Below, in pieces: positions 1-64,000 of a stretch of 64,000 nt of DNA. The stretch comes from Rhizobium sp. Q54 (lineage in GTDB: Bacteria; Pseudomonadota; Alphaproteobacteria; Micropepsales; Micropepsaceae), in assembly GCA_945882615.1 (NCBI GenBank), contig CAMCWK010000003.1, positions 62,001-126,000 on the forward strand. The letters are read 5' to 3'. The position numbers were made by a program, and so were the translations under genes. Numbering within the stretch: the stretch's first letter is position 1; every line of letters begins with the position of its first letter. The notes below the pieces were generated by a model. The model did not search any database, was not told where the DNA came from, and saw nothing but the letters and a program-made list of their open reading frames with translations.

Positions 1-106
1 TATGTAGATGCAGGCGGGGTCCGGGGGATGGGCGACCACAGTGATCATATGATTAAAAATTTGCCGGGGAAGCTGAAGCGGCCGCCCCACCCAAGTGACG
101 GTCTGA
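1..106. other. Upstream region of the first cassette; no gene seen
   Basis: No convincing coding frame or RNA gene is visible in this short left edge. A locally AT-rich stretch around 45-63 could carry the promoter of the three-gene cassette that follows, but no clear -35/-10 pair can be assigned. The window starts here, so the true left neighbour is unknown. Confidence 0.3.
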
Positions 107-469
107 ATGCTCTCCTACCTAACGGATCCAGCGGAATGTGAACTTTTGGCGGCCCTTTGTGAGGAGCCTTCCAAACGCCGCGTGTTTATCAACGACGCCA
201 TTCAGCGTTGTCGCTGGCACTACCACTTGGTGTTCGTACCCGGCACCGACCAAAAGTTCACCGAACCGGAAAGTTGGGATTACGTTTCAGGTCTCATTCG
301 AAGGAAAGAAGCTATCCGCGTGGTCAAACTGGATACCCCGTATGGAGACATCGGGTTTCAAATGAAAATCGCTTTAGAAAAAAACCGACCTGAACTTTAC
401 ATCAAGCTGGCGCTCAATAAAAAGCGCACATTCATCATCGGGCGCAGCTTCCACTACAACGACGAATAA
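107..469 (+). CDS. Small protein, possible MqsR/RelE-like toxin
   Basis: This is a 120-residue basic protein, first gene of a three-gene cassette. I do not recognise the family with certainty. The C-terminal strand pattern (ELYIKLAL, then RTFIIGRSFH) resembles the last strands of MqsR-type RelE-fold toxins, where a 'vYlKi...livSF' pattern ends the protein. MqsR itself is about 98 residues, so this one is slightly longer. The gene directly precedes an MqsA-like zinc-finger/HTH gene, and toxin-first order is the mqsRA arrangement. ATG at 107 has no strong Shine-Dalgarno sequence. A GTG at 95 in the same frame is cut off by a stop, so 107 is the first usable start. Base use is more AT-rich than the rest of the window. 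The toxin assignment is inference. The protein could equally be an accessory partner of the downstream ATPase. Confidence 0.55.
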   Translation: MLSYLTDPAECELLAALCEEPSKRRVFINDAIQRCRWHYHLVFVPGTDQKFTEPESWDYVSGLIRRKEAIRVVKLDTPYGDIGFQMKIALEKNRPELYIKLALNKKRTFIIGRSFHYNDE

Positions 470-496
470 TCGCGTACCATGCGCGGGAGAGTTCCA

Positions 497-1048
497 ATGA
501 AAGATAAAATTTCCAACGTAACTGAATGCCCAAACTGCGGGGAGAACTCGGTAAAATTTAGAGACGACACACAGCTTTTCCCTTTCGATAGTGATGGGAA
601 GCTTATCGAGTTGAGCGCCGTTGTACCGGTTGGACATTGCGAAAACTGTGGCATCGACTTTACTGATGAGCGGGGCGAAGTTCTTCGTCACGAAGCTGTT
701 TGCGCGCACTTAGGAATATTTTCGCCACGAGAGATCGTTGCTATCCGGAAGCGCCTGAATCTAACGCGCAGCGCAATGGCAGAAATAACAAAAATCGGTG
801 AGGCATCTCTTGCGCGTTGGGAGCGTGGCGTCGGCATCCAAAATGGCGCGATGGACCAGTTGTTGTACCTGCTCAGCAAGGAAGGAAACCTAAATAGGTT
901 GCGCGCCCGAAATTGTCAGGCAGAAGTCGACCAAGGTCCCAAGCCTGCCAGCTCCGCGTTGATATATCGCTTTCCACATCTGAAAGGGCGGCTAGAAGCT
1001 GCCGAAGCTGAAGCAAAAGGCTTCACGCTAAACGTTAAGACTGGGTAG
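497..1048 (+). CDS. MqsA-like protein: YgiT-type zinc finger plus HTH domain
   Basis: Predicted DNA-binding regulator or antitoxin of 183 residues. Residues 11-14 (CPNC) and 48-51 (CENC) form the two-CxxC zinc site typical of MqsA/YgiT N-terminal domains. Residues about 75-111 (from FSPREIVAIRKRL to SLARWERG) match the XRE-like helix-turn-helix of MqsA, including the conserved RWERG end. A further 70 or so residues follow that MqsA of E. coli lacks. An in-frame ATG at 479 exists, but the ATG at 497 has GGGAGAG five bases upstream and is preferred. The gene lies 27 bp after the small upstream gene and 4 bp before the ATPase, so the three are very likely co-transcribed. By analogy it would bind its own promoter and perhaps neutralise the upstream protein; that part is inference. 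Confidence 0.75.
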   Translation: MKDKISNVTECPNCGENSVKFRDDTQLFPFDSDGKLIELSAVVPVGHCENCGIDFTDERGEVLRHEAVCAHLGIFSPREIVAIRKRLNLTRSAMAEITKIGEASLARWERGVGIQNGAMDQLLYLLSKEGNLNRLRARNCQAEVDQGPKPASSALIYRFPHLKGRLEAAEAEAKGFTLNVKTG

Positions 1049-1052
1049 CCGG

Positions 1053-2894
1053 ATGTATTCAACTACATTCTATTCCTATAAAGGCGGCGTTGGCAGAACG
1101 ACGGCTCTCATTAATGTTGCCGCCGAACTATCGCGGCGTGGGCGTAAAGTTCTTGTCGTGGACTTTGACCTCGAGGCACCAGGCATTACTTCGTATGATT
1201 TTTGTGCAAAGGCGGCCACAACCCCTGGTGTGGTGGACTATATTTGCGAGTACATCAAAACTTCGACAGCCCCTTCGATCGATAGATTTATTCATAAATG
1301 CTCTTTGGCATTTGAAGGCGATGCTCTGGATTTGTGGGTGATGCCCGCTGGTCTCCAAGATAAAAAATACAAAGCGCGGCTTCATAGTATCAATTGGGCG
1401 CGGTTGTATGCTGAGCAATCAGGCTACCTACTCTTGGAAAATCTCAAGGCTCAGTGGGCTGAAACGATTGAGCCAGATTATGTGCTGATTGATTCTCGAA
1501 CCGGCCACACAGATGTTAGCGGGATTTGCACTCGTCAACTCCCTGACGCCGTAGTCTTTACTTTTAAACCCAACCGCCAGAATTTGACCGGTCTCAAGCA
1601 GATTGTTGAAGAGGTTAGCTCGGAAAAAGAGGGGCCCCGAAAGAAAAATATTTATAAGCACTTCGTCGCTTCTGATGTGCCGCGTGTCGACGATGAGCAC
1701 AAAATCCTAGAGAACACTCTTGCGTTGTTTAAAGCCGAGCTCGGCTACAAGAAGCGAAATACCGTCTACCATTCAGACAGTCTAGATCTCGTGGATCAGG
1801 TTATATTCACTCTGGGTCACCGTCGTACTCGTCTGGCGCAAGATTACGTCAAACTTACAGACGCAATTATAATGCAGAACGCGGAAGATGCGGATGGCGC
1901 GCGCGCCTATCTGTTAGATATTCGGAAAAACCGCACTCAGCATTCGTGGTTGAGCATCACCGGTCGCCTCACTGTCATTGAAGAAAATCATCCGACTGAT
2001 GAGACAATTTTATCAGCTCTTGGAGAAGTGTACGAAGCTTACGATCACGTAGCCGCTGCCATTACATTTTATGAGCAATCCATTGCATCGGGAGTGTCGC
2101 CGCCGGACACATATCGTAGCCTTGGGATCCTCTATTTACGCGCTGAGCGTAGAGCAGACGCGATCGAAGTGTTTAGAAAGGTGTTGAAACGACCGGGTAT
2201 GGAGCCATACGCGATCCAAGGGGCGCTGCGAATATTGATTACGCTGGATGACAAACTCATCCCGGAATTGCTTGAGCTGCCCTCTATTCGGTCTCTGGCC
2301 AGCCCTGAAAAGTTGACAGTTGTTGAGGACTTGCGCGTAAAACCGTCGCTGCTGCTCAGTGCCCTAGCGTTTGCACATGACGTTATTGATTCGCCTAGCA
2401 CTGATGAGAAATGGCGCGACTTTGCCAAGAGCCTTATTCCGCTCATGGAGATATCGTTGGGTCGTTACCGCGCTGCGATGGATCATCTCGGTACCCGCGA
2501 GGACGTGCTCGCGAGCGAACATATCCAGCTTCCCTTCAATTATGCGATGGCAGAATGGATTTGGTCTGGTACCCCGCCCATTGATCTATTTGGTCGTGTT
2601 GTTGATCTTGACGGCTTGCGAAGCGAGGATGAGGAATACACGGCGAATTACTATCAATGTTTGGCTGTTGCGGCATGGGCAATCGGTAGCAGAGTCGCGG
2701 CCAAAACATGGTTGGATAAAGCCAGAGTTTTGGTCAATGCGCCCGGCTTCAGGGATCGAGAGTTCAGTTGCTGGAGGTATTTGAACGTAAGGCCAGACGA
2801 ATTTTCATGGGATATCCTTCAGATTGGCAAGCTACTTGAAGGCGAGGCCGTTTTGCCTGAATTCGCCACTCGCGATAAAAATGATTCTCACTAA
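1053..2894 (+). CDS. KGGVGR-variant ParA/MinD-type ATPase with C-terminal helical repeats
   Basis: A 613-residue protein. The N-terminal ~260 residues are a SIMIBI-class (ParA/MinD/Soj-like) NTPase. Residues 10-17 read KGGVGRTT, a deviant Walker A with the signature lysine K10 kept but arginine in place of the usual P-loop lysine. VVDFDLEAPG (35-44) is the switch region and PDYVLIDSRTG (141-151) the Walker B. From about residue 315 the sequence becomes helical with TPR-like units (e.g. AAAITFYEQSI, ADAIEVFRKVL), running to the C-terminus. KGGVGR-variant ATPases are a recognised family without settled function, often found in accessory or defence regions. There is no partner parB or plasmid gene nearby, so a segregation role is unlikely. 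Being encoded 4 bp after an MqsA-like regulator suggests a regulated sensor or effector module. Codon use is AT-richer than the neighbours, pointing to transfer. Confidence 0.85.
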   Translation: MYSTTFYSYKGGVGRTTALINVAAELSRRGRKVLVVDFDLEAPGITSYDFCAKAATTPGVVDYICEYIKTSTAPSIDRFIHKCSLAFEGDALDLWVMPAGLQDKKYKARLHSINWARLYAEQSGYLLLENLKAQWAETIEPDYVLIDSRTGHTDVSGICTRQLPDAVVFTFKPNRQNLTGLKQIVEEVSSEKEGPRKKNIYKHFVASDVPRVDDEHKILENTLALFKAELGYKKRNTVYHSDSLDLVDQVIFTLGHRRTRLAQDYVKLTDAIIMQNAEDADGARAYLLDIRKNRTQHSWLSITGRLTVIEENHPTDETILSALGEVYEAYDHVAAAITFYEQSIASGVSPPDTYRSLGILYLRAERRADAIEVFRKVLKRPGMEPYAIQGALRILITLDDKLIPELLELPSIRSLASPEKLTVVEDLRVKPSLLLSALAFAHDVIDSPSTDEKWRDFAKSLIPLMEISLGRYRAAMDHLGTREDVLASEHIQLPFNYAMAEWIWSGTPPIDLFGRVVDLDGLRSEDEEYTANYYQCLAVAAWAIGSRVAAKTWLDKARVLVNAPGFRDREFSCWRYLNVRPDEFSWDILQIGKLLEGEAVLPEFATRDKNDSH

Positions 2895-3013
2895 GATGGC
2901 GACCGTGTAGCGCAGCGGGGAATGCCTAGGAAAGGCGCGCCGGTATAAGAAAGCTCAGGCTGCAGCCCGAGCGTTGTCGCGCGAGTGTGCTTGCCATTGC
3001 ACCTAATGATCCC

Positions 3014-5185
3014 CTACCGCGCCAGCGGGTTCGGCCTGAGCTGGAATTTCACGATCTTGCTGGTGGTGCCCTTGCCGCCTTCGATGTGCTGCGGGGCGCG
3101 GGTGGCATAGGTGGACCACAGGCCCTTGCCCTTCCAGCCAAGGGTCGGATCGTCGATGCGCCCGTCCATGCCCTTGGCGTAAAAGCCCATCGGATAGGGT
3201 ACGCGCAGGGTGACGAACTTGCCGTCCTTCAGCGCCAGCAGCGCATCCGACGCATTGCCGGTGGCGATGGGGATGTCCTTGCCCAGCCCGAACGTGTCCT
3301 GCTGGTCGACCCAGGCGTAATAGCTGGCCTCCGCGCTGCCCGGCATGTTCACATTGCGGAAGTTGGGCCCGGGAAAGGGATGCAGCGTCCAGCCTTCCGG
3401 ACAATGGTTGCCCGTCGCCTTGGGACCGTTCAGCGGGCCCTTGCACTTGCGCCGGTCGAAGCTGGCGAACTGGCCCGATGCCAGCGACACCCAGGCGACG
3501 CCGTTGCTGTCGATATCCATGCCGCGCGGGCCAAAGCCCTTGATCGCCGCCTTGGGGTCGTTGAACGGCGCATAGAAGATTTCCGCGATCGCGGTCTCGG
3601 GCGGGTTCTTCCCCGGCGCCAGGCGCTGGATGCCGCCGGGCTGGCCCAGGAACGAGCCCCAGATCGCGCCATCCTTCGGGCTGATCGCCACCGAATAATA
3701 GGGCGCGCGCACCCGCATGTCCTTGGCGGGGTCCTGCGGCTGGCCCGGCTCGGTATATTCGCCGCGCTTGCCGTCGCCATTGGTGTCCAGGATCAGCGCC
3801 GTCCAGCCCTGTGATTTCTGTTCGTCGCCAGTCTGAAGATACATCTTGCTGTTCAGCCAGCCGATCACATCGCCGCCGCCGCTGGTCCATAGCGTGTCGT
3901 TCTCGTCATAGGCGAAGTTGAGGTGATGGGTGCTGAAGCAGGTGTCGATCAGCGAGAACTTCTTGGTCGTCGGATCGTAGACCGCCAGGTTTCGCCCGGT
4001 GGTCTGGGTGGGAAACAGCTTGGCGGACGGATGCGTTGAACCCGCGCGGCAAAAGGCGGGGGTTTCGGGGGCGCGGATGCGCTGGGTCAGCCACACCCGG
4101 CCCTTGTCGTCGAACATCGGATTGTGAATGTTGGTCTGGCTGTCCCAGATCGGCGTCGTGCCCCAATAGGGCGATGGCGCGGGGATCACATTGTCCTTGG
4201 TGGTGGGGGTATTGGCGTCGCGCGGCGGCGCCTTCACCGTCGTGGCGACGTGCTTGGTCGGGTCCAGCACCGGAATGAAATCGCTGCTTTCCTCTGCCGC
4301 GCCATAAAGCGGGCCATAGGCATTGACGCGCGGATTGCGCCGGTCGGTGGAGACTTCGTCATGCAGATAGGCGGTGGGGCTGTGCCAGTCCCACAAGGTC
4401 ACCACGATGTTGCGCTCGATTCCTTGCGGGCGCGGCGGCTTGGCGAAGGGCAGCTCGCCGGCCCGCACCCGGTCGGTCCAGTCGCCGAACAGCGCCAAAG
4501 CGCGATGGGTATCCAGCCGGCCGATGCCGCCGATCATGGAATTGCCGGCCTGGCCGACCTGGATGCGATGCTCCCAGGCTTCGGCGGAGGTCTTGAACGT
4601 GCCCAGCGCCGGGAGGTAATCGCGCGTGGCTTCATTGCCCAGCTGGTGACAGGTGAAACAGCCATTGGTCTTGACGACGTCCAGCCACTGGGCCTGGCTT
4701 TTCATCTTGGGGTCCATGCCATTGCCGGCCGGCTTGGGCCCGGTGCCGGGAAATTCATTCGCCGCCGGGATGCCCAGCATGGCGTACCAGTAGAGCGCGG
4801 GATAATAGCGCGCAGCCGCCGCCTCATTGGGCGCGGACACCGCCTTGAGCGCCAGCATCTTGCCGGGTGCCGATGTCACCTTGGGGGAATCCACCAACCC
4901 ATAGCCCCGCACCCAGATGCGATAGCTGGCGCGCGGCAGGTCGGGGATCAGGAAACGTCCGCGATCGTCGGTCACCACGATCTTGGCATATTTGGTGGGA
5001 AGGTCTGTGGTTTCCGCGATCACCCAGACCCCGGCCTCGGGGCCCTTGGCGCCGCTGACCGTGCCGCCGATATCATCGCTGTCCATGGCGGGGGCGTTCT
5101 GCGCGGTGCCCGGCGCGACGGCGAACCAGAATGCGGCGGCCGCGCTCGCGGCCAATGCGCCACCCAGAAGGAATTTTTTTCTCAT
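3014..5185 (-). CDS. Exported carboxypeptidase-regulatory/monoheme/beta-propeller protein
   Basis: About 723 residues from the chosen ATG. An ATG 18 bp upstream (5203) is in frame, but the 5185 start gives a clean signal peptide (MRKKFLL, then an Ala-rich hydrophobic stretch ending near GTAQ). After it comes a carboxypeptidase-like regulatory beta-sandwich (about residues 38-115), then a single c-type haem site CFTCH (about 176-180), then a long region with repeated Trp/Gly blades (VWLTQRI, LWTSGGGD, AIWGSFLGQP, VAWVSLAS) typical of Vgb/streptogramin-lyase-like beta-propellers. It is probably periplasmic and redox-linked. Its substrate is unknown. It is transcribed divergently from chrA across a 140-bp gap. 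The domain order is seen directly. The link between haem and propeller function is inference. Confidence 0.8.
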   Translation of the reverse strand: MRKKFLLGGALAASAAAAFWFAVAPGTAQNAPAMDSDDIGGTVSGAKGPEAGVWVIAETTDLPTKYAKIVVTDDRGRFLIPDLPRASYRIWVRGYGLVDSPKVTSAPGKMLALKAVSAPNEAAAARYYPALYWYAMLGIPAANEFPGTGPKPAGNGMDPKMKSQAQWLDVVKTNGCFTCHQLGNEATRDYLPALGTFKTSAEAWEHRIQVGQAGNSMIGGIGRLDTHRALALFGDWTDRVRAGELPFAKPPRPQGIERNIVVTLWDWHSPTAYLHDEVSTDRRNPRVNAYGPLYGAAEESSDFIPVLDPTKHVATTVKAPPRDANTPTTKDNVIPAPSPYWGTTPIWDSQTNIHNPMFDDKGRVWLTQRIRAPETPAFCRAGSTHPSAKLFPTQTTGRNLAVYDPTTKKFSLIDTCFSTHHLNFAYDENDTLWTSGGGDVIGWLNSKMYLQTGDEQKSQGWTALILDTNGDGKRGEYTEPGQPQDPAKDMRVRAPYYSVAISPKDGAIWGSFLGQPGGIQRLAPGKNPPETAIAEIFYAPFNDPKAAIKGFGPRGMDIDSNGVAWVSLASGQFASFDRRKCKGPLNGPKATGNHCPEGWTLHPFPGPNFRNVNMPGSAEASYYAWVDQQDTFGLGKDIPIATGNASDALLALKDGKFVTLRVPYPMGFYAKGMDGRIDDPTLGWKGKGLWSTYATRAPQHIEGGKGTTSKIVKFQLRPNPLAR

Positions 5186-5325
5186 GTCTGATCTTTCGCC
5201 CATGAGTTCACGCGGCTGAAAGCCCGCGCGAAAATCCTAACACCTCGGCGGTGAATTTCAGAGTCCCGCGGCTGTCTGACTTGCCCGGACTGACAGCCTG
5301 TCGCTAACTGGTGGGGGGAGACTCC

Positions 5326-6537
5326 ATGCCGCAAAAGCAAGGCCAGGCTGAAGTTGCGCGCGGTTCGGCGCTGGAGGTTCTTTGGGTGTTTCTCGTTCTA
5401 GGTCTCACCTCGTTCGGCGGGCCGGTGGCGCATCTGGGCTATTTTCGCCAGGCCTTTGTGATCCGCCGCCGCTGGCTGGACGAGGCGACCTATGCCGATC
5501 TGGTGGCGCTGGGCCAATTCCTCCCGGGTCCGGCCAGCAGTCAGGTCGGCTTCGCCATCGGTCTGTCGCGTGCCGGCTGGTGGGGAGGCTTGGCGGCCTG
5601 GTGCGGCTTCACCTTGCCGTCGGCGCTGCTGCTGCTGGCCTTCGCCTATTTCGCCACATCGTTTCATGGCGTTGCCGCCACCAGCGCCCTTCATGGTCTC
5701 AAGCTGGTCGCGGTGGCGGTGGTGGCGCAGGCCGTCTGGGGCATGGCGCGAACGCTGACGCCCGATGCGCGCCGTATCGCCATTGCCGCGGGCGGTGCGC
5801 TGATCGTGCTTTTCGTCAGCGGCGCTGTGGGACAGATCGCAGCGATCCTGTTTGGCGGTGTGACGGGAATTCTTCTTTGCCGCAAAATGTTCGCGCCGGT
5901 GACGGGGCAGATTGGCCCCTCCATCTCTCCCACCCTGGGCGCGGCGCTGCTGGCGGTGTTCGCCCTGTTGCTGCTGGGCCTGCCGCTGGCGGCAAGCCAG
6001 TCACATGGCCTTGCGGTGTTCGAGGCTTTTTATCGCTCGGGTGCGCTGGTGTTCGGCGGCGGTCATGTTGTGCTGCCGCTGCTGCATGATGCGGTGGTGA
6101 CACCAGGATGGGTGTCACCGGAATCGTTTCTGGCCGGCTATGGCGCGGCGCAGGCCGTGCCCGGACCATTGTTTGCCGTCGCATCCTATCTCGGCGCCAG
6201 CCTGACACTTGGCCCAGGCGGCGTGGTGGGGGCGGTGGTGGCGCTGGTCGGCATCTTCCTGCCGGGCCTGCTGATCATGGCCGGGGCCTTGCCCTTCTGG
6301 GACAGGTTTCGCACCGGCGTGAATGCGCAAGCCGTGATGCGCGGCGTCAATGCGGCGGTGGCGGGGCTTTTGGCGGCGGCGCTGTACGACCCGCTATGGA
6401 AGAACGCCATTCTGGATTGGACCGACCTGGCGCTGGCCCTGGCGGGATTTCTTCTGCTCACCATCGCAAGAATGCCGCCGCTGCTGGTCGTCGTGGCGAC
6501 AACAATCGCGGCCGTTGCAGTGGCGATGGCTGCTTAG
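5326..6537 (+). CDS. chrA: Chromate transporter ChrA, long two-domain form
   Basis: A 403-residue inner-membrane protein of the CHR family, which expels chromate by proton- or potential-driven antiport. The two homologous halves are visible. The first carries GLTSFGGPVAHLGYF and FLPGPASSQ near the N-terminus; the second carries ALVFGGGHVVLPL and AVPGPLFAVASYLG after about residue 235. The paired FGG and PGP motifs are diagnostic. A GTG at 5311 is in frame, but ATG 5326 sits five bases after GGGGGGAG, so it is the likely start. The gene stands alone, convergent with the DUF983 gene 13 bp beyond its stop and divergent from the haem-propeller gene. No chrB regulator is in view. Substrate could be another oxyanion such as sulfate. 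Confidence 0.9.
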   Translation: MPQKQGQAEVARGSALEVLWVFLVLGLTSFGGPVAHLGYFRQAFVIRRRWLDEATYADLVALGQFLPGPASSQVGFAIGLSRAGWWGGLAAWCGFTLPSALLLLAFAYFATSFHGVAATSALHGLKLVAVAVVAQAVWGMARTLTPDARRIAIAAGGALIVLFVSGAVGQIAAILFGGVTGILLCRKMFAPVTGQIGPSISPTLGAALLAVFALLLLGLPLAASQSHGLAVFEAFYRSGALVFGGGHVVLPLLHDAVVTPGWVSPESFLAGYGAAQAVPGPLFAVASYLGASLTLGPGGVVGAVVALVGIFLPGLLIMAGALPFWDRFRTGVNAQAVMRGVNAAVAGLLAAALYDPLWKNAILDWTDLALALAGFLLLTIARMPPLLVVVATTIAAVAVAMAA

Positions 6538-6550
6538 AGGTGCGTGGCTT

Positions 6551-6931
6551 TTAGGCCAGCTCGACCGGCTGGTAGCCGGGCGCGCGCGTCCGCCAAAGGA
6601 TGGCGAGCATCAGCCCCTTGGCGCGCGGCAGGACGGCCAGCGAGATGGCGGCGAACAGCGTTGACCACAAGGTCATCGCCGCCCAGGTCGGCAGGAAATC
6701 GACATTGACCATGAAGGCGAAGGGCAGGAAGACATGCCCGACGACAATGATGGTCAGCCAGGGCGCGGCATCATCGGCGCGGATCTGGCCGAAGGATTCG
6801 CCGCAGGACGCGCAATTCTCAACCTGCTTGAGGAAGCTCTTGAACAGCTTGCCTTCGCCGCAGCAGGGGCAGCGGCCCGACAAAGCGCGAAGGGCGGCGG
6901 TCTTCAGGGCGACTTCAGTGGGCTGGCTCAT
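6551..6931 (-). CDS. DUF983 family membrane protein
   Basis: A 126-residue protein with an N-terminal zinc ribbon (CPCC near residue 22 and CASC near residue 41) followed by two transmembrane helices (about residues 58-78 and 84-110). This order and length match DUF983, a family widespread in alphaproteobacteria and often close to cytochrome oxidase genes, of unknown function. Here it sits alone between chrA, with which it converges, and a run of exported proteins on the same strand. Family call is firm; role unknown. Confidence 0.85.
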   Translation of the reverse strand: MSQPTEVALKTAALRALSGRCPCCGEGKLFKSFLKQVENCASCGESFGQIRADDAAPWLTIIVVGHVFLPFAFMVNVDFLPTWAAMTLWSTLFAAISLAVLPRAKGLMLAILWRTRAPGYQPVELA

Positions 6932-7006
6932 GCCCTTTGATATAGCGCGCCGGGCGGGCTTTTCACCCCGCGCGGATTGTCCTGCGACAAGCTTGCGCAG
7001 CCGGAT

Positions 7007-7924
7007 TTACCAATAACCATAGCCGCGCGTGTCCCAGCGCGGCCGGGGCGCGGGATAGCGGGGCGGGGGATAGTCGCGCCACTCCCACCCGCGCGGCGGG
7101 CCGTAATTGCGCTCATAGCCGGGCTCGCGATAGCCATAATCGTCCTGGGCGCGGGGCCGCTCGCGGATCTGGTAGGCGCGCGGGCGGGGCGGCAGGTCCT
7201 CTTCTTCCGCCGCCGCATAGGACGGCGCCACATCGTCTTCTTCCAGCAATTCTTCTTCCTGGACTTGCGGTTCGGGCAGCGGGGCCGCGGCGCGGCGGTA
7301 AGGATTGGCGGCCAAGCCGTGCTGCGGCACGCCGCCGATGGTGATGCCATCGGCAATGGGCTTGGCCTGCGCCATCCGGACCTCGGGCATCTTGACCAGC
7401 GCGGGCGCGGCGGCGAGGGCCAGCGGCTTTTCCGGCGCCGGCTTGGGCGTCATGGCCTTGGCCAGCACCGGGCGGGAGTCCTTGCAGATGGCGCCGATAT
7501 CCATCCCGGCCGAGCGCGCTTCGACAAAGCTGGCCAAGGTGTCGCGATTGAGCGCCGAGGCGGCAAACAGCGCCCGCGCATCGGCGCAGAAACTTCTGGT
7601 GTCGCGGGCCTGTTCCAGGCCGGAGATATTGGCCGCCTTGGTCTTGAACGTGTCGTAACCGGCTTCGCCGCGCTCACCGCCGCGCCGCACGAAAAAGCCT
7701 TTCAGCGCCGCATCGGAGGACTGCAGCTCCCCGCGATAGGTCTTGATGAAGCGGTTATAGGCATTCACTTCCTTGCACTGCAGGGCCGCGACCATCATCG
7801 CCTGGTGCATCACCGCGGTCTTGAGCGCGGAGGCCTCGCCGGGCGTGGCGCAAGCGGCGGCTAGGGCCGGATTGGCAAAAGCGAGCAGTGCGATGGTGGC
7901 GCAAGCTGATTGAAGCAGTTTCAT
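7007..7924 (-). CDS. Exported protein with Pro/Tyr/Arg-rich C-terminus, unknown function
   Basis: A 305-residue protein. The chosen ATG at 7924 opens a signal peptide (MKLLQSACATIALLAF, cleavage after NPALAA), and the open frame upstream of it belongs to the preceding gene's region. The central part (about 25-160) is helical with conserved-looking Cys residues (CATPGEA, LQCKEVN, SFCADA, AICKDS) that could form disulfides. An acidic patch (EEELLEEDD) follows, then about 80 residues rich in Pro, Arg, Tyr and Gly ending in GYGYW. The gene begins 10 bp after the MORN-protein stop, so the two form an operon. Family not recognised. A cell-envelope role is inferred from the signal and composition. 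Confidence 0.7.
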   Translation of the reverse strand: MKLLQSACATIALLAFANPALAAACATPGEASALKTAVMHQAMMVAALQCKEVNAYNRFIKTYRGELQSSDAALKGFFVRRGGERGEAGYDTFKTKAANISGLEQARDTRSFCADARALFAASALNRDTLASFVEARSAGMDIGAICKDSRPVLAKAMTPKPAPEKPLALAAAPALVKMPEVRMAQAKPIADGITIGGVPQHGLAANPYRRAAAPLPEPQVQEEELLEEDDVAPSYAAAEEEDLPPRPRAYQIRERPRAQDDYGYREPGYERNYGPPRGWEWRDYPPPRYPAPRPRWDTRGYGYW

Positions 7925-7934
7925 GAGAGTCCCC

Positions 7935-9563
7935 CTAATTGGCCGAAGCGGTGCGGGTGCGTTCGCAGCGCCCGGCCGGCGGTTCAAAACGATCCAGATG
8001 CGCCAGCACTTCGCCCGCGCCGCCGCCACAGGCGATCCAGCGGAAACGGTGATGGGCGTCATTTTCCTTCAGGCTGCTGTCAGCGCTGAGCGCGCCAAAG
8101 CCATGGGCGGCAACACTGCCGGCCACCGGGCCCTTGTCGCAGGCCGCCAGACTGCTTCCGCTTGCCATGCAGTAAGAGAATTGCACCGCAAAGCCGCAGT
8201 CGTTGCGAAAACCCCAATGGCTGCCATCGCTGTCGACTTTCAGACAGGTGGAAGCGGCGTCCTTGTCGGGTGGGGCGGCAACAGTTTCGCCGACCGAAGA
8301 CGCATCCACGGTGCGGACCGGCGACGAGCGCACGGCGACGGCGTCCAGCCCCTTATAGTCACCAATGCTAAAGGACGCCTTGGCGGCGCGGACCGGCGCT
8401 TTCACGCTGGACTGCTTTTCGGGCTTGGCGGAAGCCGGCGGCGCACTGCCCATCGCCACGGGTGCAACTGCCGAGGAACAGCCGCCGCCGCTTTCGCCAG
8501 CCGCGACCGGCAAGCCCAGCCGGCTGGCATAGGCGCTGAGCGCGGCTTTCTTGTCAGCTTCACTGAAGACATGGCCTGGCGGATACCAGCTGCGGCACGA
8601 CTGGGTGCCATCGCTCTCCAGCGCCATTTGTACGCCTTCGCCATTGGAGGACAGCATGGCGGACCGGCCGTCCGCATAGCGCACTTCCACGCCTTTGGTT
8701 GTCAGGCGGAAAAATCCGGTGACGCTGGTGCCGACGCCCGGCGCGCCGGTATCCTCCACCACCGTGCCCATGCGGTCGGTCATGAAGGTGAAAGTCGTCT
8801 TGCGGGCATTGCCGTCGGAGGGCATCACCTGCAACTCCATGCCGCCTTCGATCTGGTTGAGAGCGATGGACGAGCCGTCCACGCCGCCCAGGGTCTTGCC
8901 CGACACCGCCCCGAATGGCGCACTGGCAGGCGCAGGCGCCGGCTTGGCGGTCTCGGCCTTGCTGGCCAGTTTTCCATTCGCTGGTATCAGTTTGCCGTCG
9001 ACGAAGTTTCCGGCCACCAGGCTGCCATCGGCCCGGCGCAATTCACCGGCGCCATTGGGCTTGTCGTCCTTCCAGTCGCCGGCATAGCGCTCGCCATTGG
9101 CGCGGCGCAGGATGCCGAAGCCGGTCATCTTGCCGCCCGTCCACTGGCCCTCGAAACGGTCCTTGCTGTCGGTGACCAGCACGCCGGCGCCATGAAAGCG
9201 GCCCTCCACCATGCCGCCTTCATAGCGCCAGCCATCGCCCCATTGGACGACGACATTGCCGTCCGGAATCATGCCGCGGGCAAAATGGGCGGTGAAGCTT
9301 TGGGTCTTGCCGTCCTGGGTGAAGGTGGCGGTGCCCAGCCCGCTGGCATAGCCATCCACGCAGGTGCCGGTCCAGCTGACGCTATCGCCGGTTTTGGCCT
9401 CGGCATTGAACAACAGGCATTCGCCGTCCTTCAGCCATTGGCCGGCTTGCGTTTCTGGTTGCCCCTCTTGATGCATTCCTGGCTGCACTCCTGGCGCCGC
9501 CAGCGCGGCCAGCGAGCCGCACGCCAGCCATGCGGCGGCCAGCACGGCCTTCGCAGTCCCCAT
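7935..9563 (-). CDS. Exported MORN-repeat-containing protein
   Basis: A 542-residue protein starting at ATG 9563, preceded by AAGAGA, with a signal peptide (MGTAKAVLAAAW to about ALAAP). Between roughly residues 95 and 190 it has four or more MORN-like repeats (WRYEGGMVEGRFHGAG, RFEGQWTGGKMTGFG, RYAGDWKDDKPNGAG). The rest has alternating beta-rich segments and Cys pairs (CGFAVQFSYC, CDKG) near the C-terminus that suggest disulfide bonding outside the cytoplasm. MORN repeats bind membranes or partners in other systems. Here the role is unknown. It is followed by the Pro/Tyr-rich exported protein in the same operon. Three direct repeats about 180 bp upstream may regulate it. Confidence 0.75.
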   Translation of the reverse strand: MGTAKAVLAAAWLACGSLAALAAPGVQPGMHQEGQPETQAGQWLKDGECLLFNAEAKTGDSVSWTGTCVDGYASGLGTATFTQDGKTQSFTAHFARGMIPDGNVVVQWGDGWRYEGGMVEGRFHGAGVLVTDSKDRFEGQWTGGKMTGFGILRRANGERYAGDWKDDKPNGAGELRRADGSLVAGNFVDGKLIPANGKLASKAETAKPAPAPASAPFGAVSGKTLGGVDGSSIALNQIEGGMELQVMPSDGNARKTTFTFMTDRMGTVVEDTGAPGVGTSVTGFFRLTTKGVEVRYADGRSAMLSSNGEGVQMALESDGTQSCRSWYPPGHVFSEADKKAALSAYASRLGLPVAAGESGGGCSSAVAPVAMGSAPPASAKPEKQSSVKAPVRAAKASFSIGDYKGLDAVAVRSSPVRTVDASSVGETVAAPPDKDAASTCLKVDSDGSHWGFRNDCGFAVQFSYCMASGSSLAACDKGPVAGSVAAHGFGALSADSSLKENDAHHRFRWIACGGGAGEVLAHLDRFEPPAGRCERTRTASAN

Positions 9564-9741
9564 TGCATGTCTCTTTTGTAGAAGGCCCAGCCCCATGCCG
9601 CGCCTTGGAGATCAGGCTGCGTCAGCCAAGGCATTCGCGCGAGTCAAAGGCGGCAAAGCGGCAAACGATTCCTTTACGCCGAGAATAAATCTCTGCGCGT
9701 GCCGGATTAGCGCGGATTTATGCGTGCGGTTTGGAACAGGC

Positions 9742-9780
9742 GTTCATCTTCGCGTTCATCTGAGGTTCATCTACATGAAC
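9742..9780. promoter_or_regulatory. Three GTTCATCT direct repeats with an overlapping inverted repeat
   Basis: GTTCATCT occurs at 9742-9749, 9754-9761 and 9765-9772, i.e. at 12- and 11-bp steps. The last copy also forms an inverted repeat with ATGAAC (GTTCAT-N4-ATGAAC, 9765-9780). Direct repeats at about one helical turn are what OmpR/PhoB-type response regulators bind. The site lies in the 276-bp gap between the MORN-protein start and the terminator of the mannonate-dehydratase operon, so the MORN operon is the likely target. No other gene is supported in this gap. Confidence 0.4.
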
Positions 9781-9784
9781 GGCG

Positions 9785-9818
9785 AAAACAAAAAGGCGCG
9801 GGAACTTGCCCGCGCCTT
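9785..9818 (-). terminator. Rho-independent terminator of the mannonate dehydratase operon
   Basis: The complementary arms AAGGCGCGGG (9793-9802) and CCCGCGCCTT (9809-9818) enclose a six-base loop. Read on the minus strand the stem is followed by TTTTTGTTTT. It lies just beyond the stop at 9840. Confidence 0.85.
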
Positions 9819-9839
9819 CTCGTTCCTGAAATGAAAAAC

Positions 9840-10982
9840 TCAGGTGATGCTGCGCTCCGCCTGCATCAGCCCGCGGATATAGCCGAAGGCAAAGGGGAAG
9901 TTCTCGCGCTGGGCGTTGGGGTCGCCCGGCACCGACGGCACATGGTCGGGCATCAGCATGTCTTCATAGCCGATCTCCCGATAGACCTTCAGCGCCTGCA
10001 CGAAATCGATATCGCCTTCGTCCGGGAACATCTCGGCGGTGAAATCGTCGCGCACGCCCTTGATGTTGCGGAAATGGACGTTGAAGATTTTCTTGCGGCT
10101 TCCGAAATAGCGGATGACGTCGAACAGCTCGGCGCGGGGGTTGGCCAGATTTTCCGACACCGTGCCCTGGCAGAAATTGAAGCCGTGATACTGGCTTTCA
10201 TACATGGTGATGAAGCGCTTCATGCCGTCGATGGTGCCCAGCACGTTGTGAATGCCCTGATAGCCTTCGGGCGGCGTGCCCGGATCCTGGGGATGGCAGG
10301 CGATGCGCACCTTGTTCTCGTTCGCCACCGGCACGACGCGCTGCAGGAAGTAATCGATCCGTTCCCAGAAGGCATCGGGGCTGACGATACCGGCTTTGGT
10401 CAGCGGCGGATTCTTGGCCAGCGATTCCTTGGCATTCCAGCGGTCATGCAGGGTGTCGCCGCGACCCGGAACCCGGTTGGTGCGCACCACGCCGAGCAGG
10501 CTCATATTGTATTTGAGGGTCTTGATGCCGGTGGCGGCGCAGGTGCGGATATGGTTCTGGAAGGATTCAATATCGCGGTCGCGCTGCGGGCTCTGCCCCA
10601 GCACGATGGAGGGATGCGGCTCCCGGTCCACGTGGGAGGAGCGCAGCAGCACGCTGTCCACCATCTCGACATTCAGTTTCCACTTGGCGGCCAGGTCCAG
10701 CATCTTCCGCATTTCCTCGGGCGTGGGATACAGCCGGTTGGGATCGGCCACCACCGGGCTGGTGCAGATGGCCTCCACGCCATAGCGCGCCACCCAGGCG
10801 GCGCTGCGTTCGGTCAGGGTGCCGAACTGATGGCCAAGCTTGGCTTTGAGCGGCGGCAACTTGCCGCTGGCGCAGGCGCCCGCGCCCGGCCGCCATTGTT
10901 GCGCTTCGGCGGCGGGAATGCCGGCGGTGGCCACGGCGGCGGCACTGGCGCCGGCGACGGAAAAGAATTTTCTGCGGTCCAT
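9840..10982 (-). CDS. Tat-exported mannonate dehydratase (UxuA-like) TIM-barrel protein
   Basis: A 380-residue protein. The ATG at 10982 follows GGGAGACGATC and opens a twin-arginine signal (DRRKFF, then an Ala-rich segment). The family's metal-site signatures are recognisable: ACHPQDPGTP (UxuA has CHPDDP), FNFCQGT, NVHFRNIKG and MLMPDHVPSVPGD (UxuA has RPDHG). UxuA dehydrates D-mannonate to 2-keto-3-deoxygluconate in the cytoplasm. A folded, exported homologue is unusual, and its substrate may be another sugar acid. It is encoded 16 bp downstream of a ModA-like binding protein in the same operon and is followed by a strong terminator. No other hexuronate gene is nearby. Confidence 0.8.
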   Translation of the reverse strand: MDRRKFFSVAGASAAAVATAGIPAAEAQQWRPGAGACASGKLPPLKAKLGHQFGTLTERSAAWVARYGVEAICTSPVVADPNRLYPTPEEMRKMLDLAAKWKLNVEMVDSVLLRSSHVDREPHPSIVLGQSPQRDRDIESFQNHIRTCAATGIKTLKYNMSLLGVVRTNRVPGRGDTLHDRWNAKESLAKNPPLTKAGIVSPDAFWERIDYFLQRVVPVANENKVRIACHPQDPGTPPEGYQGIHNVLGTIDGMKRFITMYESQYHGFNFCQGTVSENLANPRAELFDVIRYFGSRKKIFNVHFRNIKGVRDDFTAEMFPDEGDIDFVQALKVYREIGYEDMLMPDHVPSVPGDPNAQRENFPFAFGYIRGLMQAERSIT

Positions 10983-10998
10983 GATCGTCTCCCTTTTC

Positions 10999-11757
10999 TT
11001 ATTGCGAAACCGGCTGCAGGCCGGCCTTGAGGTTGGCTTCGCGCCCTTTTGGTCCGCGAAGGTCGTCGAGCATCGCCGCCGCGTCCATTGCGTTTTGCGC
11101 ATGGGTCGCGATAGCGGCGGCATAGATGGTGGTCATCTGGAGCGGGTCGGGCAGCGGCCACACCGTCACCCCCGGATTGGGCAACATCTCACTGACAAGT
11201 GTGACGCCATATTGGGCGCTTCCGTCCGCCACCGCGGCGGCGACCCCGGTGCCGTTCTTCGCCAGGACCGCCTTGGCGCGGACCGCCTCACCGATTCCAA
11301 GCCTGTCGGCCTGTGACAGGAAGAAGACACCGGTGATCCCGCCCGAGGCGGGGTCTACGTAAGAGATATTCCTTGCCGCCAGCAGGGTCGCTTTCACGGC
11401 CGCCCCATCGGCGATCGCGGGTTTGGGCGTTCCCTTGCGCGCGCCGATTCCCGCCACCATCCGGGCCAGATTGCTGTGCTGGGCCGACAGTTTCTTCTGC
11501 CGGGTCAGATTGTCCACCACGGTGGTGGTGGCGATGACCAGATCGAAGGCCTCGCCGGCTTCCATGCGTTTCTGCACGCCGCCGGCGGTATCGCTCACCA
11601 CATCCACCTTGCTTCCGGTGCGGACGGCGAATTCGCCCGCCAGCTGGCGCACCGGCATCGACATGCCCGCGCCGGTGAGGATTTTCAGGTCCCTGGCGCC
11701 AGCAGGCAGCCACCCGGCCAACAGGATCAGCGACGCCGAAAACACGATGCGGTACAT
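10999..11757 (-). CDS. ModA-like periplasmic substrate-binding protein
   Basis: A 252-residue protein with a signal peptide (MYRIVFSASLILLAGW, cleavage near AGARD) and the type 2 periplasmic-binding fold. The pattern LKILTGAGMSMPVRQLAGEF, then FDLVIATTTVVDNL, ISYVDPASGGITG and AQYGVTLVSEM matches molybdate/oxyanion-type ABC substrate-binding proteins. No permease or ATPase gene (modB/modC) accompanies it. It is the first gene of a two-gene operon with the exported mannonate dehydratase homologue, so it may serve as a ligand sensor or scavenger for that enzyme. Ligand unknown. Confidence 0.75.
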   Translation of the reverse strand: MYRIVFSASLILLAGWLPAGARDLKILTGAGMSMPVRQLAGEFAVRTGSKVDVVSDTAGGVQKRMEAGEAFDLVIATTTVVDNLTRQKKLSAQHSNLARMVAGIGARKGTPKPAIADGAAVKATLLAARNISYVDPASGGITGVFFLSQADRLGIGEAVRAKAVLAKNGTGVAAAVADGSAQYGVTLVSEMLPNPGVTVWPLPDPLQMTTIYAAAIATHAQNAMDAAAMLDDLRGPKGREANLKAGLQPVSQ

Positions 11758-11849
11758 GCGCTCAGACCCCCGCCGCTTATGTTCTGTTGCGTGCGGCGCG
11801 CTTGCGTTTTATCAGAGATAAAAGGGTGCGGAAAGCGAAGGGGATAGTG

Positions 11850-12371
11850 ATGAGAATGAGGGCTTTCGCAGGCGCAGCAATAGCGCTGACCTTCCTTTCC
11901 GGAGTGGGGCTTTGCGGCACGGCACAGGCGGCGCCGGAATGGAATGTGATCCTCTTGGAAAAGGTGGTGGACCGCACCCCGGAGCAGACCTGGGCCCGGA
12001 TCGGGCCCTATTGCGCCATTGCCACCTGGCTCAAGGTCACCTGCCAGATCACCTCGGGCAACCAGCTCAGCGTCGGCACCAATCGCCGCCTCAATGGCAA
12101 GACCGACGAGATCATCGTGGCCCAGACGCCCTATTCCTATACCTACGGCCAGCAGCCGTCGGACATTCAGCCCGGCTCGCCGATCTTCTATCACGGCACC
12201 CTGGCGGTGGAGCCGCTGGACCGCGGCCGCAAGACCAAGATCGTCTACACGCTGCTCTACGATCAGGCGCCGCTGGGTACGGCAGAGGCCAAGATCGCCA
12301 ACCGCGAACAGCGCAGCAAGCGCTTCAGCGAAGCCCTCGACAATATGAAAGCCATGGCGGAAGCCCCGTAA
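11850..12371 (+). CDS. Exported SRPBCC/START-like ligand-binding domain protein
   Basis: A 173-residue protein. The ATG at 11850 has AAGGGG upstream and opens a signal peptide (RMRAFAGAAIALTFL, cleavage after AQAA). The mature part (EKVVDRTPEQTWARIG, then beta strands KTDEIIVAQTPY, SYTYG, TKIVYTLLYD and a C-terminal helix) follows the polyketide-cyclase/START helix-grip layout. Such proteins bind hydrophobic ligands, and the ligand here is not evident. It is followed 11 bp later by a 2-hydroxyacid dehydrogenase on the same strand. Confidence 0.7.
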   Translation: MRMRAFAGAAIALTFLSGVGLCGTAQAAPEWNVILLEKVVDRTPEQTWARIGPYCAIATWLKVTCQITSGNQLSVGTNRRLNGKTDEIIVAQTPYSYTYGQQPSDIQPGSPIFYHGTLAVEPLDRGRKTKIVYTLLYDQAPLGTAEAKIANREQRSKRFSEALDNMKAMAEAP

Positions 12372-12382
12372 GAGAAGAACAG

Positions 12383-13300
12383 ATGATCGATATTTTGCAG
12401 TTGGTTCAGTTGCGTCCCGAAGTTCAGAAAGAGCTGGCGGCGCGTTATCGCCTGCACGGCAAGGAGGATTTCGACAAGGTGGCCGGTATCGTGCGCGGCG
12501 CCGTCACCAACGGCCATTCCGGCCCGCCGCCGGAAATGATCGACCGCATGCCCAAGCTGGAAATCATCGCCTCGGCCAGTGTCGGCTATGACGGCATCCC
12601 GGTGGAGTATGCCCGCACCAAGGGCATTCCTGTCACCAACACGCCCGACGTGCTGAATGACGATGTCGCGGACCTGGCCATCGGCCTGATGATCATGACG
12701 GCGCGGCGGCTGGTGGCATCGGATGCCTATGTGCGCGCCGGACGCTGGAGCAAGGAAGGCGACTATCCCCTGGCGCTGAAGGCCAGCGGCAAGCGCGTCG
12801 GCATTCTGGGCATGGGGCGCATCGGCAAGGAGATCGGCAAGCGCGCCGAGGCGATGAACAACACGGTCGCCTATCACAGCCGCAATTCCGTAAAGGATGT
12901 GAGCTGGAAGCACTATCCCGATCTGGTGGAGTTGGCGAAGAACAGCGACTTCCTGATCGTGATCATCCCGTCCACACCCCAGACCCAGAGGATTGTCAGC
13001 AAGGCGGTGATCGAGGCGCTGGGTCCAAGCGGCATTCTGGTCAATGTCGCGCGCGGCGCGGTGGTGGACGAGGACGCGTTGGTCGACGCCCTGAAGAGCG
13101 GCAAGCTGGGCGGCGCGGGACTGGATGTGTTTGTGAATGAGCCGACTGTGCCGGAGGCGCTATACGCGATGGACCAGGTGGTGCTGCAGCCCCATGTCGG
13201 CAGCGCCACCCATGAAACCCGCCGCGTCATGAGCCAGCTGGTGCTGGACAATCTCGACGCGCATTTCGCCGGAAAACCGCTGCTTACAGAAATTAAGTAG
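12383..13300 (+). CDS. D-isomer-specific 2-hydroxyacid dehydrogenase
   Basis: A 305-residue NAD(P)-dependent cytoplasmic oxidoreductase. The nucleotide site GILGMGRIGKEIGKR is intact. So are the catalytic Arg in LVNVARGAVVDEDAL, the Glu in VFVNEPTVP and the His in VVLQPHVGSATHET. The N-terminal substrate lobe includes IIASASVGYDGIPV. The best-fitting subgroup is hydroxypyruvate/glyoxylate reductase, but the substrate cannot be fixed from sequence. ATG at 12383 follows AGAGAAG. The open frame continues upstream through the SRPBCC gene in another phase, which is not real coding. A family-A intergenic repeat follows the stop. Confidence 0.9.
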   Translation: MIDILQLVQLRPEVQKELAARYRLHGKEDFDKVAGIVRGAVTNGHSGPPPEMIDRMPKLEIIASASVGYDGIPVEYARTKGIPVTNTPDVLNDDVADLAIGLMIMTARRLVASDAYVRAGRWSKEGDYPLALKASGKRVGILGMGRIGKEIGKRAEAMNNTVAYHSRNSVKDVSWKHYPDLVELAKNSDFLIVIIPSTPQTQRIVSKAVIEALGPSGILVNVARGAVVDEDALVDALKSGKLGGAGLDVFVNEPTVPEALYAMDQVVLQPHVGSATHETRRVMSQLVLDNLDAHFAGKPLLTEIK

Positions 13301-13302
13301 CA

Positions 13303-13406
13303 GCGCACGCAGGCCCGCCTCCCCATCGTGCGCGTCAGCGCACAAGAGGGGGAGGTGGTTTCAGCGAGCGCGGCGTAGCTGCGCGGAAGCTGAAACCGGA
13401 GGGGGT
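13303..13406. repeat. Intergenic palindromic repeat, family A, copy 1
   Basis: About 104 bp containing GCGCACGCAGG, a GTGCGCGTCAGCGCAC hairpin, CTCCCC/GGGGGAG arms and a TTTCAGC...GCTGAAA stem, ending in GGGGGT. It is nearly identical to 22133-22236 and, inverted, resembles 24490-24591. It lies between convergent genes, where it may act as a transcription end or REP/BIME-like element. Confidence 0.8.
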
Positions 13407-13411
13407 CAGAG

Positions 13412-14131
13412 TCAGTGAACGAGCGCCGTCACGAGATAGAGGAAGCCCGCGCCCGCCAGCGTCGCGATGGTGGTTGAGAAGCGCGGATGCGCGCGATGGC
13501 TTTCGGGCAGCAACCCGCTGGCGCCGATATGCAGGAAGAAGCCGCAGAACAGCGCCAGCAGGATTGCCAGCACGCCGGCATCGGGACGCACGAACAGGCT
13601 GGCGATCGCCCCCAGCATCGGCGCGGCCGCGTCCACTGCCAGCCAGCGCAGCGCGAAGCGCCGTGAGCCGCCATTCTTGATCACCACATTCACGGTGTTG
13701 AGGCCGTCGGCAAAATCATGCGCCAGCACGGCCGCCGCCACGATCAGGCCGACTTCGTGGGAATATTGGAAGGCGATGCCCATGGCAAAGCCGTCCATCA
13801 TGCTATGGGCGGAGAAACTCGCCGCGCCCACCATGCCGCGGGCCGGATTCACCTGACCCTGGCAATCGTGCCGCGCCACGGTACGGTCGAGCAGAGTGTA
13901 TAAAAAGAATCCCAGTGCCGCGATCGCCAGCAATTCGCTGGCGCTGTAAATGCCGGCGCCGGCTTCCAGCGCCTCGGGCGCCAGATCGAAAAACGCCACG
14001 CCGATCACCGCGCCGGCGGAAAAAGCCATCACCAGCGGCAGCTTGTCCGCCAGCCTCAGCGCCAACAGGCCGCCAATCATGGTCGCGCAACTGGCGGCCA
14101 GCGCAATGGCAAGGATCAGGGAAGACGTCAT
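13412..14131 (-). CDS. ZIP family metal transporter
   Basis: A 239-residue inner-membrane protein with about seven to eight transmembrane helices. The two metal-binding helices carry HSMMDGFAMG and HDFADGLNTVNV, the conserved His/Asp signatures of the ZIP family (divalent zinc, iron or manganese uptake). Length is usual for bacterial ZIPs. It stands between repeat copy A1 and the transglutaminase operon on the same strand, 42 bp downstream of the latter's stop. Metal unknown. No Zur or Fur box was recognised. Confidence 0.88.
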   Translation of the reverse strand: MTSSLILAIALAASCATMIGGLLALRLADKLPLVMAFSAGAVIGVAFFDLAPEALEAGAGIYSASELLAIAALGFFLYTLLDRTVARHDCQGQVNPARGMVGAASFSAHSMMDGFAMGIAFQYSHEVGLIVAAAVLAHDFADGLNTVNVVIKNGGSRRFALRWLAVDAAAPMLGAIASLFVRPDAGVLAILLALFCGFFLHIGASGLLPESHRAHPRFSTTIATLAGAGFLYLVTALVH

Positions 14132-14173
14132 GGAAGGCCCGGGATTGGCGGCTTTGCTTTATCGCGCCCCGCC

Positions 14174-15061
14174 TTAGGGGGCAACAGAATCGACCGGGAT
14201 CACGTCAACACCCACATCCACGACATGGTCATGGCCGCCCAGGATGATGCCGGCCACGGGCGCGACATCGCCATAGTCGCGGCCCCAGGCAGATGTGACA
14301 TGGGTTTCGCTGACCAGCACATTGTTGGTGGGATCCAGATCGACCCAGCCGAAGGGCGGCGCCCAGACACTGAACCAGGCATGGCTGGCATCGGCGCCCA
14401 GCATGCGCGCCACGCCCGGCGGCGGCTGGGTCAGGAGATAGCCAGAAACATAGCGGGCGGGCAGCCCAAGGCTGCGCATCGCCGCAATGCCCATATGCGC
14501 CAGGTCCTGGCAAACGCCGGCGCGGATTTCGAACACCCGATCCACCGGCGTGGAGGCGTCCGTGACGGTGGTGTCGTAGCGAAAATCCTTGTGAATGCGG
14601 TTCATCAATTCCATCGCGCCGGTCAGCAGCGGGCGGCCGGGCGGAAAGCTCACCGCCGTATAACCGGCGATGTCGCTTTCAAAGCTGGTCAACGGGGAAT
14701 CGAACATGAACTGCACCGCATCGCGGGCTTCCTCGTCGATCGGATTCTCCAAGAGGCGGCGCACTTCTTCCCAGGTCAGGCTGTCGCGTGACGTTCTTTC
14801 CGGGCGCGGCTCGACCGTGACATGGCTTTGCGCGATCACTTCCAGCTGGGTGTGCGGCTGGTCGAGGGAAAACCATTCGCAAGGGTTGCCGAAATAATCG
14901 TTGCGTTCCACCCGGCTGGCCGGCTCCAGGCTGAAGGTGACTATGCTGTCATGCACGGTCTGGGCGGGCGTGGTGCGCAGACGCAAATGCGCCAGGTGCC
15001 AGGAATGGGAGACATCCTGCAGATAACGGTAGGTGGTGCGGTGGCGGACCTGAAACTCCAT
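14174..15061 (-). CDS. Transglutaminase-like (cysteine peptidase fold) protein
   Basis: A 295-residue protein. The N-terminal ~90 residues form the beta-domain (FQVRHRTTYRYLQDVSHS), followed by the transglutaminase core with the triad Cys184 (AGVCQD), His227 (DASHAW) and Asp243 (VDLDPTNN). Bacterial members act as peptidases or acyl-transfer enzymes rather than true crosslinkers. No signal peptide, so probably cytoplasmic. It is third in an operon after the ATP-grasp/alpha-E protein (13-bp gap) and the large transglutaminase-DUF2126 protein. That trio is conserved across proteobacteria and actinobacteria and has been predicted by comparative genomics to make or break peptide-like linkages. 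The start at 15061 is chosen because the beta-domain begins there. Confidence 0.88.
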   Translation of the reverse strand: MEFQVRHRTTYRYLQDVSHSWHLAHLRLRTTPAQTVHDSIVTFSLEPASRVERNDYFGNPCEWFSLDQPHTQLEVIAQSHVTVEPRPERTSRDSLTWEEVRRLLENPIDEEARDAVQFMFDSPLTSFESDIAGYTAVSFPPGRPLLTGAMELMNRIHKDFRYDTTVTDASTPVDRVFEIRAGVCQDLAHMGIAAMRSLGLPARYVSGYLLTQPPPGVARMLGADASHAWFSVWAPPFGWVDLDPTNNVLVSETHVTSAWGRDYGDVAPVAGIILGGHDHVVDVGVDVIPVDSVAP

Positions 15062-15074
15062 CACGGCTGATCCA

Positions 15075-17579
15075 TTAAGAGTGGCCCGCTGCGCCGGTAC
15101 GACGGCGGCTGGCGTGCTGGAAATAGGCATCGGCAATGGCGTCGGACAGCAGCGCCGCATCGAAATGGATCGATTCGGTCAGTTCGATCAGGCCCGGGCG
15201 GCGGCCGCTTTCGCAAAAGGCCAATCGTGCCGGATGGGCATTGGTAACCTCGGCGCGCATCTCATGAGCGATGGTGCGCGGCATGTCGCTGCGCTGGGCC
15301 AGGGTGATGCGCGGCAGTTCGCGCAAATGGCTTTCGATGGCCGCCAGCTGAAAGGCGCAGGAACGCGGATTGTGCTCGTCCAGCAGCAGAAGATCGACGA
15401 AGGGCACCAGCTGAAACACGTTGAGATAGCGCGAGCGATAGGTCATGGCGCTGTCGGCGATCTCCAGCACGATGCGCAGGTGTTCCGTCTCGCGCACGTC
15501 GGCCTCTCCCACCGTCTGGCGTACCAGCCAGGCCAGGTGCTGGGCGCGCTCCAGCCGCCGGCCCAGATCCATGAACAGCCAGTTGGGTCCGCGCGTCATA
15601 TTCTCCGCCGACAGGCCCGACAGGGCAGCGGCGCGGCGCACCAATGCGTCGAGATAAAAGCGCGCCGCCGGCGCTTCGAACGGGGCATCTGGCGGGGGCA
15701 ATTCCTCCTGGGCGGTGAGGGCGTGAATGGTGCGCCAGGTGTCCAGCGACAGCCGGTCGCGCACCGACCAGGCGGTCTGTTCCACCCGCAGCAGCAATCT
15801 TTGCAGGCCGCGGCTGACCTTGTTGCCATAGATCAGCAGCTGCATTTCGGCGGTCAGCTCGGCTTCGCCGGCGATTTCCTCGATCGGGGTATCGCTGGCC
15901 TGGCTGAAGGGGATCAGGAGTTTGCGCGCCACTTCCAGCGCACCGGCCGGCTCGTCATTCAGCCGTCCCGCCACGGCGCGCAGGATGCGCACAAAGTTTT
16001 CGGTGCGCTCGGCATAGCGGCCCAGCCAGAACAGATTGTCCATGGCGCGGCTGGGCGCGGATTCGCCCAGGTGCTTGATTTCCAGCGTTTTTCCGCCATT
16101 GGCCAGCAGGCTGAAATTGTCCACCGGCGCGGATGACAGCACCCAGGCGTCCTTGGACGAGGCGCCCGACTGCATGGAAAGGGCCCGCACCGTGTTATCG
16201 GCGGCGACGCGGGTCAGCCCGCCCGGCATCACCATCCAGCCATTGGGAGTCCAGGCGGCGAAGACGCGCAAGCTGACCGGCTTGGCGGAGAATTTCCCAT
16301 TCTCAAATACCGGCGCCATGCCCAGCGGGGAAATCTCCTGCAGCACGACATTCTCGCCGCGGCGGTTGATATGGGCGATGGCCCGCTCGCGCTCTTCCTT
16401 GCCAAGGTCCGCGCCCAGCCGGGCGCTGGAATTGCGCGAAAACAGCGGCCTTGCGTCAAAGGCGTCGCGCAGCATCGAACGGCCCAGCCGCGCCAGCGCC
16501 GCCTTGCGGCCCCATTCGGTGCCGCACCAGATGGTGGCGATGTCGGGAATCTTCAGCTCTTCGTCCAGCAGTGCATCGCACACCGCCGGAAGATACGCAT
16601 CCATGGCAGGCGATTCGATCACCCCGCCGCCCAGCGCATTGGCCATCACGACCCCGCCGGAGCGCACCGCTTCCACCAGACCGGGCACGCCCAGCGCGCT
16701 GTCGCCGCGAAACTCCAGCGGATCACAGAAATCGGAGTCCACCCGGCGGAAGATGCAGGCCACCTTTTCCAGGCCCGTCAGGGTCTTCAGGAACACCTGC
16801 CCATCGCGCACCGCCAGATCGTCGCCCTGCACCAGGGTCAGGCCGAGATAATGGGCGAGATAGACATGCTCGAAATAAGCTTCGTTATAGGGCCCCGGCG
16901 TCAACAGCACGGCGCGGTCGCGGCGCGAGCCGCCGAGATTGAGCACATTCTCCTTATAGGCGTTGAAGAAGGCGGCCAGCCGCGCGACTCTCAGGTCGCC
17001 GAAATTTTCCGGGAAGGTCTGCGCCACCACCAACCGGTTTTCCAGCGCATAGCCAAGGCCGCCCGGCGCGTCGGCGCGCGACGCCATGACTTTCCACGAT
17101 CCGTCCGGCCCGCGCGCCAGATCGGCGGAATACAGATGCACATGAACATTGTGCGCAGGCTTGGTGCCGCAAAGCGGACGCAGGAATTGCGGATGGCCGG
17201 TGACCAGATGCGGCGGCAGCACGCCTTCGCGCATCAGCCGTTGGGGGCCATAAAGATCGCGCAGCAGCAGGTCGGCCAGATGGGCGCGCTGGATCACCGC
17301 CGTTTCGATCGTGGCCCAGTCGCTGGCCGACAGGATGAAAGGCACGATGTCGAGCTGCCAGGGACGCGCATGACCGCCGCGATCGTCATAGACATTATAG
17401 GTAACGCCATTGTCCTGGACCGTGGCGCGCGCCGATGCCTGGCGGCGCTCGAATTCTTCCGGCGACAGGCCCGATAGAGTGCGGGCAAAGGCGCGCCAGT
17501 GCGGCCGCACCAGGCCTTCGCCATCGCGCAATTCGTCAAAGCGTGGTTCGAGCGCCACTTCCAACACGGTGCGAATCAA
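15075..17579 (-). CDS. Circularly permuted ATP-grasp protein fused to alpha-E domain
   Basis: An 834-residue protein made of two parts that are often separate genes. Residues 1 to about 490 are the circularly permuted ATP-grasp (formerly DUF404/407), with NVYDDRGG, LTPGPYNEAYFEHVYLA, CIFRRVDSDFCDPLEF and ALGGGVIESPAM as landmarks; this class is predicted to form amide bonds using ATP. From about 505 (SRAMDNLFWLGRYAERTENFVRILRA) the all-helical alpha-E domain (DUF403) runs to the C-terminus with EHLRIVLEIAD and YRSRYLNVFQ. The gene is between two transglutaminase genes (7-bp and 13-bp gaps). Context suggests ligation and hydrolysis of an isopeptide- or gamma-glutamyl-type product. The product is unknown. 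Confidence 0.9.
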   Translation of the reverse strand: MIRTVLEVALEPRFDELRDGEGLVRPHWRAFARTLSGLSPEEFERRQASARATVQDNGVTYNVYDDRGGHARPWQLDIVPFILSASDWATIETAVIQRAHLADLLLRDLYGPQRLMREGVLPPHLVTGHPQFLRPLCGTKPAHNVHVHLYSADLARGPDGSWKVMASRADAPGGLGYALENRLVVAQTFPENFGDLRVARLAAFFNAYKENVLNLGGSRRDRAVLLTPGPYNEAYFEHVYLAHYLGLTLVQGDDLAVRDGQVFLKTLTGLEKVACIFRRVDSDFCDPLEFRGDSALGVPGLVEAVRSGGVVMANALGGGVIESPAMDAYLPAVCDALLDEELKIPDIATIWCGTEWGRKAALARLGRSMLRDAFDARPLFSRNSSARLGADLGKEERERAIAHINRRGENVVLQEISPLGMAPVFENGKFSAKPVSLRVFAAWTPNGWMVMPGGLTRVAADNTVRALSMQSGASSKDAWVLSSAPVDNFSLLANGGKTLEIKHLGESAPSRAMDNLFWLGRYAERTENFVRILRAVAGRLNDEPAGALEVARKLLIPFSQASDTPIEEIAGEAELTAEMQLLIYGNKVSRGLQRLLLRVEQTAWSVRDRLSLDTWRTIHALTAQEELPPPDAPFEAPAARFYLDALVRRAAALSGLSAENMTRGPNWLFMDLGRRLERAQHLAWLVRQTVGEADVRETEHLRIVLEIADSAMTYRSRYLNVFQLVPFVDLLLLDEHNPRSCAFQLAAIESHLRELPRITLAQRSDMPRTIAHEMRAEVTNAHPARLAFCESGRRPGLIELTESIHFDAALLSDAIADAYFQHASRRRTGAAGHS

Positions 17580-17586
17580 TGCTCCC

Positions 17587-20500
17587 CTAACGTCTCAGGT
17601 CGAGAGTGTAGGGGAAATCCGGGCTGGCTTCCTCCCTGACGGGCTCGAACACGCCGCCGGTGAAACCAAACGGCTCGAAACGCGCCAATCGCCGGCCTTC
17701 GGCCTCATAGGCGTTGACCGGGAAAATCTCGAAGTTGCGCCCGCCGGGATGGGCGACATGATAGGTGCAGCCGCCCATCGAGCGTTTGCGCCAGCCATCC
17801 CAGATTTCCAGCACCAGCGGACCGTGCGCATCGATGGTGGGATGCAGGCCATGGGCGGGTTTCCAGGCCTTGAAGCGCACGCCCGCCACAGCCTCGCTCT
17901 GCGCCGTGGCGCGCAGGGGAACCTCGCGGCCATTGACCAGCACCTTGTGGCGGCCGGGGGTCAGGCCGCTGAGTTTGACTTCCAGGCGTTCGACGGACGA
18001 ATCAACATAGCGCACGGTGCCGCCGGGCGCGCCTTCCTCGGCCATCACATTCCAGGGCTCCAGGGCGGTGCGCACTTCCAGTCCGACGCCGTCATACTGC
18101 ACGGCGCCGATCTTGGGGAAACGGAAGTCCCAATGCGGGCGGTACCATTCGGCGTCAAAGCTGAAGCCGTGGGCGTTCATGTCGCCGATCACATCTTCCA
18201 GGTCGGTCCAGATGAAGTGCGGCAGCATGAAGCGGTCATGCAGGCCGGTGCCCCAGCGCACCAGATTGGACTGATAGGGCTCGCGCCAGAAGCGCGCGAT
18301 CAGGGCGCGCAGCAGCAGCGATTGCGCCAGACTCATTTCCGCGTGCGGCGGCATTTCAAAGCCGCGAAACTCCACCAGCCCAAGCCGGCCGGTGGGACCG
18401 TCGGGCGAATAGAGCTTGTCGATGCAGATCTCGGTGCGGTGGGTATTGCCCGTGGAGTCGGCCAGCAGGTTGCGGAACACCCGGTCCACCAGCCAGGGCG
18501 GAATGTTGGCCGCCGCGCGCGAGGGAATCTCGCTGAATGCGATCTCCAGTTCATACAGCGAGTCGTGCCGCGCTTCATCGATGCGCGGCGCCTGGCTGGT
18601 GGGGCCGATGAACAGGCCGGAGAACAGATAGGACAGCGCCGGATGGTTCTGCCAATAGGCGATGATGCTTTTCAGCATGTCGGGGCGGCGCAGGAAGGGC
18701 GAGTCCGGCGGCGTCTGCGCGCCTACCACGATATGATTGCCGCCGCCGGTGCCGGTGTGGCGCCCGTCCAGCAGGAATTTCTCGGTGGAAAGGCGGCAGG
18801 CGGCGGCTTCCTCATACAGTGCCCTGGTGATCTCAACCTGTTCGCGCCAATCCTTGGCGGGATGGATGTTGACCTCGATCACGCCGGGATCGGGCGTCAC
18901 CTTGATGACATTGACGTGCGGATCATAGGGCGGCGGATAGCCTTCGATATGCACCGCCACATCCAGCGCTTCGGCGCATTCCTCCACCGCTTGCAGCAGA
19001 GCGAAGTAATCCGCCGCGGCTGGCGTCGGCGGCATGAACACACACAACCGGCCATCGCGCGGTTCCACCGTCAAGGCGGTGCGCACCACCGGCTCGCTGG
19101 CCAGGTTGGTGATCTCGGTGTTGATGGCGCGGAATGGGCCTTCGGCCGGCGCGGCGCGGCCATTGCCATGTCCATTGGTGTAGCTTTGGCCGCTCTGGTC
19201 GCGCGGCTCCAGCGTATGGCGGGCGTCATCAAAGCTCGGCAGCGGCGCGAAAGGATCGGGCGGCGGCACGAAGCTGCGCTGTTGCGGCGGCACATAGGGC
19301 AGCGAATTCAGCGGCAGGCGAAAGCCGATGGCGCTGTCGCCGGGCAGCAGGAACAGATGGCCGCTGCGCGTGGTCCAGTGTTCGCTGATCCAGCTTCTGG
19401 TGCCTTTTTCCAACGGCAGAACGTAACCGACCGCATGGGACAGGCCGCGCTCGAACACCCGCGCCAGGCGGGCGCGCAGTTCGGGATCTTCCAGCTTGGA
19501 ATCGCGCGGGTTCACATTGGCGGCCAGGGCGCGCTCCTGCGCCAGGTGATGCCAGAAGTCTTCATAGGCGGGCAGGGCATAAGACGTATCCAGGCCCAGA
19601 CGACCCGCGATGGCATCGGTCAGCGCCTTGGCGTCGTCCAGCGTGGGCTGGTAATTCACATGCTCCGGCGCGACGCGCTCGGCGCTTTTCCACAAGGGCA
19701 CGCCATCGGTGCGCCAGTAGAGCGCGAAGGCCCAGCGCGGCAGGGATTCGCCCGGATACCATTTGCCCTGGCCGTAATGCAGCATGCCGCCCGGCGCGAA
19801 ACGGTCCCGCAGGCGGCGGATCAGCGTGTCGGCCAGCGCGCGCTTGGTCGGTCCGACGGCGGCGGTGTGCCATTCGGCATGGCTGCGATCATCGATGGAA
19901 ACGAAAGTGGGTTCGCCGCCCATGGTCAGCCGCACGTCATGGCTGTTCAGAACTTTATCGACGGCGTCGCCCAGCTTCTCGATCTCGGCCCATTGTTCTT
20001 CGCTATAGGGCTTGGTGACGCGCGGCGGTTCCTTGACCCGCGTCACGGTCATGTCGAAGTCGAACAGCACTTCGGCTTTTTCCACCGCGCCCGAGATCGG
20101 TGCGGCCTGGGTCGGATTGGCGGTACAGGCCAGCGGGATATGGCCTTCGCCGGCGAACAGGCCGGAGGTGGGATCAAGCCCGACCCAGCCGGCGCCCGGC
20201 AGATAGACTTCGCACCAGGCATGCAGGTCGGTGAAATCCACCTCGGTGCCCGAAGGGCCATCCAGCGATTTCACATCCGGCTTTAATTGAATCAGGTAGC
20301 CGCTGGCGAAACGCGCCGCCAGACCCAGATGGCGCAGCATCTGCACCAGCAGCCAGGCGCTGTCGCGGCAGGAGCCTGAACCTTTGCACAGGGTTTCCTC
20401 CGGCGTCTGGATGCCGGGCTCCATGCGGATCAGGTAGGAAATGTCGCGCGAGATCTGCGCATTGAGGTCGAAGATGAAATTGGTGGTCTGCTTTTTCTCG

Positions 20501-20907
20501 CGGCTGACCTTGGCAAGATAGGCGTCGAAGCTTTTGCCGATATTGCTGGGGCGCAGGTACGGCTCCAGCTCGGCCTTCAGGTCCGGCGCGTAAGTGAAGG
20601 GAAACTCCTCGGCCTCCGGCTCCAGGAAGAAGTCGAAGGGATTGATCACATTCATCTCGACCGTCAGGTCGACGCTGACGGTGAAGTGATCGGTCTTTTC
20701 CGGGAATACCACCCGCGCCAGCCAGTTCGACTGCGGGTCCTGCTGCCAGTTGAGGAAGTGTCCCTCGGGTTCGACCTTCAGACTGTAAGCCACGACCTTT
20801 GCGCGGGCGTGCGGCGCCGGGCGCAGACGGATGGTTTGCGCGCCCAGGTTGATGGGCCGGTCATAGCGGTAGCGGGTGACATGGCGCAGGGCGGCCTGGA
20901 TGCTCAT
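17587..20907 (-). CDS. Large transglutaminase / DUF2126 protein
   Basis: A 1106-residue cytoplasmic protein. It has an N-terminal transglutaminase beta-domain (RHVTRYRYDRPINLG), then a transglutaminase core with Cys180 (GSGSCRDSAW), His229 (DLHAWCEVY) and Asp245 (GLDPTSG). From about residue 300 a long DUF2126 region follows, beginning at RLTMGGEPTFVSIDD and including GGGNHIVVGA and TEICIDKLYSPDG. DUF2126 is found almost only in this setting and may be a second catalytic module. It is the first gene of the operon with the ATP-grasp/alpha-E and small transglutaminase genes. A zinc-ribbon metallopeptidase gene starts divergently 135 bp away. Both transglutaminase copies in the operon keep full triads, so both are probably active. 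Confidence 0.9.
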   Translation of the reverse strand: MSIQAALRHVTRYRYDRPINLGAQTIRLRPAPHARAKVVAYSLKVEPEGHFLNWQQDPQSNWLARVVFPEKTDHFTVSVDLTVEMNVINPFDFFLEPEAEEFPFTYAPDLKAELEPYLRPSNIGKSFDAYLAKVSREKKQTTNFIFDLNAQISRDISYLIRMEPGIQTPEETLCKGSGSCRDSAWLLVQMLRHLGLAARFASGYLIQLKPDVKSLDGPSGTEVDFTDLHAWCEVYLPGAGWVGLDPTSGLFAGEGHIPLACTANPTQAAPISGAVEKAEVLFDFDMTVTRVKEPPRVTKPYSEEQWAEIEKLGDAVDKVLNSHDVRLTMGGEPTFVSIDDRSHAEWHTAAVGPTKRALADTLIRRLRDRFAPGGMLHYGQGKWYPGESLPRWAFALYWRTDGVPLWKSAERVAPEHVNYQPTLDDAKALTDAIAGRLGLDTSYALPAYEDFWHHLAQERALAANVNPRDSKLEDPELRARLARVFERGLSHAVGYVLPLEKGTRSWISEHWTTRSGHLFLLPGDSAIGFRLPLNSLPYVPPQQRSFVPPPDPFAPLPSFDDARHTLEPRDQSGQSYTNGHGNGRAAPAEGPFRAINTEITNLASEPVVRTALTVEPRDGRLCVFMPPTPAAADYFALLQAVEECAEALDVAVHIEGYPPPYDPHVNVIKVTPDPGVIEVNIHPAKDWREQVEITRALYEEAAACRLSTEKFLLDGRHTGTGGGNHIVVGAQTPPDSPFLRRPDMLKSIIAYWQNHPALSYLFSGLFIGPTSQAPRIDEARHDSLYELEIAFSEIPSRAAANIPPWLVDRVFRNLLADSTGNTHRTEICIDKLYSPDGPTGRLGLVEFRGFEMPPHAEMSLAQSLLLRALIARFWREPYQSNLVRWGTGLHDRFMLPHFIWTDLEDVIGDMNAHGFSFDAEWYRPHWDFRFPKIGAVQYDGVGLEVRTALEPWNVMAEEGAPGGTVRYVDSSVERLEVKLSGLTPGRHKVLVNGREVPLRATAQSEAVAGVRFKAWKPAHGLHPTIDAHGPLVLEIWDGWRKRSMGGCTYHVAHPGGRNFEIFPVNAYEAEGRRLARFEPFGFTGGVFEPVREEASPDFPYTLDLRR

Positions 20908-21042
20908 GGGAAATCCGTTCTGGAAAAATAACTATGACGCAGTTGCGAAGAGGCGTCATCACGCCGCGCCGCCGCAGCAGCCATGTACTGGGAACTAGGT
21001 TAAAAACCCGGCGTTTCCCTTGCTAATCGCGGGGTCGCCGAC

Positions 21043-22122
21043 ATGAAATTGTTCAGCTGCCAAGGCTGTGGCCAGCTCCTGTATTTCGAGAATATCCGCT
21101 GCGAGAACTGCGGCCGGGCCTTGGGCTATATCTCTGATCTGACAGAGATTTCCGCGCTGGAGCCCAATGTCAATGGGGGCTGGACGGCGCTGGCCGCCCA
21201 GGGCGTTGCCTATAAATTTTGCAGAAATTACGAGGCCTATACCTGCAACTGGATGGTGCCGGCCGCCGGGACCGAGGATTTCTGCGCCGCCTGCCGTCAC
21301 AACAAGACCATTCCCGACCTTTCGGTCCCCGGCAACGCCATCCTGTGGGGCAAGATCGAGGTCGCCAAACACCGGCTGTTCTACTCCCTGTTGCGCCTGG
21401 GCCTGCCGCTGGAAAACCGCAACGACAATCCCGAGCACGGCCTGGCCTTCGAATTCCTCGCCGACATGCCCGAAACCCATGCCCAGGGCGTGATGACCGG
21501 CCATGACAATGGACTGATCACCCTGGCGCTGAAGGAAGCCGATGACGTCATGCGCGAAAAAGTGCGCGGAGAAATGGGCGAGCCCTATCGCACCCTGCTG
21601 GGCCACATGCGTCATGAAAGCGGTCATTATTTCTGGGACCGGCTGGTGGCGACGCAACCGGGCTGGCTGGACGCCTTCCGCGCCTTGTTCGGCGATGATC
21701 GGCTGGACTATGACCAGGCGCTGCAGAGACATTATAACGAAGGCGCGCCGGCGGGCTGGCAGGACGGCTATGTCAGCGTCTATGCCACCACCCATCCCTG
21801 GGAGGATTTCGCCGAAACCTGGGCGCACTATCTCCATATCGTGGACACGCTGGAAACGGCGGGTGCCTTCGGCCTGAAAGTGAAGCCGCGCCGGGCGCAG
21901 GGCGCGCTGGGCGCCAAGATCGATTTCGACCCTTACAAGGCCGTGCGCATGGACCAGTTGATCGATGCCTGGCTGCCGATCGAATTCGCCACCAACAGCC
22001 TGAACCGCAGCATGGGCCTGCTCGATCTCTATCCCTTTATGCTGACGCCGCAGGTGATCGAGAAGCTGGCCTTTGTCCATGCTTTGACGCATGAGCGCCA
22101 GGCATTACGCAAAGCGTCCTGA
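21043..22122 (+). CDS. Zinc-ribbon putative metallopeptidase (COG4307-type)
   Basis: A 359-residue cytoplasmic protein. Cys6/Cys9 and Cys20/Cys23 form an N-terminal zinc ribbon, and a second set (CRNYEAYTCNW, FCAACRHN) follows at 60-84. The zincin-type motif HESGH is at residues 191-195 (H191, E192, H195), with PWEDFAETWAHYLH further on supplying a likely third metal ligand. This matches the 'putative zinc-binding metallopeptidase' family, which genome comparisons repeatedly place beside the transglutaminase/ATP-grasp/alpha-E genes, as here. It is transcribed divergently from that operon. A processing or hydrolytic role on the operon's product is inferred. No signal peptide is visible. Confidence 0.85.
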   Translation: MKLFSCQGCGQLLYFENIRCENCGRALGYISDLTEISALEPNVNGGWTALAAQGVAYKFCRNYEAYTCNWMVPAAGTEDFCAACRHNKTIPDLSVPGNAILWGKIEVAKHRLFYSLLRLGLPLENRNDNPEHGLAFEFLADMPETHAQGVMTGHDNGLITLALKEADDVMREKVRGEMGEPYRTLLGHMRHESGHYFWDRLVATQPGWLDAFRALFGDDRLDYDQALQRHYNEGAPAGWQDGYVSVYATTHPWEDFAETWAHYLHIVDTLETAGAFGLKVKPRRAQGALGAKIDFDPYKAVRMDQLIDAWLPIEFATNSLNRSMGLLDLYPFMLTPQVIEKLAFVHALTHERQALRKAS

Positions 22123-22132
22123 CTCAATCCAA

Positions 22133-22236
22133 GCGCACGCAGGTCCGCCTCCCCCTCGTGCGCGTCAGCGCACAAGAGGGGGAGGTGATTTCAGCGTGCG
22201 AAGCGCAGCTTCGCGAAAGCTGAAATCGCAAGGGGG
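22133..22236. repeat. Intergenic palindromic repeat, family A, copy 2
   Basis: About 104 bp in the same orientation as copy 1 and close to identical (CGTGCGCGTCAGCGCACAAG core, GGGGGAGGTGATTTCAGC, then GCTGAAATCGCAAGGGGGT). It fills the gap between the convergent metallopeptidase and sensor kinase genes. The last bases abut the kinase stop. Confidence 0.85.
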
Positions 22237-23679
22237 TTAAGCGACAAAGTGCGCCAGCTCGCTATTGTCCTTGCGCGCGCGCGTGCGTACGCGGCTGGCC
22301 GGCAGATGCACGGTAACACGTGTGCCCTTGCCGACTTCGCTTTCCAGCGTGACGTGACCGCCATGGGCCTCGACCAGGCCCTTGACGATGGCCAGGCCCA
22401 GACCGGTGCCCTTGTCGGCGATGGCGACGTCATGCTTGCCCTGGCCGAAACTGTCAAACACATGCTGTTGGTCCTCCGGCGCGATGCCGACGCCGGTATC
22501 GCTGACGCCGAACACCATGCCGCCATCATTGCCCGCATGGGCGAAGGCAGTGACGCAACCTTCTTCCGGCGTGAATTTCACCGCATTGGACAGAAGGTTG
22601 AGCAGGATCTGCTTGATCGCCCGCTCATCGCCATAGACCATGTCCATGTCGGGATCGATGCCGTTTTCCAGTTTCGCATTGGCGTCCTTGGCGCGCCACT
22701 GCACCAGTTGCAGGGCATCATCGGCCACGCGGTGAAGGTCTATCGCGCCTTCTTCCAGTTTCCAGCGGCCAGCCTCGATCTTGGCAAGGTCCAGAATGTC
22801 GTTGATCAGCGCCAGCAGGTGATGGCCCGAGGAATTTATCAGCGCGGCATATTCGTAATTGCGCTCCGGCGCATCCTGGAACATCCGGGTGGAAATCACT
22901 TCGGAAAAGCCCAGTATCGCATTCAGCGGCGTGCGCAGTTCGTGGCTCATATTGGCGAGGAATTGCGACTTGGCCAGGCTGGCGGCTTCGGCGCGCTCGC
23001 GCCCCCGGTCGGATTCGATCTTGGACATCACCAGTTCGGCCAGCAGCGAATTGCGCTCTTCCACCAGAACGATCGACGCGCGGGCGCGGGTGTAATTCTG
23101 CTTGGTGATGTAGGCGATGTACCAGACGTAGAACGGCGTCACCATCGCCAGATAGACCGACTGGGCGCTGTGTTCCTGCAGCGGCACCAGCGCCATCACG
23201 GCCGCATAGACAAGGAAAGCCGGTATCGCCAGCTGGCGGCTGGCGCCGGCCACGGTGCCCTGCACCGTAAGCGTCGCGGCCAGCACAATGGCGATCAGCA
23301 TGTGGTTGAATTCATTATCCGGCACCCACAGGTACCAGCCCAGCGACGTCCAGTTGACGACAAAGAAAAGATTTGCGGCCGACGCGATCCATGTCCATCT
23401 GCGCGCGGCCTGGGGCGTCAGTTCACCTTCCGGAAAATACCGGATCATCAAAAGCTGGGCGCCAACGCCCAGCATCACATGCGCGTACCACACCGCCAGC
23501 CATAGCGGCGAAACCCATTGCGCGAACATCGCCGCCACAGCGAGGGCGAAGAGCGGCATGGTTTTGCGGTTGCTGTGCAGGCTCTCCAGCACGCCGCGCA
23601 GCAACGCGAGATTGATGCGGCTCTCGCGATGCGCTTCGGCTTCGGCGTCTGGCGCCCAGATGGGGTTGCTGGCGGTCAT
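22237..23679 (-). CDS. Membrane sensor histidine kinase (PleC/DivJ-like core)
   Basis: A 480-residue protein. About six hydrophobic segments lie between residues 42 and 190, followed by a coiled region (ILVEERNSLLAELVMSKIE-like) and a HisKA domain with the phosphoacceptor His246 in MSHELRTPLNAILGFSE. The ATPase domain has the N box (LLNLLSNAVKFTPE), G1 (VSDTGVGI) and G2 (KGTGLGLAIVKGL). The H-box and helices resemble alphaproteobacterial PleC/DivJ/PdhS kinases, which control cell-cycle regulator DivK, but no PAS domain is seen and no response regulator is adjacent. Partner unknown. Start ATG at 23679. The 206 bp upstream, shared with a divergent exported-protein gene, hold no other gene. Confidence 0.88.
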   Translation of the reverse strand: MTASNPIWAPDAEAEAHRESRINLALLRGVLESLHSNRKTMPLFALAVAAMFAQWVSPLWLAVWYAHVMLGVGAQLLMIRYFPEGELTPQAARRWTWIASAANLFFVVNWTSLGWYLWVPDNEFNHMLIAIVLAATLTVQGTVAGASRQLAIPAFLVYAAVMALVPLQEHSAQSVYLAMVTPFYVWYIAYITKQNYTRARASIVLVEERNSLLAELVMSKIESDRGRERAEAASLAKSQFLANMSHELRTPLNAILGFSEVISTRMFQDAPERNYEYAALINSSGHHLLALINDILDLAKIEAGRWKLEEGAIDLHRVADDALQLVQWRAKDANAKLENGIDPDMDMVYGDERAIKQILLNLLSNAVKFTPEEGCVTAFAHAGNDGGMVFGVSDTGVGIAPEDQQHVFDSFGQGKHDVAIADKGTGLGLAIVKGLVEAHGGHVTLESEVGKGTRVTVHLPASRVRTRARKDNSELAHFVA

Positions 23680-23885
23680 GAATATCCCGGTGATCGGGAC
23701 ATTCTGGGCGGCCAGACGTTAAAACCGGCTTTGCGCGCCGGAACTTTTCTAAAAACTGCCCTCAAAAATTAACCAGAAAAGCAGTCCCCGCTCGCGCTGA
23801 GGACTGTCCCAGTTTAGAACGTCCCATATCGAGACACGCGATCGCATGCCCCGCGACACGCTTTCAAGGTTTGAAGGAGAGTGCG

Positions 23886-24491
23886 ATGAGGGTAAGTGTT
23901 GTTACGGCCGTCTTTTTGCTGACCAGCGCGTTGGTTTCCGTCACCGGTCTGGCTGCCATCGGTCCTGCCCAGGCCCATACCAGCAAAGTCACCTGCATCT
24001 GCGAGGACGGCCAAAAAGCCAAGGCCAAGCCGGCCAAGCGTAGCGCCGTCCGCAAGCAGGTGCGCCGCGTGGCGTCCCGGCCGGCGATGCGCCAGAGCGG
24101 CGGCTACTATGATTACGGATCCGCCGGCGCCTATCGCAGCGAATGGCATGGCGAATGGCGCGTGGCGCCCGACATGGGCCCGGCCGCCTATGGCCCGCCC
24201 CCCGGCGGCTATTACGAGCAGGGCGCGGAATATGGTGCGGCGCCGGAAGGCTATTACGATGAGACGGCCGGTCTGCAGGTTGACCGCGGCGGCTGGAGCG
24301 GCGGCGTCGGCGGCGATCCCGAAGGCGGCGGCGGTGGTGGCGGCGGCTTCGGCCAGATCCACTTCGGCCAGGGCGGAAACCAGGAAAACGGCCCGACCTA
24401 CAACAACTACAATCAGAGCTTTCAGTACAATCCCAGCCAGGCCGCACCCTTCCGTCCGCGTCTGATGGGCGGGTTCGCTCCCACTAAGTAA
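23886..24491 (+). CDS. Exported Gly/Tyr-rich protein of unknown function
   Basis: A 201-residue protein. ATG at 23886 follows a perfect AAGGAGA with a five-base spacer and opens a signal peptide (VVTAVFLLTSALVSVTG, cleavage near AQAH). The first mature residues hold a CICEDG pair and a basic Lys/Arg stretch. The remainder is low complexity, rich in Gly, Tyr, Pro and Gln (GGYYDYGSAGAY, GGGGGGGFGQ) and ends with NNYNQSFQYNPSQ. It was not recognised as a known family. Composition suggests a disordered surface or envelope protein. Followed directly by repeat copy A3. Confidence 0.7.
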   Translation: MRVSVVTAVFLLTSALVSVTGLAAIGPAQAHTSKVTCICEDGQKAKAKPAKRSAVRKQVRRVASRPAMRQSGGYYDYGSAGAYRSEWHGEWRVAPDMGPAAYGPPPGGYYEQGAEYGAAPEGYYDETAGLQVDRGGWSGGVGGDPEGGGGGGGGFGQIHFGQGGNQENGPTYNNYNQSFQYNPSQAAPFRPRLMGGFAPTK

Positions 24492-24591
24492 CCCCCTCCG
24501 GTTTCAGCTTTCGCGCAGCTTCGCTGCGCACGCTGAAACCACCTCCCCCTTGCCGCGGCTATCGCCGCGAAGGGGGAGGCGGGGCTGGGCT
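24490..24591. repeat. Intergenic palindromic repeat, family A, copy 3 (inverted)
   Basis: Opposite orientation to copies 1 and 2: ACCCCCTCCGGTTTCAGC, a GCGCAGCTTCGCTGCGC hairpin, GCTGAAACCACCTCCCCC, then a variant centre (CCGCGGCTATCGCCGCG) and GGGGGAGGCGGGG. It lies between convergent genes. Confidence 0.8.
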
Positions 24592-24678
24592 CGGGGATAG
24601 AATAAGAGATTCAAAGTTTGCCCCAACGCGTTGCGTGGCTTTCGCCGCGTGGCGCGTATGGGCTTTGTAGCGATGCGA

Positions 24679-25509
24679 TCAAAACCGTTCGTCGGCCCGA
24701 GATGCTCTTTTGGCGACATAGCGTGGGTGATGCGCGTGGATGGCAAACGGGATGGACGCGACATAGATCAGCAGGCCGATGGTCATGGTGGCCCAGGGCC
24801 AGACGACCAGCGCCGCCGCCAACAGGGCGAAACACACACCTGCCAAAATACGGTGCTGGCGCTGCAGCTTCATATACTTGATTGACGGGGTGGGCAGCCG
24901 GCTGACCATCAGCATCGAGGTCAGCGCGATCATCGTCCCCGACACCCAGGGCTGGTTCACCCATGGATCATTCCACTGGAACGAAACCAGCAGCGGCAGC
25001 AGCACCATGCAGGCGGCCGCGGGCGTTGGCAGCCCGGTGAAATAGGGATTGCCCTTGGTGGCGCCTTCATCGCGCACGCTTTCGACATTGAAGCGCGCCA
25101 GCCGGATGGCGCCACAGGCGCAGAAGATCAGGGCGGCGATCCAGCCCAGATGGCCCATCTGCTCCAGGCTCCAGCGATACATGATGATGCCCGGGGCCAC
25201 GCCGAAGCTTACCAGATCGGCCAGGCTGTCGAGCTGCGCCCCGAAGCGGCTGTCGGCGCCGAGCAGGCGCGCTGCGCGTCCATCCAGCATGTCCAGAATG
25301 CCGGCGCAGATGATGAAGGTGACCGCCACCTCCCACTTGCCGTCGATGGCGAAGCGGATGGCGGTGATGCCCGATGCCAGCGCCAGCAAGGTGATCGAGC
25401 TGGGCACCAGCTTGCCAATGGAGATGTCTTCCAGCCGCTCCAGGCGCGCGGCCACGATCTGGCGGGCGCGTTTGCGGCGGGAGATGCGATCGGGTTGGTC
25501 CAAGGCCAT
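24679..25509 (-). CDS. pssA: CDP-diacylglycerol--serine O-phosphatidyltransferase
   Basis: A 276-residue membrane enzyme making phosphatidylserine from CDP-diacylglycerol and L-serine. The CDP-alcohol phosphotransferase signature is complete: DGRAARLLG followed by SRFGAQLDSLAD gives D-G-x2-A-R-x8-G-x3-D-x3-D. About eight hydrophobic helices follow the usual type II PssA layout, with GVAPGIIMYRW as another landmark. It is encoded 4 bp downstream of psd, so the two steps to phosphatidylethanolamine are co-expressed. The start at 25509 is close to the psd stop and gives a basic N-terminus (SRRKRARQIVAARLERLED). Confidence 0.93.
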   Translation of the reverse strand: MALDQPDRISRRKRARQIVAARLERLEDISIGKLVPSSITLLALASGITAIRFAIDGKWEVAVTFIICAGILDMLDGRAARLLGADSRFGAQLDSLADLVSFGVAPGIIMYRWSLEQMGHLGWIAALIFCACGAIRLARFNVESVRDEGATKGNPYFTGLPTPAAACMVLLPLLVSFQWNDPWVNQPWVSGTMIALTSMLMVSRLPTPSIKYMKLQRQHRILAGVCFALLAAALVVWPWATMTIGLLIYVASIPFAIHAHHPRYVAKRASRADERF

Positions 25510-25513
25510 GCCT

Positions 25514-26158
25514 CTACACGAACCGCGCCAGCACGGTTTCGCCCGCGATGGTCGTGATTCCGGACGTCACCAGAATCTCGGTGCCCGGTGGCAGGTAGAT
25601 ATCCACCCGGCTGCCGAAGCGGATAATGCCGAACCGCGCTCCGCGCTTGACGCTCTGACCCTGGGTGAGGTCGCAGACGATCCGCCGCGCCACCAGCCCG
25701 GCGATCTGCACCACCGCCAGATCGCGCGCTCCATTGTCGCCTTCCGGACGCAGGCGGATCGACATGCGTTCATTGTGGATGCTCGCCTTGTCGAACGAGG
25801 CGTTGAAGAATTTTCCCGGCCGGTAGGATTTGGCGATCACCGTGCCCGACACCGGATTGCGGTTCACATGCACGTTGAAGACGTTCATGAAAATGGAAAG
25901 GCGCTGACGGGGCGCGTCGCCTATCTCCAGTTCGGCGGGCGGCACTGCCGCGATGATCGGCAGCAGCTTGCCGTCGGCGGGACAGATGATCAGCCCGGGG
26001 CCGTCTGGGATGTTGCGCTCGGGATCGCGAAAAAAGGCGACGCACCAGATGGTGATGGGCGCCAGCAGCCAGCCCAGCCACGGCGCCAGCAGAAAGGCCA
26101 GCAGGTTCACGCCCGCGAACAGGGCAATGAAGGGATAGCCTTCCTTGTGAATGGACAT
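25514..26158 (-). CDS. psd: Phosphatidylserine decarboxylase proenzyme, short type
   Basis: A 214-residue proenzyme that self-cleaves to form a pyruvoyl group and decarboxylates phosphatidylserine to phosphatidylethanolamine at the inner membrane. The cleavage/pyruvoyl motif is the GS of RFGSRVDIYLPPG near residue 185. Other landmarks are VAFFRDPERNIP, ICPADGK and MNVFNVHVNRNPVSG. Two N-terminal hydrophobic segments (about 9-40) match the short, Sinorhizobium-type Psd. ATG 26158 is preferred over an in-frame TTG 18 bp upstream because TTGGAGCCC precedes it. It is the first gene of the psd-pssA pair. A terminator lies between it and the upstream small gene. Confidence 0.93.
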   Translation of the reverse strand: MSIHKEGYPFIALFAGVNLLAFLLAPWLGWLLAPITIWCVAFFRDPERNIPDGPGLIICPADGKLLPIIAAVPPAELEIGDAPRQRLSIFMNVFNVHVNRNPVSGTVIAKSYRPGKFFNASFDKASIHNERMSIRLRPEGDNGARDLAVVQIAGLVARRIVCDLTQGQSVKRGARFGIIRFGSRVDIYLPPGTEILVTSGITTIAGETVLARFV

Positions 26159-26171
26159 CCATGGGCTCCAA

Positions 26172-26214
26172 AGCAAAAGGGCAGCCGACTATTCCGTCGC
26201 AGCGGCTGCCCCTT
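26172..26214 (-). terminator. Rho-independent terminator after the 99-residue protein gene
   Basis: The arms AAGGGCAGCCG (26177-26187) and CGGCTGCCCCTT (26203-26214) pair. On the minus strand the stem runs into TTTTGCTTT. It lies just upstream of psd and would isolate psd from the preceding gene. Confidence 0.75.
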
Positions 26215-26232
26215 ACGGAACGCTAACTTATA

Positions 26233-26532
26233 TCAGGCGGTGCGGTTGCCCGTGAAGGGGAAGGAACCGAACGAGCCGGCCTTGACGCTGCCGGACAGAT
26301 TGTCGCCATCCACCGTGCCGGAAAAGTCCAGGGTCATGGGCATGGGCGAAGAGATCTTGGCCGACCAGCTCAGATTGTTGCCGTCCACCTTGCCATTTTC
26401 CAGCGGGCCGGAACCTTGGGCCGCGGCCTGCGTGCCGGTCAGCGTGCCGCCGCTGGTGGCGAGGTCCAAAGTGGCCTTTTGCGCGCCCATTGGCGAATTG
26501 ATGGTGATTTCCCACTTTCCGTCCACGGCCAT
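26233..26532 (-). CDS. Small beta-rich conserved hypothetical protein
   Basis: A 99-residue protein. AGGAGGA lies eight bases before the ATG at 26532. Another ATG at 26538 is only two bases away from that site and is less likely. The sequence is built of repeating beta strands with 'G-x-W' and 'G-x-L-x-G' turns (GKWEITINSPMGAQKATL, GGTLTGTQ, GNNLSWSAKI, GDNLSGSVKAGSFG). Proteins with this MGAQKxTL-PMPMTLxF pattern are common in alphaproteobacteria as hypothetical proteins. No signal peptide. Divergent from the rRNA methyltransferase gene. Function unknown; a lipocalin-like binding role is only a guess. Confidence 0.75.
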   Translation of the reverse strand: MAVDGKWEITINSPMGAQKATLDLATSGGTLTGTQAAAQGSGPLENGKVDGNNLSWSAKISSPMPMTLDFSGTVDGDNLSGSVKAGSFGSFPFTGNRTA

Positions 26533-26614
26533 GGTCATATTCCTCCTGCTATTTGGCGCGCATCTAAGGATGCCATGGACGGGTGCGCAAGAGGGCTGTA
26601 CAGGTCTCGGCCAC

Positions 26615-27784
26615 ATGTCTCGCAAGACCATCATATTGCCCAAGGGCCGCCGCGCCCGCGGCGGATCGCCCTGGATTTTCTCCAACGAGATCCGCATGGA
26701 CGAAGCGGCAAAAGCCATTGCGCCCGGTTCGATCGTCAATGTGCGGGGGGAAGATGGGCGGGCCTTCGGCACCGGCTATTTCAATTCCAAAAGCCTGATC
26801 GCGGTGCGGCTGCTAGCTGAGGAATGTGACGTCGCCATTGATGCCGAGTTCTTCGCGGCCCGGCTGGTGCGCGCGCTGGCGCTGCGGGGTGCCGTTTACG
26901 ACAGACCCTTCTATCGCCTGTTTCATGCCGAAGGCGATGGCGTGCCGGGACTGGTGATCGACCGTTTTGACGACACGCTGACGGTGCAGATCGGCACCGC
27001 CGGCATGGAAAAGCAGCTAACGGCCATTCTGATGGCGCTGGATCAGGTGCTGAAGCCCAAGACCGTCCTTTTGCGCGCCGACTCTCCCAGCCGCGCGCTG
27101 GAGGGGCTCGACTCCTATGTGAAGACGGCAAAAGGCGAAGGCCACCGGATCGCGGTGGAAGAAAATGGCGTGCGCTATATCGCCGATCTGCAGGAAGGCC
27201 AGAAGACCGGCTGGTATTACGACCAGCGCGACAACCGCGCCTTTATCGCCGCCCTCGCCAAAGGCAAGAGCGTGCTGGATGCCTATTCCTATACCGGCGG
27301 TTTTGGCATCGCCGCCGCCAAGGCCGGCGCCCGCGAAGTGATTTGCCTGGATTCTTCCGCGCCCGCGCTGGCCCTGGCCGAAGAAAGCGCTCGTGCCAAT
27401 GGCGTTTCCATCCAGGCGGTGAAAGCCGATGTGTTCGAGGAACTGGCGCGGCTGAAGGCTGCAGGGGAGACTTTCGATATCGTGCTGGCTGACCCGCCGC
27501 CTTTTGTGAAATCGAAAAAAGACCTGGAGCCGGGCGCCAAGGCCTATCGCAAGCTGGCGCGGCTGGCGGCCGATGTCACCGCGCCGGGCGGCTTTCTGCT
27601 GATCGCGTCCTGCTCGCACAATATTCCGCCCGAACGCTTCGCGCTCGAATGCGCCCAAGGCCTGCTGCGCGCCGGCCGTCGTGCCGCCCTGATCCGCCAG
27701 GCCGGCGCCGGCGTGGACCATCCGGTGCATCCGCTGCTGCCGGAATCGGCGTATCTCAAGGCGCTGGTTTACGCCCTAGATTGA
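26615..27784 (+). CDS. Class I SAM-dependent rRNA methyltransferase (RlmI/YccW family)
   Basis: A 389-residue enzyme. The N-terminal PUA domain (KTIILPKGRRARGGSPWIFSNEI, about 1-75) binds RNA. A linker with YRLFHAEGDGVPGLVIDRF follows, then a Rossmann methyltransferase with SAM motif VLDAYSYTGGFGIAAAKAGA and the catalytic-loop motif VLADPPPFVKSK. RlmI methylates C1962 of 23S rRNA in E. coli, and the same target is likely but unproven. The open frame extends far upstream on this strand over the pssA/psd genes, but the PUA domain begins at the ATG at 26615, so that is the start. The 3' end overlaps kup by 9 bp. Confidence 0.9.
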   Translation: MSRKTIILPKGRRARGGSPWIFSNEIRMDEAAKAIAPGSIVNVRGEDGRAFGTGYFNSKSLIAVRLLAEECDVAIDAEFFAARLVRALALRGAVYDRPFYRLFHAEGDGVPGLVIDRFDDTLTVQIGTAGMEKQLTAILMALDQVLKPKTVLLRADSPSRALEGLDSYVKTAKGEGHRIAVEENGVRYIADLQEGQKTGWYYDQRDNRAFIAALAKGKSVLDAYSYTGGFGIAAAKAGAREVICLDSSAPALALAEESARANGVSIQAVKADVFEELARLKAAGETFDIVLADPPPFVKSKKDLEPGAKAYRKLARLAADVTAPGGFLLIASCSHNIPPERFALECAQGLLRAGRRAALIRQAGAGVDHPVHPLLPESAYLKALVYALD

Positions 27785-29767
27785 AACCTGGGTGCCGAGT
27801 TCCACCACCCGATTGGTCGGTAACTGGTAGAAGCGTGCGGGGGAGAGCGCCGCGCCGGCGATATGCCGGTACAGCCAGTTGCGCCATATGCCCAGTTCGG
27901 AACGTTCCGCCGCCACCAGGGTTTCGCGGCCGATGAAGAAGGTCGCGGTATCCACATCCAGCGCCAGGCCGAAGCGGCGGGCATCTTCCAGCGCCTGGGG
28001 CACGTCCGGCGTCTCGTAGAAACCGTGATGAATCTTGACGGCGTAGAAGCCCTTGCCGAGTTTTTCGACCTCGATGCGCTGGGCGGCCGCCACAAACGGC
28101 GTGTCCTCGACCACCACGTTGCAGATCACCACCCGCTCGTGCAGCACCTTGTTGTGCTTGAGATTGTGCAGCAGGGCGCCGGGCACGATGTCGGTGCGCG
28201 TGGACAGGAAAACGCCCAAACCCGCCACGCGGGTGGTGTTCTTGTCGGCGCGCTCCAGGAACAGCGACAAGGGCAGGGATTCGCTGCGTACCTTTTCCAG
28301 ATGCACCCGCCGTCCGCGCCGCCAGGTGTCCATCATCACGACAACCCCCGCCGCCAGCAGCAAGGGTAGCCAGCCGCCCTGCGGTATCTTCAGGGCGTTG
28401 GCGATGAAAAGGATGAAATCGCTGAACCCCATGGCGGCGAACAGGAAGAAAGCAAAGAGGGCTGGCCACCGCCATTGCTTGCTGGCCACCAGACCGGCGT
28501 TGAAAGTATCGATCACCATCACGCCTGTCACCGCGAGGCCATAGGCCGCCAGCAGTGAATCCGAATTCCGGAAGATCAGCACCAGCAAGACCACGCCGAT
28601 GCACAGCAGCAGATTAACGCGCGGGACGTAGATCTGGCCGTAATCGGTGGCACTGGTGTGGCGGACTTCCATGCGCGGTAGCTGGCCCAATTGCACCGCC
28701 TGCTGGGTCATGGAGAAGACTCCCGTGATCACCGCCTGGCTTGCGATGATGGCAACGAGCGTGGCCAAGCCCACCATCGGCCAATGGCCCCATTGGGGAA
28801 TGGGCGCGAAGAAGGCGTGCGCCGCCGCCGCAGGCTCGCGCAGCAGCGCCGCGCCCTGGCCGAAATAATTGAGCACCAGCGCGGGAAGGGCCATGAACAA
28901 CCAGGCATACTGGATCGGCTTCCTGCCGAAATGGCCCATGTCGGCATAGAGTGCCTCGCAACCGGTCACCGCCAGGACCACGGCGCCCAGCGCCACGAAC
29001 GACACCCATGGCGCGTGCAGGAACATGTCCAGGCCATAAAGCGGATTGATCGCGGTCAGGATGATGGGGCTGCGCAGCATGGAGGCGAGGCCGAAACCTG
29101 CCAGCGCCACGAACCATAGCACCATGACGGGTCCGAACAGCCGGCCAAGCTTGTTGGAGCCCCGACTCTGCACCAGAAAAAGTCCGACCAGGATGACGAG
29201 CGACAGCGGAACCACCAGCGGCTCGAAGGCGGCATTTTCCACCTTCAGGCCTTCAATCGCCGACATCACGGTGATGGCCGGCGTCAGCACGCCGTCGCCA
29301 TAGAACAGCGCCAGCCCGACTATGGCGCTGATGCCGATCATGCTCTTGGTCCGGCGCGACAGGCCGGGCGAGCGATGCGCCAGCGCCGCCAGTGCCAGCG
29401 TGCCGCCTTCGCCGTCATTGTCGGCGCGCATGATGATCAGGACATATTTGACCGTCACCACCAGGATCAGCGCCCAGAAGATCAGGGAGAGCGAGCCCAT
29501 CACCGCCATGTGGTTGGACATGCTGCCTTGGGTCGCCAGGACGGTCGCCTTCAGGGCGTAGAGCGGGCTGGTGCCGATATCGCCGAACACCACGCCCAGC
29601 GCGGCCAGCGACAAGCCCCAGGTCTTGGCCTTGCGCGATCTGTCCTCCGCCGGCACGCCGTCATGCGGCGGCACCGGTGCGCCGATCGGCTCAGGCGTCA
29701 GGCCTATGTCGGACGGGCTGGGTGTCACGGGGTGATGCGGCTTTGCATAAAAAAGCGGTCCCTGCAT
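27776..29767 (-). CDS. kup: Low-affinity potassium uptake protein Kup
   Basis: A 663-residue inner-membrane K+/H+ symporter of the KUP/HAK/KT family. The N-terminal signature GVVFGDIGTSPLYALK is intact. About twelve transmembrane helices follow to residue ~460 (FYGDGVLTPAITVMSAIEGL is another family hallmark), then a cytoplasmic C-terminal domain (ALLHNLKHNKVLHERVVIC). Length is typical. A 45-residue Pro-rich N-terminus precedes the first helix. Start ATG at 29767. It is monocistronic, convergent with the methyltransferase. The 113-bp leader holds a CCCCTC-AAAG-AGGGG hairpin of unknown role. Confidence 0.95.
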   Translation of the reverse strand: MQGPLFYAKPHHPVTPSPSDIGLTPEPIGAPVPPHDGVPAEDRSRKAKTWGLSLAALGVVFGDIGTSPLYALKATVLATQGSMSNHMAVMGSLSLIFWALILVVTVKYVLIIMRADNDGEGGTLALAALAHRSPGLSRRTKSMIGISAIVGLALFYGDGVLTPAITVMSAIEGLKVENAAFEPLVVPLSLVILVGLFLVQSRGSNKLGRLFGPVMVLWFVALAGFGLASMLRSPIILTAINPLYGLDMFLHAPWVSFVALGAVVLAVTGCEALYADMGHFGRKPIQYAWLFMALPALVLNYFGQGAALLREPAAAAHAFFAPIPQWGHWPMVGLATLVAIIASQAVITGVFSMTQQAVQLGQLPRMEVRHTSATDYGQIYVPRVNLLLCIGVVLLVLIFRNSDSLLAAYGLAVTGVMVIDTFNAGLVASKQWRWPALFAFFLFAAMGFSDFILFIANALKIPQGGWLPLLLAAGVVVMMDTWRRGRRVHLEKVRSESLPLSLFLERADKNTTRVAGLGVFLSTRTDIVPGALLHNLKHNKVLHERVVICNVVVEDTPFVAAAQRIEVEKLGKGFYAVKIHHGFYETPDVPQALEDARRFGLALDVDTATFFIGRETLVAAERSELGIWRNWLYRHIAGAALSPARFYQLPTNRVVELGTQVSI

Positions 29768-29880
29768 CCTGGTTTGCCACTTGGTGTGGCCCGGTGCGGC
29801 GGGACCATATGCCTGCCCCCCCGCCCCCTCAAAGAGGGGCGAGGCACAATAGCGCAGATTCGCGCAAATGTCTGACTGAA

Positions 29881-30489
29881 TTAGTTTATTTCGCCCAAAA
29901 GGGCCCGCATGCCGGGGGCGCCGCCCACCAGGGCAGCCACCAGGTCCGGGCGGTTGCCATTGCCCGGCTCGTCATCGACATCGCGGCCCGACCCAATAAA
30001 GCCGCGTACCGGATAAACTTTGCTGCCCCAGCCGCCGGTCTTGATGTTGAAGACCCGCACCTGCGACCAGTCATTGTCGGCGCTGACATCCAGCACCGGA
30101 TTGTTCACATAGATCGAGCCGTCATTGAGCCAGTTGGCGTGATCGATGCGGATCTCGCGCGACGACACCAGGTTGCGCACCACGGCCAGATGGCCGTGCG
30201 CGGGGCCGGCATAATCATGCAGCACCAGCACGGCGCCCTTTTGCGGCGCCGAGCCGCGCGGATACTTGCCCTCCGCCTTGTCCCACCAGGTCCAGGCATC
30301 GCCGAAGAGTTTGACCTTGGAATGTTCGCGCACATAGGGCACGCATTGCAGCGGCTTATGGCCTTCATTCTGCACCACGCTGCGCCCGGTCTTGCGCGGC
30401 ATCTCGCTATAGTCCATCGGGGCGCTGGCACACCCCTCCAGTCCAAGCGCCAGCAGCGCCACGGCAGCCAATTTTGCGATTGTACGCAT
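29881..30489 (-). CDS. CHAP-domain lipoprotein (putative peptidoglycan amidase)
   Basis: A 202-residue protein with a lipoprotein signal (MRTIAKLAAVALLALGLEGC, lipid-attachment Cys20). The mature part is a CHAP (NlpC/P60-like) domain with the catalytic Cys49 in LQCVPYVREHS, the His in PAHGHLAVV, and DHANWLN downstream. CHAP enzymes cleave peptidoglycan amide bonds. As a lipoprotein it would act on the periplasmic face of the inner or outer membrane. The ATG ten codons upstream is disfavoured because it would put charged residues before the signal. Located between kup and a GT2 gene on the same strand with separate leaders. Confidence 0.82.
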   Translation of the reverse strand: MRTIAKLAAVALLALGLEGCASAPMDYSEMPRKTGRSVVQNEGHKPLQCVPYVREHSKVKLFGDAWTWWDKAEGKYPRGSAPQKGAVLVLHDYAGPAHGHLAVVRNLVSSREIRIDHANWLNDGSIYVNNPVLDVSADNDWSQVRVFNIKTGGWGSKVYPVRGFIGSGRDVDDEPGNGNRPDLVAALVGGAPGMRALLGEIN

Positions 30490-30619
30490 GACCCGCTCGT
30501 CCCTCATGCCCGGTCGCAACGCTAATCCCCGACCACAAAGATGGGGTTAGGCCGAAAGGCCGGATTTGCGTAGAAGACGGCGGAATTCTTTAAGAAGCTG
30601 TTAAGCGTCTCAAAGCGGG

Positions 30620-32062
30620 CTATTCGCCCGGCGTAATCTGCTGGCGCACCTGCTTGGGCGAGCCCGCCGCGCCCATGGCGCCGATCGACACCAGGCCCGA
30701 TACCGCGAAGAAGAAGAACAGCGCGTTCCAGTTGGACTCGGCAAAAGCAAAGGCGGGCAGCAGCAGGCCGACGATCAGTTCGGGCGCGCCGCGCCAGCCG
30801 CCCTTCTGGATTTCGCCCACCCGGGTGGTGCGGTTGAAGTCCATCCGGTTCGAAAAGAAGGCTTCGAAGGTGGCGCGGGTATTGGCCAGGATCAGGCCGG
30901 ACGGAAACACCACCGCCAGCAGCAGCGACGGCACCAGCCGGGATTCGCGATGGCGGCCCAACATGCGCTGACCCAGAAAGAGATAGCCGATCGAGGAGCA
31001 GATACCGAGCGCGGTGACCATCAGACCCAGCCAGGCAACGCCGGGGTAATACACAACGCCCATATACATCAGCGTCAGCGAGATCACGGCGCTTGCGAAG
31101 GCGAGCATGTAGAAGCCGAACTGGCACATCTGCATGGTCATCGCCGCCTTCTTCCAGACCGGCAAGGCGCTGGTCCAGAGCTTGGGCAAAAGCTTGCGCG
31201 CGACCTGGGCATGGCCCTTGGTCCAGCGCGCCTGCTGCGCCCGCCAGGCGGCGGCGGTCTGCGGCAGTTCACCGGGCACCACCAGGTCCGACACCATGGC
31301 GCCGCGCCAGCCCTGCATCATGCAGCGCATGGAAAGATCCAGATCCTCGGTCAGCGTGTCGCCGGTCCAGCCGCCGCCCTGTTCGATGGCAATGCGATTC
31401 CACACGCCCGCGCTGCCGTTGAAGCTCATCGGCATGCCGGCGCGGAAGCGCGCTTCCTGTTCCACCGCGAAGTGGGAATCCAGCAGCAGGCCTTGCACCC
31501 GGGTCAGCCAGTTGGCGGCGCGATTGGCATGGCCCCAGCGTGACTGGACGAAAGCCAGACCGCTGTCGGCGATCAGCACCGGCACGGTGCGGCGCAGGAA
31601 ATCGCTCGGAGGCACGAAGTCCGCATCCAGCACGGCGACAAAGGGCGCGTCCGAATGGGCAAGGCCGAAAGCCAGGTTGCCCGCCTTGAAACCCTTGCGG
31701 TCGCCGCGGCGCAGGATGTGGAAATTGATATCGCCGGGCACCACGGCGCGCACGGACGCGGCCAGCGCGTCATGACCTTCGCCGTCGCCATCATCCAGAA
31801 GCTGGATGGTCAGCCGGTCTTTCGGCCAGTCCATGCGCGATGCGGCGGCGGCGACACGCACCGCAAGATGGCCTTCATTGCAGACCGGAAGCTGTACCAG
31901 CACATGGGGGAGGTCGGCATCGGCCACTTTGGCGACAGCAAGCTTGGGGCTTTTGCGGAAGACGCGCACCCACGCCAGCCCGGCCAGCTGCACGGACAGG
32001 CTGCAAACCGAAATCAGAATCAGACAGAGGGCCGATTGCAGGAATATCGAAAGACCGTACAT
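30620..32062 (-). CDS. Membrane glycosyltransferase family 2 (cellulose/glucomannan synthase-like)
   Basis: A 480-residue processive-type GT2. One N-terminal membrane helix is followed by the catalytic domain with LPVCNEG, LLDDGDGEG, the DxD-type VLDADF, the TEDLDLSMR base motif and QQARWTKG (QxxRW), then four or five C-terminal helices. The full D, DxD, D, QxxRW set marks an active polysaccharide synthase, and the size resembles CslA-like beta-mannan/glucan synthases. There are no bcsB/bcsC or PilZ genes next to it. The 130 bp between it and the CHAP gene and the 291 bp upstream, shared with the divergent lipoprotein gene, hold no further genes. Product polymer unknown. Confidence 0.85.
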   Translation of the reverse strand: MYGLSIFLQSALCLILISVCSLSVQLAGLAWVRVFRKSPKLAVAKVADADLPHVLVQLPVCNEGHLAVRVAAAASRMDWPKDRLTIQLLDDGDGEGHDALAASVRAVVPGDINFHILRRGDRKGFKAGNLAFGLAHSDAPFVAVLDADFVPPSDFLRRTVPVLIADSGLAFVQSRWGHANRAANWLTRVQGLLLDSHFAVEQEARFRAGMPMSFNGSAGVWNRIAIEQGGGWTGDTLTEDLDLSMRCMMQGWRGAMVSDLVVPGELPQTAAAWRAQQARWTKGHAQVARKLLPKLWTSALPVWKKAAMTMQMCQFGFYMLAFASAVISLTLMYMGVVYYPGVAWLGLMVTALGICSSIGYLFLGQRMLGRHRESRLVPSLLLAVVFPSGLILANTRATFEAFFSNRMDFNRTTRVGEIQKGGWRGAPELIVGLLLPAFAFAESNWNALFFFFAVSGLVSIGAMGAAGSPKQVRQQITPGE

Positions 32063-32353
32063 GGCGATCGTTCAGGCCCCCAGAAACCCGTTTTTGGACC
32101 GGCTGTGCGCCGGGCTGCGGCCCATATTGGGGCCTGCCCGGCCCTTGTGTGCCGGACAGGGGCGAACTTCCACTGACCGGAGGCCTTTAGCAAGAGGGTG
32201 CAGTGCAAAATGACGCTGTGAAGGGAGGGAAACCCCGCAAATTCAAGGTACTGCGCCGGGAACTGGCGACAAGACCGCTGCGGAACTGGGATTTGGCCAG
32301 CGTCGTTACTATATTAACCGGACGAACCGCGAGGGGCGCGGACAGGAGTTTGT

Positions 32354-32926
32354 ATGATCATTCGACATTCCGTTTCCCGCCCCCTCCTGAAGGGGCCGGT
32401 TTTGGCGCTCGGCCTCGCTTTGGCGCTGGCGGGCTGCATGACCCCCACCCCCTATGCGCCGCGGCTGCAAGGCCAGGCCACCGGCTATACCGACCGGGCG
32501 CTGGCGCAGAATCGCTACCGCATCACTTTTACCGGCAACACCGCCACGCCGCGCGAAACGGTGGAAACCTATCTGCTGCTGCGGGCCGCCGAAGTGGCGC
32601 GTGCCGGCGGTGCAACCCACTTCATGTTCGACACCCGCAACACCCGCGCCAATACCACGGTGCAGACCGTGCCCTATGGCCCGCCGCCGCCGGATCCCTA
32701 TTGGTGGGGACGCCCGCGCTACGGTTATTGGGGTGGTTGGGGCGGCTGGGGTTTCCCCTACGAGCCCATGCACGATGTCGTGGTGCGCACCAACTATGAG
32801 GCCTATGCCGAGATCGTGCTGCTGACGGCGGATCAGGCGGCCAAGGAGCCGCGCGCGCTGGCGGCGGCCGATGTGATTTCGCGCCTGGGACCGGATGCGG
32901 CGCCGCCGAACCCTAACCGCCCCTGA
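32354..32926 (+). CDS. CC0125/CC1285-type lipoprotein
   Basis: A 190-residue protein. AGGAG precedes the ATG. A lipoprotein signal ends at ALALAGC (Cys about residue 29). The core has GYTDRALAQNRYRITFTGN, ETVETYLLLRAAEVARAGGATHF and, after a Pro/Trp/Gly-rich insert (PPPDPYWWGRPRYGYWGG), a C-terminal strand-helix. This pattern is that of a lipoprotein family first named from Caulobacter, of unknown role. Its 3' end overlaps the TusA-like gene on the opposite strand by 14 bp. Confidence 0.82.
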   Translation: MIIRHSVSRPLLKGPVLALGLALALAGCMTPTPYAPRLQGQATGYTDRALAQNRYRITFTGNTATPRETVETYLLLRAAEVARAGGATHFMFDTRNTRANTTVQTVPYGPPPPDPYWWGRPRYGYWGGWGGWGFPYEPMHDVVVRTNYEAYAEIVLLTADQAAKEPRALAAADVISRLGPDAAPPNPNRP

Positions 32927-33146
32927 CCCGCAGCACGAATTCGCTATAGCCATTGCGCGAGGCCACGCTTTCCACGGCGTGGCCTTCGCCGTGGCACATA
33001 TGCGGAATGTCCACCACCGCCATGGGATCGTCGGCCAGTACCGTCAACACGGCGCCGGTCGGCAGTTGCATCAGTTTTTTCTTCGCCAGCAGCGCGGGCA
33101 GCGGACATTTCAGGCCGCGAAGGTCCAGTGCCTCATCCATGCCCAT
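32913..33146 (-). CDS. TusA/SirA-family sulfurtransferase
   Basis: A 77-residue cytoplasmic protein with the family signature LRGLKCPLP (active Cys about residue 14) and the compact beta-alpha fold (AVLTVLADDPMAVVDIPHMC). TusA-like proteins carry sulfur as a cysteine persulfide for tRNA thiolation, molybdenum-cofactor or other sulfur transfer. Length is usual. The start could be the ATG at 33146 or 33140. It is divergent from the acyl-CoA synthetase gene 32 bp away. Confidence 0.88.
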   Translation of the reverse strand: MGMDEALDLRGLKCPLPALLAKKKLMQLPTGAVLTVLADDPMAVVDIPHMCHGEGHAVESVASRNGYSEFVLRVRGG

Positions 33147-33178
33147 ATCTTGATTAGAACCGGTGCCGGGCTCAAGCT

Positions 33179-34983
<1,805 letters not shown>

Positions 34984-34987
<4 letters not shown>

Positions 34988-35577
34988 GCGAAGTCTTTCG
35001 CCAGCGCCGCGCGTGTCTCGGCACCCAGCACCGCCATATGGCCGTAATTCTTGTGGCTGAGGCCCAGCACCACACGCTCGCTGCCGCTTTTGAAGCGCGC
35101 GATCTGGTCCTTGGTCAGTTTGAAGCGCAGCCAGTGCACCGATGACGTCTTGCCGTCGGGTGTGGTGCGGTCATCATACTCGGTGGGCGTGGCATGGATG
35201 GTATCGCCACCGATTTCCAGGAACACGCTTTCCTCGATGCCGCCCAGGGTCAGCAAGGTGGCGCTGCGGCGCTTTTCGTCCTCGATCTCCAGCATCAGGG
35301 TGGCGATCAGTTCGTCGCCCTGCGGGATCAGGGGATTATAGGCCGCCAGTTCACCCGGAATCTGTTCCGCGCCGCCTTTTTCAATGCGCAGCATCTCCTG
35401 CACCTGCAGCCACATGGTGGCGTAATTCTCGAAATAGAAAGTCGCGAAGGGGCCGACTTCGATCCGCCGCAGCTTCTTTATCGGGATCAGGTTGGATTTC
35501 AGCGCCTTGCGTTGCTGGTCATATTCCGACGCCGACAGAATGTCGGCGGGTGTGATCTGGCGCGTCGCTTCAGGCAT
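34984..35577 (-). CDS. DUF3501 family protein
   Basis: A 197-residue soluble protein matching DUF3501 (QITPADILSASEYDQQRKALKSNLI, FYFENYATMWLQVQEML, EKGGAEQIPGELAAYNPLIP). The family is nearly always encoded next to rubrerythrin and a heterodisulfide-reductase-like Fe-S protein, exactly as here, and is presumed to take part in their peroxide or redox chemistry; its reaction is unknown. Start at 35577 is chosen because the conserved region begins directly after it. A family-B repeat separates it from the Fe-S gene upstream. Confidence 0.88.
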
Positions 35578-35592
35578 TTGCTTCAACCTCGG

Positions 35593-35662
35593 CCTCATGC
35601 TTCGACGGGCTCAGCATGAGAATCTATCCAATCTCCTCACCCTGAGCTTGTCGAAGGGCGAG
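35593..35662. repeat. Intergenic palindromic repeat, family B, copy 1
   Basis: Two hairpin units: CTCATGCTTCGACGGGCTCAGCATGAG and CTCACCCTGAGCTTGTCGAAGGGCGAG, i.e. variants of the GAGCTTGTCGAAG / CTTCGACAAGCTC core. Related copies lie at 38809-38880 and 51456-51518. Confidence 0.8.
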
Positions 35663-35671
35663 AATACAAAC

Positions 35672-37006
35672 TCAGTCTTTCTTCAATCCAAAGGCACGGG
35701 CCATGATCTGGATGGGATGTTCGGGTTCGCGCGCCGGCGTTTCGGTATGCGCCACGATATGCTGCGCCGCCAGCGGGCAGTCCGACACGATATGACCGCG
35801 CCCCTGCGTGTTGGCGGCGCGGAACACCGGACGGCCCACCTTGACGGCGACATCATGGGTCGGCTTGACCACGCCGAAGGTGCCGCCATGGCCCGAGCAG
35901 CGCTCGATCACATCCACCGGCGTTTCGGGGACCATCTTCAGCATCTCGGCTGCCTTGGGGCCCATATTCTGGGCCCGGGCGTGGCAGGCCAGATGCACGG
36001 TGACGCCTTCGGGCAGCGGCGTCATTCCGCCCGGCAGGCCGTCCTTCTTGGCGACATCGACGACATACTCGTCGATGTCATAAGTGTGTTCGGCGACCTT
36101 TTTCACATTCTCGTCGTCGGGCACGATCAGCGCCCATTCGAATTTCAGCATCAGCCCGCAGGACGCGGTCAGCGCCACGATGTCGTAGCCGTCATCGATC
36201 AGCTTCACCAATTCCTTGGAGACCTTGGTGGCGTTGGACGCGACCCGCGCCAGCTCGGCCTGTTCCAGGAACGGCATGCCGCAGCAGCCGGGATAGGCGA
36301 CTTTGGTTTCCACGCCGATATGGTTGAGCACGGCGCGCGCATCCATCCCGGTTTCCGGCTTGTTGTAATTGACGAAGCAGGTGGCATAGAGCGCCGCCTT
36401 GCGCCTGCCGAAGGCGGGCGCGGCGCTGTTGACCGTGCCTTCTTCATGCTTGTCGGCGGATACAAAAGTGCGGCTGTGGAATTTGGGCAGGGGCGCCTTG
36501 GCGTCGATGCCGGTGACTTTTTCCATCACGGGGCGGGTCAGCTTGTTGTCCACATTGCTGGCCCAGTTGACCAGCGGCGCCACGGGCCGCGCCATCGCGC
36601 CGTTGCGGTCCATCTCGGCCAGCTGCTTCTGGATGAACTCGCCCTTGTTCTTTCCCGCATTGGCAAAGCGGTGGCGCAGCATCAGGTGCGGGAAATCCAG
36701 CATGAAGGGATGCGGCGGCACGTAGGGGCACTTGGTCATGAAGCACATGTCGCAAAGCGTGCAGGCTTCGACCACCGGCTTGAAGTCTTCGGATTTCAGG
36801 CTTTCAACATCTTCGGCCGGGCTGTTGTCGATCAGGTCGAACAGGCGCGGGAAGGAATCGCAGAGATTGAAGCAGCGGCGGCAGCCATGACAGATGTCGA
36901 AGACGCGGCGCATCTCCGCATCCAGCTTCACCGGATCGGCGAAATCCGGGTCCTGCCACTTGATGATTTCGCGGGTGGGGGCCTCGAGGCTGCCTTCGCC
37001 GGTCAT
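35672..37006 (-). CDS. Heterodisulfide-reductase-related Fe-S protein (GlpC/HdrD-like)
   Basis: A 444-residue cytoplasmic redox protein. Two [4Fe-4S] ferredoxin motifs are near the N-terminus: CHGCRRCFNLC (about 34-44) and CTLCDMCFMTKCPY (about 76-89). The C-terminal half carries CCG-type domains (YPGCCGMPF and ERCSGHGGTFG), the non-cubane cluster or disulfide-handling sites of HdrB/GlpC proteins. It is the middle member of the conserved rubrerythrin / Fe-S / DUF3501 set, probably passing electrons to rubrerythrin for peroxide reduction. It lies 85 bp after rubrerythrin, with a terminator in the gap, so its expression may depend on read-through or its own promoter. Confidence 0.88.
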   Translation of the reverse strand: MTGEGSLEAPTREIIKWQDPDFADPVKLDAEMRRVFDICHGCRRCFNLCDSFPRLFDLIDNSPAEDVESLKSEDFKPVVEACTLCDMCFMTKCPYVPPHPFMLDFPHLMLRHRFANAGKNKGEFIQKQLAEMDRNGAMARPVAPLVNWASNVDNKLTRPVMEKVTGIDAKAPLPKFHSRTFVSADKHEEGTVNSAAPAFGRRKAALYATCFVNYNKPETGMDARAVLNHIGVETKVAYPGCCGMPFLEQAELARVASNATKVSKELVKLIDDGYDIVALTASCGLMLKFEWALIVPDDENVKKVAEHTYDIDEYVVDVAKKDGLPGGMTPLPEGVTVHLACHARAQNMGPKAAEMLKMVPETPVDVIERCSGHGGTFGVVKPTHDVAVKVGRPVFRAANTQGRGHIVSDCPLAAQHIVAHTETPAREPEHPIQIMARAFGLKKD

Positions 37007-37030
37007 GAAGTATCCGCTGCTGGAATGCCT

Positions 37031-37071
37031 GAAAGAAAAACAGCCGCGCGAAGTTTTCGTTCGCGCGGCTG
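37031..37071 (-). terminator. Strong Rho-independent terminator after rubrerythrin
   Basis: The 12-base arms CAGCCGCGCGAA (37041-37052) and TTCGCGCGGCTG (37060-37071) are exact complements. On the minus strand they are followed by TTTTTCTTTC. This would limit transcription from rubrerythrin into the Fe-S gene. Confidence 0.9.
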
Positions 37072-37091
37072 GGTCAACTTAAAACGTCAAA

Positions 37092-37514
37092 TTACTTGCC
37101 CAGCGTATCGAGGGCCTTCTGGAAACGGCCGGCATGGCTCTTCTCGGCTTTCGCCAGGGTCTCGAACCAGTCGGCGATTTCGTCAAAGCCTTCGGTGCGC
37201 GCGGTCTTGGCCATGCCCGGATACATGTCGGTATATTCGTGGGTCTCGCCCGCGATCGACGCCTTCAGGTTGGCGTCGGTGGCGCCGATCGGCTCGCCGG
37301 TGGCCGGATCGCCGACTTCTTCCAGATATTCCAGATGGCCGTGGGCGTGGCCGGTTTCGCCTTCCGCGGTGGAGCGGAACACGGCGGCGACATCGTTATG
37401 GCCTTCGACGTCGGCCTTCTGCGCGAAATAGAGATAGCGGCGGTTCGCCTGGCTTTCGCCCGCGAAGGCCTCTTTGAGATTTTCCCAGGTCTTGGTGTCT
37501 TTCAGTGCGGGCAT
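37092..37514 (-). CDS. Rubrerythrin-type ferritin-like diiron protein
   Basis: A 140-residue four-helix protein. The metal ligands of a ferritin-like diiron site are visible: Glu in [12 protein letters not shown], the ExxH of [11 protein letters not shown], Glu in [12 protein letters not shown] and ExxH-like [11 protein letters not shown]. The C-terminal rubredoxin domain of classical rubrerythrins is absent, so electrons must come from another protein, plausibly the adjacent Fe-S protein. Rubrerythrins reduce hydrogen peroxide. ATG at 37514 is chosen because GGAGAGG lies three bases upstream. An Irr-like operator is 62 bp upstream of the start. Confidence 0.93.
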
Positions 37515-37575
37515 GCGCCTCTCCATAAAACTTTCGGCGCAACACTGTTCCTGCCGCGGCCAGCTGTCAACGGGA

Positions 37576-37590
37576 TTAGAACGATTCTAA
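37576..37590. promoter_or_regulatory. Irr-box-like operator upstream of rubrerythrin
   Basis: TTAGAACGATTCTAA is a perfect TTAGAA-N3-TTCTAA inverted repeat. It matches the iron-control element recognised by Irr in alphaproteobacteria as I know it. It lies between irr and rubrerythrin and probably governs the latter. Confidence 0.75.
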
Positions 37591-37626
37591 ACTATGAGAA
37601 TGACTCGCAGGACGCGGTCTGCGGCG

Positions 37627-38061
37627 CTAGCTGCGCCGCACGCGCACGACAACGTCCACGCGGTCGACGGCAAGACCCGGCGGCGGCGCGGGAACGCCCG
37701 CCACCGCGATGGTTTCGCCCGGAATGTCGATCAGCATGCCTTCGCTCTCCAGGAAGAAATGCTGATGATCGCCGGTATTGGTATCGAAATAGCTGCGCGA
37801 GGAATCCACGATCACCTGGCGCAAAAGGCCCGCCTGGGTGAACTGATGCAGGGTGTTGTAGACCGTGGCCAGCGACACTTTCACGCCCGCGTCCGACACT
37901 TCATCATGCAGGCTTTCCGCCGTCACATGCCGGTCACAGGTCTTGAACAACAGGCTGGCCAGTTCGACCCGCTGGCGGGTTGGACGCAGGCCGGCATGGC
38001 GCAGCCGGGCCGTCGCGGCGGCGGTCATCTCCTTGGCGGATTCACGCAAAGTCTTGACCAT
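37627..38061 (-). CDS. irr: Iron response regulator Irr (Fur family)
   Basis: A 144-residue Fur-family DNA-binding protein. The winged-helix part has LRPTRQRVELASLLF, HVTAESLHDEV and SLATVYNTLHQFTQAGLL, and the dimer/metal part has FDTNTGDHQHFFLE. The CxxC zinc sites of Fur are missing, as in Irr. Irr controls iron and haem genes under iron limitation and is degraded or inactivated through haem. The cluster with fabA and the two TTAGAA-N3-TTCTAA sites supports Irr over Fur, PerR or Mur. ATG 38061 is favoured over the ATG nine codons upstream because the alignment with the family begins there. Divergent from fabA. Confidence 0.88.
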   Translation of the reverse strand: MVKTLRESAKEMTAAATARLRHAGLRPTRQRVELASLLFKTCDRHVTAESLHDEVSDAGVKVSLATVYNTLHQFTQAGLLRQVIVDSSRSYFDTNTGDHQHFFLESEGMLIDIPGETIAVAGVPAPPPGLAVDRVDVVVRVRRS

Positions 38062-38134
38062 GGGCCTTTGATCCTTTGGGGTTCGCAACCTGTGCGATTG
38101 TGGGCAACCCTGCTAAACTAGGCCACAATATATG

Positions 38135-38149
38135 TTAGAACGTTTCTAA
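38135..38149. promoter_or_regulatory. Irr-box-like operator between irr and fabA
   Basis: TTAGAACGTTTCTAA is again a perfect TTAGAA-N3-TTCTAA inverted repeat, differing from the rubrerythrin site only in the spacer. It is 74 bp from the irr start and 92 bp from the fabA start, so it could mediate irr autoregulation and fabA control. Confidence 0.75.
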
Positions 38150-38240
38150 GCAACAAGGGACGGGTTGGCGGTAGCCCATCTGCCGCTTTTGGGGTAGGGA
38201 ACCCCGAGGGAAACTCCAGAGTTTTCAAGGGATAGGAAAA

Positions 38241-38801
38241 GTGGACCAGCCGTTGCGGAAATCCAGTTTCGACCTTCAGGGCCTGTTGGCCTGCGCCCGC
38301 GGCGACCTGTTCGGTCCGGGCAACGCCCAGTTGCCCATGCCGCCCATGCTGATGTTCGACCGCATCACCACCATCACCGCCGATGGCGGCGAGGACGGCA
38401 AGGGTCAGGTGATCGCCGAATTCGATATCAACCCGGATCTGTGGTTCTTCAAATGCCATTTCGAAGGCGATCCGGTGATGCCCGGCTGCCTGGGTCTGGA
38501 TGCCTTGTGGCAGATGGTCGGATTCTTCCTGGGCTGGATGGGCGGGCAGGGACGCGGCCGCGCGCTGGGCGTGGACGAGGTCAAGTTCACCGGCATGGTG
38601 CTGCCCACCGCCAAGAAGATCACCTATATCGTCAATCTCAAGCGCGTGATCATGCGCAAGCTGGTGCTGGGCATTGCCGATGGCATCATGAAGGTGGACG
38701 GCAAAGTCATCTATGAAGCCAAGGGTCTGCGTGTCGGCCTGTTCACCGATGCGGCCGCGGCCCTGGCGGCACAGGGCAGCAAGGCGCCAGCCTCCGCCTG
38801 A
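38241..38801 (+). CDS. fabA: 3-hydroxydecanoyl-[ACP] dehydratase/isomerase FabA
   Basis: A 186-residue enzyme that dehydrates beta-hydroxydecanoyl-ACP and isomerises it to cis-3-decenoyl-ACP, the branch point to unsaturated fatty acids. Catalytic His73 ([12 protein letters not shown]) and Asp87 (LGLDALWQ) are present. Length is slightly above E. coli FabA (172). It starts with GTG, with AGGAAAA just upstream. It is first of fabA-fabB-fabI on one strand and divergent from irr with an Irr-box-like site between them, which suggests iron-linked control. Confidence 0.96.
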
Positions 38802-38808
38802 AAAAATT

Positions 38809-38880
38809 CCTCACCCCTTCGACAAGCTCAGGGTGAGGACAAACTCCAATCCTCATGCTGAGCTTGTCGAAGCATGAGCG
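38809..38880. repeat. Intergenic palindromic repeat, family B, copy 2
   Basis: Two hairpins, CCTTCGACAAGCTCAGGG within CTCACC...GGTGAG arms and CTCATGCTGAGC with GAGCATG-type complement, sit between fabA and fabB and may weaken read-through. Related to 35593-35662 and 51456-51518. Confidence 0.85.
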
Positions 38881-38895
38881 CGTAAAAAGGTTCTT

Positions 38896-40116
38896 ATGAG
38901 AAGAGTGGTCGTTACCGGCCTCGGCATCGTGTCCTCCATTGGCAACAACGCCGATGAAGTCACGCAGTCCCTGCGCCTGGCGCGTTCCGGCATTGTCGCG
39001 GCGGAAGATTATATTCGCCTGGGTTTTCGCTCCCAGGTGCATGGCAGCCTGAAGATAAACCTGGATGAAGTGGTGGACCGCCGCGCCCGGCGCTTCCAGG
39101 GCGACGGCGCCGGCTATTGCTGGGTGGCGATGAACCAGGCCATCGCCGATGCGGGTCTCGGCGAAGATCTGGTTTCCAATCCGCGCACCGGCCTCATTGC
39201 GGGGTCCGGTGGCCCCAGCACCAAGGCCATCGTCCAGGCCGCCGACATTACCCGCCAGAACAATTCTCCCAAGCGCGTCGGGCCTTTCGCGGTGCCCAAG
39301 GCGATGTCTTCGACCGTCAGCGCCAATCTTTCCACCTGGTTCAAGACCAAGGGCTACAATTATTCCATCTCCTCGGCCTGCTCGACCTCGGCCAACTGTA
39401 TCGGCAATGCCTTTGAACTGATCCAGTGGGGCAAGCAGGACGTAATGTTCGCGGGCGGCGGCGAGGAACTGGATTGGACGCTCAGCGAATTGTTCGACGC
39501 GATGGGCGCCATGTCGTCCAAGTTTAATGCCTCGCCCGAAAGCGCCAGCCGCGCCTATGACCTGGGCCGCGACGGCTTTGTGATTTCCGGCGGCGGTGGC
39601 ATTCTGGTGTTGGAAGAGCTGGAACACGCCAAGGCGCGCGGCGCGAAAATCTATGCCGAGCTGGTGGGCTATGGCGCCACCGCCGATGGCGCCGACATGG
39701 TCGCCCCGTCGGGCGAGGGCGCGGTGCGCTGCATGCAGATGGCGCTGGAAGGCGTGAAAGCGCCGGTGGACTACATCAATCCGCACGCCACCTCGACACC
39801 GGTTGGCGACATTCCCGAAATCAACGCCATCAAGACGGTGTTTGGCGCCAAGACCCCGCCGATCAGCGCCACCAAGTCGCTGACCGGTCACAGCCCGGGC
39901 GCGGCCGGCGTGCATGAGGCGATCTACACGCTGCTGATGATGAAGAACAACTTCATCTGCGAAAGCGCCAATATCCAGATCCTCGATCCGGCCGTCGAAG
40001 GCGCCAATATCGTGCGCCAGCGCATCGACAACGCCCAGATCAATGTCGCTTTGTCCAACAGCTTCGGCTTTGGCGGCACCAACGCCTCGCTGGTCTTCCA
40101 GCGTTTTGAGAACTGA
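38896..40116 (+). CDS. fabB: 3-oxoacyl-[ACP] synthase I FabB
   Basis: A 406-residue condensing enzyme that elongates acyl-ACP with malonyl-ACP and is needed for unsaturated fatty acids. The nucleophile Cys162 ([12 protein letters not shown]) and the two His residues ([11 protein letters not shown] near 298 and [11 protein letters not shown] near 333) form the Cys-His-His site. The C-terminal [11 protein letters not shown] motif is intact. FabB rather than FabF is supported by its place after fabA and by its length. Followed 39 bp later by fabI. Confidence 0.95.
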
Positions 40117-40155
40117 TGTCCCAGAATGGAACAGAAAACCCCGCGGGATCACATC

Positions 40156-41013
40156 ATGGCTGAGGCCAAAACGGGACTGATGGCCGGCAAGCGCGGCCTG
40201 ATCATGGGGGTGGCGAACGACCATTCCATCGCCTGGGGCATCGCCCAGATGCTGGCCTCGCAGGGTGCGGAGATCGCCTTTACCTATCAGGGTGACGCCC
40301 AGGCCAAGCGGTTAAAGCCGCTGGCGGCCTCGATCGGCTCGTCCATCGTGCTGCACGCCGATGTCGAAAGCGACGAACAGCTCGACGCCGTCTTCGCCGC
40401 CCTGAAGAAGGAATGGGGCACTATCGACTTCCTGGTTCACTCCCTGGCCTTTTCCGATCGTGACGAACTCAAGGGCCGCTACGTCGATACCAGCCGCGTC
40501 AACTTCGCCAAAACCCTCGATATTTCCTGCTATTCCTTCACCGCCGTCGCCAACCGCGCCGCCAAGATGATGACCAGGGGCGGCAGCCTGGTAACCTTGT
40601 CCTATCTCGGCGCCCAGCGCGTCATGCCCAACTACAACGTCATGGGAATTGCAAAGGCGGCGCTGGAAGCCAGTGTCCGCTATCTCGCGGCCGATCTGGG
40701 CCGCGACAATATCCGCGTCAATGCCATCTCCGCCGGGCCAATGCGCACCCTGGCGGGCGCGGCCGTGGGTGATGCCCGCACCGTGTTCAAATGGAACAAG
40801 GCGCATGCCCCGCTCAAGCGAACCGTGGAACTTAACCATGTCGGCGGCGCGGCATTGTACTTGCTTAGTGACCTGGCAGGTGGTGTCACCGGCGAAATTC
40901 ATTTCGTCGACTCCGGCTTCAACGTGATCGGCATGCCGCCGACCGCGGATCTGAACGGATGGACTCCGCCCGAGAATGGCCAGGAGCATCCCGATGGGCG
41001 TGCGGATTCATGA
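40156..41013 (+). CDS. fabI: Enoyl-[ACP] reductase FabI
   Basis: A 285-residue NAD(P)H-dependent reductase completing each elongation cycle. The cofactor site GLIMGVANDHSIAWGIA and the catalytic Tyr150, Tyr160 and Lys167 (LSYLG and YNVMGIAK, Y-x6-K) are present. An in-frame ATG ten codons upstream (40126) exists, but the conserved sequence starts after 40156. It is third in the fab set and its last 20 bp overlap the start of the DUF4893 gene, implying translational coupling. FabI is the target of triclosan-type inhibitors. Confidence 0.94.
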   Translation: MAEAKTGLMAGKRGLIMGVANDHSIAWGIAQMLASQGAEIAFTYQGDAQAKRLKPLAASIGSSIVLHADVESDEQLDAVFAALKKEWGTIDFLVHSLAFSDRDELKGRYVDTSRVNFAKTLDISCYSFTAVANRAAKMMTRGGSLVTLSYLGAQRVMPNYNVMGIAKAALEASVRYLAADLGRDNIRVNAISAGPMRTLAGAAVGDARTVFKWNKAHAPLKRTVELNHVGGAALYLLSDLAGGVTGEIHFVDSGFNVIGMPPTADLNGWTPPENGQEHPDGRADS

Positions 41014-41596
41014 CGTATTTTTGGCGACAGCGCTGACGCTGGCTGTCGCAACACCTGTGCTCGCCAATTGGCAGGACAGGGCTTCCTCCCCCGATACCGA
41101 CCGTTTGGTGCAGCTGCCGCAGACCCGCGCCCGCGCGCTGGAAGACGCCCGCACCGGCGAAGGCCGTGGCGACTGGCGTGCTATCCCGCGCGTGATGCAG
41201 GCCGAGGGCCGCGCCATTCCCGCCCGCGCCATGATTGGCAACTGGCGCTGCCGCCAGATCAAGCTGGGCGGCGTGTCGGCCTATATGGTCTATAACCAGT
41301 GGTTCAACTGCCGCATTCGTCCCCACAATGGCGGCCTGGTATTCGAGAAATTGAATGGCAGCCAGCGCATGGCCGGCTTCCTTTATCCGGAAAATGGCGC
41401 CTGGGTGTATCTGGGCTCATCGGCGGTGCGGGGCGAGCGCATCGACCCCTATTCCGGCCGCACGCCGTCCATCGGCGCGGCGGTGACGCCCGACGATCAG
41501 ATCGGTCTGTTGACGGGTATCGGCAACAATCACCTGCGGCTGGAAATTCCGGCGGTACAGGAGTCCTTGCTGGATGTGGTGGAATTGGTGCGCTAG
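40994..41596 (+). CDS. DUF4893 family exported protein
   Basis: A 200-residue protein. AGGAG seven bases before the ATG at 40994 and the signal peptide (VFLATALTLAVATPVLA) fix the start inside the fabI 3' end. The mature protein has NWQDRASSPDTDRLVQLPQTRARALEDAR and MIGNWRCRQIKLGG, which I recognise as DUF4893, a family of unknown function. Two Cys residues (WRCRQ and FNCRIRP) may pair in the periplasm. It probably rides on fab transcription. A hairpin-rich repeat follows. Confidence 0.8.
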   Translation: MGVRIHDVFLATALTLAVATPVLANWQDRASSPDTDRLVQLPQTRARALEDARTGEGRGDWRAIPRVMQAEGRAIPARAMIGNWRCRQIKLGGVSAYMVYNQWFNCRIRPHNGGLVFEKLNGSQRMAGFLYPENGAWVYLGSSAVRGERIDPYSGRTPSIGAAVTPDDQIGLLTGIGNNHLRLEIPAVQESLLDVVELVR

Positions 41597-41599
41597 CGA

Positions 41600-41815
41600 A
41601 AACTAGTCATCCCCGGCGAGTGGCGGCGATAGCCGCCGCGAGGGAAGGGGATCCATCTATCCAGCCGCGCGATACTCCGCATGGATTCCCGTTCCAGCCG
41701 CTCGCGTTGCTCGCGGCGTTCGTTGCTCGAATGGCCTGCCGGCCATTCGTTCGCTACGCGAACCGCTCCTCACCCCCTCGCATTGCTACGCAACGCGAGG
41801 CCGGGAATGACAGAA
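41600..41815. repeat. Hairpin-rich intergenic region between DUF4893 and carA
   Basis: In about 215 bp there are several exact palindromes: GGCGGCGATAGCCGCC, CGAATGGCCTGCCGGCCATTCG-type, GCGTTGCTCGCGGCGTTCG, and CTCGC-ATTGCTACGCAAC-GCGAG, ending in GGGAATGACAG. There is no coding frame with a ribosome-binding site. It separates convergent genes and looks like a degenerate repeat array rather than a gene. Confidence 0.65.
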
Positions 41816-41818
41816 AAG

Positions 41819-43012
41819 CTAAGCGCGCTTCTTGGCGGCCTCAGCGAAACGCTCGAACAGGTAATGCGAATCCATCGGGCCGGGTGAGGCTTCGGGATGG
41901 TACTGGACGCTGAACACGTCCTTGCCGTCCAGCGCGATGCCGCAATTGGTGTCGTCGAACAGCGAGACATGGGTTTCCTTGACGCCCTTGGGCAGGCTGT
42001 CGCGATCCACCGTGAAGCCGTGGTTCATCGACACGATTTCCACCTTGCCGGTGGTCAGGTCCTTGACCGGGTGATTGGCGCCGTGATGGCCCTGCGCCAT
42101 CTTTCTGGTTTTCGCGCCGAGCGCCAGGCCCAGCATCTGATGGCCCAGGCAGATGCCGAACACCGGCACGTCCGCCTTGATCACGCCCTGGATGGTGGGA
42201 ATGGAATAGGCGCCGGTCGCCGCCGGATCGCCCGGACCGTTGGACAACAGCACGCCATGCGGCTTGTGCTTGAGGACTTCTTCGGCGGTGGAATTGGCGG
42301 GCACCACGGTGATGTCGGCGCCCATCCCGGCCAAGAGGCGCAGGATGTTGCGCTTGACGCCATAGTCGATGACGGTGACGCGGAAGCTCGGCTTGCCTTC
42401 GGTCGCATAACCTTCGTTCCAGGCCCAGGGCATCTCGTCCCACTTATAGGTCTGGGTCGAGGAGACATCCTTGGCCAGGTCCAGGCCTTCCAGGCCCGCG
42501 AATGACTTGGCCTGTTTGATCAGCGCCTCGCGGTCCAGTTCGGCGTCACCCAGATTGACCACCACGCCATGCGGCATGCCCTTTTCGCGGATCAGGCTGG
42601 TCAGGGCGCGGGTGTCGATGCCGGCGATGGCGGGAATGTTGTGCTTCTTCAGCCAGCCGTCCAGCGCCAGCAGGCTGCGATAGTTGGACGGGTGGGCCGC
42701 GTCGGCGCGCACCACCAGGCCGCGCACCACCGGCGTCACGGTCTCGATGTCTTCGTCATTGGTGCCGACAATGCCGATATGGGGAAAGGTGAAGGCCACG
42801 ATCTGCCCGGCATAGGAGGGATCGGACAGGATCTCCTGATAGCCGGTCATGGCGGTGTTGAAGCAGACTTCACCGATGGCGCTGCCCACCGCGCCGAAGC
42901 CAGTGCCTTCGAAAAAGGTGCCGTCCGCCAGCATCAAGCCTCCTTTGCTGAAGGGGGCGCGCGAAAACACGTCCCCCGCGACGGCGGAGTGGGCTTTTGA
43001 TGCATCGGTCAT
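41819..43012 (-). CDS. carA: Carbamoyl-phosphate synthase small subunit
   Basis: A 397-residue glutaminase subunit that hydrolyses glutamine and passes ammonia to CarB for carbamoyl phosphate (arginine and pyrimidine synthesis). The N-terminal domain has GLMLADGTFFEGTGFG and FNTAMTGYQEILSDPSYAGQ. The class I glutamine amidotransferase domain has FGICLGHQMLGLA (nucleophile Cys) and VQYHPEASPGP. Length is standard. carB is not in the window. Divergent from yqeY with a 137-bp gap. No pyrimidine attenuator was recognised. Confidence 0.95.
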   Translation of the reverse strand: MTDASKAHSAVAGDVFSRAPFSKGGLMLADGTFFEGTGFGAVGSAIGEVCFNTAMTGYQEILSDPSYAGQIVAFTFPHIGIVGTNDEDIETVTPVVRGLVVRADAAHPSNYRSLLALDGWLKKHNIPAIAGIDTRALTSLIREKGMPHGVVVNLGDAELDREALIKQAKSFAGLEGLDLAKDVSSTQTYKWDEMPWAWNEGYATEGKPSFRVTVIDYGVKRNILRLLAGMGADITVVPANSTAEEVLKHKPHGVLLSNGPGDPAATGAYSIPTIQGVIKADVPVFGICLGHQMLGLALGAKTRKMAQGHHGANHPVKDLTTGKVEIVSMNHGFTVDRDSLPKGVKETHVSLFDDTNCGIALDGKDVFSVQYHPEASPGPMDSHYLFERFAEAAKKRA

Positions 43013-43149
43013 GGGAGGCCTCGAATTTGCGCGAAAATAGGGAGCGCGCGCCCAACCGTCAACCCAAACTTATCCAGCGATTTCAAGGCGTTGGAATTAT
43101 CCACCGATTCCCGTTAGGTTCCGCAGCCCAAGAAATGAAAGAGATTCCC

Positions 43150-43614
43150 ATGTCCCTGCGCGCCCAGCTCAACGATGCCATGAAGGAAGCCATGAAGGCC
43201 AAGGACGCCAAGCGCCTGGCCACGGTGCGCCTGATCCTGGCGGCGCTGAAGGATCGCGACATCGCCGCGCGCAGCGAAACCAACAAGGAACTGGTGGGGG
43301 ATGATGACATCCTCACCTTGCTGGCCAAGATGATCAAGCAGCGCGAGGAATCGGCCACCGCCTTCGATGCCGGCAACCGCCCGGAAATGGCCGCTGGCGA
43401 GCGCGAGGAGATCGCGGTGATCCGCACCTTCATGCCCGCCCAGATGGACGATGCCGCGCTGAAAGACGCCGTGACGAAAACCATTGCCGAAGTGGGCGCC
43501 GCGTCGGTCAAGGACATGGGCAAGGTGATGGCGGTATTGAAGGAACGCTTCGCCGGCCAGATGGACTTCTCGAAAGCCAGCGCCGCCACCAAAGACGCAC
43601 TTTCGGGAAAGTGA
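43150..43614 (+). CDS. GatB/YqeY domain protein
   Basis: A 154-residue helical protein of the YqeY family (LNDAMKEAMKAKDAKRLATVRLILAALKDRDIAAR, then DMGKVMAVLKERFAGQMDFSKAS), related to the tail domain of the GatB amidotransferase subunit that contacts tRNA. Function is not established. In many alphaproteobacteria it stands between carA and dnaG, as here. ATG 43150 is used. An ATG at 43135 is in frame but lies before the conserved part. The stop overlaps the GNAT start by 4 bp. Confidence 0.9.
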   Translation: MSLRAQLNDAMKEAMKAKDAKRLATVRLILAALKDRDIAARSETNKELVGDDDILTLLAKMIKQREESATAFDAGNRPEMAAGEREEIAVIRTFMPAQMDDAALKDAVTKTIAEVGAASVKDMGKVMAVLKERFAGQMDFSKASAATKDALSGK

Positions 43615-44033
43615 GCATCAAGCTCGCCGTCAGCGATGCCGACATCCGCCGCTGCGCCGGGGTTATGCAGCAACTGCGCCCGGCGATCGGCGAAGACGAG
43701 TTCGTTGCGCGCGCCAAGCGTCAGCAGGCGGAAGAAAAATGGCAGCTCGCCTATCTGGAAGAGGGCGGCGAAGTGGTCGCGGTCACCGGCTTTCGCATCC
43801 TGGACTGCATGGCCACTGGCAAGACCCTGTATGTCGATGATCTGGTGACGCGCGAGGACCGGCGTTCAAAAGGCTTCGGCGAAAAACTGCTGACCTGGAT
43901 GGAACAGTTGGCGCGCGAGGAAGGCTGCGCTGTGCTGCGGCTGGATTCCGGTACGCATCGCACTGGGGCGCACAAATTCTACTTCCGGATGGGCATGCCC
44001 ATCGTCAGCTTCCATTTCATGAAGACGCTATAG
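43611..44033 (+). CDS. GNAT family N-acetyltransferase
   Basis: A 140-residue acetyl-CoA-dependent acetyltransferase. The acetyl-CoA loop RRSKGFGEKLLTWM (R-x-x-G-x-G/A) and the preceding TLYVDDLVTRED strand are clear, and the C-terminal HRTGAHKFYFRMGMP is typical of GNAT proteins. It starts with GTG inside the yqeY stop (GTGA), so translation is coupled. Substrate unknown. Its presence between yqeY and dnaG is not the usual arrangement. Confidence 0.85.
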   Translation: MSIKLAVSDADIRRCAGVMQQLRPAIGEDEFVARAKRQQAEEKWQLAYLEEGGEVVAVTGFRILDCMATGKTLYVDDLVTREDRRSKGFGEKLLTWMEQLAREEGCAVLRLDSGTHRTGAHKFYFRMGMPIVSFHFMKTL

Positions 44034-44038
44034 ACGCG

Positions 44039-44548
44039 TCAGGCGGCCGCGCGCGTGCGTTGCATCGCTTCGCCCACCATGGCCGCCAAGGTCTCTACCG
44101 CCGCCACTTCCCGCGGGCTGATCACCGGCTTGTCGCGCCAATAGGCGCCGATCGCCGCCACCGGCGCATCAAGGCCAACCGGCGCCATCACCAGGCTGCG
44201 CACAAAGGTCTTGCGGTAGACTTCGTGGGGAATGCGCGCATCAGCGAAAATGTCGGGAACCACGGCGGTCTGGCGGTTCATCATCGCCCAGCCCGAAATG
44301 CAGCTGGTCATCGGGAACCTCTGCCCCTTCCATAACGGGCCGATGGCGTCTTCCTCGACATAGTGACAGCGGTTGTCGTCGCGCAGCACGAAGGTGACCC
44401 CGTCGGCGGAAATCACGTTGCGCGCCGCGGACCGCACCACCTCGATAACCTGGTCCTGGCTGGTGGCCCCTGCCAGCCGGTCGCGCGCCGCGTCCAGCAG
44501 TTTCCAGCGGGGATCGTCCTTGGAATCAAAGGGTAACTGATAGGTCAT
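44039..44548 (-). CDS. Stand-alone GAF domain protein
   Basis: A 169-residue protein made almost wholly of one GAF domain (QDQVIEVVRSAARNVISADGVTFVLRDDNRC, then FPMTSCISGWAMMNRQTAVVPDIFADARI and FVRSLVMAPVG). The sequence is like the sensory domains found in front of alphaproteobacterial HWE-type kinases, but no kinase domain follows. It may bind a small ligand or be a remnant of a larger sensor. The open frame continues upstream to near the dnaG start; ATG 44548 or 44605 are possible starts, and 44548 is chosen because conservation begins there. Divergent from dnaG. Confidence 0.75.
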   Translation of the reverse strand: MTYQLPFDSKDDPRWKLLDAARDRLAGATSQDQVIEVVRSAARNVISADGVTFVLRDDNRCHYVEEDAIGPLWKGQRFPMTSCISGWAMMNRQTAVVPDIFADARIPHEVYRKTFVRSLVMAPVGLDAPVAAIGAYWRDKPVISPREVAAVETLAAMVGEAMQRTRAAA

Positions 44549-44684
44549 GCCCGGCCCCGACTCGCTCTCCCAGACTAAAATATCGCCGTTTTCCGAAAAA
44601 ATCATGCACAGGCGGCGGGGCTGCCGCGCGCCGGAAACCCGGTTTGACCCGCGCAAAACCGCGCTTTTGTGCCTAAACTGGGCC

Positions 44685-46514
44685 ATGCGCTATGGCGAAG
44701 GATTGCTGGAGGAAATCCGGCGGCGGACCGATCTGGTCGCGCTGGTGGGTCGCCGCGTCAAGCTGGTCCGCAAGGGCCGGGTGATGTGGGGCTGCTGCCC
44801 CTTCCATGCCGAAAAATCCCCAAGCTTCAAGGTCGAGAATGAGCGCCGGCTCTACAAATGTTTCGGCTGCGGCAAGGGCGGCGATGCTTTCAAATGGCTG
44901 ACCGAAACCGAAGGCCTGAGTTTTCCGGAGGCCGTGGAAAAACTGGCGGCGGAAGTCGGCGTCGAACTGCCCAAATGGTCGCCCGAGGACGAAGAGCGCG
45001 AGCAGAAGAAGAAGTCGCTTTATGACGTGGTCGAACTGGCGGCGAAATTCTACGAAGCCCAGCTGTTCGAACCGGCGGGCCGCGAAGCACGCGAGTATTT
45101 AAAAGGTCGCGGGTTGGACAGCGCAGCGGCCAAGCAGTTCCGCCTGGGCTATTCGCCCTCCGGCAACAACGCGCTGATCAGTCATCTCACGGCGCAGAAC
45201 GTCACCCAGGACGATATTATCGCCGCCGGCCTGGCGCGGCCCGCCGAAGACGGCAGGGCGATGCGCGACTTTTTCTACAACCGGCTGATGTTTCCCATCG
45301 GCGACGGACGCAGCCGCATTGTGGCGTTTGGCGCGCGCGCGCTGGAAGCCGATGCCAAGCCCAAATACATCAATACCGGCGAAACCTCGCTGTTTTCCAA
45401 GGGGTCCCAGCTTTACAATTTCGCGAACGCCCGCGCCGCCGCCATCAAGGCCGGCACCATCATCGTCGCCGAAGGCTATATGGATGTGATCGCACTGGCG
45501 CGCGCCGGCTTCACCCATGCCGTGGCGCCCCTGGGCACCGCGATGACCGAAGACCAGCTGCATCTGCTCTGGCGCACCGCGCCCGAACCGATCCTGGCTT
45601 TCGACGGTGACGCCGCCGGTTTGAAAGCGGCGCACCGGGCCGCCCATCTGGCGCTGCCGCATCTGAAGGCCGGTTACAGTCTGCGTTTCGTCTTCCTGCC
45701 CGATGGCGAAGACCCCGACAGTTTCATCGCCCATAACGGCGCCGGCGCCATGTCGGTGCAGCTGGAAACCGCTTTGCCTTTGTCCCAGCTTTTGTGGCGC
45801 ACCGAGACGGAAGGGCGGGACCTCTCCACCCCCGAGCGCCGCGCCGGGTTGGAGCACAATCTGAAAGAGATCGTGGACCGGATCACCGACTCCAAGGTGG
45901 CCGACTATTACCGCCGCGGGTTCGACCAGCTGGTGTTCGAGAATTTCAAAAAACGTGCACCTGCACCGGGCGGGGCCCGGGGACCTGCCCGCCAGGTCTT
46001 CCGCCCCGGCGGCAAGTTTCGGGGCGACTTCAAACCCCGCCCTCTACCGGGTTCCCCGGAGGCGGTATCCTCCAGCGTCCAGTCCAGCGCCCTGGTCCGG
46101 GCCGGGCAGGCCGGCCCCCGCCAGGCCAATGAAGCCGTTCGGGCGGCCAAAGAGACGGAACTTGGACGTCTTCTGGTTGAATCACCAGAAATCGCACTCG
46201 CGGAGGCTGAATCCCTGGCCGTTTTGGACCTCCAGGACCCTTCGCTTGACAGGCTGCGCCACGAACTTCTAAACCTCGCCGCCTCCGGCTCCAGCCTTGA
46301 AAAAGCTGGGGTTCAAGCCCATTTCACGCGTAAGGGAATGGCCGAACTGCTCGTGCGTTTTGCGGGTCATCCGGTCGAAGACCCTCTTGCCAGTTTTCAG
46401 CGTGCCGTCTCGGATTTGCGCGAGCTGGCGGGGCACCCGACCGATGCGCGGCGCCTGCTGGAACGCCGCAAGGCGCTTTCAGACCGGCCAAACGATGGGC
46501 GCGGCAACATTTAG
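44685..46514 (+). CDS. dnaG: DNA primase DnaG
   Basis: A 609-residue primase that makes RNA primers for replication. The N-terminal CHC2 zinc site is CCPFHAEKSPSF with CFGCGKGGDAF. The TOPRIM domain has VAEGYMDVIALARAG and LAFDGDAAGLKAA. A Pro/Gly/Arg-rich linker (about 430-480) leads to the helicase-binding C-terminal domain. ATG 44685 is taken because RYGEGLLEEIRRRTDLVALV is the usual N-terminus. rpoD begins 12 bp after its stop, the conserved macromolecular-synthesis order. Confidence 0.95.
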   Translation: MRYGEGLLEEIRRRTDLVALVGRRVKLVRKGRVMWGCCPFHAEKSPSFKVENERRLYKCFGCGKGGDAFKWLTETEGLSFPEAVEKLAAEVGVELPKWSPEDEEREQKKKSLYDVVELAAKFYEAQLFEPAGREAREYLKGRGLDSAAAKQFRLGYSPSGNNALISHLTAQNVTQDDIIAAGLARPAEDGRAMRDFFYNRLMFPIGDGRSRIVAFGARALEADAKPKYINTGETSLFSKGSQLYNFANARAAAIKAGTIIVAEGYMDVIALARAGFTHAVAPLGTAMTEDQLHLLWRTAPEPILAFDGDAAGLKAAHRAAHLALPHLKAGYSLRFVFLPDGEDPDSFIAHNGAGAMSVQLETALPLSQLLWRTETEGRDLSTPERRAGLEHNLKEIVDRITDSKVADYYRRGFDQLVFENFKKRAPAPGGARGPARQVFRPGGKFRGDFKPRPLPGSPEAVSSSVQSSALVRAGQAGPRQANEAVRAAKETELGRLLVESPEIALAEAESLAVLDLQDPSLDRLRHELLNLAASGSSLEKAGVQAHFTRKGMAELLVRFAGHPVEDPLASFQRAVSDLRELAGHPTDARRLLERRKALSDRPNDGRGNI

Positions 46515-46526
46515 GGTAGTTCAAGC

Positions 46527-48913
<2,387 letters not shown>

Positions 48914-48914
<1 letters not shown>

Positions 48915-49288
48915 TGCAACTCACGCTGCTCAAAGGCAAGATTCACCGCGCCACGGTGACCCAGTGCGACCTTCACTATGAAGGCTCCATCAGCGTGGAC
49001 AGCGCGCTCCTGGAACGCGCCGGCATCTTAGCCCACGAGCAGGTGGATGTGCTGAACATCAACAATGGCAACCGCTTTACCACCTATGCCATCCCTGCGC
49101 CGTCCGGCTCGGGCGTGATCGGCATCAATGGCGCCGCCGCCCGCCTCGCCCAGAAGGATGATCTGGTGATCATCATCGCCTATGCCCGCATGGAAGAGGC
49201 CGAGGCCAAGAGCTGGCAGCCTCGTATCGTGCTGGTGGACAGCGCCAATCGCCCGATGGCACCCAATCTTCGTATCCTGGAAACCTGA
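48914..49288 (+). CDS. panD: Aspartate 1-decarboxylase proenzyme PanD
   Basis: A 124-residue proenzyme that makes beta-alanine for pantothenate and CoA. The self-cleavage site Gly24-Ser25 in [10 protein letters not shown] is exactly where E. coli PanD cleaves, and Lys9 (LKGKIHR), Tyr58-region (RFTTYAI) and the INGAAARLA motif match. Its ATG shares a base with the rpoD stop, so it is translationally coupled to the sigma factor, which is an unusual partner. No panB or panC nearby. Confidence 0.95.
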
Positions 49289-49303
49289 GAGAAACCGTAA
49301 CGT

Positions 49304-49696
49304 ATGGCCGGCTTTAAAGAGACCAAGTTCAACGATCGCATGGATACGGCCGCCAAGGCGCGCGCCGAAATGCTGGCCAAGGCCAAGGTCCGGGCCGAAG
49401 CCGCCAAGGTCAATTTCGAATCCAAGACCGAAGAACGCAAGAAGATCGCCGCCGCGCGCGAGGACCGCGCCGCCAAGCGCGCCGAGGAAAAGCGCCTGGC
49501 CGCCATCGAGGCCGAAAAGCGCCGCAAGGAAGAAGAAGAACGCCGCAAGCAGGCCGAGATAGACGCCAAGGCCCAGGCCGAGCGCGAGCATGTCGAGCGC
49601 GTCGCCGCCATGGAAGCGCTGGAACTTGAGCAGAAGGCCAAGCGCGATGCGCGTTATGCCGCCCGCAAGGCCCAGAAAAAGAAGGGCGGCCGGTAA
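49304..49696 (+). CDS. DUF6481-type charged coiled-coil protein
   Basis: A 130-residue, very Lys/Glu/Ala-rich protein (AGFKETKFNDRMDTAAKARAEML, RKKIAAAREDRAAKRAEEK) predicted as one long helix. It fits DUF6481, short highly charged alphaproteobacterial proteins of unknown function. GAGAGAAA is upstream of the ATG. It is third after rpoD and panD, and a Rho-independent terminator follows. Confidence 0.72.
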   Translation: MAGFKETKFNDRMDTAAKARAEMLAKAKVRAEAAKVNFESKTEERKKIAAAREDRAAKRAEEKRLAAIEAEKRRKEEEERRKQAEIDAKAQAEREHVERVAAMEALELEQKAKRDARYAARKAQKKKGGR

Positions 49697-49703
49697 GGCC
49701 TCT

Positions 49704-49727
49704 CGCGCAAAGTTCCCGCGCGTTTTT
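49704..49727 (+). terminator. Rho-independent terminator ending the dnaG-rpoD-panD-DUF6481 run
   Basis: CGCGC (49704-49708) pairs with GCGCG (49718-49722), followed directly by TTTTT at 49723-49727. The stem is short, but the T-run is well placed. Confidence 0.65.
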
Positions 49728-49861
49728 CTGTTCCACTCAGCACCGGACCTGTTCTAGGCTTTTGAACCGGTTGAGCTTTGCTCCCTTTTTAACGCCGTCG
49801 CGCGAGGTTCCCCGCCTCGCCCCGGTTCGATAATTGTTCAAACACGAAAGGACGAGGTCGC

Positions 49862-50077
49862 ATGGCGATCGGAGAAGACAAGGTTTTCAAATATCCGGCG
49901 GAGGACGAGTGCCTGGTGCGCCGTCTGGGTTCCGGCGTGATGGCGGCCTGGCCGCATCTGCCGCCCGAAGCGCGGGAGAAAATCCTCAGCGAAGCCAAGC
50001 TGGCCTGGGACCGGGAGCATTTCGTCTCCAAGCTGCCCGACAAGCTGGCCGCCATCATCAAGCGGCGGCAGAGCTAG
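49862..50077 (+). CDS. Small hypothetical protein (71 residues)
   Basis: ATG at 49862 follows AGGACGAGG. The product (VFKYPAEDECLVRRLGSGVMAAWPHLPPEAREKILSEAKLAW, split here into helices) looks like a small folded helical protein, and the codon pattern is like that of neighbouring genes. I do not recognise a family. It stands alone downstream of the terminator and is convergent with the MAPEG gene. Confidence 0.65.
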   Translation: MAIGEDKVFKYPAEDECLVRRLGSGVMAAWPHLPPEAREKILSEAKLAWDREHFVSKLPDKLAAIIKRRQS

Positions 50078-50099
50078 GCCCCCGCTTCGCGCGAAGCGG

Positions 50100-50507
50100 C
50101 TAAGCCAACAGCGACAACAAGATCAGCACAATGCCCAGCAGCGACACCGTCCAGATCGCGCTGCGCAGGCCCGGGATGCCGGCGGCATAGACCGGCACAT
50201 AAAACAGGCGCGCCCAGAAATACAGATGCGCCCCCCAGGCGCTGAGTTCGCTTTCCCTGGCCAGGGCGGTGACCAGCAGCACGGCGACGACGAAGAAGCC
50301 GAAGGTCTCCTGGAAATTGGCGAAGGCGCGCTGCAGGCGCCCGGTCAGCACCGACACCGGCGCGCCCTCGCTGTCTCGCGGCGACAGGTTATGGGCGACG
50401 CCCTTGTCGCGGGTGGACAGGGCGGCGGCGATCAAGAGCTGCGCCAGCCCGAGAATAACGCTCCAGAAGAGCAGCTGAAGTTCGATCGAACCGCTGAAAA
50501 CTTCCAT
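50100..50507 (-). CDS. MAPEG family membrane protein
   Basis: A 135-residue protein with four transmembrane helices. The family pattern is visible: FWSVILGLAQLLIAAAL, GRLQRAFANFQETFGFFVVAVLL and YFWARLFYVPVYAAGIPGLRSAIWTVSL. MAPEG proteins include microsomal glutathione transferases and related enzymes. The bacterial role is mostly unknown. ATG 50507 is favoured over the GTG just before it by the GGGAG six bases upstream. Confidence 0.85.
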   Translation of the reverse strand: MEVFSGSIELQLLFWSVILGLAQLLIAAALSTRDKGVAHNLSPRDSEGAPVSVLTGRLQRAFANFQETFGFFVVAVLLVTALARESELSAWGAHLYFWARLFYVPVYAAGIPGLRSAIWTVSLLGIVLILLSLLA

Positions 50508-50562
50508 CACGATCTCCCTCTTGGAATGGCGCGATCATAGCGCCAAAACACTCCAGCGAAAA

Positions 50563-51159
50563 TCAGCCCATTCGATAGTTGAAACTCACCGAAATGCGTC
50601 GGCCCCGCGCCGCATTGGGCTCGACGCCATGGCGCAGCCAGCTTTCCCATAACAGCAACATGCCGGGCTTGGGCGTGACATCGACGAAGCTGCGATTCTC
50701 GGGCCGGGCATTCTTCTTTTTGGGCGGCGCGGCCATCAGCATGGGCAGGCGCGGGTCCTCGAAGCGGATGGCGCCGGATCTGGGCGGCACCGTCACATAA
50801 TAGGTGCCACTGATCACCGAATGGGGATGGATGTGCGGGGCATGGATGGCGCCCTTTTCCATCACATTGATCCAGAGACTGTCGAGGCGGAGCTTGCGCT
50901 CGCCCAGATCGAACTGCAGCTCGCGGGCGAAGGCACCGACCTGTTTTGCGATAGCCTTTTCGAGGGTCGCAAACACGCTGGCGCGGGTGGGAAGGTCGTT
51001 CAGCGAGGCGTAAGAGGTGTAACCGCCATAGCCGTGCTCCCTGGCCCAGCGCTGGCCCGCGCGGTCCTCGGCGGCGATGCCCAGACAGGTCTTTTCCAGC
51101 TCCTGTGCCACGCTGATACGGCCCCGGTGCAGTCTGGTCACGAAAAGCGCGTCGGACAT
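50563..51159 (-). CDS. TIGR02466-type 2OG-Fe(II) oxygenase family protein
   Basis: A 198-residue protein. The HAPHIHPHSVISGTYYV segment supplies the first iron ligands of a double-stranded beta-helix oxygenase, and LLLWESWLRHGVEPN with RRISVSFNYRMG supplies the distal His and the 2-oxoglutarate-binding Arg. The pattern matches the TIGR02466 family, putative 2-oxoglutarate-dependent oxygenases of unknown substrate. ATG 51159 follows GGGGAAA. Divergent from a small lipoprotein gene. Confidence 0.82.
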   Translation of the reverse strand: MSDALFVTRLHRGRISVAQELEKTCLGIAAEDRAGQRWAREHGYGGYTSYASLNDLPTRASVFATLEKAIAKQVGAFARELQFDLGERKLRLDSLWINVMEKGAIHAPHIHPHSVISGTYYVTVPPRSGAIRFEDPRLPMLMAAPPKKKNARPENRSFVDVTPKPGMLLLWESWLRHGVEPNAARGRRISVSFNYRMG

Positions 51160-51233
51160 GGTTTCCCCGTTAGGGCTTATTTGAGTCTTGGACGCTAAGC
51201 TGGCGTCAAATAACAAGGCAAGTGGGGCACGTC

Positions 51234-51446
51234 ATGGATTCCGAAATTCCCGTTCCGGTCACCGCCGCGGTCTTTGCCGTGCTGGCCGTCCTGTTGTCGG
51301 GCTGCATGGCCTATGATGCCGTCTCGACCGTGGCCAGCGTTGGCGGCTCTGTGGTGCGCACCGGCGTCTCGGCGGTTTCGACCACCGGCGACATCGTCAC
51401 ATCGCCGTTCGACAGTGACGAGTCCGAAAAATCTGACCGAGACTAA
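51234..51446 (+). CDS. Small lipoprotein of unknown function
   Basis: About 70 residues. A hydrophobic segment ends in the lipobox LLSGC, so the mature form is about 48 residues (MAYDAVSTVASVGGSVVRTG, then an acidic tail SDESEKSDRD). ATG 51234 or an in-frame GTG at 51222 could be the start. Resembles the many small alphaproteobacterial lipoproteins without assigned role. Followed by family-B repeat copy 3. Confidence 0.65.
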   Translation: MDSEIPVPVTAAVFAVLAVLLSGCMAYDAVSTVASVGGSVVRTGVSAVSTTGDIVTSPFDSDESEKSDRD

Positions 51447-51455
51447 TTTGTCCGC

Positions 51456-51518
51456 CTCACCCTTCGACAAGCTCAGGGTGAGGACTGTACAAAATCCTCA
51501 TGCTCGTCGAAGCATGAA
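51456..51518. repeat. Intergenic palindromic repeat, family B, copy 3
   Basis: CTCACCCTTCGACAAGCTCA with GGGTGAGG forms the first hairpin, and CTCATGCTCGTCGAAGCATG the second, slightly degenerate one. Same design as 38809-38880. Confidence 0.82.
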
Positions 51519-51530
51519 GCCGCGGGCTCC

Positions 51531-52295
51531 CTAGAAGTTATTCTTCCGTTCGCGGATTTCGTGAAACACCGTGACGGTGTCCTCCTTCTCCATGCCCAGG
51601 CTTTTGCGGATTTCCGGCGAGTCCGGCCTGAGGAACGGGTTGGTCTGCTTTTCCAGCCCTAGCGTCGCAGGCACTGTCGGTTTTCCGGCCGCGCGCAAGG
51701 CGTTGACCTCCTCCATGCGCGCCTTCAGCGCCTGGTTGCCGGGCTCGATACTGAGGGCGAAGCGGCCATTGCTCTGGGTATATTCATGGCCGCACCAGAT
51801 TTTGGTGTCGTCCGGCAGTTTCATCAGTTTGGACAGGCTCTGCCACATCATCGCCGCATCGCCTTCGAACAGCCGCCCGCAGCCCAGGGTGAACAGCGTG
51901 TCGCCGGTAAAGGCATGGCCGTCGATCACAAAGGTGATGGCGCCCCTGGTATGGGCCGGCACTTCCAGCACCTTTACCTTATGGCCGCCCAATTCCCAGT
52001 CCGAACCTTCCTCCACCCCGCTGTCGATACCGGGAATGCGGGCCGCGTCCTTGCCGGGCCCGACCACCACCGCGCCGGTTTCCGCTTTCAACGCCAGATT
52101 GCCGCCGGTGTGGTCCAGGTGATGATGGGTGTTGAGAATATGGGTCAGCTTCCAGCCGCGCCGCGCCAGCGCCGCCCGTACCGGCTCGGGCTCCGACGGG
52201 TCCACCACCGCGCACACATCACCGGTCTTCACCAGATAGGCGTAATTGTCGGACAGGCAGGGGACAATTTCGATTTCAATCGGATCGGAAGGCAT
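51531..52295 (-). CDS. gloB: Hydroxyacylglutathione hydrolase (glyoxalase II)
   Basis: A 254-residue metallo-beta-lactamase-fold enzyme hydrolysing S-lactoylglutathione to lactate and glutathione, the second step of methylglyoxal detoxification. The binuclear metal site is THHHLDH (His57, His59, Asp61, His62). Other ligands lie in VPAHTRGA, FTGDTLF and IWCGHEYTQSN, and the C-terminal substrate-binding helices (ETNPFLR-like KQTNPFLRPD) are present. ATG 52295 follows AGGAG. Divergent from a methyltransferase gene, a pairing common in alphaproteobacteria. Confidence 0.94.
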   Translation of the reverse strand: MPSDPIEIEIVPCLSDNYAYLVKTGDVCAVVDPSEPEPVRAALARRGWKLTHILNTHHHLDHTGGNLALKAETGAVVVGPGKDAARIPGIDSGVEEGSDWELGGHKVKVLEVPAHTRGAITFVIDGHAFTGDTLFTLGCGRLFEGDAAMMWQSLSKLMKLPDDTKIWCGHEYTQSNGRFALSIEPGNQALKARMEEVNALRAAGKPTVPATLGLEKQTNPFLRPDSPEIRKSLGMEKEDTVTVFHEIRERKNNF

Positions 52296-52370
52296 GGCGG
52301 CTCCTTGGGCCGCGAAGACTAGCAGAGACGCGTCTATGAACAACCGCCGGGAAAGGGTTTAATCCGCGCC

Positions 52371-53099
52371 ATGCCGCAGGATGTGCGCGAACTGACCAAT
52401 TTCTACCATGCCCGGCTGGGCCAGCTGGCGCGGCGCATCATCGCGCGCCGGATCAAGAATTTCTGGCCCGAGATGCGGGGCCGCCGCATGCTGGGCTATG
52501 GCTTCGCGGTTCCCTATCTGGCGGCGTATCCCGATGCCGAACGCGCCATCGCCGCCATGCCGTCGCATCTGGGCGTCATCAGCTGGCCGCACGGCAAGAA
52601 TGCTGCCGTGCTGTGCGAGGAAGACTGCCTGCCCTTTCCCGATGTGTTTTTCGACCGCATCCTGATCGTGCATGGATTGGAGGGCGCGGAGAGCCTGCGG
52701 CCATTGCTGCGCCAACTGTGGCGGGTGCTGGCGCCGGAGGGGCGCATTCTCTTGATCGCGCCCAACCGCGCCAGCCTGTGGGCGCAGGTGGATAGCTCGC
52801 CCTTCGGCCATGGGCGTCCCTTCTCGAAAATGGAACTGGACGGAATTCTGAAAGGCGCGCTGTTTCATCCTTCGCGCTGGGAGCGCGCGCTGTATGCCCC
52901 GCCGCTCACCACCATCACCCGCAGCGGCGCCGGCTGGGAGCGCGTCGGTGCGCGGCTGTTTCCCGGCCTCGGCGGGGTGCATATGGTGGAGGCGACCAAG
53001 TCGCTCTATGCCGCCGCCACGCCGGGCGGGCTGGCCCAGACCGCCAAGGCCGAACTGAAAGCGGCTTCCGATTTCAGCTTTTCTTCAAAAGAAAAATAG
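52371..53099 (+). CDS. Class I SAM-dependent methyltransferase
   Basis: A 242-residue protein of the Methyltransf_11 type. The glycine-rich SAM loop is modified (MLGYGFAVPYL), followed by EDCLPFPDVFFDRILIVHGLE and LWRVLAPEGRILLIAPNRASLW, which fix the family. The methyl acceptor is unknown. Proteins of this kind are regularly encoded beside gloB. Its last 26 bp overlap metW, which runs the other way. Confidence 0.85.
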   Translation: MPQDVRELTNFYHARLGQLARRIIARRIKNFWPEMRGRRMLGYGFAVPYLAAYPDAERAIAAMPSHLGVISWPHGKNAAVLCEEDCLPFPDVFFDRILIVHGLEGAESLRPLLRQLWRVLAPEGRILLIAPNRASLWAQVDSSPFGHGRPFSKMELDGILKGALFHPSRWERALYAPPLTTITRSGAGWERVGARLFPGLGGVHMVEATKSLYAAATPGGLAQTAKAELKAASDFSFSSKEK

Positions 53100-53703
53100 C
53101 GCCCTGGGCGAAAACGTTGGGGCCCATGTAATTGTCGGTCAGCTTGGCCGGGCTGATGCGGCTGGTGGTGCCGCCCGGATTGAGGGCATGGGCCTCGACA
53201 ATTGACGCACCGCATTCGCGCGTCAGGTCGACGAAATCGGCCAGGGTGCACAGATGGATGTTGGGTGTTTCCGACCAGGAGTAATCCAGCGCCGAGGTGC
53301 GCGGCATCCGTCCGCCGGTCAGAAGCGACAGCCGCACCTTCCAATAGCCGAAATTGGGCAGCGACACGGCGGTGCGCCGGCCGATGCGCAGCAAATGGTT
53401 CAGAACCGCGCGGGGCTTTTCCGTCGCCTGGATGGTCTGGGACAGGATTACCGCATCGAACACCTGCGCCGGATAGTCCACCAGATCGCTGTCGGCGTCG
53501 CCTTGCACCACGGCCAGGCCGCGCGCCACGCAGGCATTCACATTGGCCTGGGAAATCTCGATGCCGCGCCCGTCGACATTCTTGGTGCGCACCAGATGCT
53601 CCAGCAGCGCGCCGTCGCCGCAGCCGACATCCAGCACCCGTGCACCGGGACGGATCATGTCGGCAATGGCGGCCAGATCGGGACGCAGACCGGAAGCGCT
53701 CAT
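53074..53703 (-). CDS. metW: Methionine biosynthesis protein MetW
   Basis: A 209-residue methyltransferase-fold protein ([51 protein letters not shown]). MetW partners MetX and is required for efficient homoserine acetylation in several proteobacteria; its exact chemistry is debated. Its start overlaps the metX stop by 4 bp, so the pair is translationally coupled. Confidence 0.93.
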
Positions 53704-54857
53704 ATCAGATCGCTCGCCGCGTGATTGAGGAAGCCGCGCACGGTGGCGAACATTTCGGGTTCGTCCAGCAGGAAGGCGTCATGGCCCTTGTCGCTGCTTA
53801 TTTCGACAAAGCTGACCTGCGCCGCCACGGCGTTCAGGGCATGGGCGATGCGCTTGTTCTCAAACGGCGGGAACAGCCAGTCACTGCTGAATGACACGAT
53901 GCAGAAGCGCGCGGCATTGACGCGGAAGACTTCCGACAACAGCCCGCCATGTTCCTCGGCCAGGTCAAAATAGTCCATGGCGCGGGTGATGTAGAGATAG
54001 GAGTTGGCGTCGAAGCGGTCGACAAAGCTGGCGCCCTGGTGATGCAGATAGGATTCGATCTGGAAATCGGGCGTGAACTGGAATGACTTGGCGTCGCGGT
54101 TCTGCAGGTTGCGGCCGAATTTGTTCTGCAACGCCATTTCCGAAACGTAAGTAATGTGCGCCGCCATGCGCGCCACCGCCAGACCCTTGGCGGGGCGGGT
54201 GCCGTGCAGCTGATACTCGCCGCCCCTCCAGTCGGGATCGGCCATGATCGCCTGGCGTCCCACTTCATGGAAGGCGATATTCTGCGCCGAATGGCGCGCG
54301 GCGCAGGCAATCGGCACCACGGCGCGCAGGCTTTCGGGATAGGACGCCGCCCATTGCAGCGCCTGCATCCCGCCCATCGAGCCGCCCACCACCGCCAGCA
54401 GTTTTTCGATTCCCAGATGATCGACCAGGCGCTTTTGCGCCCGCACCATGTCGCGGATGGTGACCAGCGGAAAATTCAACCCGAAAGGCTGGCCGGTGGC
54501 GGGATCGGTTTCCGCCGGGCCGGTCGAACCCATGCAGCCGCCAATGACATTGGCGCAGATCACGAAGAAGCGGTCGGTATCGATCGGCTTGCCGGGACCG
54601 ACCATGGTGGTCCACCAGCCCGGCTTGCCGGTGATGGGATGATCGGACGCCACGAACTGGTCGCCGGTCAGGGCATGGCAGATCAGGACCGCGTTGCTCT
54701 TGTCGGCGTTCAGCGCGCCATAGGTCATATAGGCGACCGTGAAGGGCGCGAGGCTGCGGCCGCAATCCAGCGGCAAGGGCGTGTCGAAGGTGACCGCCTT
54801 GCCGACATTGGCCGCGGGGGCCTTCACCGGACGCAGGAAGCGGGGAGCCTCGGTCAT
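53700..54857 (-). CDS. metX: Homoserine O-acetyltransferase MetX
   Basis: A 385-residue alpha/beta-hydrolase that acylates homoserine in the first committed step of methionine synthesis. The nucleophile elbow [12 protein letters not shown], the Asp in [10 protein letters not shown] and the His in DKGHDAFL form the triad. [14 protein letters not shown] and [12 protein letters not shown] are family motifs. The acyl donor could be acetyl- or succinyl-CoA. ATG 54857 is chosen because the upstream extension is not conserved-looking. The 163-bp region to hisC holds a hairpin, but I could not match it to a SAM riboswitch. Confidence 0.94.
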
Positions 54858-54972
54858 TGCCTCATCCAAGTAGGGAAACGGTAGGTAAGGGACGGGGGCC
54901 AGCCAGTCAACGAATGCCAGCCCTGCTTTGCTTTTGTGACCGCCCGGCACTATCAATACGGCCCTTTTTGAT

Positions 54973-54999
54973 GGGCGGTCCGGCTTTCGCCTAACGCCC
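54973..54999. other. Nested hairpin in the metX-hisC divergent region
   Basis: GGGCG (54973-54977) pairs with CGCCC (54995-54999) around an inner GGC-TTTC-GCC hairpin. On the minus strand it forms a GAAA tetraloop in the metX leader. On the plus strand it is followed by TTTTGAGCC. It may be a leader structure or weak terminator. Confidence 0.4.
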
Positions 55000-55020
55000 T
55001 TTTGAGCCTTGTTTTACACG

Positions 55021-56121
55021 ATGAACCCGACGCCCAAGCCCGGCATTCTGGACATCTCGCCCTATGTCGGCGGGCGGGCTGGCGTGCCCGGCATGGCCAA
55101 GGTCGTCAAGCTTTCGTCCAATGAGTCCCCTATCGGGCCCAGCCCGGCGGCGCTGGCGGCGCTGGACCAGGCCAAGGCCAGTGTCGCGCTCTATCCGGAA
55201 GGCTCCGCGGCACTGCTGCGCGAGGCCATTGCCGAAGTCTACAAGCTGGATGCCGCGCGCATCATCACCACGGGCGAAGGCTCCGGCGCCCTGCTCACCA
55301 TGCTGGCTGGCGCATATTTGCAGCCGGATGATGAATGCCTGTTCGGCCGTCACGCCTTTCTGCTTTACGAGATCGCCGCCCGGGCCAATAGCGCCCGTCC
55401 GGTGATGGTGCCGGAAAGAGAGACCAACAACGGCATAAAGCTGGATGTGGATGCGATGCTGGCGGCGGTGACGCCGAAAACCCGCCTGGTCTATGTCGCC
55501 AATCCGAACAATCCCACCGGCTCCTACCTGAACCGGGAGGAGATGGCGCGGCTGCATGCCGGTCTGCCCAAGGACGTTCTGCTGGTGATCGACAGCGCCT
55601 ATGCCGAGTATGTCACCGCCAAGGATTACGAAGCCGGCATCGCGCTGGCCTCGACGTTCGATAATGTGGTGATGACCCGCACTTTCTCGAAACTCTACGG
55701 GCTTGCGGGCCTGCGCATCGGATGGATGTACGCCTCCGCCGCCATCTGCGACGTGATCAACCGCATCCGCGGACCCTTCAACACCGCCCTGCTGCAGCAG
55801 CTTGCGGGAGCTGCGGCCGTGCGCGACCGCGAACATTTCTGGAAAAGCGTGGAGCATAACAACAAGTGGCTGCCCTGGATCACGGCGGAAATCCGCAAGG
55901 CCGGCCTCAGGGTCGATGACAGCGTTGCCAATTTCGTGCTGATCCATTTTCCATCTGGCGAAAAGAGCGCGGCCAATGCCGACGCCTTTCTGACCAAGAG
56001 CGGTGTTATTCTGCGCGGGGTCGGCAGCTATGGCTTGCCCGATTGCCTGCGCATGACGGTGGGCACCGAGGACGAGAACCGGCTGGCGGTGTCGCTGCTT
56101 CAGCAATTCATGGCGACGTAA
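55021..56121 (+). CDS. hisC: Histidinol-phosphate aminotransferase
   Basis: A 366-residue PLP enzyme converting imidazole-acetol phosphate to histidinol phosphate, probably also transaminating aromatic precursors given its neighbour. The PLP lysine lies in TRTFSKLYGLAGLRIGW, and YVANPNNPTGSYL, SAYAEYV and the C-terminal LRMTVGTEDEN Arg are present. ATG 55021 rather than an upstream TTG (55009) is used. It ends 1 bp before the prephenate dehydrogenase gene, an arrangement typical of alphaproteobacteria. Confidence 0.92.
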   Translation: MNPTPKPGILDISPYVGGRAGVPGMAKVVKLSSNESPIGPSPAALAALDQAKASVALYPEGSAALLREAIAEVYKLDAARIITTGEGSGALLTMLAGAYLQPDDECLFGRHAFLLYEIAARANSARPVMVPERETNNGIKLDVDAMLAAVTPKTRLVYVANPNNPTGSYLNREEMARLHAGLPKDVLLVIDSAYAEYVTAKDYEAGIALASTFDNVVMTRTFSKLYGLAGLRIGWMYASAAICDVINRIRGPFNTALLQQLAGAAAVRDREHFWKSVEHNNKWLPWITAEIRKAGLRVDDSVANFVLIHFPSGEKSAANADAFLTKSGVILRGVGSYGLPDCLRMTVGTEDENRLAVSLLQQFMAT

Positions 56122-56122
56122 G

Positions 56123-57040
56123 ATGGAAGCTTTCAGCAAGATCGTCATTATCGGATTGGGGCTGATTGGTTCGTCCATCGCCCATGCGGCGCGGCGCGGC
56201 AAGCTGGCGAAGGAGATCGCCGGTTTTGATATCAGCGCCGATGTGCGCGCCCGTGCCGCAAAGATCGGATTTTGTGACACGGTGCCCGATGACATCGCGG
56301 CGGCGGTCAAAGGCGCCAGGCTGGTGATCCTCTGCACGCCTGTGGGCGCCTACAAAAGCGTCGCCACCGCCATCGCGCCGCATCTGGCCAAGGGCGCGAT
56401 CCTGTCGGATGTCGGCTCGGTCAAGGGCGCGGTGGTCCGCGATGTCGGGCCGTTGGTCCCGCCGGGGGTGCATTTCATTCCGGCGCATCCCATCGCCGGC
56501 ACCGAATTTTCCGGCCCCGAAGCGGGATTCGCCAGCCTGTTCGATGGCCGCTGGACGATCCTGACACCCCTGCCGGGCGCGGACGCCGGTGCAGTGGCGC
56601 GGCTGCGCGGCTTCTGGGAATGTCTGGGCAGCCAGGTGGATGAGATGGAGTCCGGTCATCACGACCTGGTGCTGGCCATCACCTCGCATCTGCCGCATCT
56701 GATCGCCTACAATATCGTCGGCACCGCCCATGACCTGGAAGCGGTGACCCAAGGCGAAGTGATCAAATATTCCGCCAGCGGTTTTCGCGATTTCACCCGC
56801 ATCGCCGCCAGCGATCCCACCATGTGGCGCGACGTCTTCCTCAACAACCGCGACGCGGTGCTGGAAGTGCTGGGCCGCTTCAACGAAGACCTGGCCCGGC
56901 TGCAACAGGCGGTGCGCGACGGCGACGGCGATGTGCTGTTCGACACCTTCAGCCGCACCCGCGCCATCCGCAAGGCGATCATCGAAATCGGCCAGGAAAG
57001 CCCTGCGCCAAATTTCGGTCGAGACCAGAAGAAGCCTTAG
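56123..57040 (+). CDS. Prephenate/arogenate dehydrogenase (TyrA/TyrC family)
   Basis: A 305-residue NAD(P)-dependent enzyme of tyrosine synthesis. The nucleotide-binding motif is VIIGLGLIGSSIAHAAR. DVGSVKGAVV, IPAHPIAGTEFSGPEAG and the His in SHLPHLIAYNIV are the catalytic landmarks. No chorismate mutase domain is fused, as usual for the cyclohexadienyl-dehydrogenase type in alphaproteobacteria. Immediately after hisC, which can supply the aminotransferase step. Its end overlaps the DUF2125 gene by 4 bp. Confidence 0.93.
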   Translation: MEAFSKIVIIGLGLIGSSIAHAARRGKLAKEIAGFDISADVRARAAKIGFCDTVPDDIAAAVKGARLVILCTPVGAYKSVATAIAPHLAKGAILSDVGSVKGAVVRDVGPLVPPGVHFIPAHPIAGTEFSGPEAGFASLFDGRWTILTPLPGADAGAVARLRGFWECLGSQVDEMESGHHDLVLAITSHLPHLIAYNIVGTAHDLEAVTQGEVIKYSASGFRDFTRIAASDPTMWRDVFLNNRDAVLEVLGRFNEDLARLQQAVRDGDGDVLFDTFSRTRAIRKAIIEIGQESPAPNFGRDQKKP

Positions 57041-57783
57041 TAAAGCGGCGACAAAGCCTGCGTCGCCAGTTCCGGCTCGACGGTTTGCGACAGCGTTGCC
57101 TTGCCGCCAAGGCCGCGCCACAGGCCCATCGCCATGGTCCAGGGGATTTCACCGCGCAGGAAGGGTGCCACGACATCGGCCTTGTTCAGGCTGGCATAGG
57201 CCTGGACCAGCTTGCGCGGTTTGCCGAAGCCGGTCACGGCATCGGCGCGGACCATCAGGTTGAGATTGTCGCCGTCACGCTGCAGGTGGAACTGGAAGCG
57301 CCGGGCGGTGAATTGCTTATTGCCGGCATTGATCAGGTCGAGGTCGAACCGCGTCAGGCCGTTCGCGCGGGCGATGCTGCTGCCATGGATGCTGCCGGCC
57401 TGGAACCCGATAGCATGGCTGGCGCCGTTCGCGCTCGTCCAGGCCAGGCTCTGGCGGCCCGCTGCTTCATACACCGTCTTGCTGCGGCCATAGGTCAGGG
57501 CATGCAGGGCGAATTTTTCCGTCGACCAGGCAAAAGGTCCATAAGCGGCTTCGCCCTTGATCTGGAAGTTGGTGAAGTTGGCGTCCACCCGGAAGGGGAA
57601 GCCGCCCACCATCACCCCAGTCCAGTCCAGGGTGATGCCGGGCACCACCGGCCGGCCCTTGATCTCGGCCAGCTTCTTCTCGAAAGCGCTGGCCGCCTGC
57701 CACCAATGGAAGATCACCCAGGCGGCGAGAATCAGAACCACCAGGAAGGGCGCGTATAACCAGAAGCGGCTGGAATATTGCAT
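57037..57783 (-). CDS. DUF2125 family protein
   Basis: A 248-residue protein with a single N-terminal membrane anchor (FWLYAPFLVVLILAAWVIF) and a periplasmic beta-rich body (GITLDWTGVMVGGFPFRVDANFTNF is the family hallmark). DUF2125 is common in alphaproteobacteria, often beside the tyrosine/methionine genes. Function unknown; the repeating strands suggest an AsmA-like lipid-contacting fold, which is only inference. Confidence 0.85.
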   Translation of the reverse strand: MQYSSRFWLYAPFLVVLILAAWVIFHWWQAASAFEKKLAEIKGRPVVPGITLDWTGVMVGGFPFRVDANFTNFQIKGEAAYGPFAWSTEKFALHALTYGRSKTVYEAAGRQSLAWTSANGASHAIGFQAGSIHGSSIARANGLTRFDLDLINAGNKQFTARRFQFHLQRDGDNLNLMVRADAVTGFGKPRKLVQAYASLNKADVVAPFLRGEIPWTMAMGLWRGLGGKATLSQTVEPELATQALSPLY

Positions 57784-57829
57784 TTCTCACCATGGGCGGG
57801 CCTGACCGCCCATTCAAATAAATACGCTG

Positions 57830-60145
57830 CTAGCTACACTTGGAATAGCCGCAAGACAAACAGGAATCGCACCCCTCCAGCTTGACGAAGCTGGCATCGC
57901 CGCAGCGCGGGCAGAAGCGCGCGCGTGCGCCCTCCACCGGGACCTGGGCATCGGGAAAGATGGACGGACCGCGCTGGCCCAGGAATCCGATCTCGACCAG
58001 ATGGCGTTCGATCACTTCGCCGATCGCCGCCAGCAGCGAGGGCACGTAGCGTCCGCTCATCCATTGGCCACCGCGCGGATCGAAGATTGCCTTGAGTTCA
58101 TCCACCACAAAGGACACGTCGCCGCCGCGGCGGAACACCGCCGAGATCATGCGGGTGAGGGCCAGCGCCCAGGCATAGGCTTCCATATTCTTGGAGTTGA
58201 TGAAGATCTCGAAGGGCCGCCGCCGCCCGTCTTTCTCGATGTCATTGATGGTGATGTAGAAGGCGTGATCGCTGTCCAGCCATTTGATCTTGTAGGTGCG
58301 GCCCAGCAATTCCTCCGGCCGGTCCAGCGGCCTGGTCATGTAGACCACCCCACCACGCGGTTCTGGCCCCCTGGGTTCGGGTAAGGGCAGCGGCAATTCC
58401 GGCTCGCGTGTTTCGCGCGCTATCACCGCCTCGGCGGAAATGGCGTGCTGGGGTTCATCCACCGACAGGACCGAGCCCGTCACGTCATTGGGCCGATAGG
58501 TGGTGCAGCCCTTGCAGCCTGAGTCATAGGCTTCGAGATAGACATGGGCGAACTCGTCGAACGGGATCGCCGCCGGCACATTGATGGTCTTGGAAATGGC
58601 GCTGTCGATAAAGGGCTGGGCGGCGGCCTGTACCGCCAGATGGTCCGACGGGGCGAGAGTCTGGGCGGTGACGAAATAGGCCGGCAGCGCCGCATCCGCG
58701 CCGAAACGGGCATGGAAGGCGCGCACCGCATAGTCGCTGACGGTTTCCTCGCGCTTGCTGCCATCGGGCTGGATCACCTTGCGCTTGTAGCTGAAGGCGA
58801 AGACCGGCTCGATGCCGCTGGAGACATTGTCGGCGAACAGCGAAATGGTGCCGGTCGGGGCGATGGAGGTGAGCAGCGCGTTGCGAATGCCGAACTTTGC
58901 AATGCCGTCTCGGATATCGGCGGGCAGGCCAGCGATATGCGGGCGGACGAGATATTGGCGCGCGTCGAACAGCGGGAAGGCGCCCTTCTCCCGCGCCAGT
59001 TCCATGCTGGCGCGATAGGCGGCCAGGCTGATCGCCGCCAGCCAGGTTCGGATCAGGCTTAGGCTTTCCGGCGAGCCATAGCGCACCCGGCAGAAGATCA
59101 GCGCATCGGCCAGGCCGGTGACGCCCAGGCCGATGCGGCGCTTGGCCTTGGCTTCGGCCTGCTGCTGCGGCAGCGCGAAACGCGACACGTCGATGGCATT
59201 GTCCATCATCCGGACAGCGGTGGCGACCAGCCGTTCCAGCTCGGCCATGTCCAGCGCGGCATCGTCTTCGAACGGATGGCGCACCAGCTTGGCCAGATTG
59301 ATCGAACCCAGCAGGCAAGCGCCATAGGGCGGCAGGGGCTGCTCGCCGCAGGGATTGGTGGCGGCGATGCTTTCGCAATAGGCCAGGTTGTTCTGGCCAT
59401 TGATGCGGTCGATGAAGATCACGCCCGGCTCGGCATAGTCATAGGTCGAGCGCATGATGCGCTCCCACAGGGCTTTGGCCTTCACCGTGCGATAGATCTT
59501 GCCGGCGAAGGTCAGATCCCAGTCGGCATCGGCCTTCACCGCCGCCATGAAGGCGTCGCTCACCAGCACCGAGAGATTGAAATTGGACAGCCGGCCCGGT
59601 GTGCGCTTGGCGGTGATGAAATCTTCAATGTCGGGATGATCGACCCGCAAGGTCGCCATCATGGCGCCGCGGCGGCTGCCTGCGCTCATGATGGTGCGGC
59701 ACATCGCGTCCCACACTTCCATGAAGGAGACGGGACCGGACGCGTCCGCGCCCACGCCCTTCACCAGCGCGCCCTTTGGCCGGAGCGTGGAAAAGTCATA
59801 ACCGATGCCGCCGCCCTGCTGCAGCGTCAGGGCTGCTTCGCGCAAGGCGCCGAAAATCCCGTCCATGGAATCGGTGATGGTGCCCATCACAAAACAGTTG
59901 AACAGCGTCACGGCGCGGCCCGTGCCGGCGCCCGCCAGGATGCGTCCGGCCGGGAGGAACTTGTGGCCCGCCAGCGCATGGGCGAATTCCTGCGCCCGGG
60001 TGGTGCGCTGCTCGGCAGGCTCGGCCCGCGCCAGTGCGAGGGCGACGCGCGCCCAGCTGTCGGCCACGTCACGGTCCAGCGGGGTGCCGTCCGGCGATTT
60101 CAGCCGGTATTTCAGGTCCCAGATGCTGGCGGAAATATCGCTCAT
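57830..60145 (-). CDS. nrdJ: Adenosylcobalamin-dependent (class II) ribonucleotide reductase
   Basis: A 771-residue enzyme reducing ribonucleotides to deoxyribonucleotides using B12. The N-terminal part has FLPAGRILAGAGTGRAVTLFNCFV. The radical-site motif NPCGEQPLPPYG and the PTGTISLFADNVSSGIEPVF loop are intact. The C-terminal redox/zinc segment is CPRCG...CDSCLSCGYSKCS. No cobalamin riboswitch is evident in the 91-bp leader. No class I nrdAB in the window. Single gene between DUF2125 and the acyltransferase on the same strand. Confidence 0.94.
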   Translation of the reverse strand: MSDISASIWDLKYRLKSPDGTPLDRDVADSWARVALALARAEPAEQRTTRAQEFAHALAGHKFLPAGRILAGAGTGRAVTLFNCFVMGTITDSMDGIFGALREAALTLQQGGGIGYDFSTLRPKGALVKGVGADASGPVSFMEVWDAMCRTIMSAGSRRGAMMATLRVDHPDIEDFITAKRTPGRLSNFNLSVLVSDAFMAAVKADADWDLTFAGKIYRTVKAKALWERIMRSTYDYAEPGVIFIDRINGQNNLAYCESIAATNPCGEQPLPPYGACLLGSINLAKLVRHPFEDDAALDMAELERLVATAVRMMDNAIDVSRFALPQQQAEAKAKRRIGLGVTGLADALIFCRVRYGSPESLSLIRTWLAAISLAAYRASMELAREKGAFPLFDARQYLVRPHIAGLPADIRDGIAKFGIRNALLTSIAPTGTISLFADNVSSGIEPVFAFSYKRKVIQPDGSKREETVSDYAVRAFHARFGADAALPAYFVTAQTLAPSDHLAVQAAAQPFIDSAISKTINVPAAIPFDEFAHVYLEAYDSGCKGCTTYRPNDVTGSVLSVDEPQHAISAEAVIARETREPELPLPLPEPRGPEPRGGVVYMTRPLDRPEELLGRTYKIKWLDSDHAFYITINDIEKDGRRRPFEIFINSKNMEAYAWALALTRMISAVFRRGGDVSFVVDELKAIFDPRGGQWMSGRYVPSLLAAIGEVIERHLVEIGFLGQRGPSIFPDAQVPVEGARARFCPRCGDASFVKLEGCDSCLSCGYSKCS

Positions 60146-60236
60146 GGTCCTGTAACAACCATATCAGGCGGGGGTTCGCCACAGCTATAGATAGGCATGG
60201 TTGCCTAACGCACAAGACGCGCAAAGGTTTGAAATA

Positions 60237-60929
60237 TTAGGGTAAAAGTGCGGTGCTGGCGGTCTCGATACGACTTTGCAACAGCGTCATGAATGCGTCC
60301 CGCTTCAGGCCGGGCGGGATGACCTCCAGAAATTCCAGGGTGATGGTGCCCGGATGCTTGAGAAAGCTGGTCCAGTAGACGCCGGAATTCAGCGCCACCG
60401 GCACGCAGGGTACCGCCAGCATCCCGTAAAGCCCCGCCACGCCCGGCTTGTAGTCGGGAGCTGCGCCGGGCTGTTTGCGGGTGCCTTCCGGGAAGATCAG
60501 CACCGGGCGGCCTTCCTCCAAAACCTGTTTCGCCGCCTGGCTCATCTTGCGCAGCGCGCTGGCGCGGGCGCTGCGGTCGATCGGAATCGCCGCCGCCTTC
60601 CAGACGAACCAGCCGAAGAAGGGCACGAACAGCAGTTCGCGTTTCAGCACGATGCCGGGCCTGTCCAGCACCAGATACAGCGCCAGCGTGTCCCACATGC
60701 TCATATGCTTGGAGGCGACCAGAACCGGGCCGCGCGGCGGGGTGCCGCGAACTTCAAACCCGATTCCGGCAAAGACCTTCAGGCCCCACAGGATCGCGCG
60801 CGCCCATGTCCGCGCCAGCCAGATGGTGGCGCCGCGCGGCAACAGCAGCACCGGCCAGAAGAGCAGCGACAGGATGGTGGAAAGCGCGGCGAACCACAGC
60901 AGGAACAGCAACGAGCGGAAGGCTGTCAT
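60237..60929 (-). CDS. Lysophospholipid (1-acyl-sn-glycerol-3-phosphate) acyltransferase
   Basis: A 230-residue PlsC-type membrane enzyme. After an N-terminal hydrophobic region it has the HxxxxD catalytic motif (SKHMSMWDT), the substrate motif FPEGTRKQPG and PCVPVALNSGVYW. It acylates lysophosphatidic acid for phospholipid synthesis. ATG 60929 lies inside the end of the ydcF gene (4-bp overlap), so the two are coupled. The longer open frame upstream is not conserved coding. Confidence 0.9.
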   Translation of the reverse strand: MTAFRSLLFLLWFAALSTILSLLFWPVLLLPRGATIWLARTWARAILWGLKVFAGIGFEVRGTPPRGPVLVASKHMSMWDTLALYLVLDRPGIVLKRELLFVPFFGWFVWKAAAIPIDRSARASALRKMSQAAKQVLEEGRPVLIFPEGTRKQPGAAPDYKPGVAGLYGMLAVPCVPVALNSGVYWTSFLKHPGTITLEFLEVIPPGLKRDAFMTLLQSRIETASTALLP

Positions 60930-61570
60930 CCGCCCGCCAGCCGCGTCGTCACCATGCTGGCGAGATACTTGAAATACTCCCGGTGCAGGAATTGCGCCGT
61001 GCGCGGCCGTTGCCACCACTGGCCCAGCGCGACACCGCTCTGCTCGACCGGATAGGCGATCAGTGTGATGTCGGGCATCCGGGTTGAAAATTCCTTCAGG
61101 GTGCGCGGCATGTGATGGCGGCCGGTGACAAGGATCAGGCTGCTGAATTTGTGTTCGCGCGCCCAGCTCGCGGCTTCCTCGGCATTGCCATGGGTGTCTT
61201 CGGCGGCATAGCCGATATCGGCGCAGCAATCGAAACGCGGACCACCGCCGGAAATCTTGCCCACCGTTTCCTTGGTGACGGACAGCGCCGCGCCACTGAC
61301 CAGCAGTCGCTGGGCGACGCCGCTCTCCAGCATGAACACAGCGGTCTCCAGCCGCTCATCGCCGCCAGTCAGCACCACGATGCCATCGGCCTTGGGGCTG
61401 GCGGCGGGCGCGATCGGAAGGTTGCTCACGAACAGCACAAAACCGATCGCATAGGCGAGCAAGGTCAGAACAATAACCGCCAGGAAAACGCGCAAAACAA
61501 AGCTCCTTGGGCCTGAGGATAGCAAACCGCCTTTGCCGCGCTCAAGCAGGCTAATAAATGGCTTTAACAA
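60926..61570 (-). CDS. YdcF family protein (DUF218)
   Basis: About 214 residues. One N-terminal membrane helix is followed by the DUF218 core: GIVVLTGGDERLETAVFMLESG, RLLVSGAAL, DTHGNAEEAASWAREH and LILVTGRHHMPRTL. Such proteins bind nucleotides or act in envelope synthesis; exact role unknown. The ATG at 61570 overlaps ftsX by 20 bp. A TTG near 61495, preceded by AAGGAG and starting just before the membrane helix, is a serious alternative that would remove about 25 residues. Sits between ftsX and the acyltransferase in one operon. Confidence 0.82.
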   Translation of the reverse strand: MLKPFISLLERGKGGLLSSGPRSFVLRVFLAVIVLTLLAYAIGFVLFVSNLPIAPAASPKADGIVVLTGGDERLETAVFMLESGVAQRLLVSGAALSVTKETVGKISGGGPRFDCCADIGYAAEDTHGNAEEAASWAREHKFSSLILVTGRHHMPRTLKEFSTRMPDITLIAYPVEQSGVALGQWWQRPRTAQFLHREYFKYLASMVTTRLAGG

Positions 61571-62447
61571 CCGACAGGACGGAAAAACGCGCCGTGGCCC
61601 AGGCGATAGCCGAGGTGACGACGGGCACCGTCGCCAACCAGGGGATTTCCGTCCATTTCAGCGACAAAGGCGGCAGGAAGGGGACCGCTTCCAGGCCGAA
61701 TATCTCCAGCCCGCCCGCGGCCAGGAAGAACATTGCGGCGAAAGCCGTGCCCAATGCTGCGGCAAACAGGGCGGAGATGAAATAATGCCACTCCACGGCG
61801 CGGGCGATAAAGCTGGGTAGCGCCCCCATCTGGTGCAGCAACGCCACCATTTCGTGATGCGCGTCGAGGCCCGCGCGGGTGGCGAAGGACACCGCCGCCG
61901 CCGTGGCGCCGGCGATCAGGAGCAAAATGCCGTAAGCCGACCAGCGCACCGCATCGGTCAGCCCGCGCAACCGCGCGATCCAGCGCCGGTGATCATCGAC
62001 CATGGCATGTGGCGCGGCACGTTCCAGATCGGCGGTGAGCCTGACGATATCGACCTGGGCGCCCGGCGTCACCGCGGCATCGACCAGCCGGGGCAGCGGA
62101 ATGCCCGCCACCACGCCATCCTTGCCGATCCAGGGTTCGACCAGGGCGTTGAGCTGTGCATCTGACAGGCGACTGGCGCGAGCGATACCGGGCGTGGCGT
62201 TCAGCACGCGCAGCACCGCTTGGGTTTCGGCTTCCAGGACTGCGGCCGGATCGGCGCCAACTTCCGGCGGCATCACCTGCACGGTGATGCGATCAGAGAG
62301 TCCGCTCTGCCAGCCTTGCGCGGCGCGGGTGGCGACCAGCGATGCGCCCAGGGCGAGCGCCGCCAGGAACGCCATCACCGCGATGACAAAATCCAAAGGC
62401 GCGGCGCCCTTGTCTCTTGGAAGAATGTAGGTTGCGCGTTCGCTCAT
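61551..62447 (-). CDS. ftsX: Cell-division ABC transporter permease FtsX
   Basis: A 298-residue inner-membrane protein. A short cytoplasmic N-terminus leads to one helix ([19 protein letters not shown]), then a periplasmic domain (about 45-165) and three C-terminal helices. FtsX with FtsE transmits cell-division state to peptidoglycan hydrolases. The periplasmic [11 protein letters not shown] and ITRASRLSD-like ([21 protein letters not shown]) segments fit the family. Overlaps the ftsE stop by 4 bp. Confidence 0.92.
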
Positions 62448-63124
62448 GGGTCGGTCCCCGTGGCGCTACGCAATTCCACCAGCCGGCCCTCGATCAGCCG
62501 CATCTCGCGCGCCCGTGTCGCTTCGATCAGGGCGCGGTCATGGGTCGCGATCAATACGGTGGTGCCCAGCCGGTTGAGTTCGGCGATCAGCCGGATCAGC
62601 CGCGCGCCCATTTCGGGATCGACATTGCCGGTGGGCTCGTCGGCAATCAGAAGGTCGGGCCGCGCCACCACGGCGCGGGCGATGGCGACGCGCTGCTGCT
62701 CGCCGCCCGACAAAGTGGCAGGCCGCGCCTGCATGCGGTCGCCCAGGCCCACCCAGGACAGAAGCTCGCGCACGTCATGGGAAAAATCGCTCACCTTCTT
62801 GCCTGCCAGCCTGAGCGGCAGCGCGACATTGTCGAAGGCGGACAGGTGATCGAGCAGGCGGAAATCCTGAAACACCACCCCGATGCGGCGGCGGATGGCC
62901 GGCAGATCGCGGCGCCGCGCGGTGGCCAGTTCGGTGCCGAACAGGGTGATGAGGCCCCGGCTGGGCGGCTCGGCGACATAGATCAGCTTGAGCAGCGTGG
63001 TCTTGCCCGCGCCCGACAGGCCGGTGAGGAAGGTGAAAGAGCCCGGTTCCAGCGCGAAGTTGACATCGCGCAGAACTTCGGGCCCCGAGCCGTAGCGCAT
63101 CCCCACATTTTCAAAACGAACCAT
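62444..63124 (-). CDS. ftsE: Cell-division ATP-binding protein FtsE
   Basis: A 226-residue ABC ATPase. Walker [11 protein letters not shown]-loop VFQDFRLL, signature [14 protein letters not shown], Walker [15 protein letters not shown] and the switch His (IATHDRAL) are all present. The start [12 protein letters not shown] at 63124 matches FtsE. An extended frame upstream would run into the divergent gene's region and is rejected. First gene of the ftsE-ftsX-ydcF-acyltransferase run. Confidence 0.95.
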
Positions 63125-63203
63125 GGGCGGACCATAAACATCACGCGCCTTGCGGTCATGGCCCCCGACCCCTATTTTCTTCATGTTTTTCAACAGGCCG
63201 GAC

Positions 63204-63932
63204 ATGATTCTCACCTGTCCTTCGTGCGACACGCGCTATGCCGTGGACGGGTCCAAATTCCCCGCGGCGGGGCGTACCGTGCGCTGCGCCAAATGCGGCC
63301 ATAGCTGGCATCAGGCAGCCGAGGCCCCGGAGGAGATCACCCCCGATAGCGTGACGCCGCCCGAAGCGGTGGCACAAAGCCCTGCCGTCCCGGCGGAGGC
63401 GCCTGCCGCCGATCCCTATCCGGTGAACCCGTCGCCCACCCGCGCCTATGCGCCCATATCGGCCGCGCCGGAGCCGCGCAGGCCCCTGGGTCCCAAGCTG
63501 GCGGTGGTGGCCGGTTGGGTCGGGCTGATCGTGGTGGTGCTGCTGATCGCGGTTTCGGCGGTGCGCTATCGCCAGGATATCGCGGTTATCTGGCCACAAT
63601 CGGCGGGTGTCTATTCCAGCCTGGGCCTGCCGGTGAATGCCAGCGGCATCGATTTTCGCCAAGTGCGCTATCAGCGCGAGAATGAAGACGGGCAGATCGT
63701 GCTGGCGGTGGCCGGCATGATCGTCAATGCCGGGTCGCGCGAACTGCCGGTGCCCCAGACAGTGCGCGTCACGCTCAGCGATGCCGACAAGCGCGAACTC
63801 TATCACTGGAATTTCAAGCCGGGCGCCACGGTGCTGAAGCCGGGCCAGTCGATACCCTTCACAACCCGGCTTTCCAGCCCGCCTGCCGGGGCGCGGCACC
63901 TGGAAGTGCGCTTCGCCAAAGACGGTCCATGA
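63204..63932 (+). CDS. MJ0042-type zinc-ribbon membrane protein (DUF3426-like)
   Basis: A 242-residue protein. The N-terminal zinc ribbon is [13 protein letters not shown] with [12 protein letters not shown] (CxxC...CxxC, MJ0042 type). A Pro/Ala-rich linker follows, then one transmembrane helix ([22 protein letters not shown], about residues 105-128) and a beta-rich domain resembling DUF3426 ([24 protein letters not shown]). Divergent from ftsE, 79 bp away, a placement common in alphaproteobacteria. Function unknown. Its stop overlaps the next ATG (ATGA). Confidence 0.85.
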
Positions 63933-64000
63933 ACCCACCCGCGATCCTGTTTTCCGCGCAGCAGATTCAGGAACGGGTCGGCGTGATGGCCCGCACCATC
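63929..64000 (+). CDS. hpt: Hypoxanthine phosphoribosyltransferase, N-terminal fragment cut by window end
   Basis: Only the first 24 codons are in view: [19 protein letters not shown] then MARTI. The 'ILFSAxQIxxRVxxMA' start is like alphaproteobacterial Hpt, a purine salvage enzyme, and hpt is a usual neighbour of ftsEX here. The ATG overlaps the preceding stop. The call is tentative because the catalytic region lies outside the window. Confidence 0.55.
   Translation, partial: MNPPAILFSAQQIQERVGVMARTI

What the first reader, a model, noticed from the sequence alone, without database searches (positions are those of the whole stretch)
37576..38149. Two matching Irr-type operators linking rubrerythrin, irr and fabA
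TTAGAACGATTCTAA and TTAGAACGTTTCTAA flank irr. This predicts Irr autoregulation, control of rubrerythrin, and iron-responsive control of unsaturated fatty-acid synthesis through fabA. The last point is the less expected one.
Basis: partly seen in the sequence, partly recalled or inferred. Interest (0 to 1): 0.55.

Follow-up and report, generated by a model that had tools for sequence, protein, structure and literature searches.

The report
Irr operators on peroxide-defence genes
Two DNA switches beside the iron regulator gene irr are real and strongly conserved, and matching switches sit in front of hydrogen-peroxide-destroying enzymes in the same bacteria, so this regulator probably controls a small peroxide-defence gene set, with a membrane-lipid operon perhaps attached to it in this lineage.

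Summary
TTAGAACGATTCTAA (37576-37590) and TTAGAACGTTTCTAA (38135-38149) match TTAGAA-N3-TTCTAA perfectly, in front of rubrerythrin (rbr) and between divergent irr and fabA. The genome has three perfect sites; the third precedes katG, and a one-mismatch site precedes ahpC. In 60 genomes of the genus there are 124 perfect sites against 4 for the reversed pattern: 94 at the irr locus, 12 at katG, 13 at ahpC, 5 elsewhere. The rbr site is old: 21 of 44 irr-rbr gaps outside the family have it within one mismatch. The irr-fabA site is probably derived: 56 of 56 in this genus and 6 of 7 in a related genus, but 0 of 16 in other genera of the family and 0 of 54 elsewhere, although irr and fabA are neighbours there too. 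It overlaps the predicted irr promoter (autorepression well supported) and lies just downstream of a fabA promoter predicted in 39 of 56 (fabA control plausible, unproven). OxyR is recognisable in only 2-3 of 60 genus genomes. This is a new variant of the known Irr/ICE system. Binding, signal and sign are untested.

The parts
37576..37590 (.). ICE/Irr-type operator 1, TTAGAACGATTCTAA, in the rbr promoter
   Evidence: 0 mismatches; before rbr in the genus, 47 of 47 distinct contexts with a site of at most one mismatch have TTGAC 4-6 nt 3' of it
37565..37570 (-). predicted rbr -35 TTGACA, 5 nt 3' of operator 1 in rbr sense
   Evidence: TTGAC within 14 nt in 47 of 47 contexts, base shuffles mean 0.37, max 3
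37542..37547 (-). predicted rbr -10 CAGTGT, 17-nt spacer (weak match; inference)
37595..37609 (.). Fur-like 7-1-7 box TGAGAATGACTCGCA beside operator 1; regulator unknown
   Evidence: 24 of 47 rbr contexts have such a box with 3 mismatches or fewer, 17 of them at the same offset
37092..37514 (-). rbr, rubrerythrin without rubredoxin domain (ORF opens at 37526; homologues and a GGAG favour the ATG at 37514)
35672..37006 (-). GlpC-like Fe-S/CCG protein, same strand directly after rbr, possible operon member
   Evidence: same order in the rbr-bearing genus loci
34984..35598 (-). DUF3501 protein, same strand, possible operon member
37627..38061 (-). irr (ATG start at 38061; the ORF list opened it at a TTG, 38088)
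   Evidence: NCBIfam NF045678 208.8 bits and NF045677 191.8 bits, both over cut-off
38135..38149 (.). ICE/Irr-type operator 2, TTAGAACGTTTCTAA, between irr and fabA
   Evidence: 0 mismatches; 56 of 56 distinct genus intergenics (54 perfect, 2 with one mismatch)
38148..38153 (-). predicted irr -35 TTGCTT, overlapping operator 2 by two bases
   Evidence: TTG at this offset in 20 of 56
38125..38130 (-). predicted irr -10 TATTGT
   Evidence: TAnnnT at exactly this offset in 28 of 56, second-best offset 13 of 56; best offset in any of 500 base shuffles 6
38111..38119 (+). predicted fabA extended -10, TGCTAAACT (operator 2 then starts near +10); the -35 is poor in this genome
   Evidence: TGCTANNNT upstream of the site in 39 of 56, base shuffles mean 0.39, max 3
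38241..38801 (+). fabA (GTG start)
   Evidence: TIGR01749 289.6 bits, cut-off 238.15
38896..40116 (+). fabB
   Evidence: NF005935 710.2 bits, cut-off 630
40126..41013 (+). fabI-type enoyl-ACP reductase
   Evidence: NF005078 442.2 bits, just under its cut-off of 446; Pfam enoyl-ACP reductase 299.4 bits

Best explanation
Both sites are operators of the Irr protein encoded between them. Together with sites before katG and ahpC they form a small Irr regulon devoted mainly to peroxide removal (diiron rubrerythrin, haem catalase-peroxidase KatG, thiol peroxidase AhpC) and to irr itself. A dimer at 38135-38149 occupies the promoter of irr and the start of the fabA transcript, so it represses irr and, less certainly, fabA-fabB-fabI. 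At katG (some species) and ahpC the sites overlap promoter elements, which also points to repression; at rbr the site lies just upstream of the -35, where repression and activation are both possible. When Irr is inactivated (haem or metal at its H-x-H, or oxidation) the repressed genes are released. Shown here: sites, conservation, neighbouring genes. Predicted from sequence: promoter geometry. Inferred: binding, sign of control, signal, effect on fabA.
For: Irr family call. 124 perfect sites against 4 reversed-pattern controls in 60 genus genomes. 25 of the 30 sites away from the irr locus precede katG (12) or ahpC (13). The 12 specified bases of operator 2 average 99.7% identity against 45% in flanks. 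Predicted geometry: ICE between -35 and -10 of irr (TAnnnT at one offset in 28 of 56); -35 match with at most one mismatch 10-11 nt 5' of the ICE in 11 of 14 ahpC contexts examined; ICE left arm as -10 in 5 of 17 katG contexts. No OxyR hit over 200 bits in 58 of 60 genus genomes, one of these 58 with two adjacent pieces. In R. sphaeroides purified Irr binds sites at mbfA and ccpA, both linked to oxidative-stress defence, and the irr mutant resists H2O2 (abstract start and passages of PMC3413700).
Against: No binding or expression data. The own ahpC site has one mismatch, and one-mismatch sites are at chance level by number. The irr-fabA site is missing (within one mismatch) in 70 of 70 divergent irr-fabA pairs outside the two genera, so fabA does not generally need it. 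G013 carries a second fabABI copy with no site in about 320 bp upstream. The fabA-sense promoter is a prediction, absent in 17 of 56, with a poor -35 in the window. The irr promoter elements are not found by either geometry in 16 of 56. Four of 17 katG contexts fit neither geometry. Of the 30 outlying sites 3 are at other genes and 2 at contig edges. The rbr operator position does not give the sign. Lack of OxyR is not special to this genus: 7 of 8 non-genus genomes and 2 of 7 also show no hit over 200 bits. In R. sphaeroides Irr did not bind upstream of katE and had no major role in iron-dependent mbfA expression (PMC3413700).
Confidence: 0.7

Rival explanations
1. fabA is a bystander: operator 2 serves irr autoregulation only, and irr happens to stand divergent to fabABI, as it does across much of the class.
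For: irr-fabA divergence is common while the ICE between them is not: 0 of 54 outside the family. The site overlaps predicted irr promoter elements. A second fabA copy in G013 lacks it.
Against: In 39 of 56 genomes an extended -10 in fabA sense stands 22-38 nt (37 of the 39: 22-29) before the site, so a bound dimer would start at about +7 to +14 of that transcript in these 37.
Confidence: 0.4
2. Irr activates rbr rather than repressing it, so operator position decides the sign and the regulon has two arms.
For: 47 of 47 rbr contexts keep the site 4-6 nt upstream of TTGAC. A review states that Irr represses or activates depending on ICE location (passages of PMC7762939).
Against: katG in some species has one site upstream of the -35 and another overlapping the -10 (L125, L253, L260), which fits joint repression. 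The review reports that Irr represses iron storage systems in low iron.
Confidence: 0.3
3. Another regulator, for example the second Fur-family protein (C8:26562-26849) or one that reads the neighbouring Fur-like box, is the main ligand of the sites.
For: A second Fur-family protein is encoded in the genome. A Fur-like 7-1-7 box abuts the rbr operator in 24 of 47 contexts.
Against: The sites lie beside irr in genome after genome, and Irr is reported to bind ICE elements in other species.
Confidence: 0.07
4. The two palindromes are chance or shared descent without function.
For: Two matches within 2 mismatches occur in 2 of 100 shuffled windows.
Against: 124 against 4 in 60 genomes; core identity 99.7% against 45% in flanks; placement before peroxidase genes.
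Confidence: 0.01

Closest known systems
Irr / ICE regulation of Rhodobacter sphaeroides (mbfA, ccpA)
   Same: Irr of the Fur superfamily, two predicted sites, both genes with a function in oxidative-stress defence, irr mutant resists H2O2 (PMC3413700, abstract start and passages)
   Different: Targets there are mbfA and cytochrome c peroxidase; no Irr binding upstream of katE was found; OxyR is present and controls katE
Irr / ICE regulation of Bradyrhizobium japonicum and rhizobia
   Same: ICE-type operators, rubrerythrin-like and bacterioferritin genes as targets, repression or activation by location (passages of PMC7762939 and PMC3413700)
   Different: There a larger regulon (23 predicted Irr sites in B. 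japonicum, cited in PMC3413700) and in B. japonicum a haem regulatory motif; here 0-4 perfect sites per genome (56 of 60 have at least one) and no Cys-Pro in the window's protein
Autoregulated irr of Brucella abortus
   Same: Irr controls its own expression (only a cited title seen, in the reference list of PMC2864753)
   Different: Outside this family no TTAGAAN3TTCTAA within one mismatch was found between irr and fabA (0 of 54)
PerR peroxide regulons
   Same: A Fur-superfamily repressor set over katG, ahpC and rubrerythrin (PerR regulon content is recalled)
   Different: The protein scores far below PerR cut-offs and above Irr cut-offs

Membership tests
Irr (NCBIfam NF045678 / NF045677) | score over the curated equivalog cut-off | tested here: met
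   208.8 (cut-off 150) and 191.8 (cut-off 170) bits
Irr (NCBIfam NF045678 / NF045677) | conserved H-x-H haem site | tested here: met
   H99 and H101 invariant in a 12-row alignment; role as haem site from PMC7762939
Irr (NCBIfam NF045678 / NF045677) | Cys-Pro haem regulatory motif (B. japonicum type; not defining for all Irr; that it is Cys-Pro is recalled) | tested here: not met
   no Cys-Pro in the protein, its single Cys is followed by Asp
Irr (NCBIfam NF045678 / NF045677) | binds haem, binds ICE as apoprotein | not testable with these tools
   needs purified protein
ICE operator | TTAGAA-N3-TTCTAA near promoters of genes of an Irr-bearing genome | tested here: met
   the consensus itself is recalled and from the finding, no passage that I saw printed it
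PerR | score over PerR cut-offs | tested here: not met
   best PerR models 65.6, 52.8, 44.5 bits against cut-offs 250, 200, 180
Rubrerythrin | diiron ferritin-like domain | tested here: met
   Pfam PF02915 102.1 bits; closest solved chain 4di0_A, E 1.7e-70
Rubrerythrin | C-terminal rubredoxin domain of classical rubrerythrin (that this is the missing part is recalled) | tested here: not met
   matches positions 1-144 of 194, 134 bits, cut-off 200
MbfA (membrane-bound ferritin) | ferritin-like domain fused to a VIT1-type membrane domain | tested here: not met
   144 aa, only rubrerythrin/ferritin-like matches

The most novel reading that the evidence does not exclude
In this genus Irr has become, or has stayed, the main peroxide-defence regulator in place of OxyR, working like PerR without being PerR. 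In the common ancestor of this genus and a related genus of the family an Irr operator then arose between irr and fabA, placing unsaturated fatty-acid synthesis under the same switch, while another genus of the family keeps a different single-copy palindrome at the same spot.
Probability: 0.3. Interest if true: 0.6.

Novelty: new variant of a known kind. Interest (0 to 1): 0.45.

Why it matters
Irr is usually presented as an iron and haem regulator of rhizobia and other Alphaproteobacteria. A compact Irr regulon with three chemically different peroxidases, in a genus mostly without a recognisable OxyR, would show that the same protein family can run peroxide defence, and would separate what is old in the system (irr with rubrerythrin) from what looks new (the operator at fabA). 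It gives a clean case of operator gain next to a conserved gene pair, testable by comparing related genera.

Tried and rejected
Rejected: chance origin. Rejected: 'iron regulon' in the broad sense, since 25 of 30 outlying perfect sites lie at katG or ahpC, 3 at other genes that do not look like iron uptake, and 2 at contig edges that I could not assign. Rejected as proof for fabA: synteny alone, because irr and fabA are divergent neighbours in many Alphaproteobacteria without the site. Looked at and set aside: loss of sites in genomes without irr. In G003, G018 and G073 there is no perfect site and no fabA hit; irr was searched only in G003 and G018, where the only match is the distant Fur-family paralogue. 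These genomes are 88-91% complete, so a missing contig explains this equally well. G064 has irr and fabA but no perfect site; a one-mismatch site stands between them. Led nowhere: literature searches dominated by faba bean and irrigation or by unrelated repeats.

Corrections made on the way: the site of G011 (L044), taken for the irr locus when I counted for my notebook, lies at ahpC, so the split is 94 and 30 (recounted), not 95 and 29.

Full report
What is there. The two 15-mers are at the stated coordinates and are perfect matches to TTAGAANNNTTCTAA. Gene order on the minus strand is irr (37627-38061), then rbr (37092-37514), then a GlpC-like Fe-S protein and a DUF3501 protein; on the plus strand fabA, fabB and a fabI-type gene. 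The first site is in the rbr promoter; the second lies between the divergent irr and fabA.

More than chance. In the own genome three perfect sites stand against none for the reversed pattern; with up to one mismatch it is four against four, so only perfect sites count by number. In 60 genomes of the genus (own included; drawn evenly from a larger group) there are 124 perfect sites against 4 for the reversed control; 56 of 60 genomes have at least one. Adding up the places, 94 lie at the irr locus (one of them, in G069, before a katG next to irr) and 30 elsewhere. Of those 30, 12 lie before katG, 13 before ahpC, 2 beside a thiamine-diphosphate enzyme that I would call PoxB-like (recalled, not tested), 1 beside an NHL-repeat-like gene (recalled name), and 2 at contig edges. 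In the own genome the third perfect site stands 64 bases before katG (contig C18) and a one-mismatch site before ahpC (contig C33); a near relative, G015, has a perfect site at ahpC.

Which genus. Contig G026:C244 has the same length, 79,290, as JARLIR010000126.1, titled Rhizomicrobium sp.; I take the genus to be Rhizomicrobium-like on that one title. Another contig of matching length (G015:C4, 174,830) carries the title Rhizobium sp. Q54, which I take for a misnomer.

Old and new. I compared gaps around irr in loci from other genomes (the 80 loci are the best of at least 587, so they lean to close relatives). Best match to the pattern of at most one mismatch: between irr and rbr in 21 of 44 loci outside the family (13 more with two mismatches), 9 of 15 in other genera of the family, 5 of 5 in the related genus g140 and 13 of 13 in the genus rows of that set. 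Between divergent irr and fabA: 0 of 54 outside, 0 of 16 in other genera of the family, 6 of 7 in g140, 16 of 16 in the genus rows of that set, and 56 of 56 distinct intergenics in the larger genus set (54 perfect, 2 with one mismatch). Locus L158, counted among the 54, probably belongs to the family. Dinucleotide shuffles of these intergenics reach one mismatch in at most 0.06% of cases. So the rbr operator looks ancestral and the fabA-side operator looks like a gain in an ancestor of g1 and g140; I built no tree. Caveat: a paper title says that Irr of Brucella abortus controls its own expression (seen), so other lineages may use sites that this pattern misses.

Promoter geometry (prediction; controls are base shuffles). 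rbr: TTGAC starts 4-6 nt after the site in 47 of 47 contexts, shuffles mean 0.37, max 3. ahpC: the site lies between -35 and -10; a -35 with at most one mismatch starts 10-11 nt before the site in 11 of 14 contexts examined, of 15 available. katG: 17 contexts, counting both sites where there are two; TTGAC follows the site in 8, in 5 the left arm of the site is itself the -10, and 4 fit neither. irr: TAnnnT at one offset after the site in 28 of 56, with 13 of 56 at a second offset, best offset in 500 shuffles 6; TTG four bases before the site in 20 of 56. An alternative geometry, TTGAC 33-36 nt upstream so that the site covers the start, fits 16 of 56; 4 fit both and 16 neither. fabA sense: TGCTANNNT within 40 nt upstream of the site in 39 of 56, shuffles mean 0.39 and max 3, none at two control positions; best -35 match 3.82 of 6 against 2.47 in shuffles; the site then starts at +7 to +14 of the predicted transcript in 37 of these 39. 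That block is absent in g140 (0 of 7) and the rest of the family (0 of 16) and present in 1 of 54 outside, so it is a genus feature. In the window itself the fabA -35 is poor.

Reading. Operators that overlap predicted promoter elements at irr, ahpC and part of katG point to repression. The rbr position leaves the sign open. Targets with diiron, haem and thiol chemistry do not look like iron sparing alone; a peroxide response fits better. OxyR is rarely there: with the NCBIfam OxyR model, 2 of 60 genus genomes have a hit over 200 bits (G035, G077), and G003 has two adjacent pieces of 116 and 102 bits. The same model gives 223-276 bits in 5 of 7 comparison genomes of other genera (none in two g144 genomes of the same family), but in only 1 of 8 non-genus genomes, so its lack is not special to this genus; no alphaproteobacterial hit in the tested genomes reaches the curated cut-off of 329. 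In G035 the OxyR-like gene lies beside a katG copy without a site of up to one mismatch. Against this reading: the signal is untested, and PerR-like behaviour is an analogy; the protein is Irr by score and not PerR.

Literature. Read in passages: PMC3413700 (R. sphaeroides Irr), PMC7762939 (review), PMC10374146 (Brucella DAP-seq; the words 'fab' and 'fatty acid' do not occur in its main text), PMC2864753, PMC10315480, PMC5587712. Rodionov 2006 and Rudolph 2006 are not held, so earlier predictions for katG, ahpC or fabA may exist there. In the listings I saw no title that reports Irr control of fabA, or of katG with ahpC; listings show only the best-ranked papers of one open-licence library.

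Noticed in passing
37595-37609: A Fur-like 7-1-7 palindrome TGAGAATGACTCGCA sits 19 bp (start to start) from the rbr operator; 24 of 47 genus contexts have such a box. Only two other places in the genome match the degenerate pattern, both near a DUF4198-like gene (recalled name).
   Followed up: partly
L275-L278, L282-L285, L288, L292 (genus g144), L158, L301-L307: Another genus of the family has a different conserved palindrome, AGTTTTGAATAACTCAAAACT type, between irr and fabA. Of 11 g144 genomes searched with a strict pattern, 7 have it, exactly once each; the other four carry close variants at the same place (L275, L283, L285, L292).
   Followed up: partly
   Followed up: no
L020, L027, L117: Two Irr-type sites 16 bp apart between irr and fabA (in L027 and L117 one of them has one mismatch).
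   Followed up: no
L125, L253, L260: katG promoters with two Irr-type sites 42-45 bp apart, one upstream of the predicted -35 and one on the predicted -10.
   Followed up: no
L068 (G030), L071 (G035): Two irr genes in tandem in G030; a second irr beside katG and an OxyR-like gene in G035.
   Followed up: no
38810-38879: An inverted repeat with TTCGACAAGCTCAG arms (38818, 38858) lies between fabA and fabB, REP-like (recalled); single arms also at 35642 and 51463.
   Followed up: no
34984-37006: GlpC-like and DUF3501 genes follow rbr on the same strand; the GlpC-like gene keeps this place in the rbr-bearing genus loci, so the rbr operator may control a longer operon.
   Followed up: partly
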